DNA from: Salinivirgaceae bacterium
GTDB lineage: Bacteria; Bacteroidota; Bacteroidia; Bacteroidales; SZUA-534
Length of the DNA stretch: 64,000 nt
Assembly: GCA_024405635.1 (NCBI GenBank)
Contig: JAKSOL010000008.1
Span: forward strand, 1 to 64,000
Direction of reading: 5' to 3'
Shown in pieces: positions 1 through 64,000 of this stretch. Every line of letters starts with the position of its first letter. The stretch's first letter is position 1. The notes under the pieces were generated by a model. The model made no database searches. It had not been told where the DNA came from and was given only the letters and a program-made list of their open reading frames with translations. Position numbers and translations under genes: made by a program.

Positions 1-7
1 AGAAACA

Positions 8-400
8 TTAATAGTTTAAAATCCTTAGTTTTTTGAATAATGCACAATGGGTTAGATCTATCTTTTGTGTTGTGACCAACTTTTCTACGAATTTACGAAC
101 ATCTCTATGCCACTCAGTATATTCCTTATAAAAAAGAAAATTACCTTTAGTTGAGTAGTCGTAATTTTTGCACACAAAAGATGGTTTTACAGCAACAAAC
201 TCAACATTCGGTATGGAATTCCGCGATGTCCATTCTTCCATTCGCTCAGTATTGCCTATTCGGTGAAAACCATCACAACAACCATATAACACAGTAAGGT
301 GATTATTCTTGCTCATGTGCGTTATATAGTCCCAAGCTACCGCAAATTCAGAACCTTTCCAATTGTTCAGCAGATAGGCTATTACAATTATATTTTTCAT
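8..400 (-). pseudogene. Truncated family-4-like glycosyltransferase (N-terminal part only)
   Basis: This 130-codon frame opens like a polysaccharide-locus glycosyltransferase: MKNIIVIAYLLNNWKGSEF, then a Rossmann-like first half and an IDLTH segment at about residue 113. Relatives of this type run to about 380-420 residues and normally continue after that segment with an acceptor-domain motif. Here the frame goes into unrelated sequence and stops near the window edge. It is the last gene of the minus-strand capsule operon, 9 bp after the pyruvyl transferase. Either the gene is broken by deletion or frameshift, or the remainder lies in another frame outside the window. The family call rests only on the N-terminus. 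Confidence 0.55.
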
Positions 401-409
401 GAGTATAGT

Positions 410-1528
410 TTATTCAATTAAAGATCTCAAAATTGTAGTGGATTTACTCCTCTCTTGCCTTAATATCATATTGACAGCATCATACTCTATAGGATGACTT
501 GTAATGGCTTCATAATCTTCATAATCTGAAACAATACGGTTTTTAAGATTAGTAAGTTCCAAGATACTCTGATTTCTTGCACTTGTTGCATTTAATGGCA
601 GTAATTCCACGAACTGTACATTTAAGTTGATTGCGAAACATGTACCATGGAAAGAATCTGTCAGCATATAGGTAGCATTCTTGATAAGAGCAAGAAATTC
701 ACTAACATCTGGACAACAGATAAACCTTCCACCATTGTGTGCCTGATGAAGGAAAGGGTTAACTCTTATAAGCTCCATATTGTGAGCCTTTGCAAATCTA
801 AGGGCGTAAGCAGAATGCTCGGGATAATTGTGGATAAGGTATAGCAGAATATATTTTTTACCTCTATATTTATCGTCAGTGTTCTTGGTTATTAATATTT
901 TTCCCCATTCCTCCTTATTCAGCAGAAGAGTAGGATCAAGAACCTGACCAACACAATTTGAGAGTCCCCAGTCCTGCATCATCATTACTGCAGAATCTTC
1001 TCTTACAGCTATCTTATCATACTTCGAAAGCATCTCTTTATATGCCTTTTCTGTATCAGCATCAAACTTGGTTTTTCCAAAACTGCCTGCATACGACACT
1101 TTCTTTCTGCCGTCCTTCACAAAGTCAAGGAAATAAGCTTTGTCATAATGCCCATTCATAGTTGGCCCCCAAACCTGATCACTGCCGGTCATGTATAAAT
1201 CAGCATCCAAATCACGTAAAGATTCATAACAACTGATACGTTTTGTCATTTTTAGCCAACGTTTACGCATCTTGTCGAACTTTACTTGTGCATACTTTTC
1301 TATCGGGTAACGTATAAGTATGTATGCAAGTTTCTTTAAAGGGTTGCTAAATCTAGCCTTTTGTTGCAACTGAGTCAGCACCATAGACAAACCTCTTTCG
1401 TCTTTTCGCTGGTAATCTATGATCTTAGCTGTATGCCCTAAGTTCTCCAACGCCTTAATAGTCGCAATGCTTTGCAACAAAGAACCATAATTAGACGGCC
1501 CATGACGGGTAATTACCTTTATATTCAT
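410..1528 (-). CDS. Polysaccharide pyruvyl transferase family protein
   Basis: The 372-residue protein fits the PS_pyruv_trans family (PF04230, WcaK/CsaB type), which adds ketal pyruvate to surface sugars from phosphoenolpyruvate. Visible hallmarks are the start ITRHGPSNYGSLLQS, the segment DLYMTGSDQVWGP near residue 110 and the C-terminal TDSFHGTCFAINL near residues 288-300. Length is normal for the family. Its ATG overlaps the stop of the iron-sulfur protein gene upstream by 4 bp, so the two are probably translationally coupled. Members of this family in capsule loci often sit beside FrhB-like proteins, as here. The acceptor sugar cannot be read from the sequence. Confidence 0.9.
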   Translation of the reverse strand: MNIKVITRHGPSNYGSLLQSIATIKALENLGHTAKIIDYQRKDERGLSMVLTQLQQKARFSNPLKKLAYILIRYPIEKYAQVKFDKMRKRWLKMTKRISCYESLRDLDADLYMTGSDQVWGPTMNGHYDKAYFLDFVKDGRKKVSYAGSFGKTKFDADTEKAYKEMLSKYDKIAVREDSAVMMMQDWGLSNCVGQVLDPTLLLNKEEWGKILITKNTDDKYRGKKYILLYLIHNYPEHSAYALRFAKAHNMELIRVNPFLHQAHNGGRFICCPDVSEFLALIKNATYMLTDSFHGTCFAINLNVQFVELLPLNATSARNQSILELTNLKNRIVSDYEDYEAITSHPIEYDAVNMILRQERSKSTTILRSLIE

Positions 1529-2724
1529 ATTATGTTCTTTAATATTTTATCTCTTTTTTTCGGAATGACTTTATTTAATACTCTATAAAAAATAAATGGC
1601 ATTCGCGGAGTTAATTCAAGTATTCTTTCTATGAATCGCCTTTGTTTTATCTCTGCATCACCTGCAGCCTTAATAATAGCAGAAACCTCATCACCCTTGA
1701 AGTAGGGCACCAATGCACGTTTTCTCCATATGTCCCCTTCTCCTAGAGCTGGTCGTACCTCTTCGTAAGTTTTAGGTTCAGCCACAAGATTAGGAATACT
1801 CTTAATGAGATTCGCACCATTATACGTGTGGATAGTCACCAGCGTTTCTCCTAGATCATTTTGCGTACGAATAGCCCAAGGGTCCATTAAGGTAATGTCG
1901 GCCCCCACCTCCATACCGAACGGGTCTCCACAGATGTCACAACCAGGGACACACCACAATCTTCTTCCAAAAGGCAAACCGGCCGCCTTCTCCCATGCTA
2001 TGGACTTATCATTAATCCTCACGACTCCCGGCCAGCCAGTTCCACGATATTGGGATTTGAAGGTGTATGGTGCTTCCACACTCGTTCCAAGAAGTTTGGA
2101 TAGGAATTTTGTAGAACCAAGAGTCTTCTGTTGCTTGCAGAAGATACATACTTTTATTAGTTCCTCATATTTACCCTTTAGCGCCTTTTCGAGTGCATAC
2201 AACTGGCAACTAGTACCAACGAGCATCAATCGTTTTACCTTCTGGACTTTCCCTATTTCTGTACATGCCATTATAGAGTGATATACAGAGTTGGGAATAT
2301 CATCGTAAGTTGGGATATTGTCTTTTGTATAAAACTCACCAATAGCAGAAGGATATTGATCAAGTTTTCTCAAAGAATAAACTCCATCAACAAATCCACT
2401 TTTCAAACTCTCAATAATAATTGTTTTACAAGCTCCCCCCGAGGAACAATTATGTCGGATGGTTAAATCCTCATTATAAGCAAGAAAATATTTTTCCCGT
2501 TTAAAGTTTAAAAGATAATCTTTTTGCAAAGAACGATTCGCGGGACAAACATTAACACATTTACAACAAGCTACACACTTGTCAGAATCAATCATAATAT
2601 TTTTTGTTCCGTCTTGTCTATTATAAAAAGAAATTGCCTCTTTGTGGCAGATAGAAAGACAGCCCCCACATTGTTGGCAATAGTTATATAAAAACTTTAC
2701 ACGACCTTCAGATACTTTCAACAT
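1525..2724 (-). CDS. FrhB-like coenzyme F420 hydrogenase/dehydrogenase beta-subunit family protein, 2x[4Fe-4S]
   Basis: A 399-residue protein. The N-terminus is a bacterial-ferredoxin-type domain with two complete cluster motifs: C16-C19-C22-C26 and C50-C53-C56-C60 followed by Pro. The rest matches the FrhB_FdhB N- and C-terminal domains (PF04422/PF04432), with CGDPFGMEVGADITLMDPW near residue 270. Family members bind flavin and pass electrons, but Bacteroidota do not generally make F420, so the electron carrier is unknown. It lies 2 bp after a glycosyltransferase and overlaps the pyruvyl transferase. This pairing recurs in capsule clusters and suggests a redox modification of a sugar or of the pyruvyl group; that role is inference. 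Confidence 0.88.
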   Translation of the reverse strand: MLKVSEGRVKFLYNYCQQCGGCLSICHKEAISFYNRQDGTKNIMIDSDKCVACCKCVNVCPANRSLQKDYLLNFKREKYFLAYNEDLTIRHNCSSGGACKTIIIESLKSGFVDGVYSLRKLDQYPSAIGEFYTKDNIPTYDDIPNSVYHSIMACTEIGKVQKVKRLMLVGTSCQLYALEKALKGKYEELIKVCIFCKQQKTLGSTKFLSKLLGTSVEAPYTFKSQYRGTGWPGVVRINDKSIAWEKAAGLPFGRRLWCVPGCDICGDPFGMEVGADITLMDPWAIRTQNDLGETLVTIHTYNGANLIKSIPNLVAEPKTYEEVRPALGEGDIWRKRALVPYFKGDEVSAIIKAAGDAEIKQRRFIERILELTPRMPFIFYRVLNKVIPKKRDKILKNII

Positions 2725-2726
2725 AA

Positions 2727-3779
2727 CTACTTATGTGCCAATATTTTGTTATACATATTTAAGTATTTATCGGCAGTAATTCTTACATTAAAATTCTCAT
2801 ACACATAAGTACACGCTTTTTCCAATCTAGTAATGTCGGTATCACGATTATAAATGTCATATAATTTTTTACATAAATCAGACACATCACCAGTAACAAA
2901 GACATCTGCTAACTCTCCATCTTTTATTACCTCTAATGGCCCTTTTTGATCAGACGTGAGTACAAGAACCTTTGCAGCCATCGCCTCAACAATAGACAAT
3001 CCAAAGCCTTCGTTTCTAGAAGCAAGTATAAATAAATCATAATCACATATATGATCATATATATATTCTCGTGATTTATTACCCATCATAAAAACATGAT
3101 CTTCCAGATGTTTGTCATGAATCAAACTTGTCAGATATTCCTCAGATTCTCCTCCTCCAATAATTGTATAAGTAATATTAATTTTAGGATTATCAGATAT
3201 TAGGCTACTAATAGCATCAATAACCAAATCCTGCCCCTTAACTTTATGTTGTAACCGGCTAACTTGTACAATATTTAAGGCTTCGCCTCTTAAGCGAAAG
3301 GTTTTCTTTTTTAAAACCTTATCCACATTTATACCATTATAAATGGTTTCAACTAAATATTTCGGATTTTGTGACAACGTGTAATTACGAACAGATTCGG
3401 AAATTGAAATTAAAGCATCCATTTGACAATAGTCTGCATTGTCACTCATACAACTATGAATCGTTCTCACAAATTTCCCTTTCACCCAAATCCATTTTTT
3501 CAATAATGGCATATGAAGATGTATAATATCCGGCCTTTCACAAAAAAGGACAAAATTCATTTTTAAAAAGGGTAATGGATTTTTACTGCCCAATTCTCTT
3601 TTATAAAGGTGGATCTCTACATTTTTTGGTATTCTATTAAGAATATCAATGTTTATAAGGTTGTTTATAACATGCAATGATATTGTATTACCTAAAATAG
3701 ATTGGTAATGGATAATATCAGTTAACATGTTTTCCGTTCCACCATTTTCAAATCCCCAAACGATATGAGCTACTTTCAT
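2727..3779 (-). CDS. Glycosyltransferase family 4 (GT-B)
   Basis: The 350-residue protein has the GT4 layout. The acceptor-domain glycine loop is GFENGGTENML near residues 9-19. The nucleotide-sugar domain starts around IVQVSRLQHKVKGQDL near residue 170. The conserved E-x7-E element NEGFGLSIVEAMAAK lies near residues 259-273. It would transfer one sugar from a nucleotide donor to the undecaprenyl-linked repeat unit on the cytoplasmic face. Its start overlaps the upstream GT2 stop by 4 bp, and it ends 2 bp before the FrhB-like gene, so it is inside one transcription unit. Donor and linkage are not predictable. Confidence 0.9.
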   Translation of the reverse strand: MKVAHIVWGFENGGTENMLTDIIHYQSILGNTISLHVINNLINIDILNRIPKNVEIHLYKRELGSKNPLPFLKMNFVLFCERPDIIHLHMPLLKKWIWVKGKFVRTIHSCMSDNADYCQMDALISISESVRNYTLSQNPKYLVETIYNGINVDKVLKKKTFRLRGEALNIVQVSRLQHKVKGQDLVIDAISSLISDNPKINITYTIIGGGESEEYLTSLIHDKHLEDHVFMMGNKSREYIYDHICDYDLFILASRNEGFGLSIVEAMAAKVLVLTSDQKGPLEVIKDGELADVFVTGDVSDLCKKLYDIYNRDTDITRLEKACTYVYENFNVRITADKYLNMYNKILAHK

Positions 3780-4585
3780 TTTTTATCTAGTTGAATATCA
3801 TATCCTTCCTTACGTAAACGAGACACTTCTATATTGCGACTTTTCTCTTCACTCATCAAATGTTTCTTAACCCAACGTTTAACATCAACCGTAAAGAACC
3901 ACCATTCAAGTCTTAGTTTTTTCTTCCAATTATTATTGTCCCCCCTAATCTTTAAACTTTCTCTTTGCGAACGCTTATAATTAACATTTGATGTACCATC
4001 ACAACAGTCAAAATTAGCAACGAGTATAGGTATGTATTGGAACTTTACGTGATTCTTTAGAACTGCTTGATAAAAGAAATTATAATCTGCAGAAGATTTA
4101 TATTGAAGATCAAATAAATTTAACTTATGGTAACTTAATTGAGTAAAAGCTGCTTGATGATAAGCAGGCATACGCTCTGAAGCTTTTTCAATAGATGGAG
4201 GGCAAGCGCGATATCTATAACCTTTTGCGATTTTCATTATGTCACCATGCGCTACAATTGTATCATCTTCTATTTGTTCTACTATGCGTCGAATTACATC
4301 ACTTGCACAAAAACTATCACCAGCATTCATAAAGTTAATATAATCGCCAGTTGCAACCATTATAGCTTTATTCATAGCATCGTATAATCCATTATCTGGC
4401 TCACTTACCCAATAAGTTATATTCTCTGCATATTTTTTAATAACATCAATAGTCCCATCGATACTAGCTCCATCTATTATAATATATTCAATATTAGGAT
4501 AATCCTGACATATCACCGAGAGGATGGTTTCTTCTATAACTTTAACACAATTATATGTGACTGTTACTACTGTGATTTTTTTCAT
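3776..4585 (-). CDS. Glycosyltransferase family 2 (GT-A)
   Basis: A GT2 enzyme resembling WcaA/SpsA-type sugar transferases. It has the start ITVVTVTYNCVKVIEETI, the donor-binding IIIDGASIDGTIDVI and the element NFMNAGDSF, which takes the place of the metal-binding DxD. I chose the internal ATG at 4585 because family members begin directly with the first beta strand; an upstream in-frame ATG at 4612 would add nine residues. The protein is about 269 residues, a normal length for single-domain capsule GT2 enzymes. It follows the wzy-like gene and overlaps the next gene by 4 bp. Specificity is unknown. Confidence 0.88.
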   Translation of the reverse strand: MKKITVVTVTYNCVKVIEETILSVICQDYPNIEYIIIDGASIDGTIDVIKKYAENITYWVSEPDNGLYDAMNKAIMVATGDYINFMNAGDSFCASDVIRRIVEQIEDDTIVAHGDIMKIAKGYRYRACPPSIEKASERMPAYHQAAFTQLSYHKLNLFDLQYKSSADYNFFYQAVLKNHVKFQYIPILVANFDCCDGTSNVNYKRSQRESLKIRGDNNNWKKKLRLEWWFFTVDVKRWVKKHLMSEEKSRNIEVSRLRKEGYDIQLDKK

Positions 4586-4633
4586 TGACTTAAAATCTAC
4601 GCTTTTCTTCAAACATTAGCTGAATACTTGTTC

Positions 4634-5926
4634 TTATTCAACACAATACGTTTCTTGTTCTTCTACCTTTGACATTACTCCAAGTAAAATACAAATTACA
4701 AAATAACTATCTGCTTGCTCAAAAAAAGCGCTTGAAAAAGATGCTATAAAATAAAATAGCGCAATTGGCGCCATAACAATATATTCATCTTTTCGTTTTA
4801 CAGAATTCGCAAAGAGAAGTATATAGAAATACAAGTATAATAATATACCCACAAAACCATAACGTAATGTGATTGGCACCCATGTAATATCGCCACTTTC
4901 AATCATGCACATTTCATAAATTTGATTGCTCGTTCCTAGATAAAAATTGAATATATTATTAGGCGACCCTTCATGTATTGCACCTACACCAAAAATTATT
5001 TTATCTGGATTATCCCAAAGATATTCTACCCGTTCTGCCAACATAGACAGTCTATAAGCAAAAGTGCCATTTTCTGCATTAATATTGCTTTTTGGATTAA
5101 GAAAATCACCAGATAGAATATTCTCCATATCTCTATGACTATCTGCTTTTGAAAATGAGTCTTTCTTGTCTATTGCATTCAAAATAATAGGTAATACTAC
5201 AATAGCAATTGTCGCATACCTTAGGACCAGTTTTCTATCTGTCCTTTGGAGAAATAATAGAAGCCCAGCACAAATAACAAAACCGTAAAGCCATGTGCGC
5301 ACAAATGATAAAATAAGAATACCTAGAAAAAACACTAAAAAAATATTCTTATATCTAATGTTAATATATTTTGTCAAACAACAGAATATAAAAACAAAGG
5401 TAAACACAGGCAAGGTACATGAATATACATTCTCTTTATCCAATGGATGAACATTTGGTAAAAAATCTACTCCTACAAACTCAAGATAAAAAAAAACGCC
5501 ATCTACAACTGTAATAACAAACGCCACCTTAAGAAATTTAGAAATCGCCGCAAATGGAATAGTTCGTATCACAAACATAAATGATATCAATGCTGGAATG
5601 CGTAACACCTTAAGAGTAAAGCTTATACTTTCAGCTTTAATAACAATGGTATATATAAATTGAAAACATATATATAACAATATTAAAACACTATACTTAT
5701 AATATTTATCTTTTGGTATACTAGAAATTATATTAATGTTCAACATCAATATGGCAAATGTGCATACAAGCGCCACATCTGTTGGCCTTATACCTTCGAG
5801 TTCCGATGGAAAAAACATAAACATGTTTGTAAACAAAGCCATAAAGCACATTAAACAGGAAACAAACCTCCTACACTGATATGCAATAATGGCGATGATA
5901 CCTATTATTAAATATACTGCTGTCAC
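4634..5926 (-). CDS. O-antigen/capsule polymerase-like polytopic membrane protein (Wzy role)
   Basis: The 430-residue protein is almost entirely hydrophobic, with roughly ten to twelve predicted membrane spans. A long hydrophilic loop in the second half (about residues 255-330) carries the segment GDFLNPKSNINAENGTFAYR. This is the topology of Wzy polymerases, which join undecaprenyl-linked repeat units in the periplasm. Wzy proteins share little sequence, so the call rests on topology, length and position between an acyltransferase and glycosyltransferases in a cluster with a Wzx flippase. It is the only candidate polymerase in the operon. Confidence 0.75.
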   Translation of the reverse strand: MTAVYLIIGIIAIIAYQCRRFVSCLMCFMALFTNMFMFFPSELEGIRPTDVALVCTFAILMLNINIISSIPKDKYYKYSVLILLYICFQFIYTIVIKAESISFTLKVLRIPALISFMFVIRTIPFAAISKFLKVAFVITVVDGVFFYLEFVGVDFLPNVHPLDKENVYSCTLPVFTFVFIFCCLTKYINIRYKNIFLVFFLGILILSFVRTWLYGFVICAGLLLFLQRTDRKLVLRYATIAIVVLPIILNAIDKKDSFSKADSHRDMENILSGDFLNPKSNINAENGTFAYRLSMLAERVEYLWDNPDKIIFGVGAIHEGSPNNIFNFYLGTSNQIYEMCMIESGDITWVPITLRYGFVGILLYLYFYILLFANSVKRKDEYIVMAPIALFYFIASFSSAFFEQADSYFVICILLGVMSKVEEQETYCVE

Positions 5927-6068
5927 AATATTCCTTTTTTGAATTTTTCAATCACCTCACACATTTGTTTCCTAATGAGTGTATTTTTAATAACACTATA
6001 TTGTATAGGAAATATATCGTTAATAAAATAGCGACTATATTCTGTATTATTCTACCATATCAGTAATA

Positions 6069-6761
6069 CTACATATCTTCCTTTTTTGAAAAATATTCTA
6101 TGAACCCATCCATATCGCACATTAATTCCCAATTTTGGCGAAACCAAGAGATTGGAAAATTCCACCAATTAGATGCAATTAATAAATTCCTTCTTTCTTC
6201 TTCAAATCTATACTTTATATGTTTTGCAGGTACACCACCAACAATACTATACGGTTCAACATCTTTGGTAACTACCGCCCCTGCCAATATAACAGCTCCA
6301 TCTCCAATTGTAATTCCTCCTACAAGAAAAGCATTTTGCCCTATCCATACATCGTTACCTATTATAGTAAGATCCTTTTCTTCTTGAAACATCATTTTTT
6401 TAGCAAAAGTTTCTCCACATTGCCTTCTCGTTGAATAAAACATTGGAGACATAGAAACAAATGGTTCATACAAAGGATGTACACCTTTGTTTGTTTCAAC
6501 ATGTGGTGCTATTGATGTAAATCTACCAATGTGCGCTTCAATCTTACAGTTATCCCCTATATATGTACCATATCCCATAGAACCAACAAACCAACAATCT
6601 TTACCTATTTTATTAGCCCCCTCAAAAGTAGACCTACTATCTATTTTTGATGAATATGCTACAATCAACTTCCCTCGCCATTTGTATCTGACAATAATAT
6701 ACACTAGGAAGTGATATATACGTGGCAAACAATTTCTAATAAACCTTTTTACAAATTCCAT
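6069..6761 (-). CDS. Hexapeptide-repeat acyltransferase (CatB/LbetaH family)
   Basis: A 230-residue left-handed beta-helix protein. Imperfect hexapeptide repeats run from about residue 40, and the C-terminal part is typical of CatB/xenobiotic acetyltransferases: GNDVWIGQNAFLVGG, GDGAVILAGAVVTKDV and YSIVGGVPAKHI. These enzymes move an acetyl group from acetyl-CoA, and in capsule loci they usually O- or N-acetylate a sugar. The expected active-site His is the one in IEAHIGRFTSIAPHVE or nearby. A 142-bp gap precedes the wzy-like gene and a 125-bp gap separates it from the flippase, looser spacing than the rest of the operon. The acceptor is unknown. Confidence 0.88.
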   Translation of the reverse strand: MEFVKRFIRNCLPRIYHFLVYIIVRYKWRGKLIVAYSSKIDSRSTFEGANKIGKDCWFVGSMGYGTYIGDNCKIEAHIGRFTSIAPHVETNKGVHPLYEPFVSMSPMFYSTRRQCGETFAKKMMFQEEKDLTIIGNDVWIGQNAFLVGGITIGDGAVILAGAVVTKDVEPYSIVGGVPAKHIKYRFEEERRNLLIASNWWNFPISWFRQNWELMCDMDGFIEYFSKKEDM

Positions 6762-6886
6762 TTTTAACTATTTATCACTTGTATTAGATGTTAGACAAAG
6801 ACATCCATACCTATATGTAAATAACTCAACATAAACTTTATTTGAATTATAAAAAAAATAGAAGTTTAATAGCTATTATTCTCATT

Positions 6887-8236
6887 TCATTCCAACCACA
6901 CCCCTACTGCTGTTTTATTCAAGAGTTTTTTCACTTGTATACTCATTACAGTAGCATAAAGCACATTAATAACTATAAGAGATAACAATACTCCATATGC
7001 CCCGACATATTCACCTAAAAAAAGAGACAAAGGTATATGAGCGAACAAACCAACAAGTACTAAATACGACTCCACCTTTATCTTACCCATTCCGACTATC
7101 AATGTACCATTAAGATTCATCCAACAATATACTGAAACATATAAAGCGACCAAACCAGTCATAGCAAATGGTATACTGACCTTATTTCCTATCCATAAGT
7201 CATATATAAAAGGAGATAACAAGGTAATAATAATACACCCAAATAATGATATCAGAAGAATCGTCTGCATCTTCTTTCTCATATTTTTCATCCATTCATA
7301 GTCTTCTCGCGCGTAAGCATCAGTGTATGCTGGCCAAAGGGGAGCTGTAATAATATTATACATCATCATAGCTACACTGAGTAGCTTGTACGCAATGTTA
7401 TAAGCAGTAACCTCATTAGGAGAAGAAACGTTAGATATAAGAATATTGGTACTTTGATATAACACAACTACTTGAATGTTAATAATGAAAAATTTATACC
7501 CTAATCCGAACAATTCTTTTACGTATGATCTATTTATTGTAGCAAAACTTGGGGCAACTTTCTTAAACTTCCCACTAAACAAAACAAATGAGGCAATTAT
7601 TGTAACCAAAATGGGCATGGCAGCCAATGAGAACGCCAAGGCAATAAGCGATGGGGGGCAAGTTTTAGTCAATATGTAAATAATAACCAACGATATAAGG
7701 TTTCCAATAGGAATAAATGTATTTGATAGAGCCACCTTTTGAAAAGCCGCCACCACCGAAACCAACACATTAACCACCATCTGCAAGCATGCCATTGTTA
7801 TAAGAATGTGCATAGTGCACACAATGTCATCAGAGCATTGTGTGCTAACATTCAAAAGCGAGCACCAATCTACCAATGGTATAACAGCCTCCAACACCAA
7901 GCAAACCGGCACAAAAATCAAAACCATCATAAAGTATGTGGTAGAAACCAGCGCTTTGCCCTTTTCCCAATCATCGTGTGCTATGGCTTCAGTAAGCTTG
8001 TTTTTCAAACCTTGCGAGAAGCCAATATCAAGGAAGCACAACCAAGTTAAAATTGAAGAAAGCGTAAGCCAAACACCATACAATTCAGAAGAAACATAAC
8101 CAATAGTAAGAGGCACAAGCGCAAAAGACACAAACATGCTAATGCCCTTTATGCCAAAAGAAGCAATAATATTCTTCTTAACCGTTGCTGAACGCTCAGA
8201 ACCAGAGTTAAGAAATATCGTTAATCTTTGTAACAT
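6887..8236 (-). CDS. Polysaccharide flippase, Wzx/MATE-like
   Basis: A 449-residue membrane protein with about twelve to fourteen spans and the N-terminal signature of the polysaccharide_synt/MVF superfamily: KNIIASFGIKGISMFVSF followed by PLTIGYVSSELYGVW. It would carry the finished lipid-linked repeat unit across the inner membrane. It is the first gene of the minus-strand capsule operon, with a Bacteroidota-type -7 box about 94 bp upstream. A second, broken flippase start lies about 600 bp further upstream, which suggests that this locus has swapped modules. Confidence 0.88.
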   Translation of the reverse strand: MLQRLTIFLNSGSERSATVKKNIIASFGIKGISMFVSFALVPLTIGYVSSELYGVWLTLSSILTWLCFLDIGFSQGLKNKLTEAIAHDDWEKGKALVSTTYFMMVLIFVPVCLVLEAVIPLVDWCSLLNVSTQCSDDIVCTMHILITMACLQMVVNVLVSVVAAFQKVALSNTFIPIGNLISLVIIYILTKTCPPSLIALAFSLAAMPILVTIIASFVLFSGKFKKVAPSFATINRSYVKELFGLGYKFFIINIQVVVLYQSTNILISNVSSPNEVTAYNIAYKLLSVAMMMYNIITAPLWPAYTDAYAREDYEWMKNMRKKMQTILLISLFGCIIITLLSPFIYDLWIGNKVSIPFAMTGLVALYVSVYCWMNLNGTLIVGMGKIKVESYLVLVGLFAHIPLSLFLGEYVGAYGVLLSLIVINVLYATVMSIQVKKLLNKTAVGVWLE

Positions 8237-8329
8237 ATTCTCCTCTCGTTCTTAATTCTTTACTACATTATTTTTTCCCGAATCATTCAGCATCATTTAC
8301 TTGCGTTTGTTCTTCAGTTTGAAAGTCCA

Positions 8330-8337
8330 CAAAAATA
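8330..8337 (-). promoter_or_regulatory. Candidate -7 promoter box of the capsule operon
   Basis: On the minus strand the bases read TATTTTTG, an exact match to the Bacteroidota -7 consensus TAnnTTTG, 94 bp before the flippase ATG. No clear TTTG -33 box lies 19-21 bp upstream. The call is therefore based on one box and position. Confidence 0.35.
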
Positions 8338-8596
8338 AGTAATTATGTAACAAGCATAGCACTCACAACATTCTCTTTCTTGCTATGCGGTGCAATAGTT
8401 GGCAAAATTGCGTTTATTCAACATTGTCTTTTTTGGGGTAATACTTAAATACTCTTCATCCACCTAAACCTGCAATGCCTATTTGCATCTTGTTAACTTT
8501 ACAACAAGTTTAATCTTGACAAGCAATAAGCCAATCGTGCATTGATAAAGGATGTTGACAAAGTTGTTTGAGTCAAATAAAGCTTAGCTTATAAGT

Positions 8597-8629
8597 AAAA
8601 AGGCCGTCTCATATTTAAGACAACTTTTT
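8597..8629. terminator. Imperfect bidirectional terminator-like hairpin
   Basis: An A-tract and a T-tract flank an inverted repeat (GTCT...AGAC core with a short loop). It could end transcription in either direction, for instance that of the flippase remnant reading leftward. The stem has mismatches. Confidence 0.35.
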
Positions 8630-8831
8630 ATTTATGCTCTTATTACAAGATTGCTACTATGGTTGGGCAAAACAATTAAATAAACACATACACAGTTCAT
8701 ACTCTCACTAATAAATCCTACGGGTTTTGTTCGCGTTTGCTACGTGTTTTATATAAAAAACACTTTCTTCCTGTATGTGTTCTTTGTAAAAAACACTTTT
8801 TTGTAAAAAAAGACTGCAAACAATGGACAAA

Positions 8832-9008
8832 CTATTCGAGAGACACGACAGCTCCTACTACATTATAAATACCCATATCTACAACGCCAAGAACCTGCAA
8901 TACTGCCCTTGTCGTATAGAATGATACTCCTAGAAGGAATATCATTCTTAAGTATAACATCGCTGTATTCTTCGCAATTCTTTTATTATTAGTAGTATTA
9001 TCTGACAT
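8832..9008 (-). pseudogene. Remnant of a second polysaccharide flippase (first 58 codons)
   Basis: From the ATG at 9008 the frame reads MSDNTTNNKRIAKNTAMLYL, then RAVLQVLGVVDMGIYNVVG, and stops after VSLE. This is the first-helix region of Wzx-type transporters, where full proteins run to about 480-510 residues. No continuation is visible in the other frames downstream, so it looks like a deletion remnant rather than one frameshift. An open frame extends upstream to 9236, but that part has no family-like features. It differs in sequence from the intact flippase at 6887-8236, so it is not a simple duplicate of it. Confidence 0.7.
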
Positions 9009-9242
9009 TATTATTCTTTTAGTGCATCTATTGAATGTTATAATAATCGTAGATTCAATAAACAATGCAATTTTAAAAATAACGATTAAAGAATTCACTA
9101 TAGGTAGCAGAAAAAGCGCCTTTAGTTCAGCGTAATCTCCCCCCTCGTCACCCTGATAAAAATCAAAAATCACAGAAGTATCAGAGAAATATCGTTCATC
9201 TTCTTCCGCCACCTTAGAGCAACATACATCTATCACACATCC

Positions 9243-9363
9243 ATAATAGAATCATCGGAGAAACATAAGAGAAATATAATAGAACTATCGGAGAATATCA
9301 TAAAACTATCAGAGAGCATCACAGAATTATCGGAGAATTATCAAAGAAAATAGCAGAGAAATT
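9243..9363. repeat. Degenerate tandem repeat, about 20-22 bp unit
   Basis: The motif AGAAcTATCGGAGAAtatcA recurs about five times with substitutions and small length changes, with cores ATCGGAGAA, ATCGGAGAAT, ATCAGAGAGC and ATCGGAGAAT. The surroundings are A-rich and non-coding. A further 11-bp unit (AACCACAATCA) is repeated twice near 9402-9423. Confidence 0.55.
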
Positions 9364-9547
9364 ACACCACAACGGCAACTCCACACAAACGAGCACAACC
9401 AAACCACAATCAAACCACAATCAAATTATAAATATAAATCAAATATCACTAATACATTCAAAACCCAATCCCAACCCTACCAACAAAACAATAATTAACA
9501 CAAGTGAAAAATAAACAAGGAATGTTTATAAATTGTCAATTCGATTG

Positions 9548-9579
9548 TTTGCAGATTGTTTCGCTTTTTCATATATTTG
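9548..9579 (+). promoter_or_regulatory. Consensus Bacteroidota promoter (TTTG-N20-TATATTTG)
   Basis: TTTG at 9548-9551 and TATATTTG at 9572-9579 are separated by 20 bp, which fits the -33/-7 consensus of the primary Bacteroidota sigma factor. Transcription would start near 9586. The leader would then contain several AGTTAAA-like repeats before the next gene. Confidence 0.6.
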
Positions 9580-9669
9580 TGCTGTAACATTACAATAAAA
9601 GCAAAACATAAAGAAAAGTTAAACAAACTTAAAAGAAAGTTAAACTGAAGTTAAAAAGGAGTTTAAAAA

Positions 9670-10116
9670 TTGAAAGAAACATACGACAATACAAAACTAA
9701 ACGAACCAATAAATAGAGTTATAAGCATGATTGAGATAATACAAACCGACAACTACAAACTTAAACTCAGAGCCTCAATACAATCAACAGGCCGCCTCGG
9801 TTTCACCGAAGAAACAATAAAAAGCCTCGAACTATGCGAAGGCAAATACGTGCGCTTCGGCAAAGAAGGAAACATGTTCTATATGTCAATCCACAATTCT
9901 GAAGTAGAAAACTCCTTTCCCGTAATAAAATACGGCAAATACTTCTACATATCAACAAAACTCATGTTCGACGATCAAAAAATCGATTATAAGTCCAAAA
10001 CCATCCTATTCGACTTAGCTCGCTACACCGATGGCGATACCGTTATGGGCGGCGCAACCTATCGAATGGAAATGCGTATTTTGGATAAAAAAAGAAAGGA
10101 GGCCGCCATGAGCTAG
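9670..10116 (+). CDS. Unrecognised 148-residue protein
   Basis: I recognise no family. The frame starts at TTG 9670, preceded eight bases upstream by AAGGAG, which is unusual here because neighbouring genes lack Shine-Dalgarno sites. An alternative ATG at 9727 would give 129 residues starting MIEIIQTDNYKLKL. The protein is soluble, mixed alpha/beta, with LRASIQSTGRLGFTEETIK early, tyrosine- and lysine-rich strands in the middle and a basic tail (KKRKEAAMS). It has no signal peptide or membrane span. The consensus promoter upstream supports expression. It is followed by a foldable spacer and then another orphan gene. It could be a regulatory or DNA/RNA-binding protein, but nothing in the sequence proves this. 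Confidence 0.75.
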   Translation: MKETYDNTKLNEPINRVISMIEIIQTDNYKLKLRASIQSTGRLGFTEETIKSLELCEGKYVRFGKEGNMFYMSIHNSEVENSFPVIKYGKYFYISTKLMFDDQKIDYKSKTILFDLARYTDGDTVMGGATYRMEMRILDKKRKEAAMS

Positions 10117-10260
10117 TAACGGCAGACCTTTAAAACAACGAAAGAGCAATGCACCCACATTGCCCTTTCAATAAATTTCTTGGCACTTTCTCCAGAAAAC
10201 CAAGTCGTGTGGGTGGTCTGCACGCACGCGTTTACACCCATTTATTATGGGTGTAAACTT
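10117..10260 (+). promoter_or_regulatory. Candidate structured RNA: three-way junction, possible pseudoknot and closing hairpin
   Basis: Several complementary segments are nested directly after the stop codon. P1 pairs 10122-10128 (GCAGACC) with 10215-10221 (GGTCTGC). Inside it, P2 pairs 10140-10151 with 10158-10169 (12 bp, one mismatch). P3 pairs 10179-10183 with 10200-10204 and continues at 10187-10190 with 10195-10198. The P2 loop CACCCAC (10152-10158) is complementary to GTGGGTG (10209-10215), which could form a pseudoknot. A perfect 11-bp hairpin (10230-10240 with 10248-10258, loop of 7) follows. It could be a cis-regulator of the downstream gene, a 3'-UTR RNA or a processed sRNA. Confidence 0.45.
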
Positions 10261-10349
10261 AAACAATGTTTATAATAATTTTTAAAAATTTTAAGGTATG
10301 TATACCAAAAAAATACAAATTAATTTAAACCTATTTAATTTACACAAAA

Positions 10350-10775
10350 ATGAGATTAACAAACAACGAGCGCTTCGAAGGAGCATCAGGTTCCTTCAAA
10401 GGCAGCGACTACGTGTCGCACTATAAAAAGTCCACAGGTACAACTTACCTATCAAAAAAAACAAAAACCACAAACACCGAAGCCCAAGCACAGCAAAGGC
10501 AATGCTTTGCCGCAGCCAATCGTGAAAAGTGGCGATTGTTAAAACTTCCCGACGACAACATCGAAAAGGAAGAATGGATAATACGCTGGGAAGCCGAAAA
10601 GACAAACAAACCAGACTTTGACAAAGATCTGGGTACGTTTATCATGACAACGCTAATGCAGCTCTACAAATCGGGCGAGGTAGGCATGCCAAACATCAAC
10701 CTACCACAAATCGACACCACCGAGATGGACGCTGCAATCATTGCCCGCGCCAACCAACGAGCCCAAGGACAATAA
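10350..10775 (+). CDS. Unrecognised 141-residue protein
   Basis: I recognise no family. The first 50 residues are rich in Ser, Thr, Lys and Gly (GSFKGSDYVSHYKKSTGTTY, then SKKTKTTNTEAQAQQRQ). A helical segment FAAANREKWRLL and an acidic Trp-containing region EKEEWIIRWEAEK follow. There is no signal peptide and no membrane span. An ATG start is clear, behind a very AT-rich leader with a GGTATGTATACC inverted repeat at 10295-10306. A strong terminator follows at 10814. It may be co-transcribed with the upstream orphan gene through the foldable spacer. The composition suggests a nucleic-acid-binding or structural protein, but this is only a guess. Confidence 0.75.
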   Translation: MRLTNNERFEGASGSFKGSDYVSHYKKSTGTTYLSKKTKTTNTEAQAQQRQCFAAANREKWRLLKLPDDNIEKEEWIIRWEAEKTNKPDFDKDLGTFIMTTLMQLYKSGEVGMPNINLPQIDTTEMDAAIIARANQRAQGQ

Positions 10776-10813
10776 ACCGTTATTATCAAATTCCTATTTC
10801 ATATAGGCGCATC

Positions 10814-10847
10814 AACCGCTCAACCTCCCAGTTGAGCGGTTTTTATT
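10814..10847 (+). terminator. Rho-independent terminator of the orphan gene pair
   Basis: A perfect 11-bp stem, AACCGCTCAAC with GTTGAGCGGTT, has a six-base loop and is followed by a T-rich run. It begins 38 bp after the stop of the 141-residue protein gene. Confidence 0.85.
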
Positions 10848-11166
10848 TCCCCCGTACGGGCATATCGCCTCCGCCCCAATTAATCATTAATCTCTAATCA
10901 CTAACCATTAGCCATTGCCCTTTAGCTCGTACAACCTAAAACGTATAACGTATAACGTACAACCTACAACGCATCGCCTCCGCCACTATCCGTCATTCCG
11001 ATGAAAATCGGAATCCCCTCAAGCCCCGCAACCAAGGATGCTGCCCCTTCAGGGCGTTTCTCATCCGCCCACAATTAATCACTAAACATTAGCCTTTCGC
11101 ACGTACGGGCGTATCGCATACGCCCCTATTAAACACTGGCCTTTGGCCCGTACAGCCGTATCGCCC

Positions 11167-11313
11167 CGCCCTCGTCACCCTAATGAAAATCAGTGTCTCT
11201 CTCATTTAGCACTTAAGCACCAAAAGCACACACCAGTATGGGATGCCGAATCAAGTTCGGCATGACGTGCGTCTTTTAAGCCAGAGCCCGTACGGGTGTA
11301 TCGCCTCCGCCCC
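11167..11313. repeat. 147-bp direct repeat, copy A
   Basis: Matches copy B at 11613-11759, offset 446 bp, with three mismatches by eye. It contains the hairpin ATGCCGAA/TTCGGCAT and one GC-rich palindromic element. No gene is inside. Confidence 0.9.
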
Positions 11314-11612
11314 AATTAAACACTGGCCCTCAGCCGTACGGGCGTATCGCATACGCCCCCATTAAACATTGGCCTTTGGCTCAAAAAAAAGGATACTGCC
11401 CCTTCAGGGCGCTCGTGGTGTATTCACCAATTCCTAGGGCGTTGCCCTAGGCTGATAGATACTGCCCTTTCAGGGCGTTGATGAAAATCAGGACAACAAC
11501 CCTGAAGGGGTTGCGCGAAGCGCCCTCAGCCCAATGGCAGCGCCTTGGGTAATAATCAATATGCCTGCCATTTGCGCCCTGTAAGGGCAACAGCCTTCAG
11601 CCGTATCACATA

Positions 11613-11759
11613 CGCCCTCGTCACCCTGATGAAAATCAGTGTCTCTCTCATTTAGCACTTAAGCACCAAAAGCACACACCAGTATGGGATGCCGAATCAA
11701 GTTCGGCATGACGTGCGTCTTTTAAGCCAGAGCCCGTACGGGCATATCGCCTCCGCCCC
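11613..11759. repeat. 147-bp direct repeat, copy B
   Basis: Near-identical to 11167-11313. The high identity implies a recent duplication or ongoing homogenisation of the repeat block next to the ATPase gene, whose stop codon lies only 24 bp further on. Confidence 0.9.
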
Positions 11760-11782
11760 TATTAATCATTAATCATTAAACG

Positions 11783-13012
11783 TTAATCACTAAAGAACGG
11801 GGCTTCGGCACCATCACTTTGCAATAACCAGTCTATCACATTGATTTTTTGAACACCATCAACTACACTCTCATCGAAATCTAATGAAAGTAGATATTTA
11901 GGATTTGCATCGCGAATGCACTTTAATGACGAGATTTCACGATTTAATGTTTTTTCGTCATCAACGCGATATGCAACCTGATAATACTCCATTCTTCCAT
12001 CGTATTTTTTCACCACAAAATCCACTTCTCCTTTATCCGTCCTACCAGCAAACACTTCACCGCCACGCCGCATAAGTTCAAAATAAACTACATTCTCCAA
12101 TTTATGGCCCAAATCGGCATCTGGTCTATTGGTGTTAACAATATTTCTAAGCCCCAAATCAACCACATAATATTTGTAATTTGCAGCCAACAAACGTTTG
12201 CCTTTTATATTATACAAACGCACTGGATACACTAAATACGATTCCATCAAGTATGTCAATAGTTTTTGTACCGTGTTGTGAGATACTCCATTAGCATTTT
12301 TTTGCAAACAGTCGGCAATATTATTAGGCGAGACCACACTACCAACACTATCAAACACAAAATCAATAATACGTTGCAAACTATCGAACTTGCGAAGTCT
12401 TCTGCGCTTTACAATATCTTTCACCACAACAGTTTCGTACAATGAACGCAAATATGCATTTACCATATCTGGCGATGTTTGAAAAATATTCACCGCTTCG
12501 GGAAAGCACGAACCATTAATATACCGATTAAACAATTTATCGATTCTAGTTTCATTATGGAATGCCGACACATATTCAGCAAATGAATATGGATGAAGAT
12601 TTATTGCGATATATCTTCCAGAAAGCAATGTTGCCAATTCACTAGATAAAAGATACGCATTTGACCCAGTAATGTATAAATCAATATTTTTTTTCACAAA
12701 CAGAGCATCGACAAGCTTTTCAAACTGAGGAACAAGCTGAACCTCGTCAAGAAAAACGTAGTTGGTGCTTTCAGTGCATTTAGAAACTATTGTATCATAT
12801 ATTTCAGCCCACGAACTAAATGTTTGATTTTCACGTTCTTCAAAATTGTAAGAATGTATATTATCATCCGTTATGCTTTCCGACTTTAAAACATCTTTGA
12901 ACAATTCAAACAAAGTAGATTTGCCACAACGGCGTATGCCCGTAACAACCTTTATAAGTTTTTGACCACGAAGCGCTATCAATTGCTTCAAATATGTATT
13001 TCTATTTATCAT
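11783..13012 (-). CDS. AAA ATPase with C-terminal DUF4143 domain
   Basis: The protein belongs to the widespread AAA_14 plus DUF4143 group (PF13173/PF13635). Walker A is GIRRCGKST at residues 25-33, Walker B is YVFLDEVQ near residue 98, and ITGSNAYLLSSELATLLSGR is the sensor region. The second half has the DUF4143 features KLENVVYFELMRRGGEV and GEVDFVVKK, which resemble a restriction-endonuclease fold. I chose ATG 13012 because family members start MINR; an ATG at 13072 would add 20 unrelated residues. The role of the family is unresolved, and members are often accessory and multicopy. The gene stands alone between two repeat blocks, consistent with a laterally acquired cassette. Confidence 0.88.
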   Translation of the reverse strand: MINRNTYLKQLIALRGQKLIKVVTGIRRCGKSTLFELFKDVLKSESITDDNIHSYNFEERENQTFSSWAEIYDTIVSKCTESTNYVFLDEVQLVPQFEKLVDALFVKKNIDLYITGSNAYLLSSELATLLSGRYIAINLHPYSFAEYVSAFHNETRIDKLFNRYINGSCFPEAVNIFQTSPDMVNAYLRSLYETVVVKDIVKRRRLRKFDSLQRIIDFVFDSVGSVVSPNNIADCLQKNANGVSHNTVQKLLTYLMESYLVYPVRLYNIKGKRLLAANYKYYVVDLGLRNIVNTNRPDADLGHKLENVVYFELMRRGGEVFAGRTDKGEVDFVVKKYDGRMEYYQVAYRVDDEKTLNREISSLKCIRDANPKYLLSLDFDESVVDGVQKINVIDWLLQSDGAEAPFFSD

Positions 13013-13296
13013 AGAGCCCCAAATTTGAACACAAAGATACGCAATAATGACGAAATTATATAAAAACATCATTTTTCGTCATTATCTCACCTTTGCGCCT
13101 CAAGCAATCTAATTAATTAAAACCAAGTTGAATCGTACTTTTGGCTGTTGGCTTTTAGCCGTTGGCCGTTAAGGTGTTGATGCGTTTAATAATGATTAGT
13201 GATAAGTGATTAATGGAGGGGGAAGTTGACTATTGGCTGTTAGCTATTGGCCATTGGTTGTTGATGCGTTGAATCGTTGATATGTTGATGCGATGT

Positions 13297-13713
13297 GGCT
13301 TCGGCAAGCTCAGCCACCAATACGCGCGGTGCCTGAGCTTGTCGAAGGCACTGTTGAATACGAGCTATTGGCCGTTGGCAATTATTGAATCGTATGATAG
13401 TGTTAAATTATTAATAGGTCGGGGCTTCGGCAGGCTCAGCCAACCAATACACACGGTGCCTGAGCTTGTCGAAGGCACTGTTGAATACGGGCTATTGGCC
13501 GTTGGCCGTTGGCAATTATTGAATCGTATGATAGTGTTAAGTTATTAATAGGTCGGGGCTTCGGCTGGCTCAGCCAACCAATACACACGGTGCCTGAGCT
13601 TGTCGAAGGCACTGTTGAATACGGGCTATTGGCCGTTGGCCGTTGGCAATTATTGAATCGTATGATAGTGTTAAGTTATTAATAGGTCGGGGCTTCGGCT
13701 GGCTCAGCCACCG
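13297..13713. repeat. VNTR-like array, three units of 126-134 bp plus a partial fourth
   Basis: Units start at 13297, 13423, 13557 and 13691 (partial). Each has GGCTTCGGCnnGCTCAGCC, then GGTGCCTGAGCTTGTCGAAGGCAC (an inverted relative of the first box), then GCTATTGGCCGTTGG and AATCGTATGATAGTGTTAA. The first unit is shorter mainly because it lacks one CCGTTGG step. The paired boxes are a known class of REP-like hairpin in Bacteroidota. Short open frames through the array have repetitive, unlikely protein sequences. Flanking 13130-13290 is filled with related GTTGGC/TGATGCG fragments. Confidence 0.85.
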
Positions 13714-13754
13714 GAAGGTTGATTTGTTGATGCGTTAAATCGGATAACGTATAA

Positions 13755-14927
13755 CTACTTATCACCGGCATCAACCATATTGCGCATCCAAGCCCAAAAG
13801 CCTTTGCGCTCATAGTGCGATGCCTCGCCAATGGCCAACAAAATGCGATAGACAACCGAATTTCGTTTTTTATGATATCGGACAAACGGATAGAATACGA
13901 ATGTGGAAAGAAATGCCAACGCTACCACCACAACCAATTGCATACTAATGGTTGCGCCCATCTTATACGAAAGGAACCACGCTGCCACAATCAAAGCATC
14001 AAGAGTTACTAGTCCAACGCTGATGCCAACGTGCGAGAACCCAAGTTCAAGATACAAGTGATGCAAGTGAGTTTTGTCTGGTCGGAATGGTGATTTACCC
14101 TTAATAATGCGACCCAACATTACGCGCAAGGTGTCGAAAACCGGAATTGACAACACTGCAAGCGCAAATGGTACTAAACCAACATTTTTCTGACTCATTG
14201 CCAAGCTTGCTTCTCTTTGTGACAATAATGTAAGAACAAATATGGACATGATGGCTCCCATGAGCAAAGTTCCGCCATCGCCTATAAACATCTTCGATTT
14301 GAAGCCGAACACGTTGTGCATAAAGAAAGGAATGAGCGCCCCCGCAGCCGCTGCTGCCACAACTGTCATTAGCTGATTGCCCATCATGTAGAACATAATG
14401 CCAAACATGATGCTTGCCATGGTGCAAAATCCTGAAGAATATCCATCAACGCCGTCAATAAGGTTAATGGCATTCATTATTCCAACAGCTGAAACTATGG
14501 TAAGCGGCACGTAAATCCAAGCAGATAGCACTGCTCCATAGCCCCACAATCCGTAGAAATTGCAGATGCGAATGCCTGACCAATACATCAGGAATAGCAC
14601 TACAAGTATTTCGATAATGAAACGGGCAGTAGGCGAAATATCCTTAATGTCGTCGAATGTGCCAACTGCAAGCATAACGGCCATAACAAGCGTCAACGAC
14701 TCAATCATGCCATTTTCTGGCATTACGAAGTACAACACAACCATAGCCACAGCAATGCCAATAAACACAGCCACGCCTCCAAGCACTGGCACTGGCGACT
14801 TTTGTACCTTGCGGGCATCGGGAGTGTCAAGCACATTGAATCGTCGGGCAAACCTCAACACACGACCATATATCACCCATGTTGTTATGAATGCCACTAA
14901 AAACGATATGACTATGTTCATTATCAT
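13755..14927 (-). CDS. wecA: Undecaprenyl-phosphate N-acetylglucosaminyl-1-phosphate transferase-like (WecA/TagO/Rfe family)
   Basis: A 390-residue protein with about eleven membrane spans and the motifs of PF00953: TFDDIKDIS (Mg-binding Asp pair), NAINLIDGVDGYSSG, FIGDGGTLLMG and the HLHH-containing loop KTHLHHLYLELG. The enzyme moves a sugar-1-phosphate, usually GlcNAc-1-P from UDP-GlcNAc, to undecaprenyl phosphate on the cytoplasmic face. It could prime the capsule made by the cluster 5 kb away, but MraY-like substrates cannot be excluded on sequence alone. It lies 135 bp downstream of the manC-like gene on the same strand. An ATG two codons downstream (14921) is an equally good start. Confidence 0.88.
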   Translation of the reverse strand: MIMNIVISFLVAFITTWVIYGRVLRFARRFNVLDTPDARKVQKSPVPVLGGVAVFIGIAVAMVVLYFVMPENGMIESLTLVMAVMLAVGTFDDIKDISPTARFIIEILVVLFLMYWSGIRICNFYGLWGYGAVLSAWIYVPLTIVSAVGIMNAINLIDGVDGYSSGFCTMASIMFGIMFYMMGNQLMTVVAAAAAGALIPFFMHNVFGFKSKMFIGDGGTLLMGAIMSIFVLTLLSQREASLAMSQKNVGLVPFALAVLSIPVFDTLRVMLGRIIKGKSPFRPDKTHLHHLYLELGFSHVGISVGLVTLDALIVAAWFLSYKMGATISMQLVVVVALAFLSTFVFYPFVRYHKKRNSVVYRILLAIGEASHYERKGFWAWMRNMVDAGDK

Positions 14928-15062
14928 AATGCTTCAAAAATAATTGCCTATGCTATTTGTTGGCTTTACGTTTGTCATCAGTTACATGACATACGTCAAC
15001 CTAATTCTTTTAAAAAGTTAGCATAAACAAGTATTGCCGCAAGACAAAAAAATAAGTTCTGT

Positions 15063-16427
15063 TTATTCGCTCCACTTCCACTCAGTTCGTTCAATATCCT
15101 CCTCAATAAGCGGATTTCCACTTTGAACTTCAATAAAAGTAAGCTCGGTAATGGCCTTTATAGCGTGCCAATGCTCAACAGGAATAACAACAGTGTCGCC
15201 CGCCTTTACTCTTTGTTCTTGTCCATCGAGAACAAAAATGCCTTCACCTTCAACAAAAGTCCAAGTTTCGCTTCGGTGGTGGTGAATTTGGTAGCTGATG
15301 TTTTTACCTTGTTTAAGGGTGATGCTTTTGGTTAGCGAGTGGCGGCCATCGGCATAATAACTGTCGTCGAGCACACGATAGGTTCCCCATCGACGTTCTT
15401 CGTACATTGGTCGTGGAGTAAGATTCTCTACTGCCTTTTTTATCTCTTCAGAGTGTTGTTTGGTGCAAACTAAAATGCCATCGGGACAAGCGGCAACCAC
15501 CACATCTTTAAGTCCGTCAACAAAAATAGGGTTTTGCAGTTCGTTTATCACGTGTGTGTTTTCGCAGTGTGCGCCCATCACAGCATTGCCAATGGTGTGT
15601 TGCTTCAGTTCGTCGGTCAAAGTATTCCATGTGCCAAGATCTTTCCATTGGCCCGAAAAAGGAACAACAGCAACCGATTTTGATTTTTCGGCAACCTCAT
15701 AGTCAAAACTAATTTTGGGGAATTCTGAATAACGGTTGCGAACTTCGTCAAACGACAAGGTTTTATCTCCATTGCTGATTGGCATATATTTTTCCACAAT
15801 TTGCATCATATATCCCAAACGGAAGGCAAACACACCACCGTTCCAATATGCGCTTTGTGCCAACAATTGTTTTGCCACATCAACCGATGGTTTTTCAGTA
15901 AAACGAGCCACTTTTTTATATTCTGTCGAAGATTTTTCTTGTTCAGGAACCACATAGCCATACTTTTCGCTTGGATAAGTAGGTTGAATACCCATAAGCA
16001 CAAGGTCGGCCACGTTGGCATTAACACACTCAACCATTTTGGCAATAGTTTTAAAGTAACCAAATTCGGTATAAGGGTCGCAAGGCATAATAACAACCAC
16101 CTCGTCGTTGGCACAGCCTTTGGCAAGCTTTAGGTAGCTGGCAGCAAGTGCAATAGCCGGAAAGGTATCGCGGCGCTCAGGCTCAGTTACAACCGAAACT
16201 TTGTTGCCCAATTGGTTGGTAATAATATCTAACTGGCTTGCATTGGTAGCAAGGGTAATATTGTTGGTAAGGTTAGCCTCGGTGGCTTGACGCACCACGC
16301 GTTGCACCATGCTTTCCATTGTACCATCTTCTTTTTCCAAAAGAGGCAAAAACTGTTTTGAACGTGCGTTGTTGCTAAGAGGCCAAAGTCGCTTTCCGCT
16401 GCCTCCCGATAGAAGTACTAATTGCAT
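15063..16427 (-). CDS. manC: Mannose-1-phosphate guanylyltransferase with C-terminal mannose-6-phosphate isomerase-type cupin
   Basis: A 454-residue protein of the bifunctional type II form. The N-terminal nucleotidyltransferase domain has the signature LLSGGSGKRLWPLS at residues 5-18 and SKQFLPL. The middle contains YWNGGVFAFRLG. The C-terminal cupin carries MYEERRWGTYRVLDD, QIHHHRSETWTFVEG and VIPVEHWHAI, with the metal-binding His residues. It makes GDP-mannose from mannose-1-P and GTP, and possibly mannose-1-P precursor by isomerisation. GDP-mannose would feed mannose, fucose or rhamnose donors for surface polysaccharide. A -7 box lies just upstream. Confidence 0.92.
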   Translation of the reverse strand: MQLVLLSGGSGKRLWPLSNNARSKQFLPLLEKEDGTMESMVQRVVRQATEANLTNNITLATNASQLDIITNQLGNKVSVVTEPERRDTFPAIALAASYLKLAKGCANDEVVVIMPCDPYTEFGYFKTIAKMVECVNANVADLVLMGIQPTYPSEKYGYVVPEQEKSSTEYKKVARFTEKPSVDVAKQLLAQSAYWNGGVFAFRLGYMMQIVEKYMPISNGDKTLSFDEVRNRYSEFPKISFDYEVAEKSKSVAVVPFSGQWKDLGTWNTLTDELKQHTIGNAVMGAHCENTHVINELQNPIFVDGLKDVVVAACPDGILVCTKQHSEEIKKAVENLTPRPMYEERRWGTYRVLDDSYYADGRHSLTKSITLKQGKNISYQIHHHRSETWTFVEGEGIFVLDGQEQRVKAGDTVVIPVEHWHAIKAITELTFIEVQSGNPLIEEDIERTEWKWSE

Positions 16428-16464
16428 TATAGTTTATATTTATTTTTTCGACCAATAAAGTTTG

Positions 16465-16472
16465 CAAATATA
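16465..16472 (-). promoter_or_regulatory. Candidate -7 box of the manC-like gene
   Basis: The minus strand reads TATATTTG, a perfect TAnnTTTG, 38 bp before the ATG. No good -33 TTTG is seen at the expected distance. Confidence 0.4.
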
Positions 16473-16676
16473 GAAACTTACCTCATACTCTTTCACCAAC
16501 AATGCGCATGTCTGAATCATCTGCGCTAATACTGCCAGCAAAGAGGCAACAACCTTTTCCGTAATCTGCCAACTCGTCACCTTGCCGCAACGCTTTAACT
16601 GACAATGTTGCCGTTTTTTATTTTGGCACACCATTTGACAAGGTAGGCTCCAGAAATTCTTAAAAAACATCATACT

Positions 16677-18734
16677 ATGCAAACAGGAAAAATTGGGGTT
16701 ACTAGCGAAAACATATTCCCCGTAATCAAAAAGTTTCTTTACTCTGACCACGAAATATTTCTTCGCGAGATTGTTGCCAACGCTGTTGACGCCACTCAAA
16801 AAATGGCTGCCGTTGCCGCAAAAGGCGAATATACTGGAGATTTAACCGACCAAGTTGTTCGCGTATCGTTTGACAAAGATGCCAAAACCATCACCGTTTC
16901 TGACCACGGTATTGGCATGACTCAAGAAGAGGTTGACAAGTACATTAACCAAATTGCCTTTTCGAGTGCTGGCGAGTTTTTAGACAAATACAAAGACAAC
17001 ATTGGTGCCATTATCGGACACTTTGGCTTGGGCTTTTACAGCGCCTTTATGGTTTCAGAACGCGTTGACATTGTTACAAAATCGTACAAAGACGGAGCAA
17101 AAGCATTAAAATGGAGTTGCGATGGCAGTCCAGAGTTCACTCTTGAAGATGCTGAAAAAGAGTCGTTTGGTACCGACATTATTATGCACATCGACAGCGA
17201 GAGCGAAGAGTTCCTTGACGAAAATCGCATTAACCAATTGCTTACCAAATACTGCAAATTCTTGCCCGTATCAATTGCTTTTGGCAAAGAACGTGAGTGG
17301 AACGAGAGCGAAAAGAAAATGGTTGAAACCGACAAGGACAAGATAATAAACAACACCGCTCCAGCTTGGACTCGCAAACCTGCCGACCTTAAAGACGAAG
17401 ACTACAAAAACTTCTACCACGAACTTTATCCAGGTCTTGAAGACCCAATGTTCTACATTCACCTTAACGTTGACTATCCATTTAACCTAACAGGTATTTT
17501 GTACTTCCCAAAAATCAAAAACAACATTGAGATTCAGAAAAACAAAATACAACTATACTGCAACCAAGTATTTGTTACCGATAGCGTTGAAGGCATTGTA
17601 CCCGAATTCCTTACACTTTTGCATGGTGTAATCGACTCGCCCGACATTCCACTTAACGTAAGCCGCAGCTACTTGCAAGCCGACTCAAACGTGAAGAAAA
17701 TCTCAAGCCACATCACCAAAAAAGTTGCCGACCGATTGGAAGAGATTTTCAAAACCGACCGTCCTCAATTTGAAGAAAAATGGGACAACCTAAAACTCTT
17801 TATTGAATATGGAGTGCTAACCGACGAAAAATTCTACGAGCGCGCTCAAAAATTCATCTTGCTAAAAAATACCGAGGGCAAATACTACACTCTTGACGAA
17901 TACAAAGAGCTAATAAAAGCCAACCAAACCGACAAAAACGACACCACCGTTTACCTTTACGCAACCGACAAAGACGCACAATACACATACATTGAAAACG
18001 CCAAAGCAAAAGGTTACGATGTGCTGATGCTCGACGGACAACTCGACATTCACTTTGTAAACGCACTTGAACAAAAACTTGAAAAAAGCCGATTCTCGCG
18101 CGTCGATTCCGACATTGTGAGCCGCCTAATTCAAAAAGACGAGCAAACCGATGTTAAAATGGAACAAGACGACAGAAACAACCTTATTCAAGTATTCAAC
18201 TCGGTTACACCAACCGACGCAACCTACATTATTGAGTTTGAAGACCTTGGCTCAACCGCTCAACCATTAGTAATCACCCAAAACGAATTTATGCGACGCA
18301 TGAAAGACATGGGCGCAATGAGCGGAATGAACTTTTATGCCGAGGCTCCAAACTACTACAACTTGGTTGTAAACACCGCTCACCCACTTGTAGGCAAAGT
18401 GCTTGATGCCGAAAAAGCTACACTTGGCACCGAACTCGACGCCATTAAAGCCGAACTCGAACCATTGAACAAACAAAAAGCCGACCTTGAAACCAAAAAA
18501 GCAGGCAAAAAAGACGACGAAATTCCTCAAGCCGACAAAGACGCTTTGTCTGACATTGAAAAACAAATTGATGCCATTGAAACCAAACGCAACGACAAAC
18601 TACACGCATTTGGAAAAGACACTCAATTGGTTAAACAACTTGTTGACCTTGCCCTTTTGGCAAACAATATGCTTAAAGGCGAAGACCTTAACAAATTTGT
18701 AAACCGTAGCATTGAATTGCTAAACAACAAATAA
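16677..18734 (+). CDS. htpG: Molecular chaperone HtpG (bacterial Hsp90)
   Basis: A 685-residue Hsp90 with the GHKL ATPase motifs: ANAVDAT near residues 34-40, DHGIGM at 76-81 and GHFGLGFYS at 114-122. The middle domain has the catalytic loop region SRSYLQADSNVKKI. The C-terminal dimerisation part carries a Lys/Glu/Asp-rich, coiled-coil-like insert around residues 580-640. It is a cytoplasmic ATP-dependent chaperone. It is divergent from the manC-like gene across a 249-bp gap with no other gene, and a strong terminator follows. The C-terminal charged insert also occurs in relatives from this phylum, as far as I can recall. Confidence 0.97.
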   Translation: MQTGKIGVTSENIFPVIKKFLYSDHEIFLREIVANAVDATQKMAAVAAKGEYTGDLTDQVVRVSFDKDAKTITVSDHGIGMTQEEVDKYINQIAFSSAGEFLDKYKDNIGAIIGHFGLGFYSAFMVSERVDIVTKSYKDGAKALKWSCDGSPEFTLEDAEKESFGTDIIMHIDSESEEFLDENRINQLLTKYCKFLPVSIAFGKEREWNESEKKMVETDKDKIINNTAPAWTRKPADLKDEDYKNFYHELYPGLEDPMFYIHLNVDYPFNLTGILYFPKIKNNIEIQKNKIQLYCNQVFVTDSVEGIVPEFLTLLHGVIDSPDIPLNVSRSYLQADSNVKKISSHITKKVADRLEEIFKTDRPQFEEKWDNLKLFIEYGVLTDEKFYERAQKFILLKNTEGKYYTLDEYKELIKANQTDKNDTTVYLYATDKDAQYTYIENAKAKGYDVLMLDGQLDIHFVNALEQKLEKSRFSRVDSDIVSRLIQKDEQTDVKMEQDDRNNLIQVFNSVTPTDATYIIEFEDLGSTAQPLVITQNEFMRRMKDMGAMSGMNFYAEAPNYYNLVVNTAHPLVGKVLDAEKATLGTELDAIKAELEPLNKQKADLETKKAGKKDDEIPQADKDALSDIEKQIDAIETKRNDKLHAFGKDTQLVKQLVDLALLANNMLKGEDLNKFVNRSIELLNNK

Positions 18735-18764
18735 TAAAAAGCTTAGCAATACTTTTTAAGTACT

Positions 18765-18803
18765 AAAACGAGCAAGTTGCTAGTGTAACTTGCTCGTTTT
18801 TTT
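18765..18803 (+). terminator. Terminator of htpG
   Basis: A 14-bp perfect stem, AAAACGAGCAAGTT with AACTTGCTCGTTTT, has an eight-base loop and is followed by more T. It starts 31 bp after the htpG stop. Confidence 0.92.
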
Positions 18804-18872
18804 ATCAGCAACGCAACCAAAACAAAACAAACATCGTCTTTATACCAAACCATTATGTAAACCATAAATACA

Positions 18873-18902
18873 TTTGGCTTTGCACAAAACTTTATACCTT
18901 TG
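18873..18902 (+). promoter_or_regulatory. Candidate promoter of the exported-protein cluster
   Basis: TTTG at 18873-18876 and TACCTTTG at 18895-18902 are spaced by 18 bp, close to the Bacteroidota consensus. The first ATG follows at 18930. Confidence 0.5.
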
Positions 18903-18929
18903 ACAACCAACCGACAACTAAACGTCAGA

Positions 18930-20621
18930 ATGAAAAGAGCACTCGTTGCACTAACGATTATATTTTTTTGCATTGGCCTAACCTCAGCACAAAACCTTAG
19001 CGCCACCGCAAAAACAGGCAACGTTACTGCCGAATATAACCGCAATTCCCTTACCGTGCTTTTTCTCGACGGCACACCACACTACTCCAACGATGTTCGT
19101 GTTAATGCCGAGCGCATTGTTATTCCCGACAAATTTGACGACAACTTGCTATCGCAGCGCATACTTAGACTCGGATCTAACTCTAAAATTTCCGATGCAC
19201 TTTACCGCGATAACATTGCAAATAGCATTCTTGCAAAATGGTTTTCGCGCGACGACAAAGGCAACTTTAGCATGGACTTGATTCACAACCGAGGTTTATA
19301 CAACGCCACCGATGAACATATTATTCAAGCTAAAAACTCAAAACTAGGACTCGACCTTGTAAAAGATGCAGGCGAAGCTCTTATTGCTCACTCATATATA
19401 ATGGTTATAAAACTGAAGGACATTAAAACCATGACTCAGGTGTACAACGAAATAGATGCTCAACGACGAGTTTGGCGCGGCGACAAAGCCGTACCTGTTA
19501 TGCGCACCCACGAAGGTTTTCAATGCAACGCCACCTGCTACCTATTCCGCATCGACAGCGTATCCGACGTTATTGACGAACTATACAACGAAATGTGGAT
19601 TTTTGAAGAAGACACACCCGAAGAACGCAACAATAAAATAACCAAATTCAACAACTATAAAGTACCAATAAAACTCGAAACAACCATTACCGTTGACGTT
19701 GATGGATCGGTACCAAAAACAAAAGGATTTAGCCACTCGCTACTAATCACCAACTTGCTCAACAAATCAATAACCGCATCAATAGGCGAATTTGAAACGT
19801 CAATTGACAACTTTAAAGTTAAAAACGCCGTTTACAGCACCTTCCCAATTAGAGCCAAAATTGGCATGAAAGAAGGCCTGTCGGTTGACGACCGTTACTT
19901 CGTTTATGAGCACCAACTTGACCGCAACGGCAACCAAAAAGATGTACGCATTGGCGTTGTTCGCGCCAAACGTGTTGCCGACAACCGAACAATTGCCGAT
20001 GGCAAATCAAGCATGAGTAAGTTTTACCAAGTAGCTGGTCGCCACATCAAAGAGGGAATGATTATGAACCAAGCCAAAGATGCAGGTACCGCAACAGCTT
20101 TAGGATTTACCAAAGGCGACTTCAATAGCGTATTTTTCCGCACCGATGTTCGTGTTTCTGGCTCAATGGTTAAAATACCTATGGTACACACCTTTCTTGA
20201 CCTTCGACTACAAATAAGCGGCAAATACAATGGCAACGTTATTGACCTCGACGATCACCTAGTAACATTTGCCACTGGTTATTTGGGCTTATCAAAAGGC
20301 TTTGCCACAACCCGAAACAGCGTGGCCTCTATTTCGGGCGCAATTGGCTACGAATGGGCAACTAGCGGTGCTTTTGACGACTACAAGATTAAAAGCATAC
20401 AAGCTATTATGGCAATGGTCAGTGCCGAATTTGCACACAACATTACATACAACACCAAGCTATTTGTTGGAGTGGACTACATTGCACCTATAAGCAACGC
20501 ATACATTAAATATGATGGCGATGATGATGGCGATGAAAAAATATCGGAATACGCATACACCGATTTCTTTAACGGGCGTATTGGCAAAACAATTAAATTT
20601 GGTATTCGATTGGAAATGTAA
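18930..20621 (+). CDS. Exported protein of unknown function with barrel-like C-terminus
   Basis: I do not recognise the family. Translation most likely starts at ATG 18930, giving the signal peptide MKRALVALTIIFFCIGLTSA with cleavage before QNL; the in-frame TTG at 18900 overlaps the likely promoter. The first two thirds are mixed alpha/beta with KIGMKEGLSVDDRYFVYEH near residue 310. The last third alternates polar and hydrophobic residues in strand-like stretches and ends FGIRLEM, as outer-membrane barrels do. A loop near the end holds DGDDDGDEKISEY, an acidic calcium-site-like run encoded by GATGATGGC micro-repeats. It leads a row of four exported-protein genes. Confidence 0.8.
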   Translation: MKRALVALTIIFFCIGLTSAQNLSATAKTGNVTAEYNRNSLTVLFLDGTPHYSNDVRVNAERIVIPDKFDDNLLSQRILRLGSNSKISDALYRDNIANSILAKWFSRDDKGNFSMDLIHNRGLYNATDEHIIQAKNSKLGLDLVKDAGEALIAHSYIMVIKLKDIKTMTQVYNEIDAQRRVWRGDKAVPVMRTHEGFQCNATCYLFRIDSVSDVIDELYNEMWIFEEDTPEERNNKITKFNNYKVPIKLETTITVDVDGSVPKTKGFSHSLLITNLLNKSITASIGEFETSIDNFKVKNAVYSTFPIRAKIGMKEGLSVDDRYFVYEHQLDRNGNQKDVRIGVVRAKRVADNRTIADGKSSMSKFYQVAGRHIKEGMIMNQAKDAGTATALGFTKGDFNSVFFRTDVRVSGSMVKIPMVHTFLDLRLQISGKYNGNVIDLDDHLVTFATGYLGLSKGFATTRNSVASISGAIGYEWATSGAFDDYKIKSIQAIMAMVSAEFAHNITYNTKLFVGVDYIAPISNAYIKYDGDDDGDEKISEYAYTDFFNGRIGKTIKFGIRLEM

Positions 20622-20635
20622 AACAGATAAAAAAC

Positions 20636-21151
20636 ATGAAAAAAATTCTATCACTTATAATGCTTGCGGTAATAGCCGTTTGTGTAAATGCCCAAAGCAA
20701 AAACAAAGTACGCAAAATTGAATACAACAGCGCATACAACTACGAGGTTGTTTCGTTGTCGGTTGGAGTTGATGGCACCAAATTAGTAAAGGTTTACGGC
20801 TACGGACGCAAGCCTGAAGATGCCGTTCGCAACGCAAAAGAATTAGGTGTAGCATGCGCATTGTTCCGTGGGTTCCCTGCCGGTGCCGATGGCTCTGTTG
20901 CAACCACACCCGCCATTGTTAAAGACCCTTCAGAGCCAGCCAAACACCAAGACTATTTCAATAAATTTTTTGCAACCGGAGGTCAATACCTGCAATACGT
21001 TAACGCAAGTTCTGACGGCATGCCAACCGACCGTGTAAAGGTGAACAAAAAAACATACAAAGTGGGCGTAACCCTATCAATTGCCTACGACGAACTGCGT
21101 AAAGAAATGGAACGACAAGGCATTGCACGTGCATTAAACTCAGGTTTTTAA
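20636..21151 (+). CDS. Small exported protein, LPP20-like features
   Basis: A 171-residue protein with the signal peptide MKKILSLIMLAVIAVCVNA. The mature part has VKVYGYGRKPEDAVRNAKEL. That pattern, a strand followed by an Ala-rich helix, is seen in LPP20/CsgG-neighbour proteins that build periplasmic rings, but the match is weak and by eye. A lipobox is absent, so it is probably soluble periplasmic or part of a complex. It lies 14 bp after the preceding gene and 17 bp before the next, so all are probably in one operon. Function unknown. Confidence 0.78.
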   Translation: MKKILSLIMLAVIAVCVNAQSKNKVRKIEYNSAYNYEVVSLSVGVDGTKLVKVYGYGRKPEDAVRNAKELGVACALFRGFPAGADGSVATTPAIVKDPSEPAKHQDYFNKFFATGGQYLQYVNASSDGMPTDRVKVNKKTYKVGVTLSIAYDELRKEMERQGIARALNSGF

Positions 21152-21168
21152 CTTTAAACTAAAGCATT

Positions 21169-22134
21169 ATGAAAAAGATAATACTACTAACAATGAGTGC
21201 ACTAATGTGTGCCTCAACATTTGGTCAAGCAAAAAAACCTACCATAATGGTTGTTCCTAGCGACCGCTATTGCGTTGAGCGCGGCTGCAGCATAACCTAT
21301 AACGACAACGGTACCGAAACCACACTACCCGACTATAAAAAAACTATGCAAAACGACTCGGACATTCGTCTTGTTATCTCAAAAATGAGCGGAATTATGT
21401 CCGACCGCAATTTCCCACTCAAAGACCTTGAGCAAGAACTGCGCAACGCATCACAAGAATCGGCCGAAACCAAACTTATTTCTGGTGCCGATGGCGGTAG
21501 CATCGCCGAATCGCCAATTGATGTTTTAAAACGCACCGCCAAAGCCGACATTATTCTTGACCTTGACGTAACAGTAAACAAACGCGGCCCCAAAAAATAC
21601 GTAACCTTTATTCTTAACGCTATTGATGCCTACACTGGCAAAAATATTGCAAGTTCAAGCGGTGCCGGCCGACCAAGCAGCAGCGCTGCTCCCGATTTGT
21701 TACTTGAAGAGGCAGTTTTAAGCCACATGGACGAATTTATTGGCCGCTTGCAAAACCACTTTGACGACATGTTTGCCAACGGCCGCGAGGTTAAAGTGAT
21801 GATTAAAATGTTTAACAGCGCCGACATGACCTTTAGCGAAACTTTTCCAACCGAAGACGGAGACATTGAACTTGGCGATATAATTGAAGATTGGATGGCC
21901 GACAACTGCGTAAGTGGACGTTTCAGTTTGAGCGACGCATCAGATAATTTTCAAAAATACGAGCAAGTTCGCATACCAATGATGTACAAACGCAATGGTC
22001 GCGACCGCGCTATGGACACTAAAACATTTGTTACTAACCTTAAAAAGCATCTTGCCGAGGCACCATACCTTATCGACTCAAAAGTTTACGTGCGCGGACT
22101 AGGCGAAGCTTGGCTTATTATTGGCGAAAACTAG
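21169..22134 (+). CDS. Exported DUF6175-like protein
   Basis: A 321-residue protein with the signal peptide MKKIILLTMSALMCASTFG. The start of the mature part (KPTIMVVPSDRYCVERG, then LPDYKKTMQNDSDIRLVISK) agrees with what I remember of DUF6175 from Bacteroidales. The overall plan resembles the CsgG/LpoB/TolB-type alpha/beta fold: a first strand with PSDxYC, a helix, then ADIILDLDVTVNK and a strand FILNAIDAYTGKNI. Proteins of that fold often assemble at the outer membrane. Function is not established. It is the third gene in the exported cluster, 17 bp after the LPP20-like gene. Confidence 0.8.
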   Translation: MKKIILLTMSALMCASTFGQAKKPTIMVVPSDRYCVERGCSITYNDNGTETTLPDYKKTMQNDSDIRLVISKMSGIMSDRNFPLKDLEQELRNASQESAETKLISGADGGSIAESPIDVLKRTAKADIILDLDVTVNKRGPKKYVTFILNAIDAYTGKNIASSSGAGRPSSSAAPDLLLEEAVLSHMDEFIGRLQNHFDDMFANGREVKVMIKMFNSADMTFSETFPTEDGDIELGDIIEDWMADNCVSGRFSLSDASDNFQKYEQVRIPMMYKRNGRDRAMDTKTFVTNLKKHLAEAPYLIDSKVYVRGLGEAWLIIGEN

Positions 22135-22146
22135 CACCCTCACCCA

Positions 22147-22767
22147 ATGAAATTGATATTCGGAATAGTTTTATGCATATTGGCAACGTTAAGCGCATCG
22201 GCACAACCCGATGCCAACGATTGCCAAGTTGCAATAACCCCAACCGTGGTTAGCAAGTATATTCCCAGTTCAGCTTCAAAGGCTTTAATTGCCAAAACAA
22301 AAGAACTTTGCTCCCAAAACAATGTGAATGGCGACATTGACAACCCACTTTTTGCACTTAAGGTTAATGTAGATGTTATTGACAAAACCATTACAGCCAC
22401 AGCACCGCCTATGCATAGCCTTATTTTGGGCATAACATTTACCATTGTTGACATATTAAACAATAGCATATATAGCGTAACATCGACACAAGTTAAAGGC
22501 GCTGGCCAAAACGAAACAAAAGCATACGCAATGGCCATTGAATCAATAAACTTAAATAAGCCTAACTTTAAGCAGTTTATAACTCAAGGTCGCACAAAAG
22601 TTGAAGAATTTTATACCAACCAATGCGAGCAAGTTATGCAAACTGCACGCGACTTACATAGCCAAGGACAAACAGAAGAAGCAATAAAGACACTGCAAGC
22701 TGTTCCAACTTCGTGCCCCGACTGCCGCAAAAATTGCATGCAACTGGTCGACGAGTTCAGCAAATAG
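22147..22767 (+). CDS. Small exported protein with C-terminal Cys cluster
   Basis: A 206-residue protein with the signal peptide MKLIFGIVLCILATLSASA. The N-terminal half of the mature part is strand-rich. The C-terminal third (from about residue 150) is helical, with one TPR-like hairpin (QTARDLHSQGQTEEAIKTLQ) followed by CPDCRKNC, where three Cys residues lie within eight positions and could form disulfides or bind metal. It is the fourth and last gene of the exported cluster, 12 bp after the DUF6175-like gene. It ends 7 bp from a convergent gene. Function unknown. Confidence 0.78.
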   Translation: MKLIFGIVLCILATLSASAQPDANDCQVAITPTVVSKYIPSSASKALIAKTKELCSQNNVNGDIDNPLFALKVNVDVIDKTITATAPPMHSLILGITFTIVDILNNSIYSVTSTQVKGAGQNETKAYAMAIESINLNKPNFKQFITQGRTKVEEFYTNQCEQVMQTARDLHSQGQTEEAIKTLQAVPTSCPDCRKNCMQLVDEFSK

Positions 22768-22774
22768 GTTGCCG

Positions 22775-23824
22775 CTATTTATCTTTGTTAACAACTATCT
22801 GCAAATAGGCATTTAGCACCTCGTTTTGTATTTGGCAAATACGCACTTGCAATTCTGTCAAGTTGCAAACATTTACCACCAATGGGAAATTATAGAAACG
22901 CTGATACTCCCAAGTTTTGTTATAAAATCGCTTGTTAATAGATATTGGGTCGGTACTTAACTGGCCGGCAACAAAATCGCGAAGCCATTCATCATCAATA
23001 GTAATTGCCGAAAGCATATTTTGTCGGCACGAATCAATTTGAGCTTTCAAATCGGCAGCATTGTGACGTTTACGCCCAAGCATAAAACGTTTCATTCGGT
23101 TTATTTCAACATTTGATTGTATAGGAACTAAGTTAAACTGCGACCGCCCCTCTTGTTCCACTGCTACGCCATTAAGGTGAGCAACAATGCGTTTTTTTAG
23201 CGTATCGATGTAGGCAATTGCACAATCGGCCTCGTTGCTTACATACAAAGCCTCGTCAACAATAGCTAAAGTAGCTGAGTCTGTTACACAACAATTTATT
23301 AGTCTATTACGCAAAACTGCCGATCGCTGCTGCAGCATTTCCAATGTTTGCATATTGTCATGCTGACTAATTGTAAACGAACGCAATACTGGTTTATGAA
23401 TAGTACTAGTAATTAATCCACTAATTAAAAAAGTTGCAAAAATGAGAATTGGAAACCATGCATCGATATGAGTGTTGTAAAATCGACGATGCAAAACAAG
23501 CATCAGCAAAAAAGCGAGCACCAAAATGCCTCCGCCAACATAAAGCAGAACCATTGCCCCTCCCCAATTCACCATATAGAAGAAAACTCCCATTAGGAAC
23601 AGGAACATGCCCAAAATGCTTGAAACGAATATGACCCCTATGCGGTTTTCTTGAAATTTTTTTGACAATACCAAAAACAACGGCAACAGATATAACAATG
23701 TAAATGCAAAGAACCCAACAAGATACAATACTTTGCCCGCCATAAGGTCTGCGTTCATGAAAAACGTTCCCAACAAGAGTAAAAACGACGACAAGTATCC
23801 AAAAATAAGAACTCCTAGTTTCAT
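22775..23824 (-). CDS. Membrane protein of unknown function
   Basis: A 349-residue protein. The first 155 residues make four or five membrane spans (SFLLLLGTFFMNADLMAG, LYLLPLFLVLS, then a Leu/Val-rich pair and WFPILIFATFLISGLI). The remaining 190 residues are hydrophilic and largely helical, with HDNMQTLEMLQQRSAVLRNR, and probably form one extramembrane domain. No catalytic motif or known family is visible. It is transcribed alone, convergent with the exported cluster and divergent from the GAF protein gene. Confidence 0.8.
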   Translation of the reverse strand: MKLGVLIFGYLSSFLLLLGTFFMNADLMAGKVLYLVGFFAFTLLYLLPLFLVLSKKFQENRIGVIFVSSILGMFLFLMGVFFYMVNWGGAMVLLYVGGGILVLAFLLMLVLHRRFYNTHIDAWFPILIFATFLISGLITSTIHKPVLRSFTISQHDNMQTLEMLQQRSAVLRNRLINCCVTDSATLAIVDEALYVSNEADCAIAYIDTLKKRIVAHLNGVAVEQEGRSQFNLVPIQSNVEINRMKRFMLGRKRHNAADLKAQIDSCRQNMLSAITIDDEWLRDFVAGQLSTDPISINKRFYNKTWEYQRFYNFPLVVNVCNLTELQVRICQIQNEVLNAYLQIVVNKDK

Positions 23825-23951
23825 GATAATTCATTTAGATGCGCGAAAGTAAGTCAATTACACCTTTGAAATAAAATTTTGTTTGAGTAAAACATAAAAT
23901 CTATATTTGGTAACTTTATTGTAAAAAAACGATTTAACACATAGTTAGCTT

Positions 23952-25184
23952 ATGAACCCAATTCTCATTTTCGGATTGATAGTTGTTTTTGGTCTTATTC
24001 CATGGGGAATACTTTGCGTTTGGGCACTATTCCGCCGCACTATTGTATTTCGAATCACAATTATAATGTTCTTAACCGCAATGATTTGCGCGTTTGTTGG
24101 TTTTTGTATATGCCAACTTGGTTTCAAATCGTTGATTTGGATAGTACCAGTTTGCACCATTGCAATTATTTCAACCAATTACTTTTACGTAATGTGGGTT
24201 CTTGAACCAGTAAACGAAATAAAACGCCGCATTGAGCAATTGGCATACGCAAAAAAAATTGAGAGCACCGCAAAATTCAAAGCCTTATTCCGTAACGAAT
24301 TTGTTGACGTAATAGAAGCAATAAAACTACTTGAAGCCAGTAACGAGCAAACAACCGAATTTGCCAATGCCATAGCAAAAGGCGATTTTGGCAAAGACTT
24401 TAAACTATTGAGCGATGACGACAACATGGGCAAATCGTTGCTTAATATGCGCGATAGCTTACGCGAGTCAAAAAATCAAGAAGAACAACGCGCCGAAGAA
24501 CAAAAACGCATAGCTTGGGCCACTAGCGGCATTGCAACATTTGGTGAACTAATGCGCCAACAAAACTCCGATATTAACGAGCTAAGCCGCACATTTGTTA
24601 GCAAACTAACCGATTACATTCACGTAGTGCAAGGTGGCGTGTTTATGCTAAACGACGACGACCGCGAACATATTAAATATGTATTAACTGGAGCCGTTGC
24701 CTTTAGTCGCCAAAAACAAATGGAAAAAGAATTTGAACTAGGCATTGGTTTAATTGGCCAATGTGCATACGAACAAAAAACCATTTACATGAGCGAGGTT
24801 CCTGAAAATTACATTGAAATAACCTCAGGACTTGGAGAAGCGAACCCTCGATACATACTTATCGTTCCCGCCATTTTAAACGGCACCGTATATGCGGTTA
24901 TAGAATTGGCTTCGTTTAAACCAATCGCTAAACACAAAATTGAATTTGTTGAAAAACTTGGCGAAACTTTAGCTTCATCGCTATCGATGGTGAAAGTGAA
25001 CGAAAACACACAACGACTACTTAAAGAATCAAAAGCAAACGAAGAACAACTTGCTGAACAGCAAGAAGTTTTAAAACAAAACATGGAAGAATTGCAAGCC
25101 ACTCAAGAAGAAATGGCACGAAAAGAAGACCGCCTACGCGAAATTGCCACTAAACACGGCATCAATCTTGAAATTGACTTTTAA
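23952..25184 (+). CDS. Membrane-anchored GAF-domain protein with coiled coils
   Basis: A 410-residue protein. Three membrane spans fill residues 1-85. A HAMP-like linker (EPVNEIKRRIEQLAYAKK) follows, then a helical region, a GAF domain at about residues 195-345 and a C-terminal coiled coil of about 55 residues (LLKESKANEEQLAEQQEVLK and onward). No kinase, cyclase or methyl-accepting output domain is present, so it would signal through another partner or act as a sensor scaffold. Similar stand-alone GAF proteins are common in Bacteroidota. A strong terminator follows 25 bp after the stop. Confidence 0.82.
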   Translation: MNPILIFGLIVVFGLIPWGILCVWALFRRTIVFRITIIMFLTAMICAFVGFCICQLGFKSLIWIVPVCTIAIISTNYFYVMWVLEPVNEIKRRIEQLAYAKKIESTAKFKALFRNEFVDVIEAIKLLEASNEQTTEFANAIAKGDFGKDFKLLSDDDNMGKSLLNMRDSLRESKNQEEQRAEEQKRIAWATSGIATFGELMRQQNSDINELSRTFVSKLTDYIHVVQGGVFMLNDDDREHIKYVLTGAVAFSRQKQMEKEFELGIGLIGQCAYEQKTIYMSEVPENYIEITSGLGEANPRYILIVPAILNGTVYAVIELASFKPIAKHKIEFVEKLGETLASSLSMVKVNENTQRLLKESKANEEQLAEQQEVLKQNMEELQATQEEMARKEDRLREIATKHGINLEIDF

Positions 25185-25208
25185 GCAACTTCTCTTCCTA
25201 ATACAAGA

Positions 25209-25246
25209 AACACTCGTTTCCAACATGGAGACGGGTGTTTTTTTAT
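25209..25246 (+). terminator. Terminator of the GAF protein gene
   Basis: A 14-bp stem, AACACTCGTTTCCA with TGGAGACGGGTGTT (two G-T pairs), has a three-base loop and a T7 tail. Confidence 0.92.
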
Positions 25247-25362
25247 AGATAAACTTAATTAAATCATAGACCAACCCTACATATCACACCTTGTCGCTAC
25301 CGCATTTTTTAATACTTTGCACCAATTTGAGAATTCAATAAAACCAATAAATAAGTCATTAA

Positions 25363-27333
<1,971 letters not shown>

Positions 27334-27348
27334 TTAATTTAACCCATC

Positions 27349-30048
27349 ATGAACTTTAAATCACTTTGTCTTTCGGCTGCAATGCTAACTTTGGGCGGTA
27401 GTGCAATGGCACAAAACCCAATCATTAGAGATCAATTCTCGGCAGACCCTACAGCCCGACTATTCAATGGGAAAATCTACTTATTCCCATCGCACGACAT
27501 CGACCCTAACACGGCCGAAGACTATCCTCGTAAGGATTGGTTCTGCATGAACGATTACCACGTTTTTTCATCAGACAACCTAACCGATTGGACCGACCAC
27601 GGCAAAATTATTGACCAAAAAGATGTTCCTTGGGGCAATCCAACCGCATATAGCATGTGGGCACCAGACTGCGTTCAAGGCAAAGACGGCAAATACTATT
27701 TCTATTTTCCCGATGCAACAAAAGAAGGCCGCGGATTTGGCATTGGTGTTGCTGTAGCCGAAAAACCTGAAGGACCTTACACCGTTCTTGAAAAAAATAT
27801 TGAGGGCATAAATGGCATTGACCCTTGCGTGCTACAAGCAAGCGATGGCAACAACTACATTTTTTGGGGAGCTGGAAACTGCGCAAAACTTAAAGACAAC
27901 ATGATAGAGTTGGCCGAAGACAATCCAACCGACACTATCAAATTCGGTCCTCGCCAATTTATAATGAAGGGCGTAAATTGTTTGAAAGGATTACCATCGC
28001 GCCAAGCCGAAGGTCCTTTTGCTTTTGAACATAACGGCAACTACTACCTAACCTACCCATACGTTCGCGAAAACACTGAGGTTCTTGCTTACGCTATGAG
28101 TAAGAATCCTATGGGACCTTACGAATACAAAGGTCTTATTATGGAAGAATGGCCCGATTGCTGGACAAACCACCATTCTATCATCAACTACAAAGGTCAA
28201 TGGTACTTGTTCTACCATCATAACCTTTACTCGCCTAAGTTTGACAAAAACCGTTCAGTTTGTGCCGATAGTTTAACATTCAACGAAGACGGAACTATCA
28301 AACAAGTTATTCCAACACTTCGTGGTATTGGTGTTACTGATGCACGCACTACTATTCAAATTGACCGTTTTAGCACAAACAATGGTGCCGAAATGACCTA
28401 CTTGGACACAACCAACTATTTTGATGGTTGGCAAATAACCTATAAGGGCAACGCTTCGTCAACATACAATGCTGTTGACTTTGGACAAAAAGAGGTTACA
28501 ACTATAAGCATACGAGCAAAAGCTCCAAAAGGTGCAAAAATTGCAATATCGGACCTTACCTCAAAAATGCCAAGATGGGGCAACCGTCCTATGCCTGCTG
28601 AATTTGCTGACAGTTGGGGAATTATTGCACAAGTTGATATTCCTGCATCAAACGACTTTACAATTGTTACCGTACCTATTAATAAATCGCCAAAAGGTGT
28701 AATTGACATTAAAGTTCAAACAAAAGACGAACGAGAGGTTTCAGTTGACTGGATTGGTTTTGACCTAAAACCAGAACTACACTCTGCAATCCTACAAAAA
28801 ACACAATTGCAACCATGGCAAAAAGGTGGTTTTGAAACTCACCAATACCGTAACTTATTTGCCGAAATGGGTTATAGTCAAAAAGACATTGACAAAAAGC
28901 TTCAAGATTTATACGATGCACTTTTTATAGGACCTGACCGCATCTATTTTGAGGTTGGCGACTCAATGGCTTACATTAGCGACGTAAAAAACCACGATGC
29001 TAGAACCGAAGGCATGTCATACGGACTAATGATTGCCGTTCAGCTTGACAAAAAAGACGTATTTGACCGTCTATGGCGTTGGTCAAAAAAATACATGCAA
29101 ATGCAAGAAGGTCCAATGCGCGGGTACTTCCGTTGGAGCGTTAATCCAGATGGCACTTCACGCGCATTTGGTGCAGCTTCTGACGGCGAGTTATACTTCA
29201 TCACCTCGCTCATCTTTGCATCAAACCGTTGGGGCAACGACACTGGAATTGACTATCTTGCCGAAGCTCAACACATTCTAAATTGCGCCACAACTAATCC
29301 CGACGATACAAAGAAGGGAAAGAAAGCAAAGAAAAACGATAAAGTTCCAGCCTTTGGAGCTCCTAAATGGGGACCATTATTTGACCCTGCAACAAAAATC
29401 ATAACCTTTGTTCCTGGCGCAAACTACACCGACCCATCATACAACATTCCTGCATTTCTTGAGGTTTGGGCCAAATACGCCCAAGATGGCCGCAGCGAAT
29501 ACTGGACCGAATGCGCAAAAGCAAGCCGCGAATACCTACACAAGGCCATTCATCCTGTTACAGGATTGAATCCTGACTACAGCGACTTCGACGGTTCTCT
29601 ACTTAACAATGGACACATGATGGGCGATGTTTTCCGCTATGACTCATGGCGAGTTCCAATGAATATTGCGTTAGACTACTCATGGTCGTGCGCCGACATG
29701 GCTTGGCAGCAAGCTTATGGCCATAAGTTGCAAAATTTCCTATACCAAGAAGGTATTGACTCGTTTGTTGACCAATACAATGTTGACGGAACAACTCCAA
29801 CCGACATTATGCCTGCAGGCGGATACAAAGAACTTCGCCACACACCAGGATTTGTTGCAACAAGTGCAGCCCTTTCGCTAGTTTGCTCACACAGCAAGAG
29901 CCGTGAGTTTGTTGACCGTTTTTGGAATAGCAAACACGAACCTTTCCCAAGTGGATATTTTGATGCTTATTACGAAGGCATTCTTCGACTATTTGCATTT
30001 ATGCACTTAAGTGGCAACTACCGCGTAATTGAGCCAGCCCAGAAATAG
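27349..30048 (+). CDS. GH43-CBM6-like-GH8 double glycoside hydrolase (xylan side-chain and xylo-oligosaccharide trimming)
   Basis: An 899-residue exported protein with a signal peptide ending SAMAQ. Residues about 22-335 are a GH43 five-bladed propeller with the expected acidic residues in RDQFSADPTARL, GINGIDPCVLQ and RQAEGPFAFEHNG. Residues about 340-475 look like a CBM6-type sandwich. From about 485 to the end it is GH8, with the general-acid region DARTEGMSYGLM (Glu554), SYNIPAFLEVWA and YDSWRVPMNIALDYSW. The GH8 part resembles reducing-end xylose-releasing exo-oligoxylanase (Rex). One chain could thus cut arabinose or xylose branches and trim xylo-oligosaccharides. GH43 specificity is uncertain. 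Confidence 0.93.
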   Translation: MNFKSLCLSAAMLTLGGSAMAQNPIIRDQFSADPTARLFNGKIYLFPSHDIDPNTAEDYPRKDWFCMNDYHVFSSDNLTDWTDHGKIIDQKDVPWGNPTAYSMWAPDCVQGKDGKYYFYFPDATKEGRGFGIGVAVAEKPEGPYTVLEKNIEGINGIDPCVLQASDGNNYIFWGAGNCAKLKDNMIELAEDNPTDTIKFGPRQFIMKGVNCLKGLPSRQAEGPFAFEHNGNYYLTYPYVRENTEVLAYAMSKNPMGPYEYKGLIMEEWPDCWTNHHSIINYKGQWYLFYHHNLYSPKFDKNRSVCADSLTFNEDGTIKQVIPTLRGIGVTDARTTIQIDRFSTNNGAEMTYLDTTNYFDGWQITYKGNASSTYNAVDFGQKEVTTISIRAKAPKGAKIAISDLTSKMPRWGNRPMPAEFADSWGIIAQVDIPASNDFTIVTVPINKSPKGVIDIKVQTKDEREVSVDWIGFDLKPELHSAILQKTQLQPWQKGGFETHQYRNLFAEMGYSQKDIDKKLQDLYDALFIGPDRIYFEVGDSMAYISDVKNHDARTEGMSYGLMIAVQLDKKDVFDRLWRWSKKYMQMQEGPMRGYFRWSVNPDGTSRAFGAASDGELYFITSLIFASNRWGNDTGIDYLAEAQHILNCATTNPDDTKKGKKAKKNDKVPAFGAPKWGPLFDPATKIITFVPGANYTDPSYNIPAFLEVWAKYAQDGRSEYWTECAKASREYLHKAIHPVTGLNPDYSDFDGSLLNNGHMMGDVFRYDSWRVPMNIALDYSWSCADMAWQQAYGHKLQNFLYQEGIDSFVDQYNVDGTTPTDIMPAGGYKELRHTPGFVATSAALSLVCSHSKSREFVDRFWNSKHEPFPSGYFDAYYEGILRLFAFMHLSGNYRVIEPAQK

Positions 30049-30066
30049 CAACTACCAAAACACTTC

Positions 30067-30106
30067 AAAATCGCCGTTCTGATATTCAGGTCGGCGATTT
30101 TCTTTT
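30067..30106 (+). terminator. Terminator after the GH43-GH8 gene
   Basis: A 10-bp perfect stem, AAAATCGCCG with CGGCGATTTT, has a 15-base loop and is followed by CTTTT. It separates the first two xylan genes from the third. Confidence 0.85.
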
Positions 30107-30145
30107 ATATTAGTCAGCAAAAACATTCTTACTAAAACAATTTAT

Positions 30146-31324
30146 ATGAAAGCTTTACGATTACTCACATCAATGTTAATGTGTACAACATTGAGCAATG
30201 CATTTGCACAACAATCAAATGTTAATCTTACACACTGTCCGCAAAAAGACACCGAAGGACTAATACCATTTAGTGCCCCACTTAATTCGCCACAAGTATT
30301 TGACGACCACACTGTACTATTTCAAGTTAAAGCACCCAAAGCAACCGAAGTAAAGCTATCGGGAGCCATGCTAACAGTGATGAATGTACGCGAACCAATA
30401 CCATTCACCAAAGGCGAAGACGGTATTTGGACACTAAAAATAGGTCCACTACCAGTTGATATGTACCAATACAACATTGTGATTGATGGAGTTAGCACGG
30501 CCGATCCAAACAACACCTATGCAGCTTTTACTGCCATGCCTCCATACAGCGAACTTATTGTTCATGGTGATGGCCCACAATGGTACGATGCAAAACCTGG
30601 AGTACCACACGGCTCAACTACTCGCCACATATATCACAGCACAGTTACAAATGGTGAGCGCGAAATTTATGTTTATACCCCACCAATGTACAACCCCAAA
30701 AAAGCATACCCAGTACTTTACTTAATGGGAGGTAGCGGCGAACTACCTTCAAACTGGATTTATGACGGCCGTGTTAACTTTATTATGGACAACTTGATTG
30801 CCGAAGGTAAAGCCAAACCTATGATTATTGCCATTGTAAACAACCAAGTTGTGCACCGCAACCATCCAAAACACGCCGAACTCACCTTTGATGTGTTTGG
30901 TCGCGAAATGCGTGAGTGTGTTATTCCTTTCATCGACAAAACTTACAAAACCATTGCCACACCCAAAGGCCGTGCAATTTCAGGCTTATCAATGGGAGGC
31001 CGACACTCAATGTTTGTAGGTTTAAACGCTCTTGATTTGTTTGCAAACTTTGGCATACTAAGCGCTGGCGATACCGACTGCGAAAACACTATAGGCAAAT
31101 TTCTTAACGACCCAAAAGCAAACGAAAAAGTTGATTATCTGTTTGTTGGGCAAGGCTCAAAAGAAGAATCAAGTTTCTTTAATGTTCGCGTTAAAGGGCT
31201 TACCGATGCGCTTGACAAACACAATATAAAGTACGAATACTATGCAGGCGGTATTGGTGCCCACGATTGGTCAACATGGCGCCACTTACTTTACTATAAG
31301 TTCTTACCAGGACTCTGGAAATAA
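30146..31324 (+). CDS. CE1-family esterase with N-terminal Ig-like domain
   Basis: A 392-residue exported protein with the signal peptide MKALRLLTSMLMCTTLSNAFA. Residues about 45-130 form an E-set/CBM48-like domain (VLFQVKAPKATEVKLSG). The rest is an esterase-D/CE1 hydrolase with YPVLYLMGGSGELPSNW, the nucleophile elbow GLSMGG (Ser282) and the C-terminal His in GAHDWSTWR. It resembles feruloyl or acetylxylan esterases of Bacteroidota xylan loci and is homologous to the second domain of the CE6-CE1 protein two genes upstream. It has its own terminator. Substrate (ferulate or acetate) is not decided by sequence. Confidence 0.92.
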   Translation: MKALRLLTSMLMCTTLSNAFAQQSNVNLTHCPQKDTEGLIPFSAPLNSPQVFDDHTVLFQVKAPKATEVKLSGAMLTVMNVREPIPFTKGEDGIWTLKIGPLPVDMYQYNIVIDGVSTADPNNTYAAFTAMPPYSELIVHGDGPQWYDAKPGVPHGSTTRHIYHSTVTNGEREIYVYTPPMYNPKKAYPVLYLMGGSGELPSNWIYDGRVNFIMDNLIAEGKAKPMIIAIVNNQVVHRNHPKHAELTFDVFGREMRECVIPFIDKTYKTIATPKGRAISGLSMGGRHSMFVGLNALDLFANFGILSAGDTDCENTIGKFLNDPKANEKVDYLFVGQGSKEESSFFNVRVKGLTDALDKHNIKYEYYAGGIGAHDWSTWRHLLYYKFLPGLWK

Positions 31325-31343
31325 TTAGCAATCAAAACCATAG

Positions 31344-31380
31344 CAAAGGAGAGGAATTTCATTCTTCTCCTTTGTTGTTT
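31344..31380 (+). terminator. Terminator of the CE1 esterase gene
   Basis: A 14-bp stem, CAAAGGAGAGGAAT with ATTCTTCTCCTTTG (one G-T pair), has a three-base loop and a T-rich tail. Confidence 0.88.
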
Positions 31381-31471
31381 ATAAGCAATTGAGAGAAGCA
31401 TCCATTTCAGTCTGCAATTGAAGCAAACAACACAAGTTGTTCATTATCTTGTACAAAACATACAATATTAG

Positions 31472-31504
31472 TTTGCCGTTAATTGGTACCGATAATTATT
31501 TTTG
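31472..31504 (+). promoter_or_regulatory. Consensus promoter of the DUF3078 protein gene
   Basis: TTTG at 31472-31475, a 21-bp spacer and TATTTTTG at 31497-31504 match both Bacteroidota boxes. The ATG lies 21 bp downstream of the -7 box, so the leader is very short. Confidence 0.62.
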
Positions 31505-31524
31505 CATACCAAACACCAAATTGA

Positions 31525-33228
31525 ATGACAAACAAACTAGCCCGAATCGTATTCTTTTTGCTTGTTTTGATAAGTGCAACACCAAACCTACTATCAGCCC
31601 AAAGTAGTCGTTACACTCGTCAAAGCTGGGACCAAAGAATTATTGAACAACATTTTAAGCGATACAAGCCACAAACAGCCAATGATTCAGCTTACTATCA
31701 GGCATACCAATATTTAAACTACGAATTCCCTCGCGACACATCAAACCTATCATTCAGCAACTTTACAAAACTGGTACTAAGTAACCGCCCCGCTACTGAA
31801 TTATATTGGTTCAATAAATTCTACGACACTGTTCGCATCAATTGGAACAAGCATGCCACCTTTATGGCAGACTTGCGTATGCAGTTTCACTTATTAAAAA
31901 TGCTTGATACTCTTGACATTTCAAGTGCCGACTCACTTTTTGAAGATGTGCTTGCAATTATTGCCGACGAAGAGCAAATAAACTACGATAGTTTAATTAG
32001 GAATACACGAACCATTTATTCCGAAGACTTAGTAAAAGCAATAAAGATGAACATCGATAAGGTGAAAAAATCAAACATTTTTTCGCAAATACGAACCCTA
32101 CGGCGCGACACCACTAACTTTTATCTGGTAAACGTAAAAGGCGACTCGATGCCAATTAGAATGTACAAAAACAACCCGCACGTTGTTCGAACATACATAA
32201 CCGACATGATGGGAGGCGAAGAGCCTGTTATAATACGCGACATTCACCGCAATTCGTTTCGGCTTATAATAAACGAAAGCCCCGAACGAACCGATAACAA
32301 TGTTGACATAACCAAGCAAGTGTTTGGCGAAATGTTAGCATCAAACACCAATAGGACATTATTAAGAGACCACCGACAACCTCCTCCTGAAACCAATTTT
32401 TGGCGTAAAGGTGGAAAAGTGATGATTGATTTTGCTCAAATAGGACAAGTACATTGGGTAAAAGGTGACAAATCGTCAATTTCATTACAAACTCGCGTAA
32501 CTCTATTTGCAAACTACAAACGAGGCTCGCACGAGTGGAACAACGATGGCGACTTTAAGTATGGCGCTATTCACCAAAAAGACAAAGGGCTTAGAACCAA
32601 CAACGACCTTATAAGGGTGACCAGCAACTACGGTTACAAAGCCTTTTCAAAATTCTATTATAGTGCCCAAGGTGAATTTAAATCGCAGTTTGGCCCCATT
32701 TACCAATACGATGGCGAAAACCACCGAACAGCTCTGCTTACACAGTTTTTTGCACCTGCTTGGCTCACATTTGGTGCTGGTATGGAATACAAGCGCAGCA
32801 AAGATTTTACAATATTCGTATCACCTCTCACATCAAAAAATACATTTGTTATAAGTGACCAAAACAAAAAATTTCACGTAAACAAATCAACCTACAATAT
32901 TGAGAAAGATAAAAGCGTGCGAAGTGAAACTGGTTTAAAATTAAAGTGCTATCACAAGACCAAAATACTTGAAGATGTTACAATATCTAACACTTTAGAA
33001 CTCTTTTCAAACTACTTCAACAACCCACAAAATATTGACGTTGACTGGAACTTTGAATCAACCATTCCAATAAACGAATACCTACAAGCAATGTTCTCGT
33101 TTGAGGCTATTTACGACGACGACATTGATGTGCCAACCAACAAAACTGACGAAAACGGTAAAGTTATAACAACAAAAGGCACTCAAATAAAAGAACAACT
33201 TAAGCTTGGATTTGTTTTCAAATTCTAG
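31525..33228 (+). CDS. DUF3078-type outer-membrane protein
   Basis: A 567-residue exported protein (signal peptide ending LLSAQ). The N-terminal half is helical and of unknown type. The C-terminal half from FWRKGGKVMIDFAQIGQVHW has the DUF3078 (PF11276) pattern: Trp-anchored beta strands, TRVTLFANYKRGSHEWNN, a long run of amphipathic strands and a terminal aromatic (LGFVFKF). This is typical of a beta barrel. The family is common in Bacteroidota and its role is unknown. A consensus promoter lies directly upstream, and a second promoter separates it from the next gene. Confidence 0.85.
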   Translation: MTNKLARIVFFLLVLISATPNLLSAQSSRYTRQSWDQRIIEQHFKRYKPQTANDSAYYQAYQYLNYEFPRDTSNLSFSNFTKLVLSNRPATELYWFNKFYDTVRINWNKHATFMADLRMQFHLLKMLDTLDISSADSLFEDVLAIIADEEQINYDSLIRNTRTIYSEDLVKAIKMNIDKVKKSNIFSQIRTLRRDTTNFYLVNVKGDSMPIRMYKNNPHVVRTYITDMMGGEEPVIIRDIHRNSFRLIINESPERTDNNVDITKQVFGEMLASNTNRTLLRDHRQPPPETNFWRKGGKVMIDFAQIGQVHWVKGDKSSISLQTRVTLFANYKRGSHEWNNDGDFKYGAIHQKDKGLRTNNDLIRVTSNYGYKAFSKFYYSAQGEFKSQFGPIYQYDGENHRTALLTQFFAPAWLTFGAGMEYKRSKDFTIFVSPLTSKNTFVISDQNKKFHVNKSTYNIEKDKSVRSETGLKLKCYHKTKILEDVTISNTLELFSNYFNNPQNIDVDWNFESTIPINEYLQAMFSFEAIYDDDIDVPTNKTDENGKVITTKGTQIKEQLKLGFVFKF

Positions 33229-33229
33229 T

Positions 33230-33264
33230 TTTGTGCTACCCTTATTAAATCATTACTACTTTTG
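33230..33264 (+). promoter_or_regulatory. Candidate promoter of the DUF6057-like gene
   Basis: TTTG at 33230-33233 and TACTTTTG at 33257-33264 have a 23-bp spacer, slightly long. The position rules against the TTG at 33262 as a start codon and favours ATG 33280. Confidence 0.45.
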
Positions 33265-33279
33265 CAAAAAATCTTACAA

Positions 33280-35007
33280 ATGAAAAAATACACAGTCGCA
33301 TTAATCTGCATAATTCCAGCAGTATTATTGTTTTTATTTTACCAATTTCACTATTGGGGAATGCTCCACTACAGCGAGCAATACCAAATATTTTTATTTA
33401 CTAAGAAATTCCTATCTGACCATTTATGGTACCCAGGAGGAATAATGGATTACTTAGGACAATTCCTTACCCAATTTTTCATTTTTCGCTCTTGGGGAAG
33501 TATAATAATGGCTATTTGCTTTGGCTTAGGAACATATCTAGTTCATTTATTCACAAAAAGCACCAATGCCAATTACAACAAAGACCTACAAGCGCTCGTT
33601 TTGGTACCAATGGCGGCAACTTGGGCATTTATGGTTACCAACTACGCAAACCTTTCGTTTGCGCTATCCATGATTGTATCTATTGCCTTTGCCGTACTCT
33701 ACACTCGCATCAACAATAAATACTCAAACATAATTCTCTTACCATTAGTTTATTGGGCTACATGTTATGGCGTGTTTGTATATGCTGCCCTATGCCTAAT
33801 ATGGCACATTGGCAAAAAGCACAGCAACCTTTCGGCTCTCACATTGCTAACAGCTCTTTATGTTGCAGTAATTTTACTAACAACATACCACTTCAACTCA
33901 CTACGGTTCCATAGCCTATGTTTTGGTTGGCATTTTAATAAAAACCCAATTGAACACCTAAACAGCGAATTCTTTGCAATGATTGTAACAGTTGCAACAC
34001 CTGCAGCACTACTTTTCATTAACAAAGTGCAATACAAATGGATTATTAACGCAGTAATAGTTGCAGCATCGGTAGGTTACATTTACAAAATGCAAATGCC
34101 ACTAATGAATCAGATGTACAAATTGAACTACCACGCACAAAACGAACAATGGAAAAGCATTTTGAAATACGACGAAGAAAAACTGATTCGCCACGATTTG
34201 ACACTTGCAACCCGCAACCTTGCTTTAGCAAAAACCAACCGCTTGCTCGACGAAATGTTTGACATTGAGCAATCTGACTATCAATGCCTTTTGCCAGATT
34301 GGCACTACGACTTTGTAACACCAGTATTTCTTGGTGAAATAATGTACAATTTAAGCAATGTAAGTTTAGCTCAACGTTACTTCTCCGAGTGCAACAACGC
34401 AATATCTGACTATCAGAAATCAGCAAAATGCTATGTGCGAATGACCGAATGTTCAATGCTAAATCGCGAAGAAAAACTAACCCGAAAAAATGCCCGAATA
34501 CTACAGAATACATTGTTCTATAAAAATTTTGCGGACTCAATCTTATACATGTGCGACAACACAAATGAGATTATGAAAAACAAAAAATACTCGCAAATGA
34601 TTAACAATGGCTACAAAATTGATGCATTATACTTCAAAACCGAGCCAGAACAAATGTTAAAAATTCAACTATTAGGCTCACCTCGCAACTATGTAGCCGT
34701 ACAATACCTGCTAGCTCTAAATTTGATTCGCAAAGACTTAGACGCGTTAATGCAAAACATGCAGTACTTGAAACCCTTTAACCCCAACTCAACACCACGA
34801 TACGTAGCTCAAGCACTAACAATTGTTTGGTACGAGTCAAAAAACAAAAACATAAACATCCCTGAGATATATAAACGCGAGATAACTGAGTTTATGCAAT
34901 TTGCACAAAACAATAGTTTTTCAGAAGTGACTGACCGCTACAAAAACTCATACTACTTCCATTATTATTGTAAAGATTACAAAAATGAAATATCTGCAGA
35001 AAATTAG
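33280..35007 (+). CDS. Polytopic membrane protein, DUF6057-like
   Basis: A protein of about 575 residues. The first 280 residues contain eight to ten membrane spans, opening KKYTVALICIIPAVLLFLFY and followed by a loop HYSEQYQIFLFTKKFL. The C-terminal half is soluble, helical and TPR-like (NLALAKTNRLLDEMFDIEQ, MYNLSNVSLAQRYFSECNN). As far as I recall this matches DUF6057 of Bacteroidales, whose membrane half loosely resembles GT-C or O-antigen-glucosylation proteins. ATG 33280 is chosen over TTG 33262. Its last 23 bases overlap the next gene, a heme-propeller lipoprotein, so the two products are probably partners at the cell envelope. Confidence 0.75.
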   Translation: MKKYTVALICIIPAVLLFLFYQFHYWGMLHYSEQYQIFLFTKKFLSDHLWYPGGIMDYLGQFLTQFFIFRSWGSIIMAICFGLGTYLVHLFTKSTNANYNKDLQALVLVPMAATWAFMVTNYANLSFALSMIVSIAFAVLYTRINNKYSNIILLPLVYWATCYGVFVYAALCLIWHIGKKHSNLSALTLLTALYVAVILLTTYHFNSLRFHSLCFGWHFNKNPIEHLNSEFFAMIVTVATPAALLFINKVQYKWIINAVIVAASVGYIYKMQMPLMNQMYKLNYHAQNEQWKSILKYDEEKLIRHDLTLATRNLALAKTNRLLDEMFDIEQSDYQCLLPDWHYDFVTPVFLGEIMYNLSNVSLAQRYFSECNNAISDYQKSAKCYVRMTECSMLNREEKLTRKNARILQNTLFYKNFADSILYMCDNTNEIMKNKKYSQMINNGYKIDALYFKTEPEQMLKIQLLGSPRNYVAVQYLLALNLIRKDLDALMQNMQYLKPFNPNSTPRYVAQALTIVWYESKNKNINIPEIYKREITEFMQFAQNNSFSEVTDRYKNSYYFHYYCKDYKNEISAEN

Positions 35008-36460
35008 TGCGTTACTAATCGCCATAAGTTTATACTCATGTGGCAACGAAGAAGTTGATATCGTTAGCCAAATTGATAGCTATCCAGCCATTTACCCCGA
35101 TTACATAGGTGTAACTGTGCCAGTCAATATCTGTCCGCTCAATTTTGACCTTCAATCGTATGAATATCAAAAACTTGACGTAACCATTTCGTGCGGCAAC
35201 GACGAACTACACTACCAAAACAATGGTGCTATTGAAATTGACGAAAACAAATGGCACAAGTTATTAGCAAACCACACAATGGACAGCATTAAAGTTGAAG
35301 TTGCTGTTAAGATAGACGACAATTGGTATGGCCTAAAACCCTTCCACTTTTTTGTCGATAGTTCGAAACTCGACTATAGCATTGTGTACCGCCGAATTGC
35401 ACCTGCCTATGGTGTATTTTCCGACATTGGCATTTACCAACGCGAGATTAGTAGCTTTAAAGAATCCAACATCATTAATAGCAATCAATTGCAAAATGCG
35501 TGCATGAACTGCCACGCATTTAACCGTACTAATCCCGACAATATGCTGTTGCACATACGTGGCGAAATTTCTGGAACCATATACAAAAACAACGACACAG
35601 CCGAAATATATATCACTAAAACCGATAGTACCCTCAACAACTTTGCATATTCGTACTATCATCCAAATGGCCGATACATTGCATCAAGCATGAACACCAC
35701 TCGCCAAGTGTTCCGCACAGGACACTACCAACGACTTGATGTATTTGACTACCAAGCCGACATTGCAGTTTACGACCGCCTAACTTCAGAAATTTTGCCT
35801 GCTCCACACATCAAAACCAATGAGTTTTACGAAGATTTTCCAGTATTCTCAGCCGACGGCAAAAAAATTTATTTCTCGCGTTGCAAACTCGATAAACTAC
35901 CAGAGAATTTCCAAAAACTAAAATTCGACTTGTGCAGCGTGGACTTTGATGAAGAAACACGCACTATAGGCAAAGAAATAACCACCGTTATCAACGCCAA
36001 AAGCATGAATCTATCAGCAACCGAACCTCGTCCAAGCTACGACGGCAAATACATTATGTTCTGCATGATGGAGTATGGCGATTTTGCAATTTGGCACCGC
36101 AAATCCGACCTTTGGATATACGACATAGAGAAAGATACAAGTTATTGCCTAACCGCAGCCAATAGCACAGAAAGCGAAGCTTATCATAGTTGGAGCAAAG
36201 ACAACAAATGGTTTGTGTTTACATCTCGCCGGGGCGATGCCCTATACACTCAACTTTACTTTGCAAAAATGAACCCAGACGGAACTTGCACAAAACCATT
36301 CCTTCTACCTCAACGCAATCCTAAAGTTTATCAAGACGAAAATACACACTCATTTAATTGTCCAGAGTTTTGTAGCAAACCTTTGCCACTCAACAAATCT
36401 GAAATATTTGAAATGGCTTATAGCAAAGAACGCAAACACGTAAAATTCCTAACAGAATAA
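34985..36460 (+). CDS. Lipoprotein with c-type heme motif and PD40/TolB-like propeller
   Basis: A 491-residue protein. The lipobox LYSC places the lipidated Cys at residue 19. An N-terminal strand-rich domain (about 25-130) precedes a single CMNCH motif (Cys173, Cys176, His177), the covalent c-heme attachment signature. From about residue 215 the protein has propeller repeats of the PD40/TolB type: YYHPNGRYIASS, FPVFSADGKKIYFSRCK, EPRPSYDGKYIMFCMM and HSWSKDNKWFVFTSRRG. It is expected on the periplasmic side of the envelope. It overlaps the DUF6057-like gene. Heme, if bound, suggests electron transfer or redox sensing; this is inference. Confidence 0.85.
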   Translation: MKYLQKISALLIAISLYSCGNEEVDIVSQIDSYPAIYPDYIGVTVPVNICPLNFDLQSYEYQKLDVTISCGNDELHYQNNGAIEIDENKWHKLLANHTMDSIKVEVAVKIDDNWYGLKPFHFFVDSSKLDYSIVYRRIAPAYGVFSDIGIYQREISSFKESNIINSNQLQNACMNCHAFNRTNPDNMLLHIRGEISGTIYKNNDTAEIYITKTDSTLNNFAYSYYHPNGRYIASSMNTTRQVFRTGHYQRLDVFDYQADIAVYDRLTSEILPAPHIKTNEFYEDFPVFSADGKKIYFSRCKLDKLPENFQKLKFDLCSVDFDEETRTIGKEITTVINAKSMNLSATEPRPSYDGKYIMFCMMEYGDFAIWHRKSDLWIYDIEKDTSYCLTAANSTESEAYHSWSKDNKWFVFTSRRGDALYTQLYFAKMNPDGTCTKPFLLPQRNPKVYQDENTHSFNCPEFCSKPLPLNKSEIFEMAYSKERKHVKFLTE

Positions 36461-36470
36461 CACTAAAAAC

Positions 36471-36510
36471 AAAACGGGAAGACTCCATTAAGACTCTTCC
36501 CGTTTTTATT
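36471..36510 (+). terminator. Terminator of the DUF6057/heme-lipoprotein operon
   Basis: A 12-bp perfect stem, AAAACGGGAAGA with TCTTCCCGTTTT, has a 12-base loop and further T. Confidence 0.92.
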
Positions 36511-36528
36511 TAAAGCAAAGTTTAAAAA

Positions 36529-36738
36529 TCAATTTGCCATAACATCAACCACTCCCAAAAGCTCAGTTTTAACAGAATAATGAGTTTTAGCAAAAGCCAT
36601 CACCTTATCAACCGAAGATTGTCTAGGCGACAAATCGCTCTCAACAAAATCTAGCAATTTAGAATAAGGAACAGCATCGTTTTCGTCATTCATCTTTTCT
36701 TTAAAAAACAATGAAACATTAGTAGTTTTTTCACCCAT
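36529..36738 (-). CDS. Small conserved protein of Bacteroidota (69 residues)
   Basis: It starts MGEKTTNVSLFFKEKMND and continues with a helical segment and KVMAFAKTHYSVKTELLG. The pattern of an N-terminal LFFKE, a middle SDL and a C-terminal MAFA.SY/HY with a short strand is one I recall from a small unnamed Bacteroidota family. There is no signal peptide or membrane span. It is monocistronic on the minus strand between two plus-strand units. Function unknown; the recall-based conservation should be confirmed by search. Confidence 0.65.
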   Translation of the reverse strand: MGEKTTNVSLFFKEKMNDENDAVPYSKLLDFVESDLSPRQSSVDKVMAFAKTHYSVKTELLGVVDVMAN

Positions 36739-36835
36739 AAGCAGTTTTTTATAAAGTTACTTCTGAATAACGGCATATAGTTCAATATATTTTACACCAC
36801 ATAAAAAAAAGACCCAACATTAAAACAAAATAAAC

Positions 36836-37327
36836 ATGCAAGACATAGCCAACCAAATAGGAATTAAACTACTAAAAAACAAACAGACAATAGCCACCGC
36901 CGAAAGTTGCACAGGAGGAAATATTGCCCACCAGATAACACTAATACCCGGTAGCTCAGCATGGTACAAAGGTTCGATAATATCGTACGCTTGCGAAGTA
37001 AAAGAGAACATACTAAAAGTACCACATCAGCAAATTGAAACCTATGGCGTTGTAAGTACACAAGTAGCCGAATCGATGGCAAACGGTGTACGCACACTTT
37101 TAAATGTTGATTATGCAATAGCAACAACAGGAATTGCGGGGCCAACAGGAGGAAATGAACAAACACCTGTAGGCACAGTTTGCATTGCAATAGCAACACC
37201 ACAAAAAGTAGTTTCAAAGACCATTATTGCAGGCAATCAACGACACCAAAACATAGAAACATTTACACATGAAGCATTAAAATTTTTGCTTAACGAAATT
37301 ACAGTTAGCGACTGCAACAAGCAATAA
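36836..37327 (+). CDS. pncC: CinA C-terminal domain protein, nicotinamide-nucleotide amidase (PncC) type
   Basis: A 163-residue stand-alone CinA C-terminal domain (PF02464). The conserved start is IATAESCTGGNIAHQIT, followed by PGSSAWYKGSIISYACEVK and the active-site segment TTGIAGPTGG, then PVGTVCIAIA. PncC enzymes deamidate nicotinamide mononucleotide to nicotinate mononucleotide in pyridine-nucleotide recycling. The N-terminal MoCF-like half of full CinA is absent, which is normal for this form. It lies upstream of the ribosomal genes rpmB and rpmG, a common neighbour in the phylum. Confidence 0.92.
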   Translation: MQDIANQIGIKLLKNKQTIATAESCTGGNIAHQITLIPGSSAWYKGSIISYACEVKENILKVPHQQIETYGVVSTQVAESMANGVRTLLNVDYAIATTGIAGPTGGNEQTPVGTVCIAIATPQKVVSKTIIAGNQRHQNIETFTHEALKFLLNEITVSDCNKQ

Positions 37328-37460
37328 ATCAACATATTGCACAACCATTATCACAACTCTTAAAATAGTGGATTTTTTTAGAGCAAACACTTGTTTTTTT
37401 GAATAAAAAGCACGTATTTTGCGAACCGATTTTTGAAAGAAAACCACAATAAATATTACG

Positions 37461-37703
37461 ATGTCAAGAGTTTGTCAAGTAACAGGAAAAAGAAGCATGG
37501 TAGGCAACAATGTTAGCCACTCAAATCTTAAAACCAAGAGAAAATTCCATGCCAATCTATTCAACAAGAAATTCTACTATCCAGAAGAAGATCGTTGGAT
37601 TACATTAAAAGTATCAGCCGCAGGTCTGAGAAACATTAACAAAAAAGGTCTTGCAGCAGTGCTGAAAGAAGCAACCGCAGCAGGTTTAATTAACAAGATT
37701 TAA
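37461..37703 (+). CDS. rpmB: 50S ribosomal protein L28
   Basis: An 80-residue L28 beginning [20 protein letters not shown] and containing [18 protein letters not shown], as in Bacteroidota orthologues. It binds 23S rRNA in the large subunit. It leads a three-gene block with rpmG 11 bp downstream and a DUF4295 gene. The 133-bp leader has a -7-like TATTTTG at about 37419. Confidence 0.98.
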
Positions 37704-37714
37704 TACATAAAGAG

Positions 37715-37897
37715 ATGGCTAAGAAAGGCAATAGAGTTCAAGTTATCTTGGAATGCACCGAGCAAAAAGAGACTGGTGTCCCTGGAACATCAAGATACAT
37801 CACAACAAAGAATAGAAAAAATACCGCTGAGCGCTTGGAGTTGAAAAAATACAACCCAAACCTTAAGAGAGTAACTCTTCATAAAGAAATTAAATAG
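37715..37897 (+). CDS. rpmG: 50S ribosomal protein L33
   Basis: A 60-residue L33 with [17 protein letters not shown], the conserved [11 protein letters not shown] and a basic end. Only one Cys is left, so this is the zinc-independent C-minus form. It lies 11 bp after rpmB and 8 bp before the DUF4295 gene. Confidence 0.98.
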
Positions 37898-37905
37898 TAT
37901 AAATC

Positions 37906-38058
37906 ATGGCAAAGAAAGTTGTTGCAACCCTTAAGACTGGCGATTCAAAAGGATTTGCCAAGGTTATTAAAATGGTAAAATCGCCAAAAACTGGCGCATA
38001 CCAATTCAAAGAGGATATCGTTAACACCGAGCGTGTAAAAGATTTCTTCAAGAAATAA
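37906..38058 (+). CDS. DUF4295 small basic protein
   Basis: A 50-residue frame, MAKKVVATLKTGDSKGFAKV followed by a middle VKSPKTGAYQFKEDIV and ending FFKK. It belongs to the short DUF4295 family (PF14128), found in Bacteroidota almost always directly after L33. It is strongly basic (many Lys) and is suspected to be ribosome-associated because of that position. It lies 8 bp after rpmG and before the operon terminator. Its short length makes it easy to miss. Confidence 0.93.
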   Translation: MAKKVVATLKTGDSKGFAKVIKMVKSPKTGAYQFKEDIVNTERVKDFFKK

Positions 38059-38078
38059 GATATTTTGCGATTCGCATC

Positions 38079-38115
38079 AAAAGCTTTCCTCGCTACGCGA
38101 AGAAAGCTTTTTTTG
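38079..38115 (+). terminator. Terminator of the L28-L33-DUF4295 operon
   Basis: AAAAGCTTTC pairs with GAAAGCTTTT, extended by CGC/GCG around a small loop with one mismatch, and is followed by a T run. Confidence 0.85.
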
Positions 38116-38123
38116 TATTTTTG
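38116..38123 (+). promoter_or_regulatory. Candidate -7 box of ftsY
   Basis: TATTTTTG matches TAnnTTTG, 25 bp before the ftsY ATG, directly after the terminator. No clear -33 box is present. Confidence 0.4.
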
Positions 38124-38148
38124 AGCATCAACTCACCAATTTATAACA

Positions 38149-39081
38149 ATGGGTATTTTTTCAATTTTTCAAAAAGAACGGCTTGACCAAGGTTTGGCCA
38201 AAACAAAAGAAAGCGTGCTTAAAAGAATTTCGCGCGCCATTGTAGGTAAGTCAACCGTAGATGACGACGTGCTTGACGATTTGGAAGAAGCCCTTATTAC
38301 TTCAGATGTTGGTGTTGACACTACTTTAAAAATTATTGAAAGCATTCAGTCGCGAGCAAAAAACGACAAATACCTAGGAACTAGTGAATTAAACAACATT
38401 CTACGCGACGAAATTGTTAAACTAATTGCAAACAAAAACACCCAATCTGATATAAAAACCGAAGATGGTTACCCTTATGTAATTTTGGTTGTTGGTGTTA
38501 ATGGCGCTGGAAAAACAACAACAATAGGCAAACTTGCCCACAAGTTTAAAAGCGAGGGCAAAAAAGTTTACATCGGAGCTGCCGACACTTTTAGAGCTGC
38601 CGCTATTGAACAACTTGAAGTTTGGGCCCAACGTGTTGATGTCCCAATTATTAAACAAAAAATGGGATCCGACCCTGCATCTGTTGCATTTGACGCATTA
38701 AGTTCTGCCACCAAAAATGGCGCCGACGTTGTGATTATTGACACCGCAGGCCGACTACATAACAAAGTGAACTTGATGAACGAGCTATCAAAAGTGCGCA
38801 AGGTTATGCAAAAAATAAATGTTAATGCTCCTCACGAAGTTATGCTTGTACTTGACGGCTCAACTGGACAAAATGCCTTTGAACAAGCAAAACAATTCAC
38901 TTTGGCAACCGAAGTAACTTCGTTAGCCATTACTAAACTCGACGGCACTGCAAAAGGTGGTGTTGTTATAGGCATTAGCGACCAATTCAAAATTCCCGTT
39001 AAATACATTGGTGTTGGCGAAGGCATTGACGACCTACAAGCATTTGATGCAGAAGCCTTTGTAAACACACTTTTCTCATAA
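38149..39081 (+). CDS. ftsY: Signal recognition particle receptor FtsY
   Basis: A 310-residue NG-domain GTPase without the long acidic A domain of E. coli FtsY, the usual short form. Motifs are GVNGAGKTTTIGKLA (G1, near residue 115), DTFRAAAIEQLEVW, VIIDTAGRLHNK (G3), VLDGSTGQNAF, ITKLDGTAKGG (G4) and GVGEGIDDLQAF. It receives SRP-bound ribosomes at the inner membrane. It is followed 7 bp later by rimO. Confidence 0.97.
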   Translation: MGIFSIFQKERLDQGLAKTKESVLKRISRAIVGKSTVDDDVLDDLEEALITSDVGVDTTLKIIESIQSRAKNDKYLGTSELNNILRDEIVKLIANKNTQSDIKTEDGYPYVILVVGVNGAGKTTTIGKLAHKFKSEGKKVYIGAADTFRAAAIEQLEVWAQRVDVPIIKQKMGSDPASVAFDALSSATKNGADVVIIDTAGRLHNKVNLMNELSKVRKVMQKINVNAPHEVMLVLDGSTGQNAFEQAKQFTLATEVTSLAITKLDGTAKGGVVIGISDQFKIPVKYIGVGEGIDDLQAFDAEAFVNTLFS

Positions 39082-39088
39082 TACCATT

Positions 39089-40384
39089 ATGCCAAAAAGC
39101 GTAAACATATTCACCATGGGTTGCTCAAAAAACAGAGTTGACTCAGAAATGCTTATTCGCCAACTTACCGAAAATGGTTACGATGTTTACTATGAGGCCG
39201 AAAAGGGTAAATACGACTACGTAGCCATCAATACTTGCGGTTTTATTGACGATGCAAAAACAGAATCAATTGAAATAATACTCCATTATATTGAAGAAAA
39301 AGCCAAGAAAAAAGTTGGCAAAATTGTAGTATTTGGCTGTTTAAGTGAACGTTACAAAAACGATCTTATACAAGAAATGCCAGAAGTGGATGCTTGGTTT
39401 GGGAAATTTGAACTAGAAAAAATGCTTAACTACTTTGGTGCAAAGTACTACGACAACCTAATGCCGATGCGAACTGTTACCACACCAAAGCATTATGCAT
39501 ACGTAAAAATTTCAGAAGGATGCAACCGAACTTGTTCATTTTGCGCCATACCTCGCATTACTGGATGTTACAAATCGCGTAAAATGGAAGACATTATGGC
39601 TGAATGCCAATGTCTTGTAAACCAAGGAGCTAAAGAACTTATTCTAATTGCACAAGATTTGTCGTTTTATGGTTGCGACATTTACAAAAAACCTATGCTC
39701 GCCCAACTGATGGAGCAAATTGCCACCCAAATTAAAGGTTTGCATTGGCTACGAATTCATTACACATATCCAGCACACTTCCCTCTTGATGTACTCGATG
39801 TAATGGCCAAATATCCAAACATCTGTAAGTACATTGATATTGCGCTGCAGCACATAAGTACACCCGTGCTAAAAGCTATGCGCCGAAACATCGGAAAACA
39901 AGAAACCTTGGAACTTATTGATCAATTTCGCAAACGAGTACCCGGTTTAACATTGCGTACCACTTTGCTAGTTGGTCACCCTGGCGAAACCGAAGATGAT
40001 TTTGAACAGTTAGTGGACTTTGTTAAAAGTGTAAGATTTGATCGTTTAGGTGTTTTTGCATATTCAAACGAAGAAGGAACATACGCATTTGAAAACTACG
40101 ACGATAATATTCCGCAAGAAATAAAACAGCAACGTGTTGATGCAATAATGGAACTTCAACAAAAGATTTCGACCGAAATAAATCAACAAAAAATAGGAAA
40201 AGAAATTGAGGTGCTGATTGACAGAAAAGAAGGCGACTATTATGTTGGTCGTAGCCAAGGCGATTCGCCCGATGTTGATGGCGAAGTGTTGGTTGACGCA
40301 TCGGCAAAACTAAAATTAGGCGATTTTATAACTGCCAAAGTTTACGATGCAGACGAATATGATCTTTATGCTCAAATATTATAA
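39089..40384 (+). CDS. rimO: Ribosomal protein S12 methylthiotransferase RimO
   Basis: A 431-residue radical-SAM methylthiotransferase. The N-terminal UPF0004 domain carries the auxiliary cluster Cys residues in GCSKNRVDSEM, INTCGFIDDA and VFGCLSERY. The radical-SAM motif is C145-x3-C149-x2-C152 in GCNRTCSFCAIPRITG. A TRAM domain ends the protein. It adds a methylthio group to a conserved Asp of ribosomal protein S12 in target organisms. The ftsY-rimO order is common in the phylum. Confidence 0.96.
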   Translation: MPKSVNIFTMGCSKNRVDSEMLIRQLTENGYDVYYEAEKGKYDYVAINTCGFIDDAKTESIEIILHYIEEKAKKKVGKIVVFGCLSERYKNDLIQEMPEVDAWFGKFELEKMLNYFGAKYYDNLMPMRTVTTPKHYAYVKISEGCNRTCSFCAIPRITGCYKSRKMEDIMAECQCLVNQGAKELILIAQDLSFYGCDIYKKPMLAQLMEQIATQIKGLHWLRIHYTYPAHFPLDVLDVMAKYPNICKYIDIALQHISTPVLKAMRRNIGKQETLELIDQFRKRVPGLTLRTTLLVGHPGETEDDFEQLVDFVKSVRFDRLGVFAYSNEEGTYAFENYDDNIPQEIKQQRVDAIMELQQKISTEINQQKIGKEIEVLIDRKEGDYYVGRSQGDSPDVDGEVLVDASAKLKLGDFITAKVYDADEYDLYAQIL

Positions 40385-40444
40385 ACGGAGTAATTGAATA
40401 ATTTATATTTTAGAGGTCGTTACTAATACAATTAATCAATAAAT

Positions 40445-40879
40445 ATGGTAAACAAAGTTATTTTAGTAGGCAACGTAGGCAAGGATCCTGAAGTTCGCCA
40501 CCTAGACAATGGTGCAACCGTAGCATCATTTACACTTGCAACAACCGAAAGAGGTTACAAAACAGCAAACGGAACCGAAGTTCCTGAACGTACAGAATGG
40601 CACAACATTGTTGTGTGGCGCGGTTTGGCCGATGTTGCTGAAAAGTATGTAAGAAAAGGATCTCAACTATACATTGAGGGTAAAATTACTTATAGATCAT
40701 ACGATGCGAAAGATGGCGGTGGTAAACGCTACGTAACTGAAATTGTTGCCGACACAATGAATATGCTTGGCCGCAAAGGCGAAGGTTCAAGCAACAATGG
40801 CGGATATGCAGCAAGCGCAGCTGAACCTCAACCTTCGTTTGGTAATGCCCCAGAGCCAACTGACGACTTGCCATTTTAG
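40445..40879 (+). CDS. ssb: Single-stranded DNA-binding protein
   Basis: A 144-residue SSB with an N-terminal OB fold (MVNKVILVGNVGKDPEVRHL, ASFTLATTERGYKT, TEWHNIVVWRGLADVAEKYV), a short flexible linker and the acidic tip DDLPF that recruits repair and replication partners. It lies 20 bp before gldE, a neighbourhood typical of Bacteroidota. Confidence 0.97.
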   Translation: MVNKVILVGNVGKDPEVRHLDNGATVASFTLATTERGYKTANGTEVPERTEWHNIVVWRGLADVAEKYVRKGSQLYIEGKITYRSYDAKDGGGKRYVTEIVADTMNMLGRKGEGSSNNGGYAASAAEPQPSFGNAPEPTDDLPF

Positions 40880-40899
40880 TTGAACGAACACATTAAATT

Positions 40900-42234
40900 T
40901 TGGAACCTGATTCTTGTACACAAGAGGTAGTACCTGTCGCGGCGGGTATTACCTCCTTTTTTTCAATTCCCGAGCATACTCTTTTTCTTGCCGGAATATT
41001 TATAGCATTGTTTGCTTGCCTTATCTCAGGCAGCAAAATGGCGTTTGCACACCACGATAAAAAACGCCTTCAACAATTAAAAGGTCAAAAAAGCATTTCT
41101 GCAAAAGCCGCTATTAAACTAATAGAGAAACCCGAGTCGGCTCTTGCAGTTACATTAGTTGCTAATAGTATCAACTACTTATTACTATTAGTAATATGGT
41201 TATACTGCTCCGATACCCTATTCAATCATATTCACCCAAAGTCGTTGGCTCTATCGCTACAAATATCAATTGTGGCAACCTTCATTCTTTTAATTTGTGA
41301 ATTGATTCCTAAAATGCATGCAAAACAACATCCATTTTTCTATATCAACATAATGGCTGCACCGTTGTTTGTGTTAAACAAAATACTGAAACCAATAACC
41401 TACATCATAGCACGAAACAATCAACGTATTGAAAATCAATTAAATAAAGACCAGTCGCAATTAATGGACGAATTGTCTGATGCAATTGAAAACCCATCAG
41501 AAACATTGAACAACGAGCGCGACATGTTGAAAGGAATCATTGAATTTGGCAACATCGAAGTGTCAGAAATCATGTGTCCTCGCGTTGATATGATGGCAAT
41601 TGAAGCAAATGAAACATTTGACCAAGTGCTTAAAAAAATAACCACATCAGGCTACTCGCGCATACCAGTTTACACAAAAACACTCGACCAAGTAACTGGA
41701 ATTCTGTACATTAAAGATTTAATGCCACACATTGGCAAACGCGATTTTGATTGGGTTAAGCTAATACGCCAACCGCACTTTGTGCCCGAAAACAAAAAGA
41801 TAAACGAATTGTTAGAAGAACTTCAAATGCAAAAGAACCACATGGCAATTGCAGTTGATGAATATGGTGGCACATCGGGACTGGTTACCATGGAAGACAT
41901 TATTGAAATGATTGTGGGCGACATATCGGACGAATTTGACGATGAAGAATCAAACTATACAAAACTTGACGACCACACATACATTTTCAAAGGCAAAACT
42001 CTAATTCCCGACTTTTGCGATGTTTTTGGTCTTGATGCCAACACCTTTAATGAACAGCAAGGAGAATCGGAATCGCTTGCTGGGCTAATTCTTGAAATGA
42101 AAGGAGAGCTGCCTCGCAAGAACGAAAAATTTGAATGCGGAAACTTTAACTTTACTGTTGACGAAGTTGATCGCCGACGCATCACCTCAATTCGAGTTGA
42201 AGTAAAAAACAATCCTGAAATTGAAGATAAATAA
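40900..42234 (+). CDS. gldE: Gliding motility-associated protein GldE (CBS/CorC-type)
   Basis: A 444-residue protein. A DUF21-like N-terminus has four membrane spans (LFLAGIFIALFACLISGSKM and others, to about residue 165). Two CBS domains follow (VSEIMCPRVDMMAIEANETF, then HMAIAVDEYGGTSGLVTMED), and a CorC/HlyC domain ends the protein. The start is TTG at 40900; relatives begin MDP/MEP as here, and the next in-frame Met would remove the first span. GldE homologues help stabilise GldD in Flavobacterium. It lies between ssb and gldD, the classic order. Confidence 0.93.
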   Translation: MEPDSCTQEVVPVAAGITSFFSIPEHTLFLAGIFIALFACLISGSKMAFAHHDKKRLQQLKGQKSISAKAAIKLIEKPESALAVTLVANSINYLLLLVIWLYCSDTLFNHIHPKSLALSLQISIVATFILLICELIPKMHAKQHPFFYINIMAAPLFVLNKILKPITYIIARNNQRIENQLNKDQSQLMDELSDAIENPSETLNNERDMLKGIIEFGNIEVSEIMCPRVDMMAIEANETFDQVLKKITTSGYSRIPVYTKTLDQVTGILYIKDLMPHIGKRDFDWVKLIRQPHFVPENKKINELLEELQMQKNHMAIAVDEYGGTSGLVTMEDIIEMIVGDISDEFDDEESNYTKLDDHTYIFKGKTLIPDFCDVFGLDANTFNEQQGESESLAGLILEMKGELPRKNEKFECGNFNFTVDEVDRRRITSIRVEVKNNPEIEDK

Positions 42235-42240
42235 CTAATT

Positions 42241-42819
42241 ATGAGAAGGATACTATTCATGATGTGTGCTATTGTTGCACTGCAAGCTTGCAATAATGAC
42301 TACACCCCAAAACCAAAGGGATATTTTAGGATTGACCTTCCCGAAAAAAACTACACCCGCATTTCTGAACCTATTCCCTATTCATTTGAGATTCCTCAAT
42401 ATGCTGTATTCGAATTAAGAAAAACCCACAATCTTGATGAAAAATATTGGGCTGACATAACTTTTAAGTCAATGAAAGCCAAAGTTCACCTTAGCTACAA
42501 AAAAGTAAACGGCAATCTTGACGAATACACAAACGACTCTCGCAGTTTTGTTTACAAACACACAATAAAAGCCGATGCCATTGGCGAAATGGCATACTCA
42601 AATGAAGACGATAATGTATTTGGCACTTTTTACGAAATAAAAGGAGATGCTGCGTCAAACGTACAATTCTATTTAACCGATAGCGCAAAAAACTTTGTTC
42701 GCGGCGCACTATACTTTGATGTTGTTCCAAACAAAGATTCATTGGCTCCTGTTTTGTCTTTCATTTCTGAAGACGTAAAACATTTGATCGAAACTTTTAA
42801 GTGGGAAAAATGCCGATAG
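42241..42819 (+). CDS. gldD: Gliding motility lipoprotein GldD
   Basis: A 192-residue lipoprotein with lipobox LQAC at about residue 17 and the family start PKPKGYFRIDLPEKNY, then PYSFEIPQYAVFE. The C-terminal part ends with SFISEDVKHLIETFKW. GldD is needed for gliding and for the type IX secretion machinery in Flavobacterium, and homologues persist in non-gliding Bacteroidales. It overlaps the following gene by 19 bp. Together with the T9SS cargo proteins at 50.6 and 61.7 kb it supports a functional T9SS. Confidence 0.93.
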   Translation: MRRILFMMCAIVALQACNNDYTPKPKGYFRIDLPEKNYTRISEPIPYSFEIPQYAVFELRKTHNLDEKYWADITFKSMKAKVHLSYKKVNGNLDEYTNDSRSFVYKHTIKADAIGEMAYSNEDDNVFGTFYEIKGDAASNVQFYLTDSAKNFVRGALYFDVVPNKDSLAPVLSFISEDVKHLIETFKWEKCR

Positions 42820-43415
42820 TATTTAAACGACAAATTGACTCATTTACACAACTTGCTGTGTGGCAATTAACTGAAACCGCACACGAATTACTATCAACAT
42901 ACAAATACGACTCGTCATTTGTTAATGACATAAAAAACGAAAAACGCAAATGCGAAAAATTGGCTGCCAGAATACTTATTTCTTCAATAATCGATGCCGA
43001 GCCACAAATAACATACGAATTGAGTGGCAAACCCATTTTAAATAACTATAACGGCAACGTAAGTATAACGCATTCAAACAGTTACATTAGTGTAATTATA
43101 TCGACAAAACATGTTGGCATCGACATAGAAACCATTAACGAACGAGCCTCAAAAGTCAGGCACAAGTACCTAACAAACAAAGAGTTAAGTTGGTGCAACG
43201 ACAATTACAAACACACTTTGGTGTGGTCGGCAAAAGAGGCTGCATACAAAATATACGGTGACGACCCCGAATTTGCTCACTACGAAGTTGCCGAACCCAA
43301 ACCTATTGAACAAGGGGCTACATCAATTATGATAAATGGGAAATTGGGCAACAAACAATATATTTGCCATTATGAATTAGTTGGCAACGATATTCTAGTT
43401 TACATTATTGATTGA
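42801..43415 (+). CDS. 4'-phosphopantetheinyl transferase family protein
   Basis: A 204-residue Sfp/AcpS-type enzyme. It has the metal-binding GIDIETI near residue 111 and the catalytic WSAKEAAYKIYG near residue 150. These enzymes move phosphopantetheine from CoA to a Ser of acyl or peptidyl carrier proteins. No carrier protein gene is nearby. It overlaps gldD by 19 bp and lies 12 bp before the PcrB-like gene, an order seen in other Bacteroidota. Confidence 0.9.
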   Translation: MGKMPIVFKRQIDSFTQLAVWQLTETAHELLSTYKYDSSFVNDIKNEKRKCEKLAARILISSIIDAEPQITYELSGKPILNNYNGNVSITHSNSYISVIISTKHVGIDIETINERASKVRHKYLTNKELSWCNDNYKHTLVWSAKEAAYKIYGDDPEFAHYEVAEPKPIEQGATSIMINGKLGNKQYICHYELVGNDILVYIID

Positions 43416-43427
43416 CAATTAAATACA

Positions 43428-44162
43428 ATGTTTTTACAAACACTAACAGAACGAAAAAAGGCAGGCAAAAAAATGTTTGCTTTGCTAATTGACCCCGACA
43501 AACAAAGCTTAAACAAGCTAGCTACTTTGTTTGGTGGATTATCAAACAGCATCATCCCCGATGTGGTTCTTGTTGGTGGCAGTTTGTTGTTCAACAATTG
43601 CGATAAAACCATTGAAACAATAAAAGCAAACTGCAATGCGCCTGTGTTTTTGTTTCCAGGCAATGCATCTCAAATAAGCACCAAAGCCGACGGCATTCTT
43701 CTTCTATCGCTCATCTCTGGAAGAAATGCAGAATTCCTTATCGGTCAGCATGTTAATGCCGCACCAATACTAGCAAAATCAGAGTTGGAGGTTTTACCTG
43801 TAGGATATATGCTTATTGGCGAAGAAAACTATAGTTCGGTGAGATACATGAGCAACACAATGCCTATTCCGCAGAGCAAAACCGACATTGCCATTGCCAC
43901 TGCATTGGCTGGACAAATGCTTGGACTTAAAGCCATTTACCTTGAAGCGGGTAGCGGAGCAAAAACTCCTGTACCTACCGAAATGATAAAAGCCGTTAGC
44001 GAAAACATTGATATTCCACTTATTGTTGGTGGTGGATTAAGAACAATTGAAGACGTTGAAACAGCACTTAATGCAGGAGCCGATATGGTTGTTGTTGGAA
44101 ATTCTATTGAAAAAAATCCACAATTGGCACACTCAATATGCTCAACTATTAAAAACTATTAG
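43428..44162 (+). CDS. Geranylgeranylglyceryl/heptaprenylglyceryl phosphate synthase (PcrB/GGGPS family)
   Basis: A 244-residue TIM-barrel prenyltransferase: FALLIDPDKQ (start strand), PDVVLVGGSLLFNN, PVFLFPGNASQIS, LPVGYMLIGEENY, IYLEAGSGAKTPVP (phosphate loop) and IVGGGLRTIED. The family joins sn-glycerol-1-phosphate to a polyprenyl diphosphate, making ether lipids; bacterial members vary in chain length. The Bacteroidota enzymes form their own group and their final product is poorly known. Its stop overlaps the convergent glycosyltransferase gene by 4 bp. Confidence 0.93.
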   Translation: MFLQTLTERKKAGKKMFALLIDPDKQSLNKLATLFGGLSNSIIPDVVLVGGSLLFNNCDKTIETIKANCNAPVFLFPGNASQISTKADGILLLSLISGRNAEFLIGQHVNAAPILAKSELEVLPVGYMLIGEENYSSVRYMSNTMPIPQSKTDIAIATALAGQMLGLKAIYLEAGSGAKTPVPTEMIKAVSENIDIPLIVGGGLRTIEDVETALNAGADMVVVGNSIEKNPQLAHSICSTIKNY

Positions 44163-45334
44163 TCGGCACGCTGTGCCCTCTCCCATTTTACTGATTGAGT
44201 ACCCCTAAAATATCGGAACGCACCAAGCCACATAGCTTTGTTAGCTAAATAAAAATAATATGGTATGTGTATTAATGGGTTAGCATTTCTTTGGTTACGA
44301 AAAATACTACCTATAAATGCTAGCACATAAAACAATAATTGTAGTGCAAACAATACAATAAAAATATTGCCGTAACCAACTAACAATGCATTAGTTACAA
44401 ACAAAATTGGCAAACATAGTGGCACAATTATCCAGCGGAAAATTTTGTGCGACACGTATTGAAAGGTTAACATTGGATGCTTAAAAAAGTTAAGCAACGC
44501 TGTAAGCCGCACCATCGATTGAATGCTTCCGGCGGCAATGCGCACCTTACGTTTCATTTCCTCCTCAACGTTAACCGATGGTTTTTCAATTGCGCAAGCC
44601 TTTGATGAGTAAGCAATTGAGTAACCCAAAAGAGCTATTCGCAACGATATTTCAAAATCATCGAGAATGGTATCATCAGCAACTGGCACAAAAAGGCTTT
44701 TTCTGAAGGCAAAAAGTTCGCCAGCAGCACCAATTGTTGAACCAACGCAAGCATCGTTTTGCTTTATCCACGATTCGTAGCGCCAATAAGCACTTTCGCC
44801 CAACGACGCTGCATTTCCTTCCTCAATTTGCAAAACACGCTTTTCGCCTGCCACACAGCCAACGCTTTTGTTTTGCATCAACCGCACAATCTCCATAACA
44901 CTATCTTGTGTTAACAACGTATTTGCATCTGAAAAGATAACTATATCAGTATCAACATATTGCAGCCCTCGTTTCATAGCATTAACCTTGCCTGCCCTTT
45001 CTGGTTGAAAAAGGACAACCACATTACTATAATTTGAAAGCAAAGCATTGGTATTGTCAGATGAACCATCGGTTACCCAAACTTGATGAAGTTTTTCTGC
45101 CGGATAATTCAACGACAGGGAATTTTGCACTTTAGCATCAACGCTCTTTTCTTCGTTATACGCAGTAACAAAAAGCGTAACATGAGGCAATTCTGCAATT
45201 GGTAAAACTTGGTGTTTACGATTTTTTACAACTAAGGCAATTAATGCTATTAGCAATGGATAAAGCAGATATGCATAAACCACACAAAAGACTGATACCC
45301 AAAAGATTATCTTCAAAAACAAATCTACACCCAT
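44159..45334 (-). CDS. Glycosyltransferase family 2, membrane-associated
   Basis: A 391-residue processive-type GT2. An N-terminal span (FWVSVFCVVYAYLLYPLLI) precedes a GT-A domain (VTLFVTAYNEEKSVDAK, VTDGSSDNTNALL, IVIFSDANTLLTQDSV). Two to three C-terminal spans follow. The acidic ILDDFEISLRIALLGY and the region after it resemble the QxxRW-containing group. It probably extends a lipid- or polysaccharide-linked chain. It overlaps the upstream GT4 by 10 bp, giving the unit lptF/G-like, GT4, GT2. Confidence 0.9.
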   Translation of the reverse strand: MGVDLFLKIIFWVSVFCVVYAYLLYPLLIALIALVVKNRKHQVLPIAELPHVTLFVTAYNEEKSVDAKVQNSLSLNYPAEKLHQVWVTDGSSDNTNALLSNYSNVVVLFQPERAGKVNAMKRGLQYVDTDIVIFSDANTLLTQDSVMEIVRLMQNKSVGCVAGEKRVLQIEEGNAASLGESAYWRYESWIKQNDACVGSTIGAAGELFAFRKSLFVPVADDTILDDFEISLRIALLGYSIAYSSKACAIEKPSVNVEEEMKRKVRIAAGSIQSMVRLTALLNFFKHPMLTFQYVSHKIFRWIIVPLCLPILFVTNALLVGYGNIFIVLFALQLLFYVLAFIGSIFRNQRNANPLIHIPYYFYLANKAMWLGAFRYFRGTQSVKWERAQRAD

Positions 45335-46551
45335 TGTTGGTAAAATTTATTGAGTTCAGCAATTATGTTACTATTACAATAATGGTTGAGCGCAAACGAA
45401 TAAGCCTCCGATGCCATTTTACCAACACATTTATTATCAGCAACTATTGCATTCATCTGGCTCAACATATCATCGGCGGTTTTGCAAATAAAAAGATGCT
45501 TACCGTTTTCTGCCTTAATGCCTTCAGCTCCAATTGGTGTGGTAATTACGCATTTACTACGTGACATTGCCTCAACAATTTTTATACGCATACCACTGCC
45601 CGACAAAAGTGGCACAACCATCACATTTTGCTCATCGACAAATTGTTGGGCATCTTTAACCTCGCCCTGGTAATCAACATCAAACAACTTAAGTTGATTT
45701 TCGAAATCAGTAGGAGCATTACGCCCCGCTATAACAAATGTCCATTTTGGGTTTTGCAACTTAAACTTTTGCCATACGTTTTGTAAAAACCACAAAATGG
45801 CTTGCTGGTTAGGTTCCCAATCGAGCGCACCAATGTAGAAGAACGATTGCAAATTTTGCGGTTGCCTTGGTAAACTAAAATTTCTTTGCACTATACCAGT
45901 TGGCGAAACATGAACTTTTTCCTTGTTTGCAAATGGTAATTTTATGGCATCGGTTTCGGTTATTGGCACCAACAAATCAACGTTTTGTAACGTTTTAAAT
46001 TCCAAACGTTTAACACGATTTGCTAGTACTTTTTTATATAGTTTCTTTATTTTATTTGGTTCAGACAAATATAGCTGATGCCAAATTTGCCACTCAACAT
46101 TGTGAGCCCTTAAAGCAATTAATGCCAACGAATGCCGACGTATAGTATCAATATAACTAGAAAGATACAAGCCCTCAAGTTGAACAATATCGTATTGCTT
46201 GTGCTTAAGTTTTGCAACCAAGGCATTGTCAAATTCATGAGAATAGAACCTAACTGCATTGTATGGCTCGCGCGAGAATAACAGATTGGCAACCAACCTT
46301 ATTGGCTTTATATCGGTATTAACGGCAACCCCACTCCATTGTATGTTTGAAGTAAGATGTTGCGGTAATTGATTGATTTGGAAATGATGCTTTGGAGTCT
46401 GCATTGCCAACACATCAACATTATTACCTGCATCAGAAAGACCGGTAAGCATATTAAGCATAGCAATTGAGCCTCCATCGGTTGGTGGAAATGGCATTTT
46501 ATTGCATAATACAAGGATACGCAACGATCTGTTATTTAACAGGTTGGGCAT
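45325..46551 (-). CDS. Glycosyltransferase family 4
   Basis: A 408-residue GT-B enzyme with LVLCNKMPFPPTDGGSIAML at the start, the interdomain region ALDWEPNQQAILWFLQNVW and the donor motif LLSGSGMRIKIVEAMSRSKC. The product of transfer is unknown. Its start lies within the last 20 bp of the LptF/G-like permease gene and its end overlaps the GT2, so the three genes are translationally linked. That arrangement suggests a task in lipopolysaccharide or glycolipid assembly. Confidence 0.9.
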   Translation of the reverse strand: MPNLLNNRSLRILVLCNKMPFPPTDGGSIAMLNMLTGLSDAGNNVDVLAMQTPKHHFQINQLPQHLTSNIQWSGVAVNTDIKPIRLVANLLFSREPYNAVRFYSHEFDNALVAKLKHKQYDIVQLEGLYLSSYIDTIRRHSLALIALRAHNVEWQIWHQLYLSEPNKIKKLYKKVLANRVKRLEFKTLQNVDLLVPITETDAIKLPFANKEKVHVSPTGIVQRNFSLPRQPQNLQSFFYIGALDWEPNQQAILWFLQNVWQKFKLQNPKWTFVIAGRNAPTDFENQLKLFDVDYQGEVKDAQQFVDEQNVMVVPLLSGSGMRIKIVEAMSRSKCVITTPIGAEGIKAENGKHLFICKTADDMLSQMNAIVADNKCVGKMASEAYSFALNHYCNSNIIAELNKFYQQWV

Positions 46552-48070
46552 TTTCTTTTTTCTTTTTCAATTTCGATTCAACATAATCGAAAGGAATAAG
46601 CAATTTGCACCAAATGGGCGATGCCTCCATTTTTCGGCGCAATTTTTGAAAGAAAATGTAATATGTGCTTTTTTCAAGAATTGCTGCATCGCGAATTGCC
46701 TTATAAGTTAGGAAAACTCCAAGCGGAGTAAGCACCACAGTAGATAGCCACATGCCCATTGCAGCAGGCCACGCACCTGTTTTGGCAGCTTTTTCACCAC
46801 TAATATTTATCACGTAATAAAGCACAAAGAACAGCACTGCAATAACAATTGGAGTTCCTATACCGCCTTTACGAATAATGGCACCAAGAGGCGCGCCGAT
46901 AAAAAACAGCAACAAACACGCAATTGAGAGAGTGAATTTGCGGTGCCACTCAATCTCGTATCGTTTAATTGTTTTCACTTGGCGTTTTAAGTCACTTCCA
47001 AGATTTGTGATATACGATTTTGCCTCACGCGCATGCTCAAATGCATAACTTACTACCATTGCGCGCTCGGAGTTATTCATGTGTTTATATACAGAGTCGA
47101 AGTTAAATGCAACATTAACTGGAACTGTATCAACCGAATACCATGCAGTGTCCTTTTGACGATAAACCTTTCGAAACACATTTTCATTTGTGTACTTTGT
47201 TACAAATTCAGTTTTGTGGTTTTGCAGTTTGCCGTTAAGCGAATCGGTTGTATGTCCAAGTTGATTTAAATTGAGCATACCATAATGGTTTTTGAAAAGA
47301 GACTCGTCAGACCTTTCGAAACCAAGTCCCGATAGGTCGATTTGGAAACGTTGCTCGTCAAAATGCACTATTCGCTGAGGGAATTCGCGGCTATTCCACG
47401 ACTTATGTTTTTCAACCTCATCAACATATTGAATTCCATTATAAAGGATAAGCACCAAAAAGTGTTTATCGTCGGTCATAAGCATAGTGCCTGAATCGGC
47501 AACTGTTACATCGCGGTTACCATTTTCTTGTGTATGATTGTAAATCATTATGTTATAGAGCATTGGCGATGTACGGCTTTTGTGTGCCACTTTAATTGTA
47601 TATCCTTCAATGGCATCAGAAAAAACGCCTTCTTTAATAACCGCTTCAGGTTTTTGATGCTTTACATCCCACAAAAGTGTACTCATTTTGAGGTTTGTGT
47701 AAGGCATCACATTGTTTGAGAAGAAAAATGCACCAGCACTTAACAACATAACAAAAATTATCAGTGGGCGCATTATCTGAATAAGTGATATTCCTGCCGA
47801 TTTTATTGCAACTAGTTCGTTGTGTTCGGCAAGATTTCCAAATGTCATAATGGAACTTAGCAACACTGCCAAGGGCAAAGCCATGGGCACTAAACTACAA
47901 CAAGCATACATTAATAGTTCAGCTATCACGCTGAATTCAAGTCCTTTACCCACAAGTTCGTCGATGTAACGCCAAAGGAATTGCATCAACAAGATGAACA
48001 TTGAAATGAAAAAAGTGAGAACAAACGGACCTATGTACGATGATAATATAAAGCGATATAGTTTTTTCAC
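46532..48070 (-). CDS. LptF/LptG-family permease (YjgP/YjgQ)
   Basis: A 512-residue protein. Three spans lie at the N-terminus (FILSSYIGPFVLTFFISMF, LVPMALPLAVLLSSIMTFG, PLIIFVMLLSAGAFFF). A large periplasmic beta-jellyroll-like domain covers about residues 120-370, and three spans lie near the C-terminus (LSIACLLLFFIGAPLGAII and two more). This is the LPS-export ABC transporter permease layout. It works with LptB, which is not in this window. The PF03739 signature LAEHNELVAIKSAGIS is clear. It leads the operon with two glycosyltransferases. Confidence 0.93.
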   Translation of the reverse strand: MKKLYRFILSSYIGPFVLTFFISMFILLMQFLWRYIDELVGKGLEFSVIAELLMYACCSLVPMALPLAVLLSSIMTFGNLAEHNELVAIKSAGISLIQIMRPLIIFVMLLSAGAFFFSNNVMPYTNLKMSTLLWDVKHQKPEAVIKEGVFSDAIEGYTIKVAHKSRTSPMLYNIMIYNHTQENGNRDVTVADSGTMLMTDDKHFLVLILYNGIQYVDEVEKHKSWNSREFPQRIVHFDEQRFQIDLSGLGFERSDESLFKNHYGMLNLNQLGHTTDSLNGKLQNHKTEFVTKYTNENVFRKVYRQKDTAWYSVDTVPVNVAFNFDSVYKHMNNSERAMVVSYAFEHAREAKSYITNLGSDLKRQVKTIKRYEIEWHRKFTLSIACLLLFFIGAPLGAIIRKGGIGTPIVIAVLFFVLYYVINISGEKAAKTGAWPAAMGMWLSTVVLTPLGVFLTYKAIRDAAILEKSTYYIFFQKLRRKMEASPIWCKLLIPFDYVESKLKKKKENAQPVK

Positions 48071-48124
48071 AACAAGCGATTTTAACCTAACATGGGTGGC
48101 AAAAATACACTTTTAATAGAGCAT

Positions 48125-48505
48125 TTATGCACCTAACAAACGTTTAAGGTCCAAAATCTGTTCGTTCCACAAATCGGTTATTTCGTCCTCTTCGCCTTCT
48201 TCAACAAATTCGGTAATGGTTAGCGACAAATCGCCAGTAAGTTCTTGTGTGTTAAGGCTAAATTCAAGCGAACTACAATCTTCATCCTCGTCGAGCCAAT
48301 TAAACCCTACGTATTTCAAGTCGCGAACTTGAACTAGCTCTGCACTGCGTTGCTCACCTGGCCATGTAAAAGTGAAAACATTATTACAGTCATCAACCTT
48401 ATCAGCAAACCACTCGCTTAATCCTATTGCAGTTGAAAGGCGCGGAAAAAGAATTTTTGGAGTGGTGTTAATGTGATACTCTATGCTTATCTGCTTTTTT
48501 GCCAT
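48125..48505 (-). CDS. START-like domain protein (SRPBCC/AHSA1-like)
   Basis: A 127-residue soluble protein, MAKKQISIEYHINTTPKILF followed by LSEWFADKVDD and FTFTWPGEQRSAELV. This single helix-grip fold matches the START-like proteins of Bacteroidota. I chose ATG 48505; an upstream in-frame ATG at 48562 would add 19 residues unlike relatives. It lies 54 bp upstream of the permease gene on the same strand. The ligand is unknown. Confidence 0.85.
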   Translation of the reverse strand: MAKKQISIEYHINTTPKILFPRLSTAIGLSEWFADKVDDCNNVFTFTWPGEQRSAELVQVRDLKYVGFNWLDEDEDCSSLEFSLNTQELTGDLSLTITEFVEEGEEDEITDLWNEQILDLKRLLGA

Positions 48506-48679
48506 TACTACTTTATAATTATGATTAATATTTGGTTTGCGCAATATATTGTGAGTCAACAAAAAAAACTATCAATGTTAATATCTATTGAAAAAGTTGT
48601 GACATGAGAAAAACATAGATATAACGACCATAAGCATCCGAAAAACAAAACCAGCAATACCACAAAAGGCAAATAAGAC

Positions 48680-48687
48680 TACCTTTG
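48680..48687 (+). promoter_or_regulatory. Candidate -7 box of the EamA transporter gene
   Basis: TACCTTTG matches TAnnTTTG, 23 bp before the ATG. No -33 box is visible. Confidence 0.35.
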
Positions 48688-48710
48688 CGGCCCAAAAAAG
48701 CGAACTGAGT

Positions 48711-49604
48711 ATGTGGTTATTATTTGCTCTTTTATCGAGCATTTTGCTAGGTGGATACGACATTCTGAAAAAATCGTCGTTAAAAGGAAACAGTTACATT
48801 CCCGTACTATTTGTGGCAACTGCCAGCGGGGCAATTTTGTTTTTTTTAGTGCTGATGCTATCGCGGTGCAATATTGTTAAAATGGATAGCCTTTTCTACG
48901 TTCCACAAATAAGTTTAACCGAGCATCTTTGGTACATACTTAAAGCCATTTTGGTTGGCAGTTCGTGGATTTTTGCATACAACGCACTTAGCAAACTCCC
49001 CATAACCATTGTTGCGCCAATACGCTCAACAGGCCCAGTTTGGACTCTTTTGGGAGCATTTTGTATTTATGGCGAACGATTTAACAATGTTCAATGGATT
49101 GCGTTTTTGATTGTTATTTTTTCGTCGTACCTATTTGCCCGCGCTGGAAAAAACGAAGGAATTAACTTTAAATACAACCATGCAATATGGGCCATATTTG
49201 CAGCAACCTTGCTTGGTAGCATGTCGTCGTTAGTTGACAAATATCTGCTATCGCAATACGACCGAATGGCGGTTCAAACATGGTACTCAATGTATATGGG
49301 AGTGTTTATGCTTATTCCACTATCGTTTTGGTGGCCAAAGCGCAACATTACCCCAACCTTTGTTTGGAAATGGACAATTCCAATGATTGGCATTTGCCTA
49401 TCGGTGGCCGACTTTATGTATTTCTACGCACTAAGCCGCCCCGAAGCCTTACTTGGTGTAGTATCGGTTATAAGACGAAGTAGCGTTGTCATTGCATTTA
49501 CACTTGGTGCCATTTTGTTCAAAGAGCACAACCTAAAAGCCAAAGGCATTGCTTTGCTCGGTATAATAATAGGCGTAACACTATTGGTAATTGGCTCGCA
49601 CTAA
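48711..49604 (+). CDS. EamA-family (DMT superfamily) transporter
   Basis: A 297-residue protein with ten predicted spans in two EamA repeats. The first repeat has LWYILKAILVGSSWIFAYNA and APIRSTGPVWTLLGAF. The second has SVVIAFTLGAILFKEHNLKA and an end typical of DMT exporters. Members export metabolites or amino acids; the substrate is unknown. It is divergently transcribed from the START-like gene and stands alone. After it lies a 120-bp gap with an imperfect inverted repeat (49628-49663). Confidence 0.88.
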   Translation: MWLLFALLSSILLGGYDILKKSSLKGNSYIPVLFVATASGAILFFLVLMLSRCNIVKMDSLFYVPQISLTEHLWYILKAILVGSSWIFAYNALSKLPITIVAPIRSTGPVWTLLGAFCIYGERFNNVQWIAFLIVIFSSYLFARAGKNEGINFKYNHAIWAIFAATLLGSMSSLVDKYLLSQYDRMAVQTWYSMYMGVFMLIPLSFWWPKRNITPTFVWKWTIPMIGICLSVADFMYFYALSRPEALLGVVSVIRRSSVVIAFTLGAILFKEHNLKAKGIALLGIIIGVTLLVIGSH

Positions 49605-49706
49605 ACGCATTACATCAAATTAAGGTGCATTTAATTTTAACCTCGCGATGTTAATTAAATGTAAGCTCAGCCCGATGCTCAATGAGACATAAAAGGAATA
49701 AATGAT

Positions 49707-49714
49707 TATTTTTG
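49707..49714 (+). promoter_or_regulatory. Candidate -7 box of the START protein gene
   Basis: TATTTTTG matches TAnnTTTG, 22 bp before ATG 49737. The TTG at 49725 lies too close to the box to be a convincing start. Confidence 0.4.
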
Positions 49715-49736
49715 CACCCGATTTTTGAGTAAACTA

Positions 49737-50384
49737 ATGGCAAACAAAATTCTTTCAGTTCTTTTTGCAATAGCATTGCTATTACCAGCCTTGAATTGTA
49801 GCGCTGGCGATACCGACAAAGATTGGGAACTGGTAGGACAAGACAGCGACATTAAAGTATTTGAACGCTGGGTTAATCTTGACAAAAACCAAAAAGCACG
49901 CGAACGTTCGGGACGAATGGTGCTAAACTGCACACCAGAACAACTGCTATCGGTTTTAAGCGACGAGAACAAAACCGACCTTTGGATGAGTTACGTAAAA
50001 GAATGCCACATTATTAAACGCGACAACGACGATTTATGGTCGGTTTACACATTGCTTGATGCCCCTTACCCTGTTGGAAAGCAAGACTTAGTAACACAAT
50101 ACAAAGTAACTCGCAACGGCAACAACATTACCCTTGCCATTGATCAACAAAACACACTTGTTCCGCGCAAAAAAGACATTGAACGACTCGACTCATTTAA
50201 CGCATTGTGGGAAATTAGACAAGTTGGCGAACATACTTGCAGCGTGGTGTTTACTACACAATCAACCCAACCAAACAAATACCCTAACTGGTTGCAAGAT
50301 CCGCTTGTGCGTAAGGTCTTTTTGCAAAACATGAAAAAGTTACGCCGCCACACATCGCAACAATTCGGTGTTAAAAATCTTTAG
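49737..50384 (+). CDS. Exported START-domain protein
   Basis: A protein of about 215 residues with the signal peptide MANKILSVLFAIALLLPALN, then a START/SRPBCC domain (DWELVGQDSDIKVFERWVNL, NKTDLWMSYVKECHIIKRD, YTLLDAPYPVGKQDLVTQY) and a C-terminal helix (LVRKVFLQNMKKLRRH). It resembles bacterial proteins related to StAR-type lipid-binding domains. A periplasmic lipid or hydrophobic-ligand role is inferred. It stands alone before the CotH gene. Confidence 0.86.
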   Translation: MANKILSVLFAIALLLPALNCSAGDTDKDWELVGQDSDIKVFERWVNLDKNQKARERSGRMVLNCTPEQLLSVLSDENKTDLWMSYVKECHIIKRDNDDLWSVYTLLDAPYPVGKQDLVTQYKVTRNGNNITLAIDQQNTLVPRKKDIERLDSFNALWEIRQVGEHTCSVVFTTQSTQPNKYPNWLQDPLVRKVFLQNMKKLRRHTSQQFGVKNL

Positions 50385-50511
50385 CCCTATCCAAAACTGC
50401 ACTTAAAACAACGATAGTTGTAGGGCTATCACTCATGTCAACAATGCACTTTTGTTGTTTGTGGCATCAACAAAGATTTTTGTTACCATAGCAAAGAAAC
50501 AAAAGTCTGTT

Positions 50512-50546
50512 TTTGCACAACAATACACCACCATTAGTTACATTTG
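50512..50546 (+). promoter_or_regulatory. Candidate promoter of the CotH/lamin-tail gene
   Basis: TTTG at 50512-50515 and TACATTTG at 50539-50546 have a 23-bp spacer. The ATG follows at 50587. Confidence 0.45.
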
Positions 50547-50586
50547 CGAATTATGACTAATGCACAAACCGCATAATTATTTCTAT

Positions 50587-53500
50587 ATGAATATTAAACT
50601 ATTTGCACTATCAATCTTCAGCGTTGCCACACTCAACTTAAACGCACAAGTGGTAATTAACGAGTACTGCACATTGACAAACAAAATGTTTGATGACAAT
50701 GGCGAAAACTCTGATTGGATTGAACTTTACAATACGGGAAACAACGAAGTTGATTTAACCGGTTGGGCCTTATCAGACGACGAAAATAACCTTGGAAAAT
50801 GGGCATTTCCGACCGTAAAAATGCCAGCCAAAGGATATTTGCTTATTTATGCCGATGGAATTGATTGCAAAGAATACAGCGAAGGCGGTTTGTTTCCTCT
50901 TGTTACTAAAGGCGACATTTTTCGATACAAAATAGGCAACGCTGAAGATCAAGACGTGTGGCTCAATGCCGATTTTGACGATTCGCAATGGGCCGAAGGC
51001 GAAAGTGGATTTGGTTTTGGGAACAATGTTTCTTATCCAACTACTATTGAAAATGGCATAATGTCGGTTTATCTGCGCAAAAAATTCACAATCGACAACG
51101 TTAATGGAATAAACCGTTTGGTTTTTAGCGCCGACTACGACGATGGCTTTGTGGCCTACATAAATGGAAAAGAAATAGCTCGCGAAAACCTTGGCGACGC
51201 TGGCAGCAAAGTTACATTTGACCAAGCAACACCTAATTACGTTAATCCAAACGGAACAACCGCCACCAACTATTCAGTTTCAAACTGGGCCGACGTGCTA
51301 GTTAATGGCGAAAACATTTTGCAAATTGAAGTACACAATTGTAGCACAACGTCAAGCGACTTGTGCATGATTCCTTTCCTCACAGCAGGTTCTTCGTCAA
51401 TACAACCTCAACCGCTCGACAATATGGTTGTGCTAAAATCGGGAACTCGCTACATGCACACAAACTTCAGCCTATCAGCTGATGGTGAATGTATTTTCCT
51501 TTCAGACAACACAGGCAAAATAGTTCACTCTGTTGACACCACTACGGTACCAAACAACATTTCGCGAGGCTTGTCGGCTAACGGAAAAGAACCTTTCTTG
51601 TTTTTTTCATTACCAACACCAGGCTACGCAAATGGTAAGGGATACGAAACAACCGAAACTTGCACTGTGAAATTCACTCCACAAGGAGGAACTTTCAGCC
51701 CTAGCACAAAAGTAACACTTGAAAGTTCAGACAACGGACCTATTTACTACACAACCGATGGATCAGTACCAACTGAGAGTAGCAAAAAATACACTGAACC
51801 TATTTCTGTTACAAAATCAACTGTAATACGCGCCATTACATTTAGCGATAGTAAAATGTCGGGCGAGCCAACCACTCAAACCTACGTTAAACTTGGGCGC
51901 AAACAAACACTCCCAATAATTGCATTCACCACCGACCCTGTAAATCTTTACGACGAAGAATATGGCATTTGGGCCGACGGACCAAACTATGTTGCTGGAG
52001 TTGACCCACCATACAACCAAGCAAACTATTGGAACGACTGGGAACGCCCCATTAACGTTGAATACATGACAGCCGATAGCGGCAAGGTTTATGAAACTGC
52101 AGCTGGACTAAAAGCCTTTGGCGGTTGGAGCCGCTCACATAGAATAAAACCAATGGCTATACACGCACGCAAAGCGTATGGTTCAAAAAAACTGAAATAC
52201 AAATTCTTTGACGAACGATACGCAAAATCGCACAAATCAGTTGTTATGCGTGCTTCAGCTAACGACCTGGAATACACCTACATACGCGATGCCATGATGA
52301 CGCATTTGATGCAAAACACCGACATGGACTATCAGGCTTACCAACCAATGATAGTGTTCCTTAATGGTGAATACCACGGCATTATGAACATGCGCGAAAA
52401 AGTGAGTGAGCACTACATTGAAAACCTACACGGAATTGATGCCGACAATGTTGACTTGATTGAGGGAGATGGAAGTCTTAAATCGGGAACGCTTGACAAT
52501 TTCAACGATTTTAAAAGCTACCTAAACTCAAATAGCACCATAACCGACGAAAAATACGAATACCTTAAAACCCAAATGGACGTTGAAGAGTTTATGGACT
52601 ACATTATACTTGAAGTGTACGTTCACAACACCGACTGGCCACAAAACAACGTAAAAATTTGGCGCTCGCAAGACGAAGACAGCCGCTGGCGTTGGATACT
52701 ATACGACACCGACTTTGGTTTTGGACTATACGACCAAGGCAAAGTGAACCAAAACTCGCTTGCTCGACTACTTGGCCGCGGCGACCTTGGCAATAGTTGG
52801 GCTAACCTTGTATTTCGCCGTTTAGTTACAAACAAAAACTTTGTGCGCGACTTTGCTAACCGCTTCTGCGACCGACTTAACCGCGAGTTCCTGCCTTCTG
52901 AAGTTAATTACCTAATTGACAGTTTGGCTGGTAATATTAAATTTGAAATGAAATATCACCGCGACCACTGGAATTATTGGAGCAATTGGGACAACGAGTT
53001 GAATAACCTAAAACAATTTGCCGAAAAACGCCCCACCATTGCTCGCAAATTTGTGCGCGACGAATGGAACCTAGGCAGCATTATAAAAGTTAACATTGAC
53101 ACCGAAGGCAAAGGCGATGTGCAAATAAACACACTCAAACTAAAAGAATACCCTTGGACTGGATTGTATTTCTCTCAAAACGAAATAACCATAACAGCAA
53201 TACCTCAACCTGGTTACAAATTCTCTCATTGGAGCGGTTGGGCTGGACTCGACACTATAACCGCCCCTCAACTAAAAGTTCTTGTGCCTAACAACCAAAC
53301 ATTCCGCGCACACTTTGTTCGCGACGAAAAAGACTACAATAGCGTTGTTATTAACGAGATAAACTACAAATCGAGCGACGATTTTGATGCAAAAGATTGG
53401 ATTGAACTACACAACACAACCAACGCTACCATTGATCTTTCACGCTGGACATTAACCGACAATTCAATGGATGAAGCTTATACAATTCCTGCCAACACCC

Positions 53501-54141
53501 GCATCGAAGCAAAAGGTTATTTAGTTATTTGTTCAAACATTGAAAAGTTCAAAAAACTATATCCCGATGTTAAAAACGTGATTGGCAACTTTGAATTTGG
53601 GTTAGGTACAACCGACGACGTTCGCTTGTTTGACCACAAAATGACTCTTATTGATAGCGTTAGTTACGACAGCGAATCGCCATGGACAAGCGACGCAAAA
53701 GGCACAGGCTACACACTATCGCTATCGGACCCATATCAAAACAACGAGAATGCTTACCTATGGGAAGCTAACGAAATGCATGGCACACCAGGCAAACAAA
53801 ACGGCAACTATAGCACTAACCACATTGACGACGAAAATGAGCAACTTGTTTACTCATCAATGAACCAACAAAAACAACAGCCTGCTATTGCTGCTTGCAC
53901 TCCTAACCCATTTGCAAACTCGGCAACCATATTTTGGGAGCAACAAGCAGATGCTAACACCCGCATTGAACTACTTGATGCTCAAGGTCGTATAATTGAA
54001 GTTTTAGCAAACCGCTTCTTTGAATCTGGACATCACGAAGTGAACGTTGACAACGCAGAATCGCTTACTCCTGGTGTTTACATTGTGCGAGTTGCTGTTG
54101 AAAATCGCCCTGTTACTATCATAAAACTTGTGAAAGAATAA
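50587..54141 (+). CDS. T9SS cargo protein: lamin-tail, CotH-kinase-like and second lamin-tail domains
   Basis: A protein of about 1,184 residues with the signal peptide MNIKLFALSIFSVATLNLNA (ATG 50587; an ATG at 50560 would add nine residues in front). In order: a lamin-tail-like domain (VVINEYCTL, DWIELYNTG); a strand-rich domain with ADYDDGFVAYINGKEIA; a CHB_HEX_C-like repeat (IYYTTDGSVPTESSKKYTEP); a CotH-like domain (GIMNMREKVSEHYIEN, ILYDTDFGFGLYD); a beta domain; a second lamin tail (VVINEINYKSSDDFDAKDWI); and a C-terminal Por/type A signal (LTPGVYIVRV). CotH proteins can phosphorylate proteins in spore formers; here it is secreted, so its activity is open. Confidence 0.9.
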   Translation: MNIKLFALSIFSVATLNLNAQVVINEYCTLTNKMFDDNGENSDWIELYNTGNNEVDLTGWALSDDENNLGKWAFPTVKMPAKGYLLIYADGIDCKEYSEGGLFPLVTKGDIFRYKIGNAEDQDVWLNADFDDSQWAEGESGFGFGNNVSYPTTIENGIMSVYLRKKFTIDNVNGINRLVFSADYDDGFVAYINGKEIARENLGDAGSKVTFDQATPNYVNPNGTTATNYSVSNWADVLVNGENILQIEVHNCSTTSSDLCMIPFLTAGSSSIQPQPLDNMVVLKSGTRYMHTNFSLSADGECIFLSDNTGKIVHSVDTTTVPNNISRGLSANGKEPFLFFSLPTPGYANGKGYETTETCTVKFTPQGGTFSPSTKVTLESSDNGPIYYTTDGSVPTESSKKYTEPISVTKSTVIRAITFSDSKMSGEPTTQTYVKLGRKQTLPIIAFTTDPVNLYDEEYGIWADGPNYVAGVDPPYNQANYWNDWERPINVEYMTADSGKVYETAAGLKAFGGWSRSHRIKPMAIHARKAYGSKKLKYKFFDERYAKSHKSVVMRASANDLEYTYIRDAMMTHLMQNTDMDYQAYQPMIVFLNGEYHGIMNMREKVSEHYIENLHGIDADNVDLIEGDGSLKSGTLDNFNDFKSYLNSNSTITDEKYEYLKTQMDVEEFMDYIILEVYVHNTDWPQNNVKIWRSQDEDSRWRWILYDTDFGFGLYDQGKVNQNSLARLLGRGDLGNSWANLVFRRLVTNKNFVRDFANRFCDRLNREFLPSEVNYLIDSLAGNIKFEMKYHRDHWNYWSNWDNELNNLKQFAEKRPTIARKFVRDEWNLGSIIKVNIDTEGKGDVQINTLKLKEYPWTGLYFSQNEITITAIPQPGYKFSHWSGWAGLDTITAPQLKVLVPNNQTFRAHFVRDEKDYNSVVINEINYKSSDDFDAKDWIELHNTTNATIDLSRWTLTDNSMDEAYTIPANTRIEAKGYLVICSNIEKFKKLYPDVKNVIGNFEFGLGTTDDVRLFDHKMTLIDSVSYDSESPWTSDAKGTGYTLSLSDPYQNNENAYLWEANEMHGTPGKQNGNYSTNHIDDENEQLVYSSMNQQKQQPAIAACTPNPFANSATIFWEQQADANTRIELLDAQGRIIEVLANRFFESGHHEVNVDNAESLTPGVYIVRVAVENRPVTIIKLVKE

Positions 54142-54920
54142 TGACCGAAAAAACATACAAAGAATTTACAGTAGGCAGTGCATTATTAGCAATGCTTATT
54201 GTTTGTGGCACAGCAATGCTATCGGCTGTAGTGCAAATAATGCTTAAATATGTACCCATAAGCACTAGTTGGAGCATGCTTATTGCTTATGTTGTTCAGT
54301 TTGCAGCAGGATTGGCAATAATCAAAATAATTTGGCGCGGAATCTGTTTCAAATTCAACAAATTCAATGCAAAACAAACGCTAATAGCCATAGCAACAAT
54401 ATTGGCCATGGGTGTTGTTTGCGAGGCTGCGATGATTTTATTTCCTATGCCCGACAAACTTGCTGCTTTGTTTAATGTTGTGCTACAACCTAACATTGCT
54501 ACATTTTTGTGTGTTTGCATTGCAGCACCAATGCTCGAAGAGATGGTTTTTCGTGGCGCAATATTAGGCGGAATGCTAAATAGCGGCATTGCTGCCCGAA
54601 AAGCTATTATTGTATCGGCTGCGCTATTTGCACTAATGCACCTTAACCCTTGGCAAGGTGTACCAGCTTTTGCCATTGGACTTCTATTTGGGTGGATTTA
54701 CAAACAAACTCAAAGTTTGTGGCCAAGCATGATTCTACACTTTGCAAACAACACCACAAGTTATTGCATCAGTACTATTTACGGAGACTCAAACGTTACG
54801 GTGAAAGATTTGGTTGGCAGTACTCAAATTTACATTGTAGTTGTTATAGTTTGCATAGCAATAACATACTTGGGCATTAAATGGTTAAGCAAATTGTTTG
54901 CTAACAACAAAGCCGTTTAA
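54141..54920 (+). CDS. CPBP-family intramembrane metalloprotease
   Basis: A 259-residue protein with about eight spans. The Abi/CAAX motifs are EEMVFRGAILG (Glu133, Glu134, Arg138), LFALMHLNP (the FxxxH-type His) and LHFANNTTSY (HxxxN-type). Bacterial members cut prenylated or other membrane substrates, and some give bacteriocin self-immunity. Its ATG shares one base with the CotH stop codon (TAATG), so translation is coupled. Its stop overlaps the convergent editing-protein gene by 4 bp. Confidence 0.9.
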   Translation: MTEKTYKEFTVGSALLAMLIVCGTAMLSAVVQIMLKYVPISTSWSMLIAYVVQFAAGLAIIKIIWRGICFKFNKFNAKQTLIAIATILAMGVVCEAAMILFPMPDKLAALFNVVLQPNIATFLCVCIAAPMLEEMVFRGAILGGMLNSGIAARKAIIVSAALFALMHLNPWQGVPAFAIGLLFGWIYKQTQSLWPSMILHFANNTTSYCISTIYGDSNVTVKDLVGSTQIYIVVVIVCIAITYLGIKWLSKLFANNKAV

Positions 54921-55390
54921 TCAACTTGCGGATTCTCTAATCGAAAAACCAAACGCTGTACACCATCTTGCCAGCGACTGCTGCTAATGCGCAAACGTCC
55001 AATTTGCGCCGTGTGCGCCACATGCAACCCAATACAAAGGCACTCGTCGTAGTTGCCAACATGCACTATGCGCACTGTTTCAGAAGCATCGTCAGGCAAT
55101 CGATTAAGGTTAAAACGCTGAGCAACATCGGCTTGTTTAACAAACTCGGTCCAAACCTCAACATCCTCGTCAATAATACGGTTAACCTCTGTTTCTAGAT
55201 TGCGAATTTGATCGTCGGAAAGGGCTTGCGGCAAACTAAAATCAAGTTTTGATTTTTGACGCTCAATATGTGCCGAAAAAGCACGTCCACAGCCATACAT
55301 CTTATCCATCAAACCATTTAACAAATGCTCGGCAGTGTGCATAGGAGGAAATTCTTGTTTGTTATGCTCATTCAATTTAACCTCGTCCAT
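54917..55390 (-). CDS. Alanyl-tRNA editing-type protein (AlaX-like, tRNA_SAD domain)
   Basis: A protein of about 157 residues with the zinc-site motif HTAEH (HxxxH) near the start and CIGLHVAH (CxxxH) near residue 118, as in AlaRS second-domain/AlaX proteins that hydrolyse mischarged Ser- or Gly-tRNA(Ala). It is short and keeps only the SAD part. I chose the ATG at 55390 (MDEVKLNEH); the upstream ATG at 55405 adds five residues. Strictly it could also act on Thr-tRNA. It is convergent with the CPBP gene. Confidence 0.87.
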   Translation of the reverse strand: MDEVKLNEHNKQEFPPMHTAEHLLNGLMDKMYGCGRAFSAHIERQKSKLDFSLPQALSDDQIRNLETEVNRIIDEDVEVWTEFVKQADVAQRFNLNRLPDDASETVRIVHVGNYDECLCIGLHVAHTAQIGRLRISSSRWQDGVQRLVFRLENPQVD

Positions 55391-55415
55391 ATTATTGATG
55401 TTCAATTAATTAAGT

Positions 55416-57959
55416 TTAAAATTCTATTCTATACGACAACGATGGAACAAATCGATATATGTAATAGAAACTTGGATTTAGCCACACATGACCATTGTCG
55501 TCGCTGCTGTAATAACTAATTCCCAACGGATTTTTATGTGCATACACGTTGTAAACCGAAAAGTTCCAAAAAGTATTGTAACGTTTAATGTCGTTATTGC
55601 GGCCTTTAAGTTCCAAACTCACGTCAAGCCTATGGTAAAGCGGCATTCGCATTGTGTTTATGTTGTCGCTAAACTGCAAAACAGGATTACCGTCCACGTT
55701 GTAGGTTCCAACTGCCGAAGTGTATGGCAAACCCGATGCCATTTTCCACGATGCCGAAGCCGACAATCTATTTTTTGAGTATAAGGCAGTAAAATCAATT
55801 GAATGTTTGCGAACATACGATGCTTGGTATGGGGAGTTTTGGTTAAGCCCATTGGTTGTCCAACTAGAATTAGTATAGTTAAATGCCGCTTTAAGTTGCA
55901 GATTATCATACGTATAATGCACCGATGTCTCAATTCCATATATTTTAGCCGACGAGTGATAAATAAACTTTTCGGGATCGATATCGTAAAGCAGGCGAAT
56001 CTCTTGCAACGACTCAATAATGTTAAACTGCCGACGATAATATGCACCAACCTCAATTGTTAAGTTCTGAATATCAGTGCATAATAAATTTGCCGACAAG
56101 TTATTTGACCTTTCGGGCATAAAACGCGAGTTTGCAGGAAGCAAACGGTTAATTGTTACCCCATAGGTACTTGTTTGCAGTTTGTGCAGTGTTTGGGCGC
56201 GAGTGCTAAATCCAGCTTTGAGCAACCACCCTTCGGCTAAACGATATTTTGCTGTTAAATTACCCTCATAATAAAACATTATGGTATCGCTAATATTTTG
56301 ATAGTTGGTTGGTGTTTTACTAGCGCTTATGTTGTTGCCAAAATCAACTGCCAAATTATTGCCTATCTGATAGTTCTGCACAAAATACAGTTTTGCAATA
56401 TCCATTCGCTGCGATTTATTGTGCAACCTTTTACTTAGCGACTCCTTTTCGTCTGAAATCAAATCGAAAGGCTCAAGTCTAAACATTGCAAAGTGAGCGC
56501 CATACTTAAGGTTAACCGCTTGGGTCACGTTATGCATAAAATCGAGTTTTGCACGTGCCTCAAAACATAAGTTCTGCCACGAGTATGCTCGGTTTGTGTA
56601 AAAATTATTCAACTGTGTTTCGTGTTGTATAACCGACAATGTTAAGTTACTCAACAAGTTACGGTTATAAAAATGATTCCACCGCACTGATGCAATACGA
56701 TTTGTTTGTTTAAGTTTACTGCTCACATCAAACTTATCAAAACCTACATAGTACGAAAAAAAGATTCGGTTATGATTATTTAAAGTAGTAGTCACTTTAG
56801 CGTTTATATCGTAAAAGTAAAAGTCAGCATCATAGTTCTGCGCTCGCAAAATTGGGGCTAAAAACAAGTCGGCATAAGTGCGACGAGCCGCCAACAAAAC
56901 CGATGTTTTTCCTTTCACCAAAGGACCTTCAGCTAAAGCGCGCAAAGTAAAAATACCCATTGATGCCGAAGCGTGCCAGTTGTAAAGGTCACCATTGCGC
57001 AACCTAACATCAATAATACCCGAAAGCGCCTCGTCGTTTTCAATTGAAATATCGCCTTTGTAAATATTGATGTGGTTTATAATATCTGGATTGTAGCCCG
57101 ATGCAAAACCGCCCAAGTGCGATGGCATATAATTTTCCACACCGTCCATCATAAAGGTTGTTTGGTCGCTACTGCCTCCTTGAATATTGATTGAACTAGA
57201 CGACATTTCACTCATTTGAATACCTGACATTAGGTCTAAATTTCGCAAAGCATCGTGTTCGCCCATCACGTTAGGCAAGTGGCGTAAAGTGTTAACGCTC
57301 ATGCGCATAACTCCACTTTCTGTAGCTTCAACAATGTCGTCTTTGCTGTCGGAACGTACTGTAACCTCGCTCATTTGATAAACCACAGGTTCAAGTTGCA
57401 CTTTAATTTGCTCATTGTTAGACACATCAATAGTTATTACTTTTTGCTTATACCCTAAACATTGGCATCGCAACTGATGCTTTCCTTGTGGCAGATATAG
57501 CGAAAAGTAGCCATACACATTGGTTGTGGTACCAATGCCTGCAATGCTTGAATGAACTGCGCCTCCAATAATGCTTTCTGATGTTGTGCTATCGACCATA
57601 ACACCCGACACATAATAATACTTCATCTCGTGAGGTGCTAACTTAAAGAGCACTATTTGTCCGTCAATTTCTTGCGAGCCAATACGATATGCCATTCGCA
57701 GCCTATCTATCAGTTGGTCAACACTTTGCAACTGATTGTTTGGCATAACAAAATTTATTTTGCCAATAACGTTATCAGAATATGAAAAACGAACCGATGC
57801 TTGTTGCTCAACCTCAGCAATAATTTGTTTGAGCGACTTATTGTTGGTTTCAATCTGTACCGACTGCGAATAACCGCGACAAAGCATCAGCATTGCCAGC
57901 AATACAAGTAGTAGTCGATGTAGTTTTTTGTCGTTCAAAATATTTTGCTCTATAAACAA
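55416..57959 (-). CDS. TonB-dependent receptor with STN and carboxypeptidase-regulatory-like domains
   Basis: An 847-residue outer-membrane receptor. The signal peptide ends GYSQ. An STN domain (about 32-105: SLKQIIAEVEQQASVRFSYS) precedes a CarboxypepD-like domain (YYYVSGVMVDSTTSESIIGG), a plug with GVMRMSVNTLRHLPNVMGE and IQGGSSDQTTFMMDGVENYM, and a long barrel ending in an aromatic (RIEF). The STN domain links it to FecA-like or SusC-like receptors that can signal to anti-sigma factors, but no FecI/FecR gene lies next to it. No SusD-like gene is adjacent either. The ligand is unknown. Confidence 0.92.
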   Translation of the reverse strand: MFIEQNILNDKKLHRLLLVLLAMLMLCRGYSQSVQIETNNKSLKQIIAEVEQQASVRFSYSDNVIGKINFVMPNNQLQSVDQLIDRLRMAYRIGSQEIDGQIVLFKLAPHEMKYYYVSGVMVDSTTSESIIGGAVHSSIAGIGTTTNVYGYFSLYLPQGKHQLRCQCLGYKQKVITIDVSNNEQIKVQLEPVVYQMSEVTVRSDSKDDIVEATESGVMRMSVNTLRHLPNVMGEHDALRNLDLMSGIQMSEMSSSSINIQGGSSDQTTFMMDGVENYMPSHLGGFASGYNPDIINHINIYKGDISIENDEALSGIIDVRLRNGDLYNWHASASMGIFTLRALAEGPLVKGKTSVLLAARRTYADLFLAPILRAQNYDADFYFYDINAKVTTTLNNHNRIFFSYYVGFDKFDVSSKLKQTNRIASVRWNHFYNRNLLSNLTLSVIQHETQLNNFYTNRAYSWQNLCFEARAKLDFMHNVTQAVNLKYGAHFAMFRLEPFDLISDEKESLSKRLHNKSQRMDIAKLYFVQNYQIGNNLAVDFGNNISASKTPTNYQNISDTIMFYYEGNLTAKYRLAEGWLLKAGFSTRAQTLHKLQTSTYGVTINRLLPANSRFMPERSNNLSANLLCTDIQNLTIEVGAYYRRQFNIIESLQEIRLLYDIDPEKFIYHSSAKIYGIETSVHYTYDNLQLKAAFNYTNSSWTTNGLNQNSPYQASYVRKHSIDFTALYSKNRLSASASWKMASGLPYTSAVGTYNVDGNPVLQFSDNINTMRMPLYHRLDVSLELKGRNNDIKRYNTFWNFSVYNVYAHKNPLGISYYSSDDNGHVWLNPSFYYIYRFVPSLSYRIEF

Positions 57960-58008
57960 AACAATCCAGACCGTTGCCAGCCTGGATTGCGATTTTTTAT
58001 CAAGTTGG

Positions 58009-59097
58009 TTATTCTCCCTCTTTTACATCGCCAAAAATGCGTAACACAACTTTTGACTTATTGGGGTCGTTTGATATTATGGTAATCGTTTTATTTTGTC
58101 GGTTGCGTTTACCTGCCGAATTAAAAGTAACTTCAAAATCAGTTGATTCGCCAAGTTTTAGCACGTCAACTTTGGTTTTAGCAACAGTGCAGCCGCACGA
58201 CGACATTACTTTTCGAATAAGCAAATCGGATTTACCGGTGTTGCTAAATGTGAAAGTATGGCTCACTTTGTCGCCTTGTTTAATGGTGCCAAAGCTAAAT
58301 TCGGTTTCGGTAAAAGTTATTGCAGGCGCATCGGCAAGTTGCTGAGCCGATAGAGTTGAAAAATCTTCCTCAATGGTTGCGCTAATTGATAGCACGTTCT
58401 TTTTCGATTTTTCGCCATTAAAAGTCAAGTAAACTTTGTCCATCATAAAACCCCAATCGTTGCGCTTAGTGGCATCGTAAATGGCTATTAGTTTGCCAGT
58501 TTGGTTTGGTTGCAAAGTTTCAGGAACAGCCTTCATTGTTATGTGAGCAGGCACTTCGTCAAACGTAATGGTGAGAGGTTTTTCGGTTAAGTTTACCATG
58601 CTCATGGTGTCTGATTTTCCGGTATTTGTATTCTTAACACTTAAGAACGATATGTGGTTTGTTTCAACATTTAGTTCGCCAATTTGACGAGGATGAAGTT
58701 CAGCAAGTGTTTTTTCGCGCTCAAGCACTTGGCCCGATATGCGAATGATTGATGTTTGTGGCACACAGTTGGTGGTTACTGTGATGGTTTTTTTGAACGG
58801 ACCTGGGCGACCGCTAGGGTCGTAGGTTGCCGAAACGTAGCCCGATTTGCCTGGCATAACTGGCGACTTTGTGTAGTCGGCAGTGGTACAACCACACGAT
58901 GGATGAACGTTTGTAATAACCAAAGGTTCAGTTCCTTCGTTCACAAAAACAAATTTATGTGTTACCTCGCCATCGGCTTCTTTCAAATCGCCAAAATCGT
59001 GAGTGGCGCTATCCCATTTCAAAATTGGACCTTTTTGTTGAGCTACCGAGCTGACTACTGCGGCAGCCATCATCAACATTAGAACTAACTTTTTCAT
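58009..59097 (-). CDS. DUF1573 domain protein (exported)
   Basis: A protein of about 362 residues with the signal peptide MKKLVLMLMMAAAVVSSVAQ. It has at least two DUF1573 Ig-like repeats: FGDLKEADGEVTHKFVFVNE with NVHPSCGCTTADYTKSPV, and FGTIKQGDKVSHTFTFSNTG with KVMSSCGCTVAKTKVDV. The SCGC motif is the family mark. ATG 59097 is preferred to ATG 59103, which adds only two residues. Role in the envelope is unknown. It lies on the same strand as the TonB receptor gene, 49 bp upstream of it, so they may form one transcript. Confidence 0.9.
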   Translation of the reverse strand: MKKLVLMLMMAAAVVSSVAQQKGPILKWDSATHDFGDLKEADGEVTHKFVFVNEGTEPLVITNVHPSCGCTTADYTKSPVMPGKSGYVSATYDPSGRPGPFKKTITVTTNCVPQTSIIRISGQVLEREKTLAELHPRQIGELNVETNHISFLSVKNTNTGKSDTMSMVNLTEKPLTITFDEVPAHITMKAVPETLQPNQTGKLIAIYDATKRNDWGFMMDKVYLTFNGEKSKKNVLSISATIEEDFSTLSAQQLADAPAITFTETEFSFGTIKQGDKVSHTFTFSNTGKSDLLIRKVMSSCGCTVAKTKVDVLKLGESTDFEVTFNSAGKRNRQNKTITIISNDPNKSKVVLRIFGDVKEGE

Positions 59098-59124
59098 AAT
59101 CAAAGTGGATTAAGTTAATGGTAG

Positions 59125-59196
59125 TACCCCGAATGGGAATCGAACCCATATCAACAGTTTAGGAAACTGCGATTCTATCCGTTGAACTATCAGGGC
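59125..59196 (-). tRNA. tRNA-Arg (anticodon CCT)
   Basis: A 72-nt cloverleaf on the minus strand. The acceptor GCCCTGA pairs with TCGGGGT (with wobble pairs at positions 1 and 5). The anticodon stem GCAGT/ACTGT closes a seven-base loop TTCCTAA with CCT at 34-36, and the T arm is ATGGG/CCCAT with TTCGATT. CCA is not encoded. It reads AGG codons. It lies between the uvrD-like and DUF1573 genes. Confidence 0.95.
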
Positions 59197-59307
59197 AGTG
59201 GCACAAAGGTAACAAAAGTAGGCAGTTTATTGCCTTTTGTGTTTGGTTTTTAGTTTTGGTTTTAACGTAATGCTACTTACGATTATTATGTTACGGTTGC
59301 AATAGTA

Positions 59308-61584
59308 TTACTCTACTATACGCAGCTTGGCATATTTTAGAATTAAGCGTTTTTCGCCTGCTCGAGGGAAGAATATTGTTGCACAAAAATCGGCACCCAA
59401 GCTGTCGATTTTCAGCACTTTACCTATACCAAACTGAACGTGTTCAACACTCATACCAACTTTAATGTCGCCTGCATCGCTTGGAGCAAAGTCCATTGGT
59501 TGATGTGTAGGTTGCGAGTGCATTTGCTTTAGTTTGTTGGTGGCTGCCTGACTAAAACTTTGAGTTATGCGACGTGGTTGAAATTTATCGGCATTTTCAA
59601 CTCCAAAACCTGAACGTTCAGCGGGCGTTGCTCGGCGCATGTATTGCGGGTCAATATCTTTCAAAAAACGGCTTGGCGATGTGGTTTTAGCTTGGCCATA
59701 TTGCGAACGACTGTGGCAAAACGACAGATTTGCAACCGTTTTGGCGCGAGTTATTGCCACATAAAGCAAACGTCGTTCTTCTTCAATGCCAAACTCCCCT
59801 TCTGCCATACTCGAAGGGAAAAGATTCTCCTCTAGTCCAACTATGTAAACATACGGGAACTCCAATCCCTTGGCAGCATGAATGGTCATCATTGTAACGC
59901 TGTTTGGCTGTTCATCAGAGTTTGTATCTTGATCGGTGAGCAGAGCTACATTTTGCAAGAAACCCGAAAGTGGAGCCCGATCGGAACCATTGCCGTTAGC
60001 TGCGGTATAGTCCATAATGGCGTTAAGCAATTCTTCAATATTTTGCAATCGGCTTTGGTCTTCAAGATTGTTCATGGCATCAAACTCACTCTTAATGCCC
60101 ACTTCGTCAATCATTTGGCGAGCCAAATCGTAAGCATCAAGCGTGTTTTGCAAACCGATGTACTTTTTAATCAAATCGACAAAGGTTTTTATTCGAGCCA
60201 AAGTTGATTGCGGCAAGTTTGCGTGGTTGTTATTTGGTTGACTTATTATTTGCCAAATGCTCACATGCATATTGTTTGCGGCATTTTCTATCTTGTCAAT
60301 AGTTGCCTCGCCTATTTTACGCGATGGATAATTGATTACTCGTTTCAATGCCTCGCCGTCGTCGGGATTAACTACTAGACGCAAATAAGCAATAATGTCC
60401 TTTATCTCTTTGCGTTGATAGAACGATGTTCCACCATAAATCTGATAAGCCATGTTACGTTTGCGCAATGCCTCTTCAAACACGCGGCTTTGCGCATTTG
60501 TTCTATAAAGAATGGCAACGTCGTTACATGTAATGTGTTTATTTACAATGTTATTATAAATATCCATTACCACTGTATTGGCTTCTTCGCGCTCAGTCAT
60601 CACTTCAAATATCTTAATTGGAGCGCCCTCGTCGTTTTCTGAAAAAACAGTTTTAGGTATTCGGCGTACATTCTTCTCTATCAGGCAATTAGCTGCATCT
60701 ACAATGGTTTGTGTTGAGCGATAGTTTTGCTCAAGTTTAAAGATGCGGTGTTGCGGATAGTCTTTCTGAAAATTGAGTATGTTTTCAATTTTTGCGCCTC
60801 GAAACGAGTAAATGCTTTGAGCATCGTCGCCTACCACGCAAATATTGTTATGTAATTTACATAACTGCCTGATTATTAAGTACTGTGCAAAGTTTGTGTC
60901 TTGATACTCATCAACTAGCACATACTTAAACTTGTTCTGATATTTTTCCAAAATATCGGGATTGTCGCGAAACAAGACGTTTGTGTTAAGTAGCAAATCG
61001 TCAAAATCCATTGCTGCCGAAGTTCTGCAACGCGATGCGTATTCCAAATAAATGCGGCCAATCATAGGCATGCGCATTTTGTTATCGTTGGCATACATGT
61101 TACTGTCGCGAGCATAGGCTTGCGCTGTGTAAAGGTTGTTTTTTGCCATCGATATGCGATTGAGCACGGTACTCGATTTGTATTGCTTTTCGTCGAACTC
61201 AAAACCTTTTACAATCGACTTTATAAGGTTTTTCGAGTCGGTGGTGTCATATATTGTGTACTCCGATGGGTAACCAAGTCGGTCGCTTTCGACACGAAGG
61301 ATGCGGCTAAAAATTGAGTGAAAAGTACCCATCACAAGTTTATCAGCCAACTCGGCGCCCACCAATGCCGAAATACGGTTTTTCATTTCGCGAGCAGCCT
61401 TATTGGTAAACGTAAGTGCCAAAATGTTCCATGGAGCCACGCCTTGATTAAGCAAGTATGCAATGCGATAAGTAAGCACTCTTGTTTTTCCAGAACCCGC
61501 ACCCGCCACTATCAAACAAGGTCCGTCTTTACTTACAACTGCTTGACGTTGCACATCGCTCAAATCGTTCAAAAAATCTTGCAT
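59308..61584 (-). CDS. ATP-dependent DNA helicase of the UvrD/PcrA family
   Basis: A 758-residue superfamily 1A helicase. Visible motifs are Q-motif DLSDVQRQAV; I GAGSGKTR (28-35); Ia ALTFTNKAAREM; II VDEYQDTN; III GDDAQSIYSFRGA; IV EQNYRSTQTIVDAA; V VTMMTIHAAKGLEFPYV; VI RRLLYVAITRAK. The C-terminal 90 residues include GMSVEHVQFGIGKVLK, a PcrA/UvrD-type Tudor-like tail. It works in mismatch or excision repair and replication-fork processing. Relatives are called uvrD or pcrA; I do not choose between them. Confidence 0.95.
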   Translation of the reverse strand: MQDFLNDLSDVQRQAVVSKDGPCLIVAGAGSGKTRVLTYRIAYLLNQGVAPWNILALTFTNKAAREMKNRISALVGAELADKLVMGTFHSIFSRILRVESDRLGYPSEYTIYDTTDSKNLIKSIVKGFEFDEKQYKSSTVLNRISMAKNNLYTAQAYARDSNMYANDNKMRMPMIGRIYLEYASRCRTSAAMDFDDLLLNTNVLFRDNPDILEKYQNKFKYVLVDEYQDTNFAQYLIIRQLCKLHNNICVVGDDAQSIYSFRGAKIENILNFQKDYPQHRIFKLEQNYRSTQTIVDAANCLIEKNVRRIPKTVFSENDEGAPIKIFEVMTEREEANTVVMDIYNNIVNKHITCNDVAILYRTNAQSRVFEEALRKRNMAYQIYGGTSFYQRKEIKDIIAYLRLVVNPDDGEALKRVINYPSRKIGEATIDKIENAANNMHVSIWQIISQPNNNHANLPQSTLARIKTFVDLIKKYIGLQNTLDAYDLARQMIDEVGIKSEFDAMNNLEDQSRLQNIEELLNAIMDYTAANGNGSDRAPLSGFLQNVALLTDQDTNSDEQPNSVTMMTIHAAKGLEFPYVYIVGLEENLFPSSMAEGEFGIEEERRLLYVAITRAKTVANLSFCHSRSQYGQAKTTSPSRFLKDIDPQYMRRATPAERSGFGVENADKFQPRRITQSFSQAATNKLKQMHSQPTHQPMDFAPSDAGDIKVGMSVEHVQFGIGKVLKIDSLGADFCATIFFPRAGEKRLILKYAKLRIVE

Positions 61585-61656
61585 AGCTCTATTGGTGTTT
61601 GTTGTTTCAACAGAATAAAATTTGGGGCTAACTTAATGTGCCAGCATTAGTGATTG

Positions 61657-63030
61657 TTATTTTTTTCGGAACAGATGCACATAGCCATCGCGGCGAAACT
61701 CTTGGCCGTCCCAACCTTCGGCGTATATGGTGTAGTAATAAACACCAGCTGGAGCCTCGCCTATTCCATCGGTTTTGCCGTCCCAGCCTTCCCAATCGCC
61801 ACTACCGTCTTCGTAACTATATATTTTGTTTCCCCAACGGTTGTAAATTTTAACCTTAAAGTGTTTTATTGAGCGCGGCATCGACTCGTCTTTAAACGTA
61901 AAACGCGGATTGTTGCCGCCTGGTGTAAAAGCATTGGGGATATCGGGTTTACGCGACACAAACGACGTGTCAACATTTATGTATTCCTCTTTCAGCAAAT
62001 AATCTTCGCATTGCTGCTCCATTCCGTTTTCTACATAAACAGGGCCTTTTACTGCTAGTGCAACATTATAGCCATACTGAATGTTTGGACGGAAATAGGT
62101 TATTGAGTCGGGAATAATTTGCGTCAGCACTGGAGGTATAAGCAACGAATCGCCTCCTCGCTGAAGACGTGGTTGCTGATAAAAGTACCAACAGTAGTCG
62201 TATGCATTTTCTGAACTATCGACAAACTGAACGCGCAGAGGCGCTTGTCCTGACGAATCGCTCTCGTTTTGAGGAACATACGCTCGGCTTGCAACAAACT
62301 TTGCTTTAACAGCTTTTAAATACAAGTCGCCATTTCCATCGTCGTCGCCAACATCAATCTCAAGTTTTTTGGTACGCGACACTTGATACTTGTCTTCAAC
62401 TGTTAATCGATAAATAGTTGGCACCGTGGGCGCATCAAAACTTGGATTTCGGTCCGATGGTATGTTGCTTTCGGGCGAACTCTCCCACGAATATTTCAAA
62501 CGGTTAATCTTGTCGCCACAATAAATAAGTGGCTCGCCGGTCATTCGGTCAAAATATTCAAACTCCTCGTCGTAGGCCAATTGTGTACGCAACGACATTT
62601 GCTCGCAAGTTGACTGGTAAACCGATATGGCGCTAATGTTGAATTCATTTTGAAAAACCCATGCATAAAATGCAGTATCCCAAGTACCTGCAGCATTTTC
62701 AACCTTCACCATATACCCGTTTTGCGTGCATTCACCTTTAGTTGAATTGCGCACTCCTACATCTTTTTTCAGCACTATATCAAACGCCTTTGTTTGCTCG
62801 TTAAACCTAAACCAAGTAAAAGTAAGGTTTAAACTATCGGCAATTGAAACAGAAAGAGTGCCTGTGGTGCTAAACCCGCGAGGATCGGAATAGTAAACAA
62901 AAATCGGGTCGTTGGCAATGTTGCTAGTGTATGCGGTTGAATCAACACGGTCAGCATCGGCAGTAATCTGCGCAAATGTGACAAGGCATTGCACAAGCAT
63001 TATCAGTATCAGCAACAATTTTCTTTGCAT
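61657..63030 (-). CDS. Gliding motility-associated C-terminal (CHU_C) protein, T9SS type B cargo
   Basis: A protein of about 457 residues with the signal peptide MQRKLLLILIMLVQCLVTFA (ATG 63030; an ATG at 63093 adds 21 residues in front). The middle is Ig/PKD-like (FDAPTVPTIYRLTVEDKYQV, PLRVQFVDSSENAYDYCWYF). The C-terminus is a CHU_C domain (PF13585): NAFTPGGNNPRFTF, KIYNRWGNKIYSY, WDGKTDGIGEAPAGVYYY. CHU_C is the type B T9SS signal, attached by the same machinery but different from the Por-type signal on the CotH protein. A surface or secreted role is expected; it has no catalytic motif. Confidence 0.92.
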   Translation of the reverse strand: MQRKLLLILIMLVQCLVTFAQITADADRVDSTAYTSNIANDPIFVYYSDPRGFSTTGTLSVSIADSLNLTFTWFRFNEQTKAFDIVLKKDVGVRNSTKGECTQNGYMVKVENAAGTWDTAFYAWVFQNEFNISAISVYQSTCEQMSLRTQLAYDEEFEYFDRMTGEPLIYCGDKINRLKYSWESSPESNIPSDRNPSFDAPTVPTIYRLTVEDKYQVSRTKKLEIDVGDDDGNGDLYLKAVKAKFVASRAYVPQNESDSSGQAPLRVQFVDSSENAYDYCWYFYQQPRLQRGGDSLLIPPVLTQIIPDSITYFRPNIQYGYNVALAVKGPVYVENGMEQQCEDYLLKEEYINVDTSFVSRKPDIPNAFTPGGNNPRFTFKDESMPRSIKHFKVKIYNRWGNKIYSYEDGSGDWEGWDGKTDGIGEAPAGVYYYTIYAEGWDGQEFRRDGYVHLFRKK

Positions 63031-63071
63031 CAAAAAAACACGATTAATGTTATTAACGAAAAAAGTAACGG

Positions 63072-63079
63072 CAAAAGTA
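63072..63079 (-). promoter_or_regulatory. Candidate -7 box of the CHU_C gene
   Basis: The minus strand reads TACTTTTG, a TAnnTTTG match, 41 bp before ATG 63030. No -33 box is visible. Confidence 0.35.
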
Positions 63080-63190
63080 TAAAAAGCCCCCAATAACTTT
63101 CTGCATCACTTCTTTTCAGTTTTCCACAGTCATAATTTTTTATTTGGCAACAGGTAATATCTTTGGGCTCGCAATTCAAATTGAAAACAG

Positions 63191-64000
63191 ATGAATTTTA
63201 CAAGAATTTTAGCAATCGCTATAGCTGCAATGCCTTTTATTAGTGCTGCACAAGAAAAAATAGAAACTCGATATGCAAACGGCAAAATTGCTAGCACTGG
63301 AGTGCTGCAAAACGGTAAAGAAAACGGCACTTGGACTTATTACGACAGCCTTGGCGTTAAAACCCAAGAGACCGATTTTCGCAACGGCAACGTTCACGGC
63401 AAACTAACCTATTTTCACAAAGACGGAACGATAGAAAACCAAGGTGAATTTCGTTCGGGAATAATGCACGGCAAATACTTTGAAAACTACCTTAACGGCA
63501 AACGCAAGGTTGAAGGATTTTACCGCGCAGGCAAAAAAGACAGCACATGGTGCTACTACAACGGCAGCGGACTTAAGTACCGCGAAGAACGCCATAAAAA
63601 CGACACTATTTTCTTGCTTAATTATTGGGAAGATGCTAATAAACAAACAATTAGCAATGGCGAAGGCACATACACTTCGTACTACCAAAACGGCAATATT
63701 AAGGAAACTGGACCTTACAAAAATGGGCGCGAAAACGGTTATTGGAAACGATATTTCCCCAACGGCAAAATGATGTCAAGCGGGCACTACCAAAACGGAC
63801 TTGAGGTTGGCAAATGGCTTACCTATTACCAAAACGGCAACCTTAAAAGCGAAATGAACTACGAAAACGGACTAAATGTTCGCTTTTTCGAAAATGGACA
63901 AAAGAACATGGAAGGCCGATTAAAAAACAACAAACGCGATAGTATTTGGACTTTTTGGTACATCGACGGCAAACAAAAATCGCAAGTAAACTACACCGAC
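63191..64000 (+). CDS. MORN/YwqK-type repeat protein (3' end outside the window)
   Basis: The frame from ATG 63191 stays open to the window end (270 codons). It has the signal peptide MNFTRILAIAIAAMPFISAA and then about nine repeats of a 23-residue MORN-like unit with the pattern YxNGxxxxxGxYKNGKxxGxW (for example NGKENGTWTYYDS and NGRENGYWKRYFPNG). These repeat proteins are widespread in Bacteroidota. Some are annotated YwqK-family antitoxins, but a periplasmic or surface structural role is at least as likely. A possible -7 box (TATCTTTG, 63158-63165) precedes it. Confidence 0.87.
   Translation, partial: MNFTRILAIAIAAMPFISAAQEKIETRYANGKIASTGVLQNGKENGTWTYYDSLGVKTQETDFRNGNVHGKLTYFHKDGTIENQGEFRSGIMHGKYFENYLNGKRKVEGFYRAGKKDSTWCYYNGSGLKYREERHKNDTIFLLNYWEDANKQTISNGEGTYTSYYQNGNIKETGPYKNGRENGYWKRYFPNGKMMSSGHYQNGLEVGKWLTYYQNGNLKSEMNYENGLNVRFFENGQKNMEGRLKNNKRDSIWTFWYIDGKQKSQVNYTD

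Follow-up and report, generated by a model that had tools for sequence, protein, structure and literature searches.

The window, a stretch of 64,000 nucleotides from a Salinivirgaceae bacterium, contains two small plus-strand genes, here called gene 1 and gene 2, with a gene-free spacer between them (Table 1). The polysaccharide genes of the neighbourhood of this apparent two-gene unit lie on the minus strand, and in their midst is found an AAA_14/DUF4143 ATPase (11783-13072, minus), which matches the PADLOC candidate PDC-S01 (E 6.6e-138). Upstream of gene 1, a candidate promoter of the Bacteroidota type was located with the sigma-ABfr consensus taken from PMC7366714, and a weak sigma-70-like match coincides with this site. 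Its TAnnTTTG is the sole plus-strand occurrence in a pattern scan of 9300-10900, in which none was found between gene 1 and gene 2. The candidate RNA element in the spacer thus appears to be enclosed by a promoter upstream and an intrinsic terminator downstream, and the simplest reading of the sequence is a single transcript of ~1.25 kb, which would comprise gene 1, the element and gene 2. We also note that the 11-mer AATGTTTATAA is common to 9521-9531 and 10265-10275, i.e. it stands upstream of gene 1 and gene 2 alike.

Table 1. Features of the two-gene locus and its spacer, in window positions.
Feature	Position	Strand	Description
Candidate Bacteroidota-type promoter	9549-9579	+	TTTG then TATATTTG; pattern match
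TAnnTTTG of the gene-1 promoter pattern	9572-9579	+	pattern match
Gene 1	9670-10116	+	148 aa, or 129 aa counting from the ATG at 9727
P1, 5' strand	10122-10128	+	GCAGACC
P2 hairpin	10140-10169	+	arms 10140-10151 / 10158-10169; 6-nt loop CACCCA
Pseudoknot strand A, P2 loop	10152-10159	+	CACCCACA
P2-P3 junction	10170-10176	+	AATAAAT; complementary to the last-hairpin loop
P3 hairpin	10179-10204	+	10179-10183 / 10200-10204 (5 pairs) and 4 inner pairs
Alternative hairpin	10207-10229	+	excludes P1 and the pseudoknot
Pseudoknot strand A'	10208-10215	+	TGTGGGTG; directly abuts P1'
P1, 3' strand (P1')	10215-10221	+	GGTCTGC
Last hairpin	10230-10258	+	10230-10241 / 10247-10258; perfect 12 bp, 5-nt loop
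A+T-rich leader ahead of gene 2	10259-10349	+	91 nt, 13% GC
Gene 2	10350-10775	+	141 aa
Intrinsic terminator 3' of gene 2	10814-10846	+	11-bp stem 10814-10841 and T-rich tail

Gene 1 has about eight convincing relatives among 294 order-level genomes (Bacteroidales) and three in viral contigs. The term orphan, which an earlier note on this DNA had applied to the gene before the spacer, is therefore wrong for this 148-aa gene and is right only for the downstream 141-aa gene 2, for which the searches returned no convincing relative but weak matches only, mostly with stops or inside other genes. Neither gene matches a Pfam or PADLOC family. The AlphaFold2 model of gene 1 (mean pLDDT 89.8) is composed of two beta-beta-alpha-beta-beta units, and its best relevant Foldseek match is PhS018 (2glw, E 0.35). 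Since this match is not significant, we infer from the model only that the gene-1 protein may be cradle-loop-barrel-like and may bind nucleic acid. The structure model of gene 2 has a pLDDT of 46.8 and no reliable fold.

The spacer does contain the three helices described in the earlier note, namely P1 with 7 bp, P2 with one mismatch and P3 with 5 + 4 pairs. P1 is lengthened by C10120-G10224 and G10121-C10223. P2, which consists of 11 pairs and one A.C mismatch, is the most robust element of the core, with a probability of 1.0 in all contexts tried. The reported match between the P2 loop and the segment beside P1 is also real, as strands A and A' are perfectly complementary over 8 nt; as the match also involves the two uppermost P2 pairs and the base with which P1' begins, ~5-6 bp are possible without conflict. 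The perfect hairpin said to precede the next gene is present, with a length of 12 bp instead of 11, and no U-run is found 3' of it. Its palindrome has one copy genome-wide, even allowing 3 mismatches. The whole element is likewise a single occurrence in the genome, which speaks against a repeated mobile element. The loop of the last hairpin (10240-10246) and the P2-P3 junction are complementary in 7 nt, a match that may be due to chance because it is made of A-T pairs only. A putative 35-codon ORF, 10149-10256, for whose translation there is no evidence, begins within P2 and spans the structure.

The complementarity in the spacer exceeds chance, as the earlier note had supposed. The whole segment folds at -50.5 kcal/mol, compared with -28.7 kcal/mol for shuffles (z = -5.96), and none of 200 shuffles is as good. 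The last hairpin on its own gives a z of -6.9. For the core without it, z is -3.2 (plus strand) and -4.1 (minus strand); the energy signal comes mostly from local hairpins, and much of it from the last one. When the flanks were shuffled with P2 and P3 fixed, a P1 of at least 7 bp arose in 1.6% of trials; 0.45% gave the 8-bp match, and 6 of 100,000 (0.006%) gave both together. Whole-core shuffles gave a loop match of at least 7 in 9 of 2000 cases. These chance statistics overstate the effect because the tests were post hoc, picked once the structure was known. A scan of the window every 110 nt ranks the segment as one of the four best local minima for its G+C and not as a unique case. Of all local RNA folds in the window, the strongest is at 8841 on the minus strand and overlaps an ORF of that strand (8832-9236), which appears to be a fragment with the N-terminus of a flippase-like protein.

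These values bear on the possibility that the spacer is ordinary DNA, in which hairpins independent of each other (a degenerate gene-1 terminator that can be read on the minus strand as well, and a palindrome to which a protein binds) happen to lie beside a P1 and a pseudoknot match of chance origin. P2 resembles Bacteroidota terminators, a look shared by most of the weak covariance-model matches that were inspected, and the terminator scan, which finds no intrinsic terminator in the element on the plus strand, passes P2 alone on the minus strand. For the 12-bp palindrome, a role as operator of the barrel protein is conceivable. However, P1 and the 8-bp match are improbable by chance, and the palindrome is found once in the genome. 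We consider this explanation unlikely.

The three-way junction proposed in the earlier note stands as far as its helices go, but P1 is not favoured by a pseudoknot-free model once the native flanks are included. P1 has a probability of 0.95 when the segment is excised, which drops to near 0 when native flanks are present; the addition of 38 bases downstream or 54 upstream lets the 10207-10229 hairpin win by 3 to 9 kcal/mol in such a model. The pairings of P1 and the pseudoknot on one side and of 10207-10229 on the other are mutually exclusive and comparable in energy (-50.5 versus -49.6 kcal/mol for 10114-10262). With no penalty applied, the pseudoknot helix is worth -6 to -13 kcal/mol, and its energy, once counted, could restore P1 over the alternative hairpin. 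P2 and the 12-bp hairpin are formed in all contexts tried, and the probability of P3 is 0.8-0.95 in most contexts and 0.08 for 10060-10262. Since folding with native flanks prefers 10207-10229, the three-way junction competes with a second state and is not an established fold.

Two exclusive pairings of comparable energy are what would be expected of a riboswitch- or attenuator-like cis-regulator, in which the exchange between P1 with the pseudoknot and the 10207-10229 hairpin would govern read-through into gene 2. The hexamer CACCCA/TGGGTG, of which four copies occur within ~100 bp at the element and no two further copies less than 110 bp apart anywhere in the window, also points in this direction, but the pairing alone accounts for part of this clustering, which thus adds little to the case for a switch. 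Attenuation, one of the roles suggested in the earlier note, is disfavoured by the missing U-run 3' of the last hairpin, and a control of translation initiation at gene 2 by the 91 nt that lie between this hairpin and the start codon; the attenuator reading of the spacer is thus weakly supported by the sequence. Moreover, pairing the core with the last hairpin costs 15-19 kcal/mol, and the element belongs to no Rfam class and occurs only once in the genome. A two-state regulator therefore seems quite improbable to us.

The choice of strand also has to be weighed. The core folds at -41.7 kcal/mol on the minus strand versus -32.3 kcal/mol on the plus strand, and the A.C mismatch of P2 turns into G.U on the minus strand, both of which would suit a functional RNA from the minus strand, antisense to the message of gene 1 and gene 2. 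On the other hand, no minus-strand TAnnTTTG match lies within 9764-10900, and those at 9631-9763 fall beyond the element for that direction, which leaves such an antisense RNA with a slim chance. The plus strand was taken because promoter and terminator flank the element on this strand only.

The search for relatives returned the element alone. With Rfam (release 15), the database named in the earlier note, no family was matched in 10000-10400 at the gathering threshold, and the best score at E <= 10 was 19.1 bits against a threshold of 55.8. The covariance model R1 was built from this single sequence, a type of model by which strongly diverged relatives are missed, and in the genomes covered (393 at order level, 395 at class level and the 39 nearest) it detected no true relative beyond the element itself; these sets overlap, the larger searches use stricter filters, all 20 genomes of the family are included, and the genus is represented by one species genome. 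A handful of weak R1 matches (best E 7e-6, in L041) look on inspection like terminators or chance, and P1 and the loop match are absent from them. Phage and plasmid DNA gave short A+T-rich chance matches only, and a pattern scan of viral contigs gave no match. Elsewhere in the window, an Acido-Lenti-1 RNA match at 11433-11477 scores 37.7, with the Rfam gathering score at 37; it is situated in a repeated G+C-rich intergenic stretch and likely belongs to the surrounding repeat. Other repeats of the window are three tandem 134-bp copies at 13368-13769 and, within 11167-11768, a 156-bp intergenic sequence present twice with 97% identity.

Conservation of the spacer, which the earlier note proposed as a check, was not found in the genomes searched: the spacers behind the gene-1 relatives are not homologous to that of the window, and as gene-1 relatives occur without the element, it is not a fixed part of gene 1. 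Some of these spacers fold well (L005, L024), and no sequence or topology in common with the element could be made out in them. At 4391-4610 of the viral contig L024, the spacer between a gene-1 relative and the small gene behind it also folds strongly (z -4.8); sequence similarity of this spacer to the element was not found. The general proposal of a structured RNA is accordingly backed by the folding statistics and by the position within an apparent transcription unit, but not by a homologous spacer.

The explanation we tentatively put first, while judging it somewhat short of an even chance, is an intercistronic element that is restricted to its lineage and occupies the 3' end of the gene-1 message; it would serve stability or processing and uncouple gene 1 from gene 2. 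P2, P3 and the 12-bp hairpin would form a compact barrier right behind the stop codon of gene 1. The P2 loop may base-pair to the junction strand next to P1, with stacking on P1, and would then compete with the 10207-10229 hairpin. Most likely, the barrier would set the 3' end of the gene-1 message and shield it from 3'-5' exonucleases; optional processing could free a short stable RNA. Gene 1 and gene 2 would thus be expressed at different levels from one promoter. The element adjoins the gene-1 stop and is separated from gene 2 by an unstructured leader of 91 nt with 13% GC, an arrangement that fits a 3'-end element and not a switch of gene-2 translation.

In the stabilising intercistronic hairpins of bacterial operon mRNAs, a stable structure lies right after the upstream stop and an unstructured leader precedes the next gene. 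The element is alike in its position after the stop and in its unstructured leader, and differs in being more elaborate, with a junction and pseudoknot potential, and in being a single copy in the genome. The twister ribozyme has a P1, an internal loop and an inner hairpin whose loop pairs beside P1'. The element resembles it in topology only, and even at E 10 none of the Rfam twister models gives a match. RNAs of type III toxin-antitoxin systems (ToxI-like) are similar in that a pseudoknot-capable RNA lies beside a small gene; such a system finds no support here, as there are no tandem RNA repeats and no ToxN/CptN/TenpN-type family in either neighbour. The least probable of the readings considered is a new class of pseudoknotted RNA confined to this lineage, either riboswitch-like or self-cleaving, which would switch between P1 with the pseudoknot and 10207-10229 and would work with the neighbouring barrel-fold protein.

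The same compact, pseudoknot-capable fold with a perfect hairpin at its boundary would also suit a processed sRNA, trans-acting or protein-binding, that an RNase excises as ~140 nt and that is possibly bound by the gene-1 barrel protein. Intra-operonic and 3'-UTR-derived sRNAs, e.g. BTnc069, are known in Bacteroides thetaiotaomicron (PMC7366714), and the element is akin to the intra-operonic ones in its size range, in the Bacteroidota-type promoter and in its position between two CDS of what the sequence indicates is one transcription unit. The B. thetaiotaomicron sRNAs were seen by RNA-seq or Northern, whereas the element is a candidate predicted from sequence. Without homologs, moreover, a conserved unpaired seed is not definable, and the element has no promoter or intrinsic terminator of its own on the plus strand. 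We regard a processed sRNA as a rather unlikely alternative to the 3'-end element.

The element is best described as a candidate, from a single genome, of a kind already described, i.e. the intra-operonic structured RNA. To our knowledge, few intra-operonic structured RNAs with pseudoknot potential are known in Bacteroidota. As a single-genome candidate, the element would chiefly be of use for probing and, once sister species have been sequenced, for comparison with them. If it is transcribed and processed, it would provide an additional intra-operonic structured RNA of Bacteroidota, one with pseudoknot potential and tied to an uncharacterised family of barrel-fold proteins.
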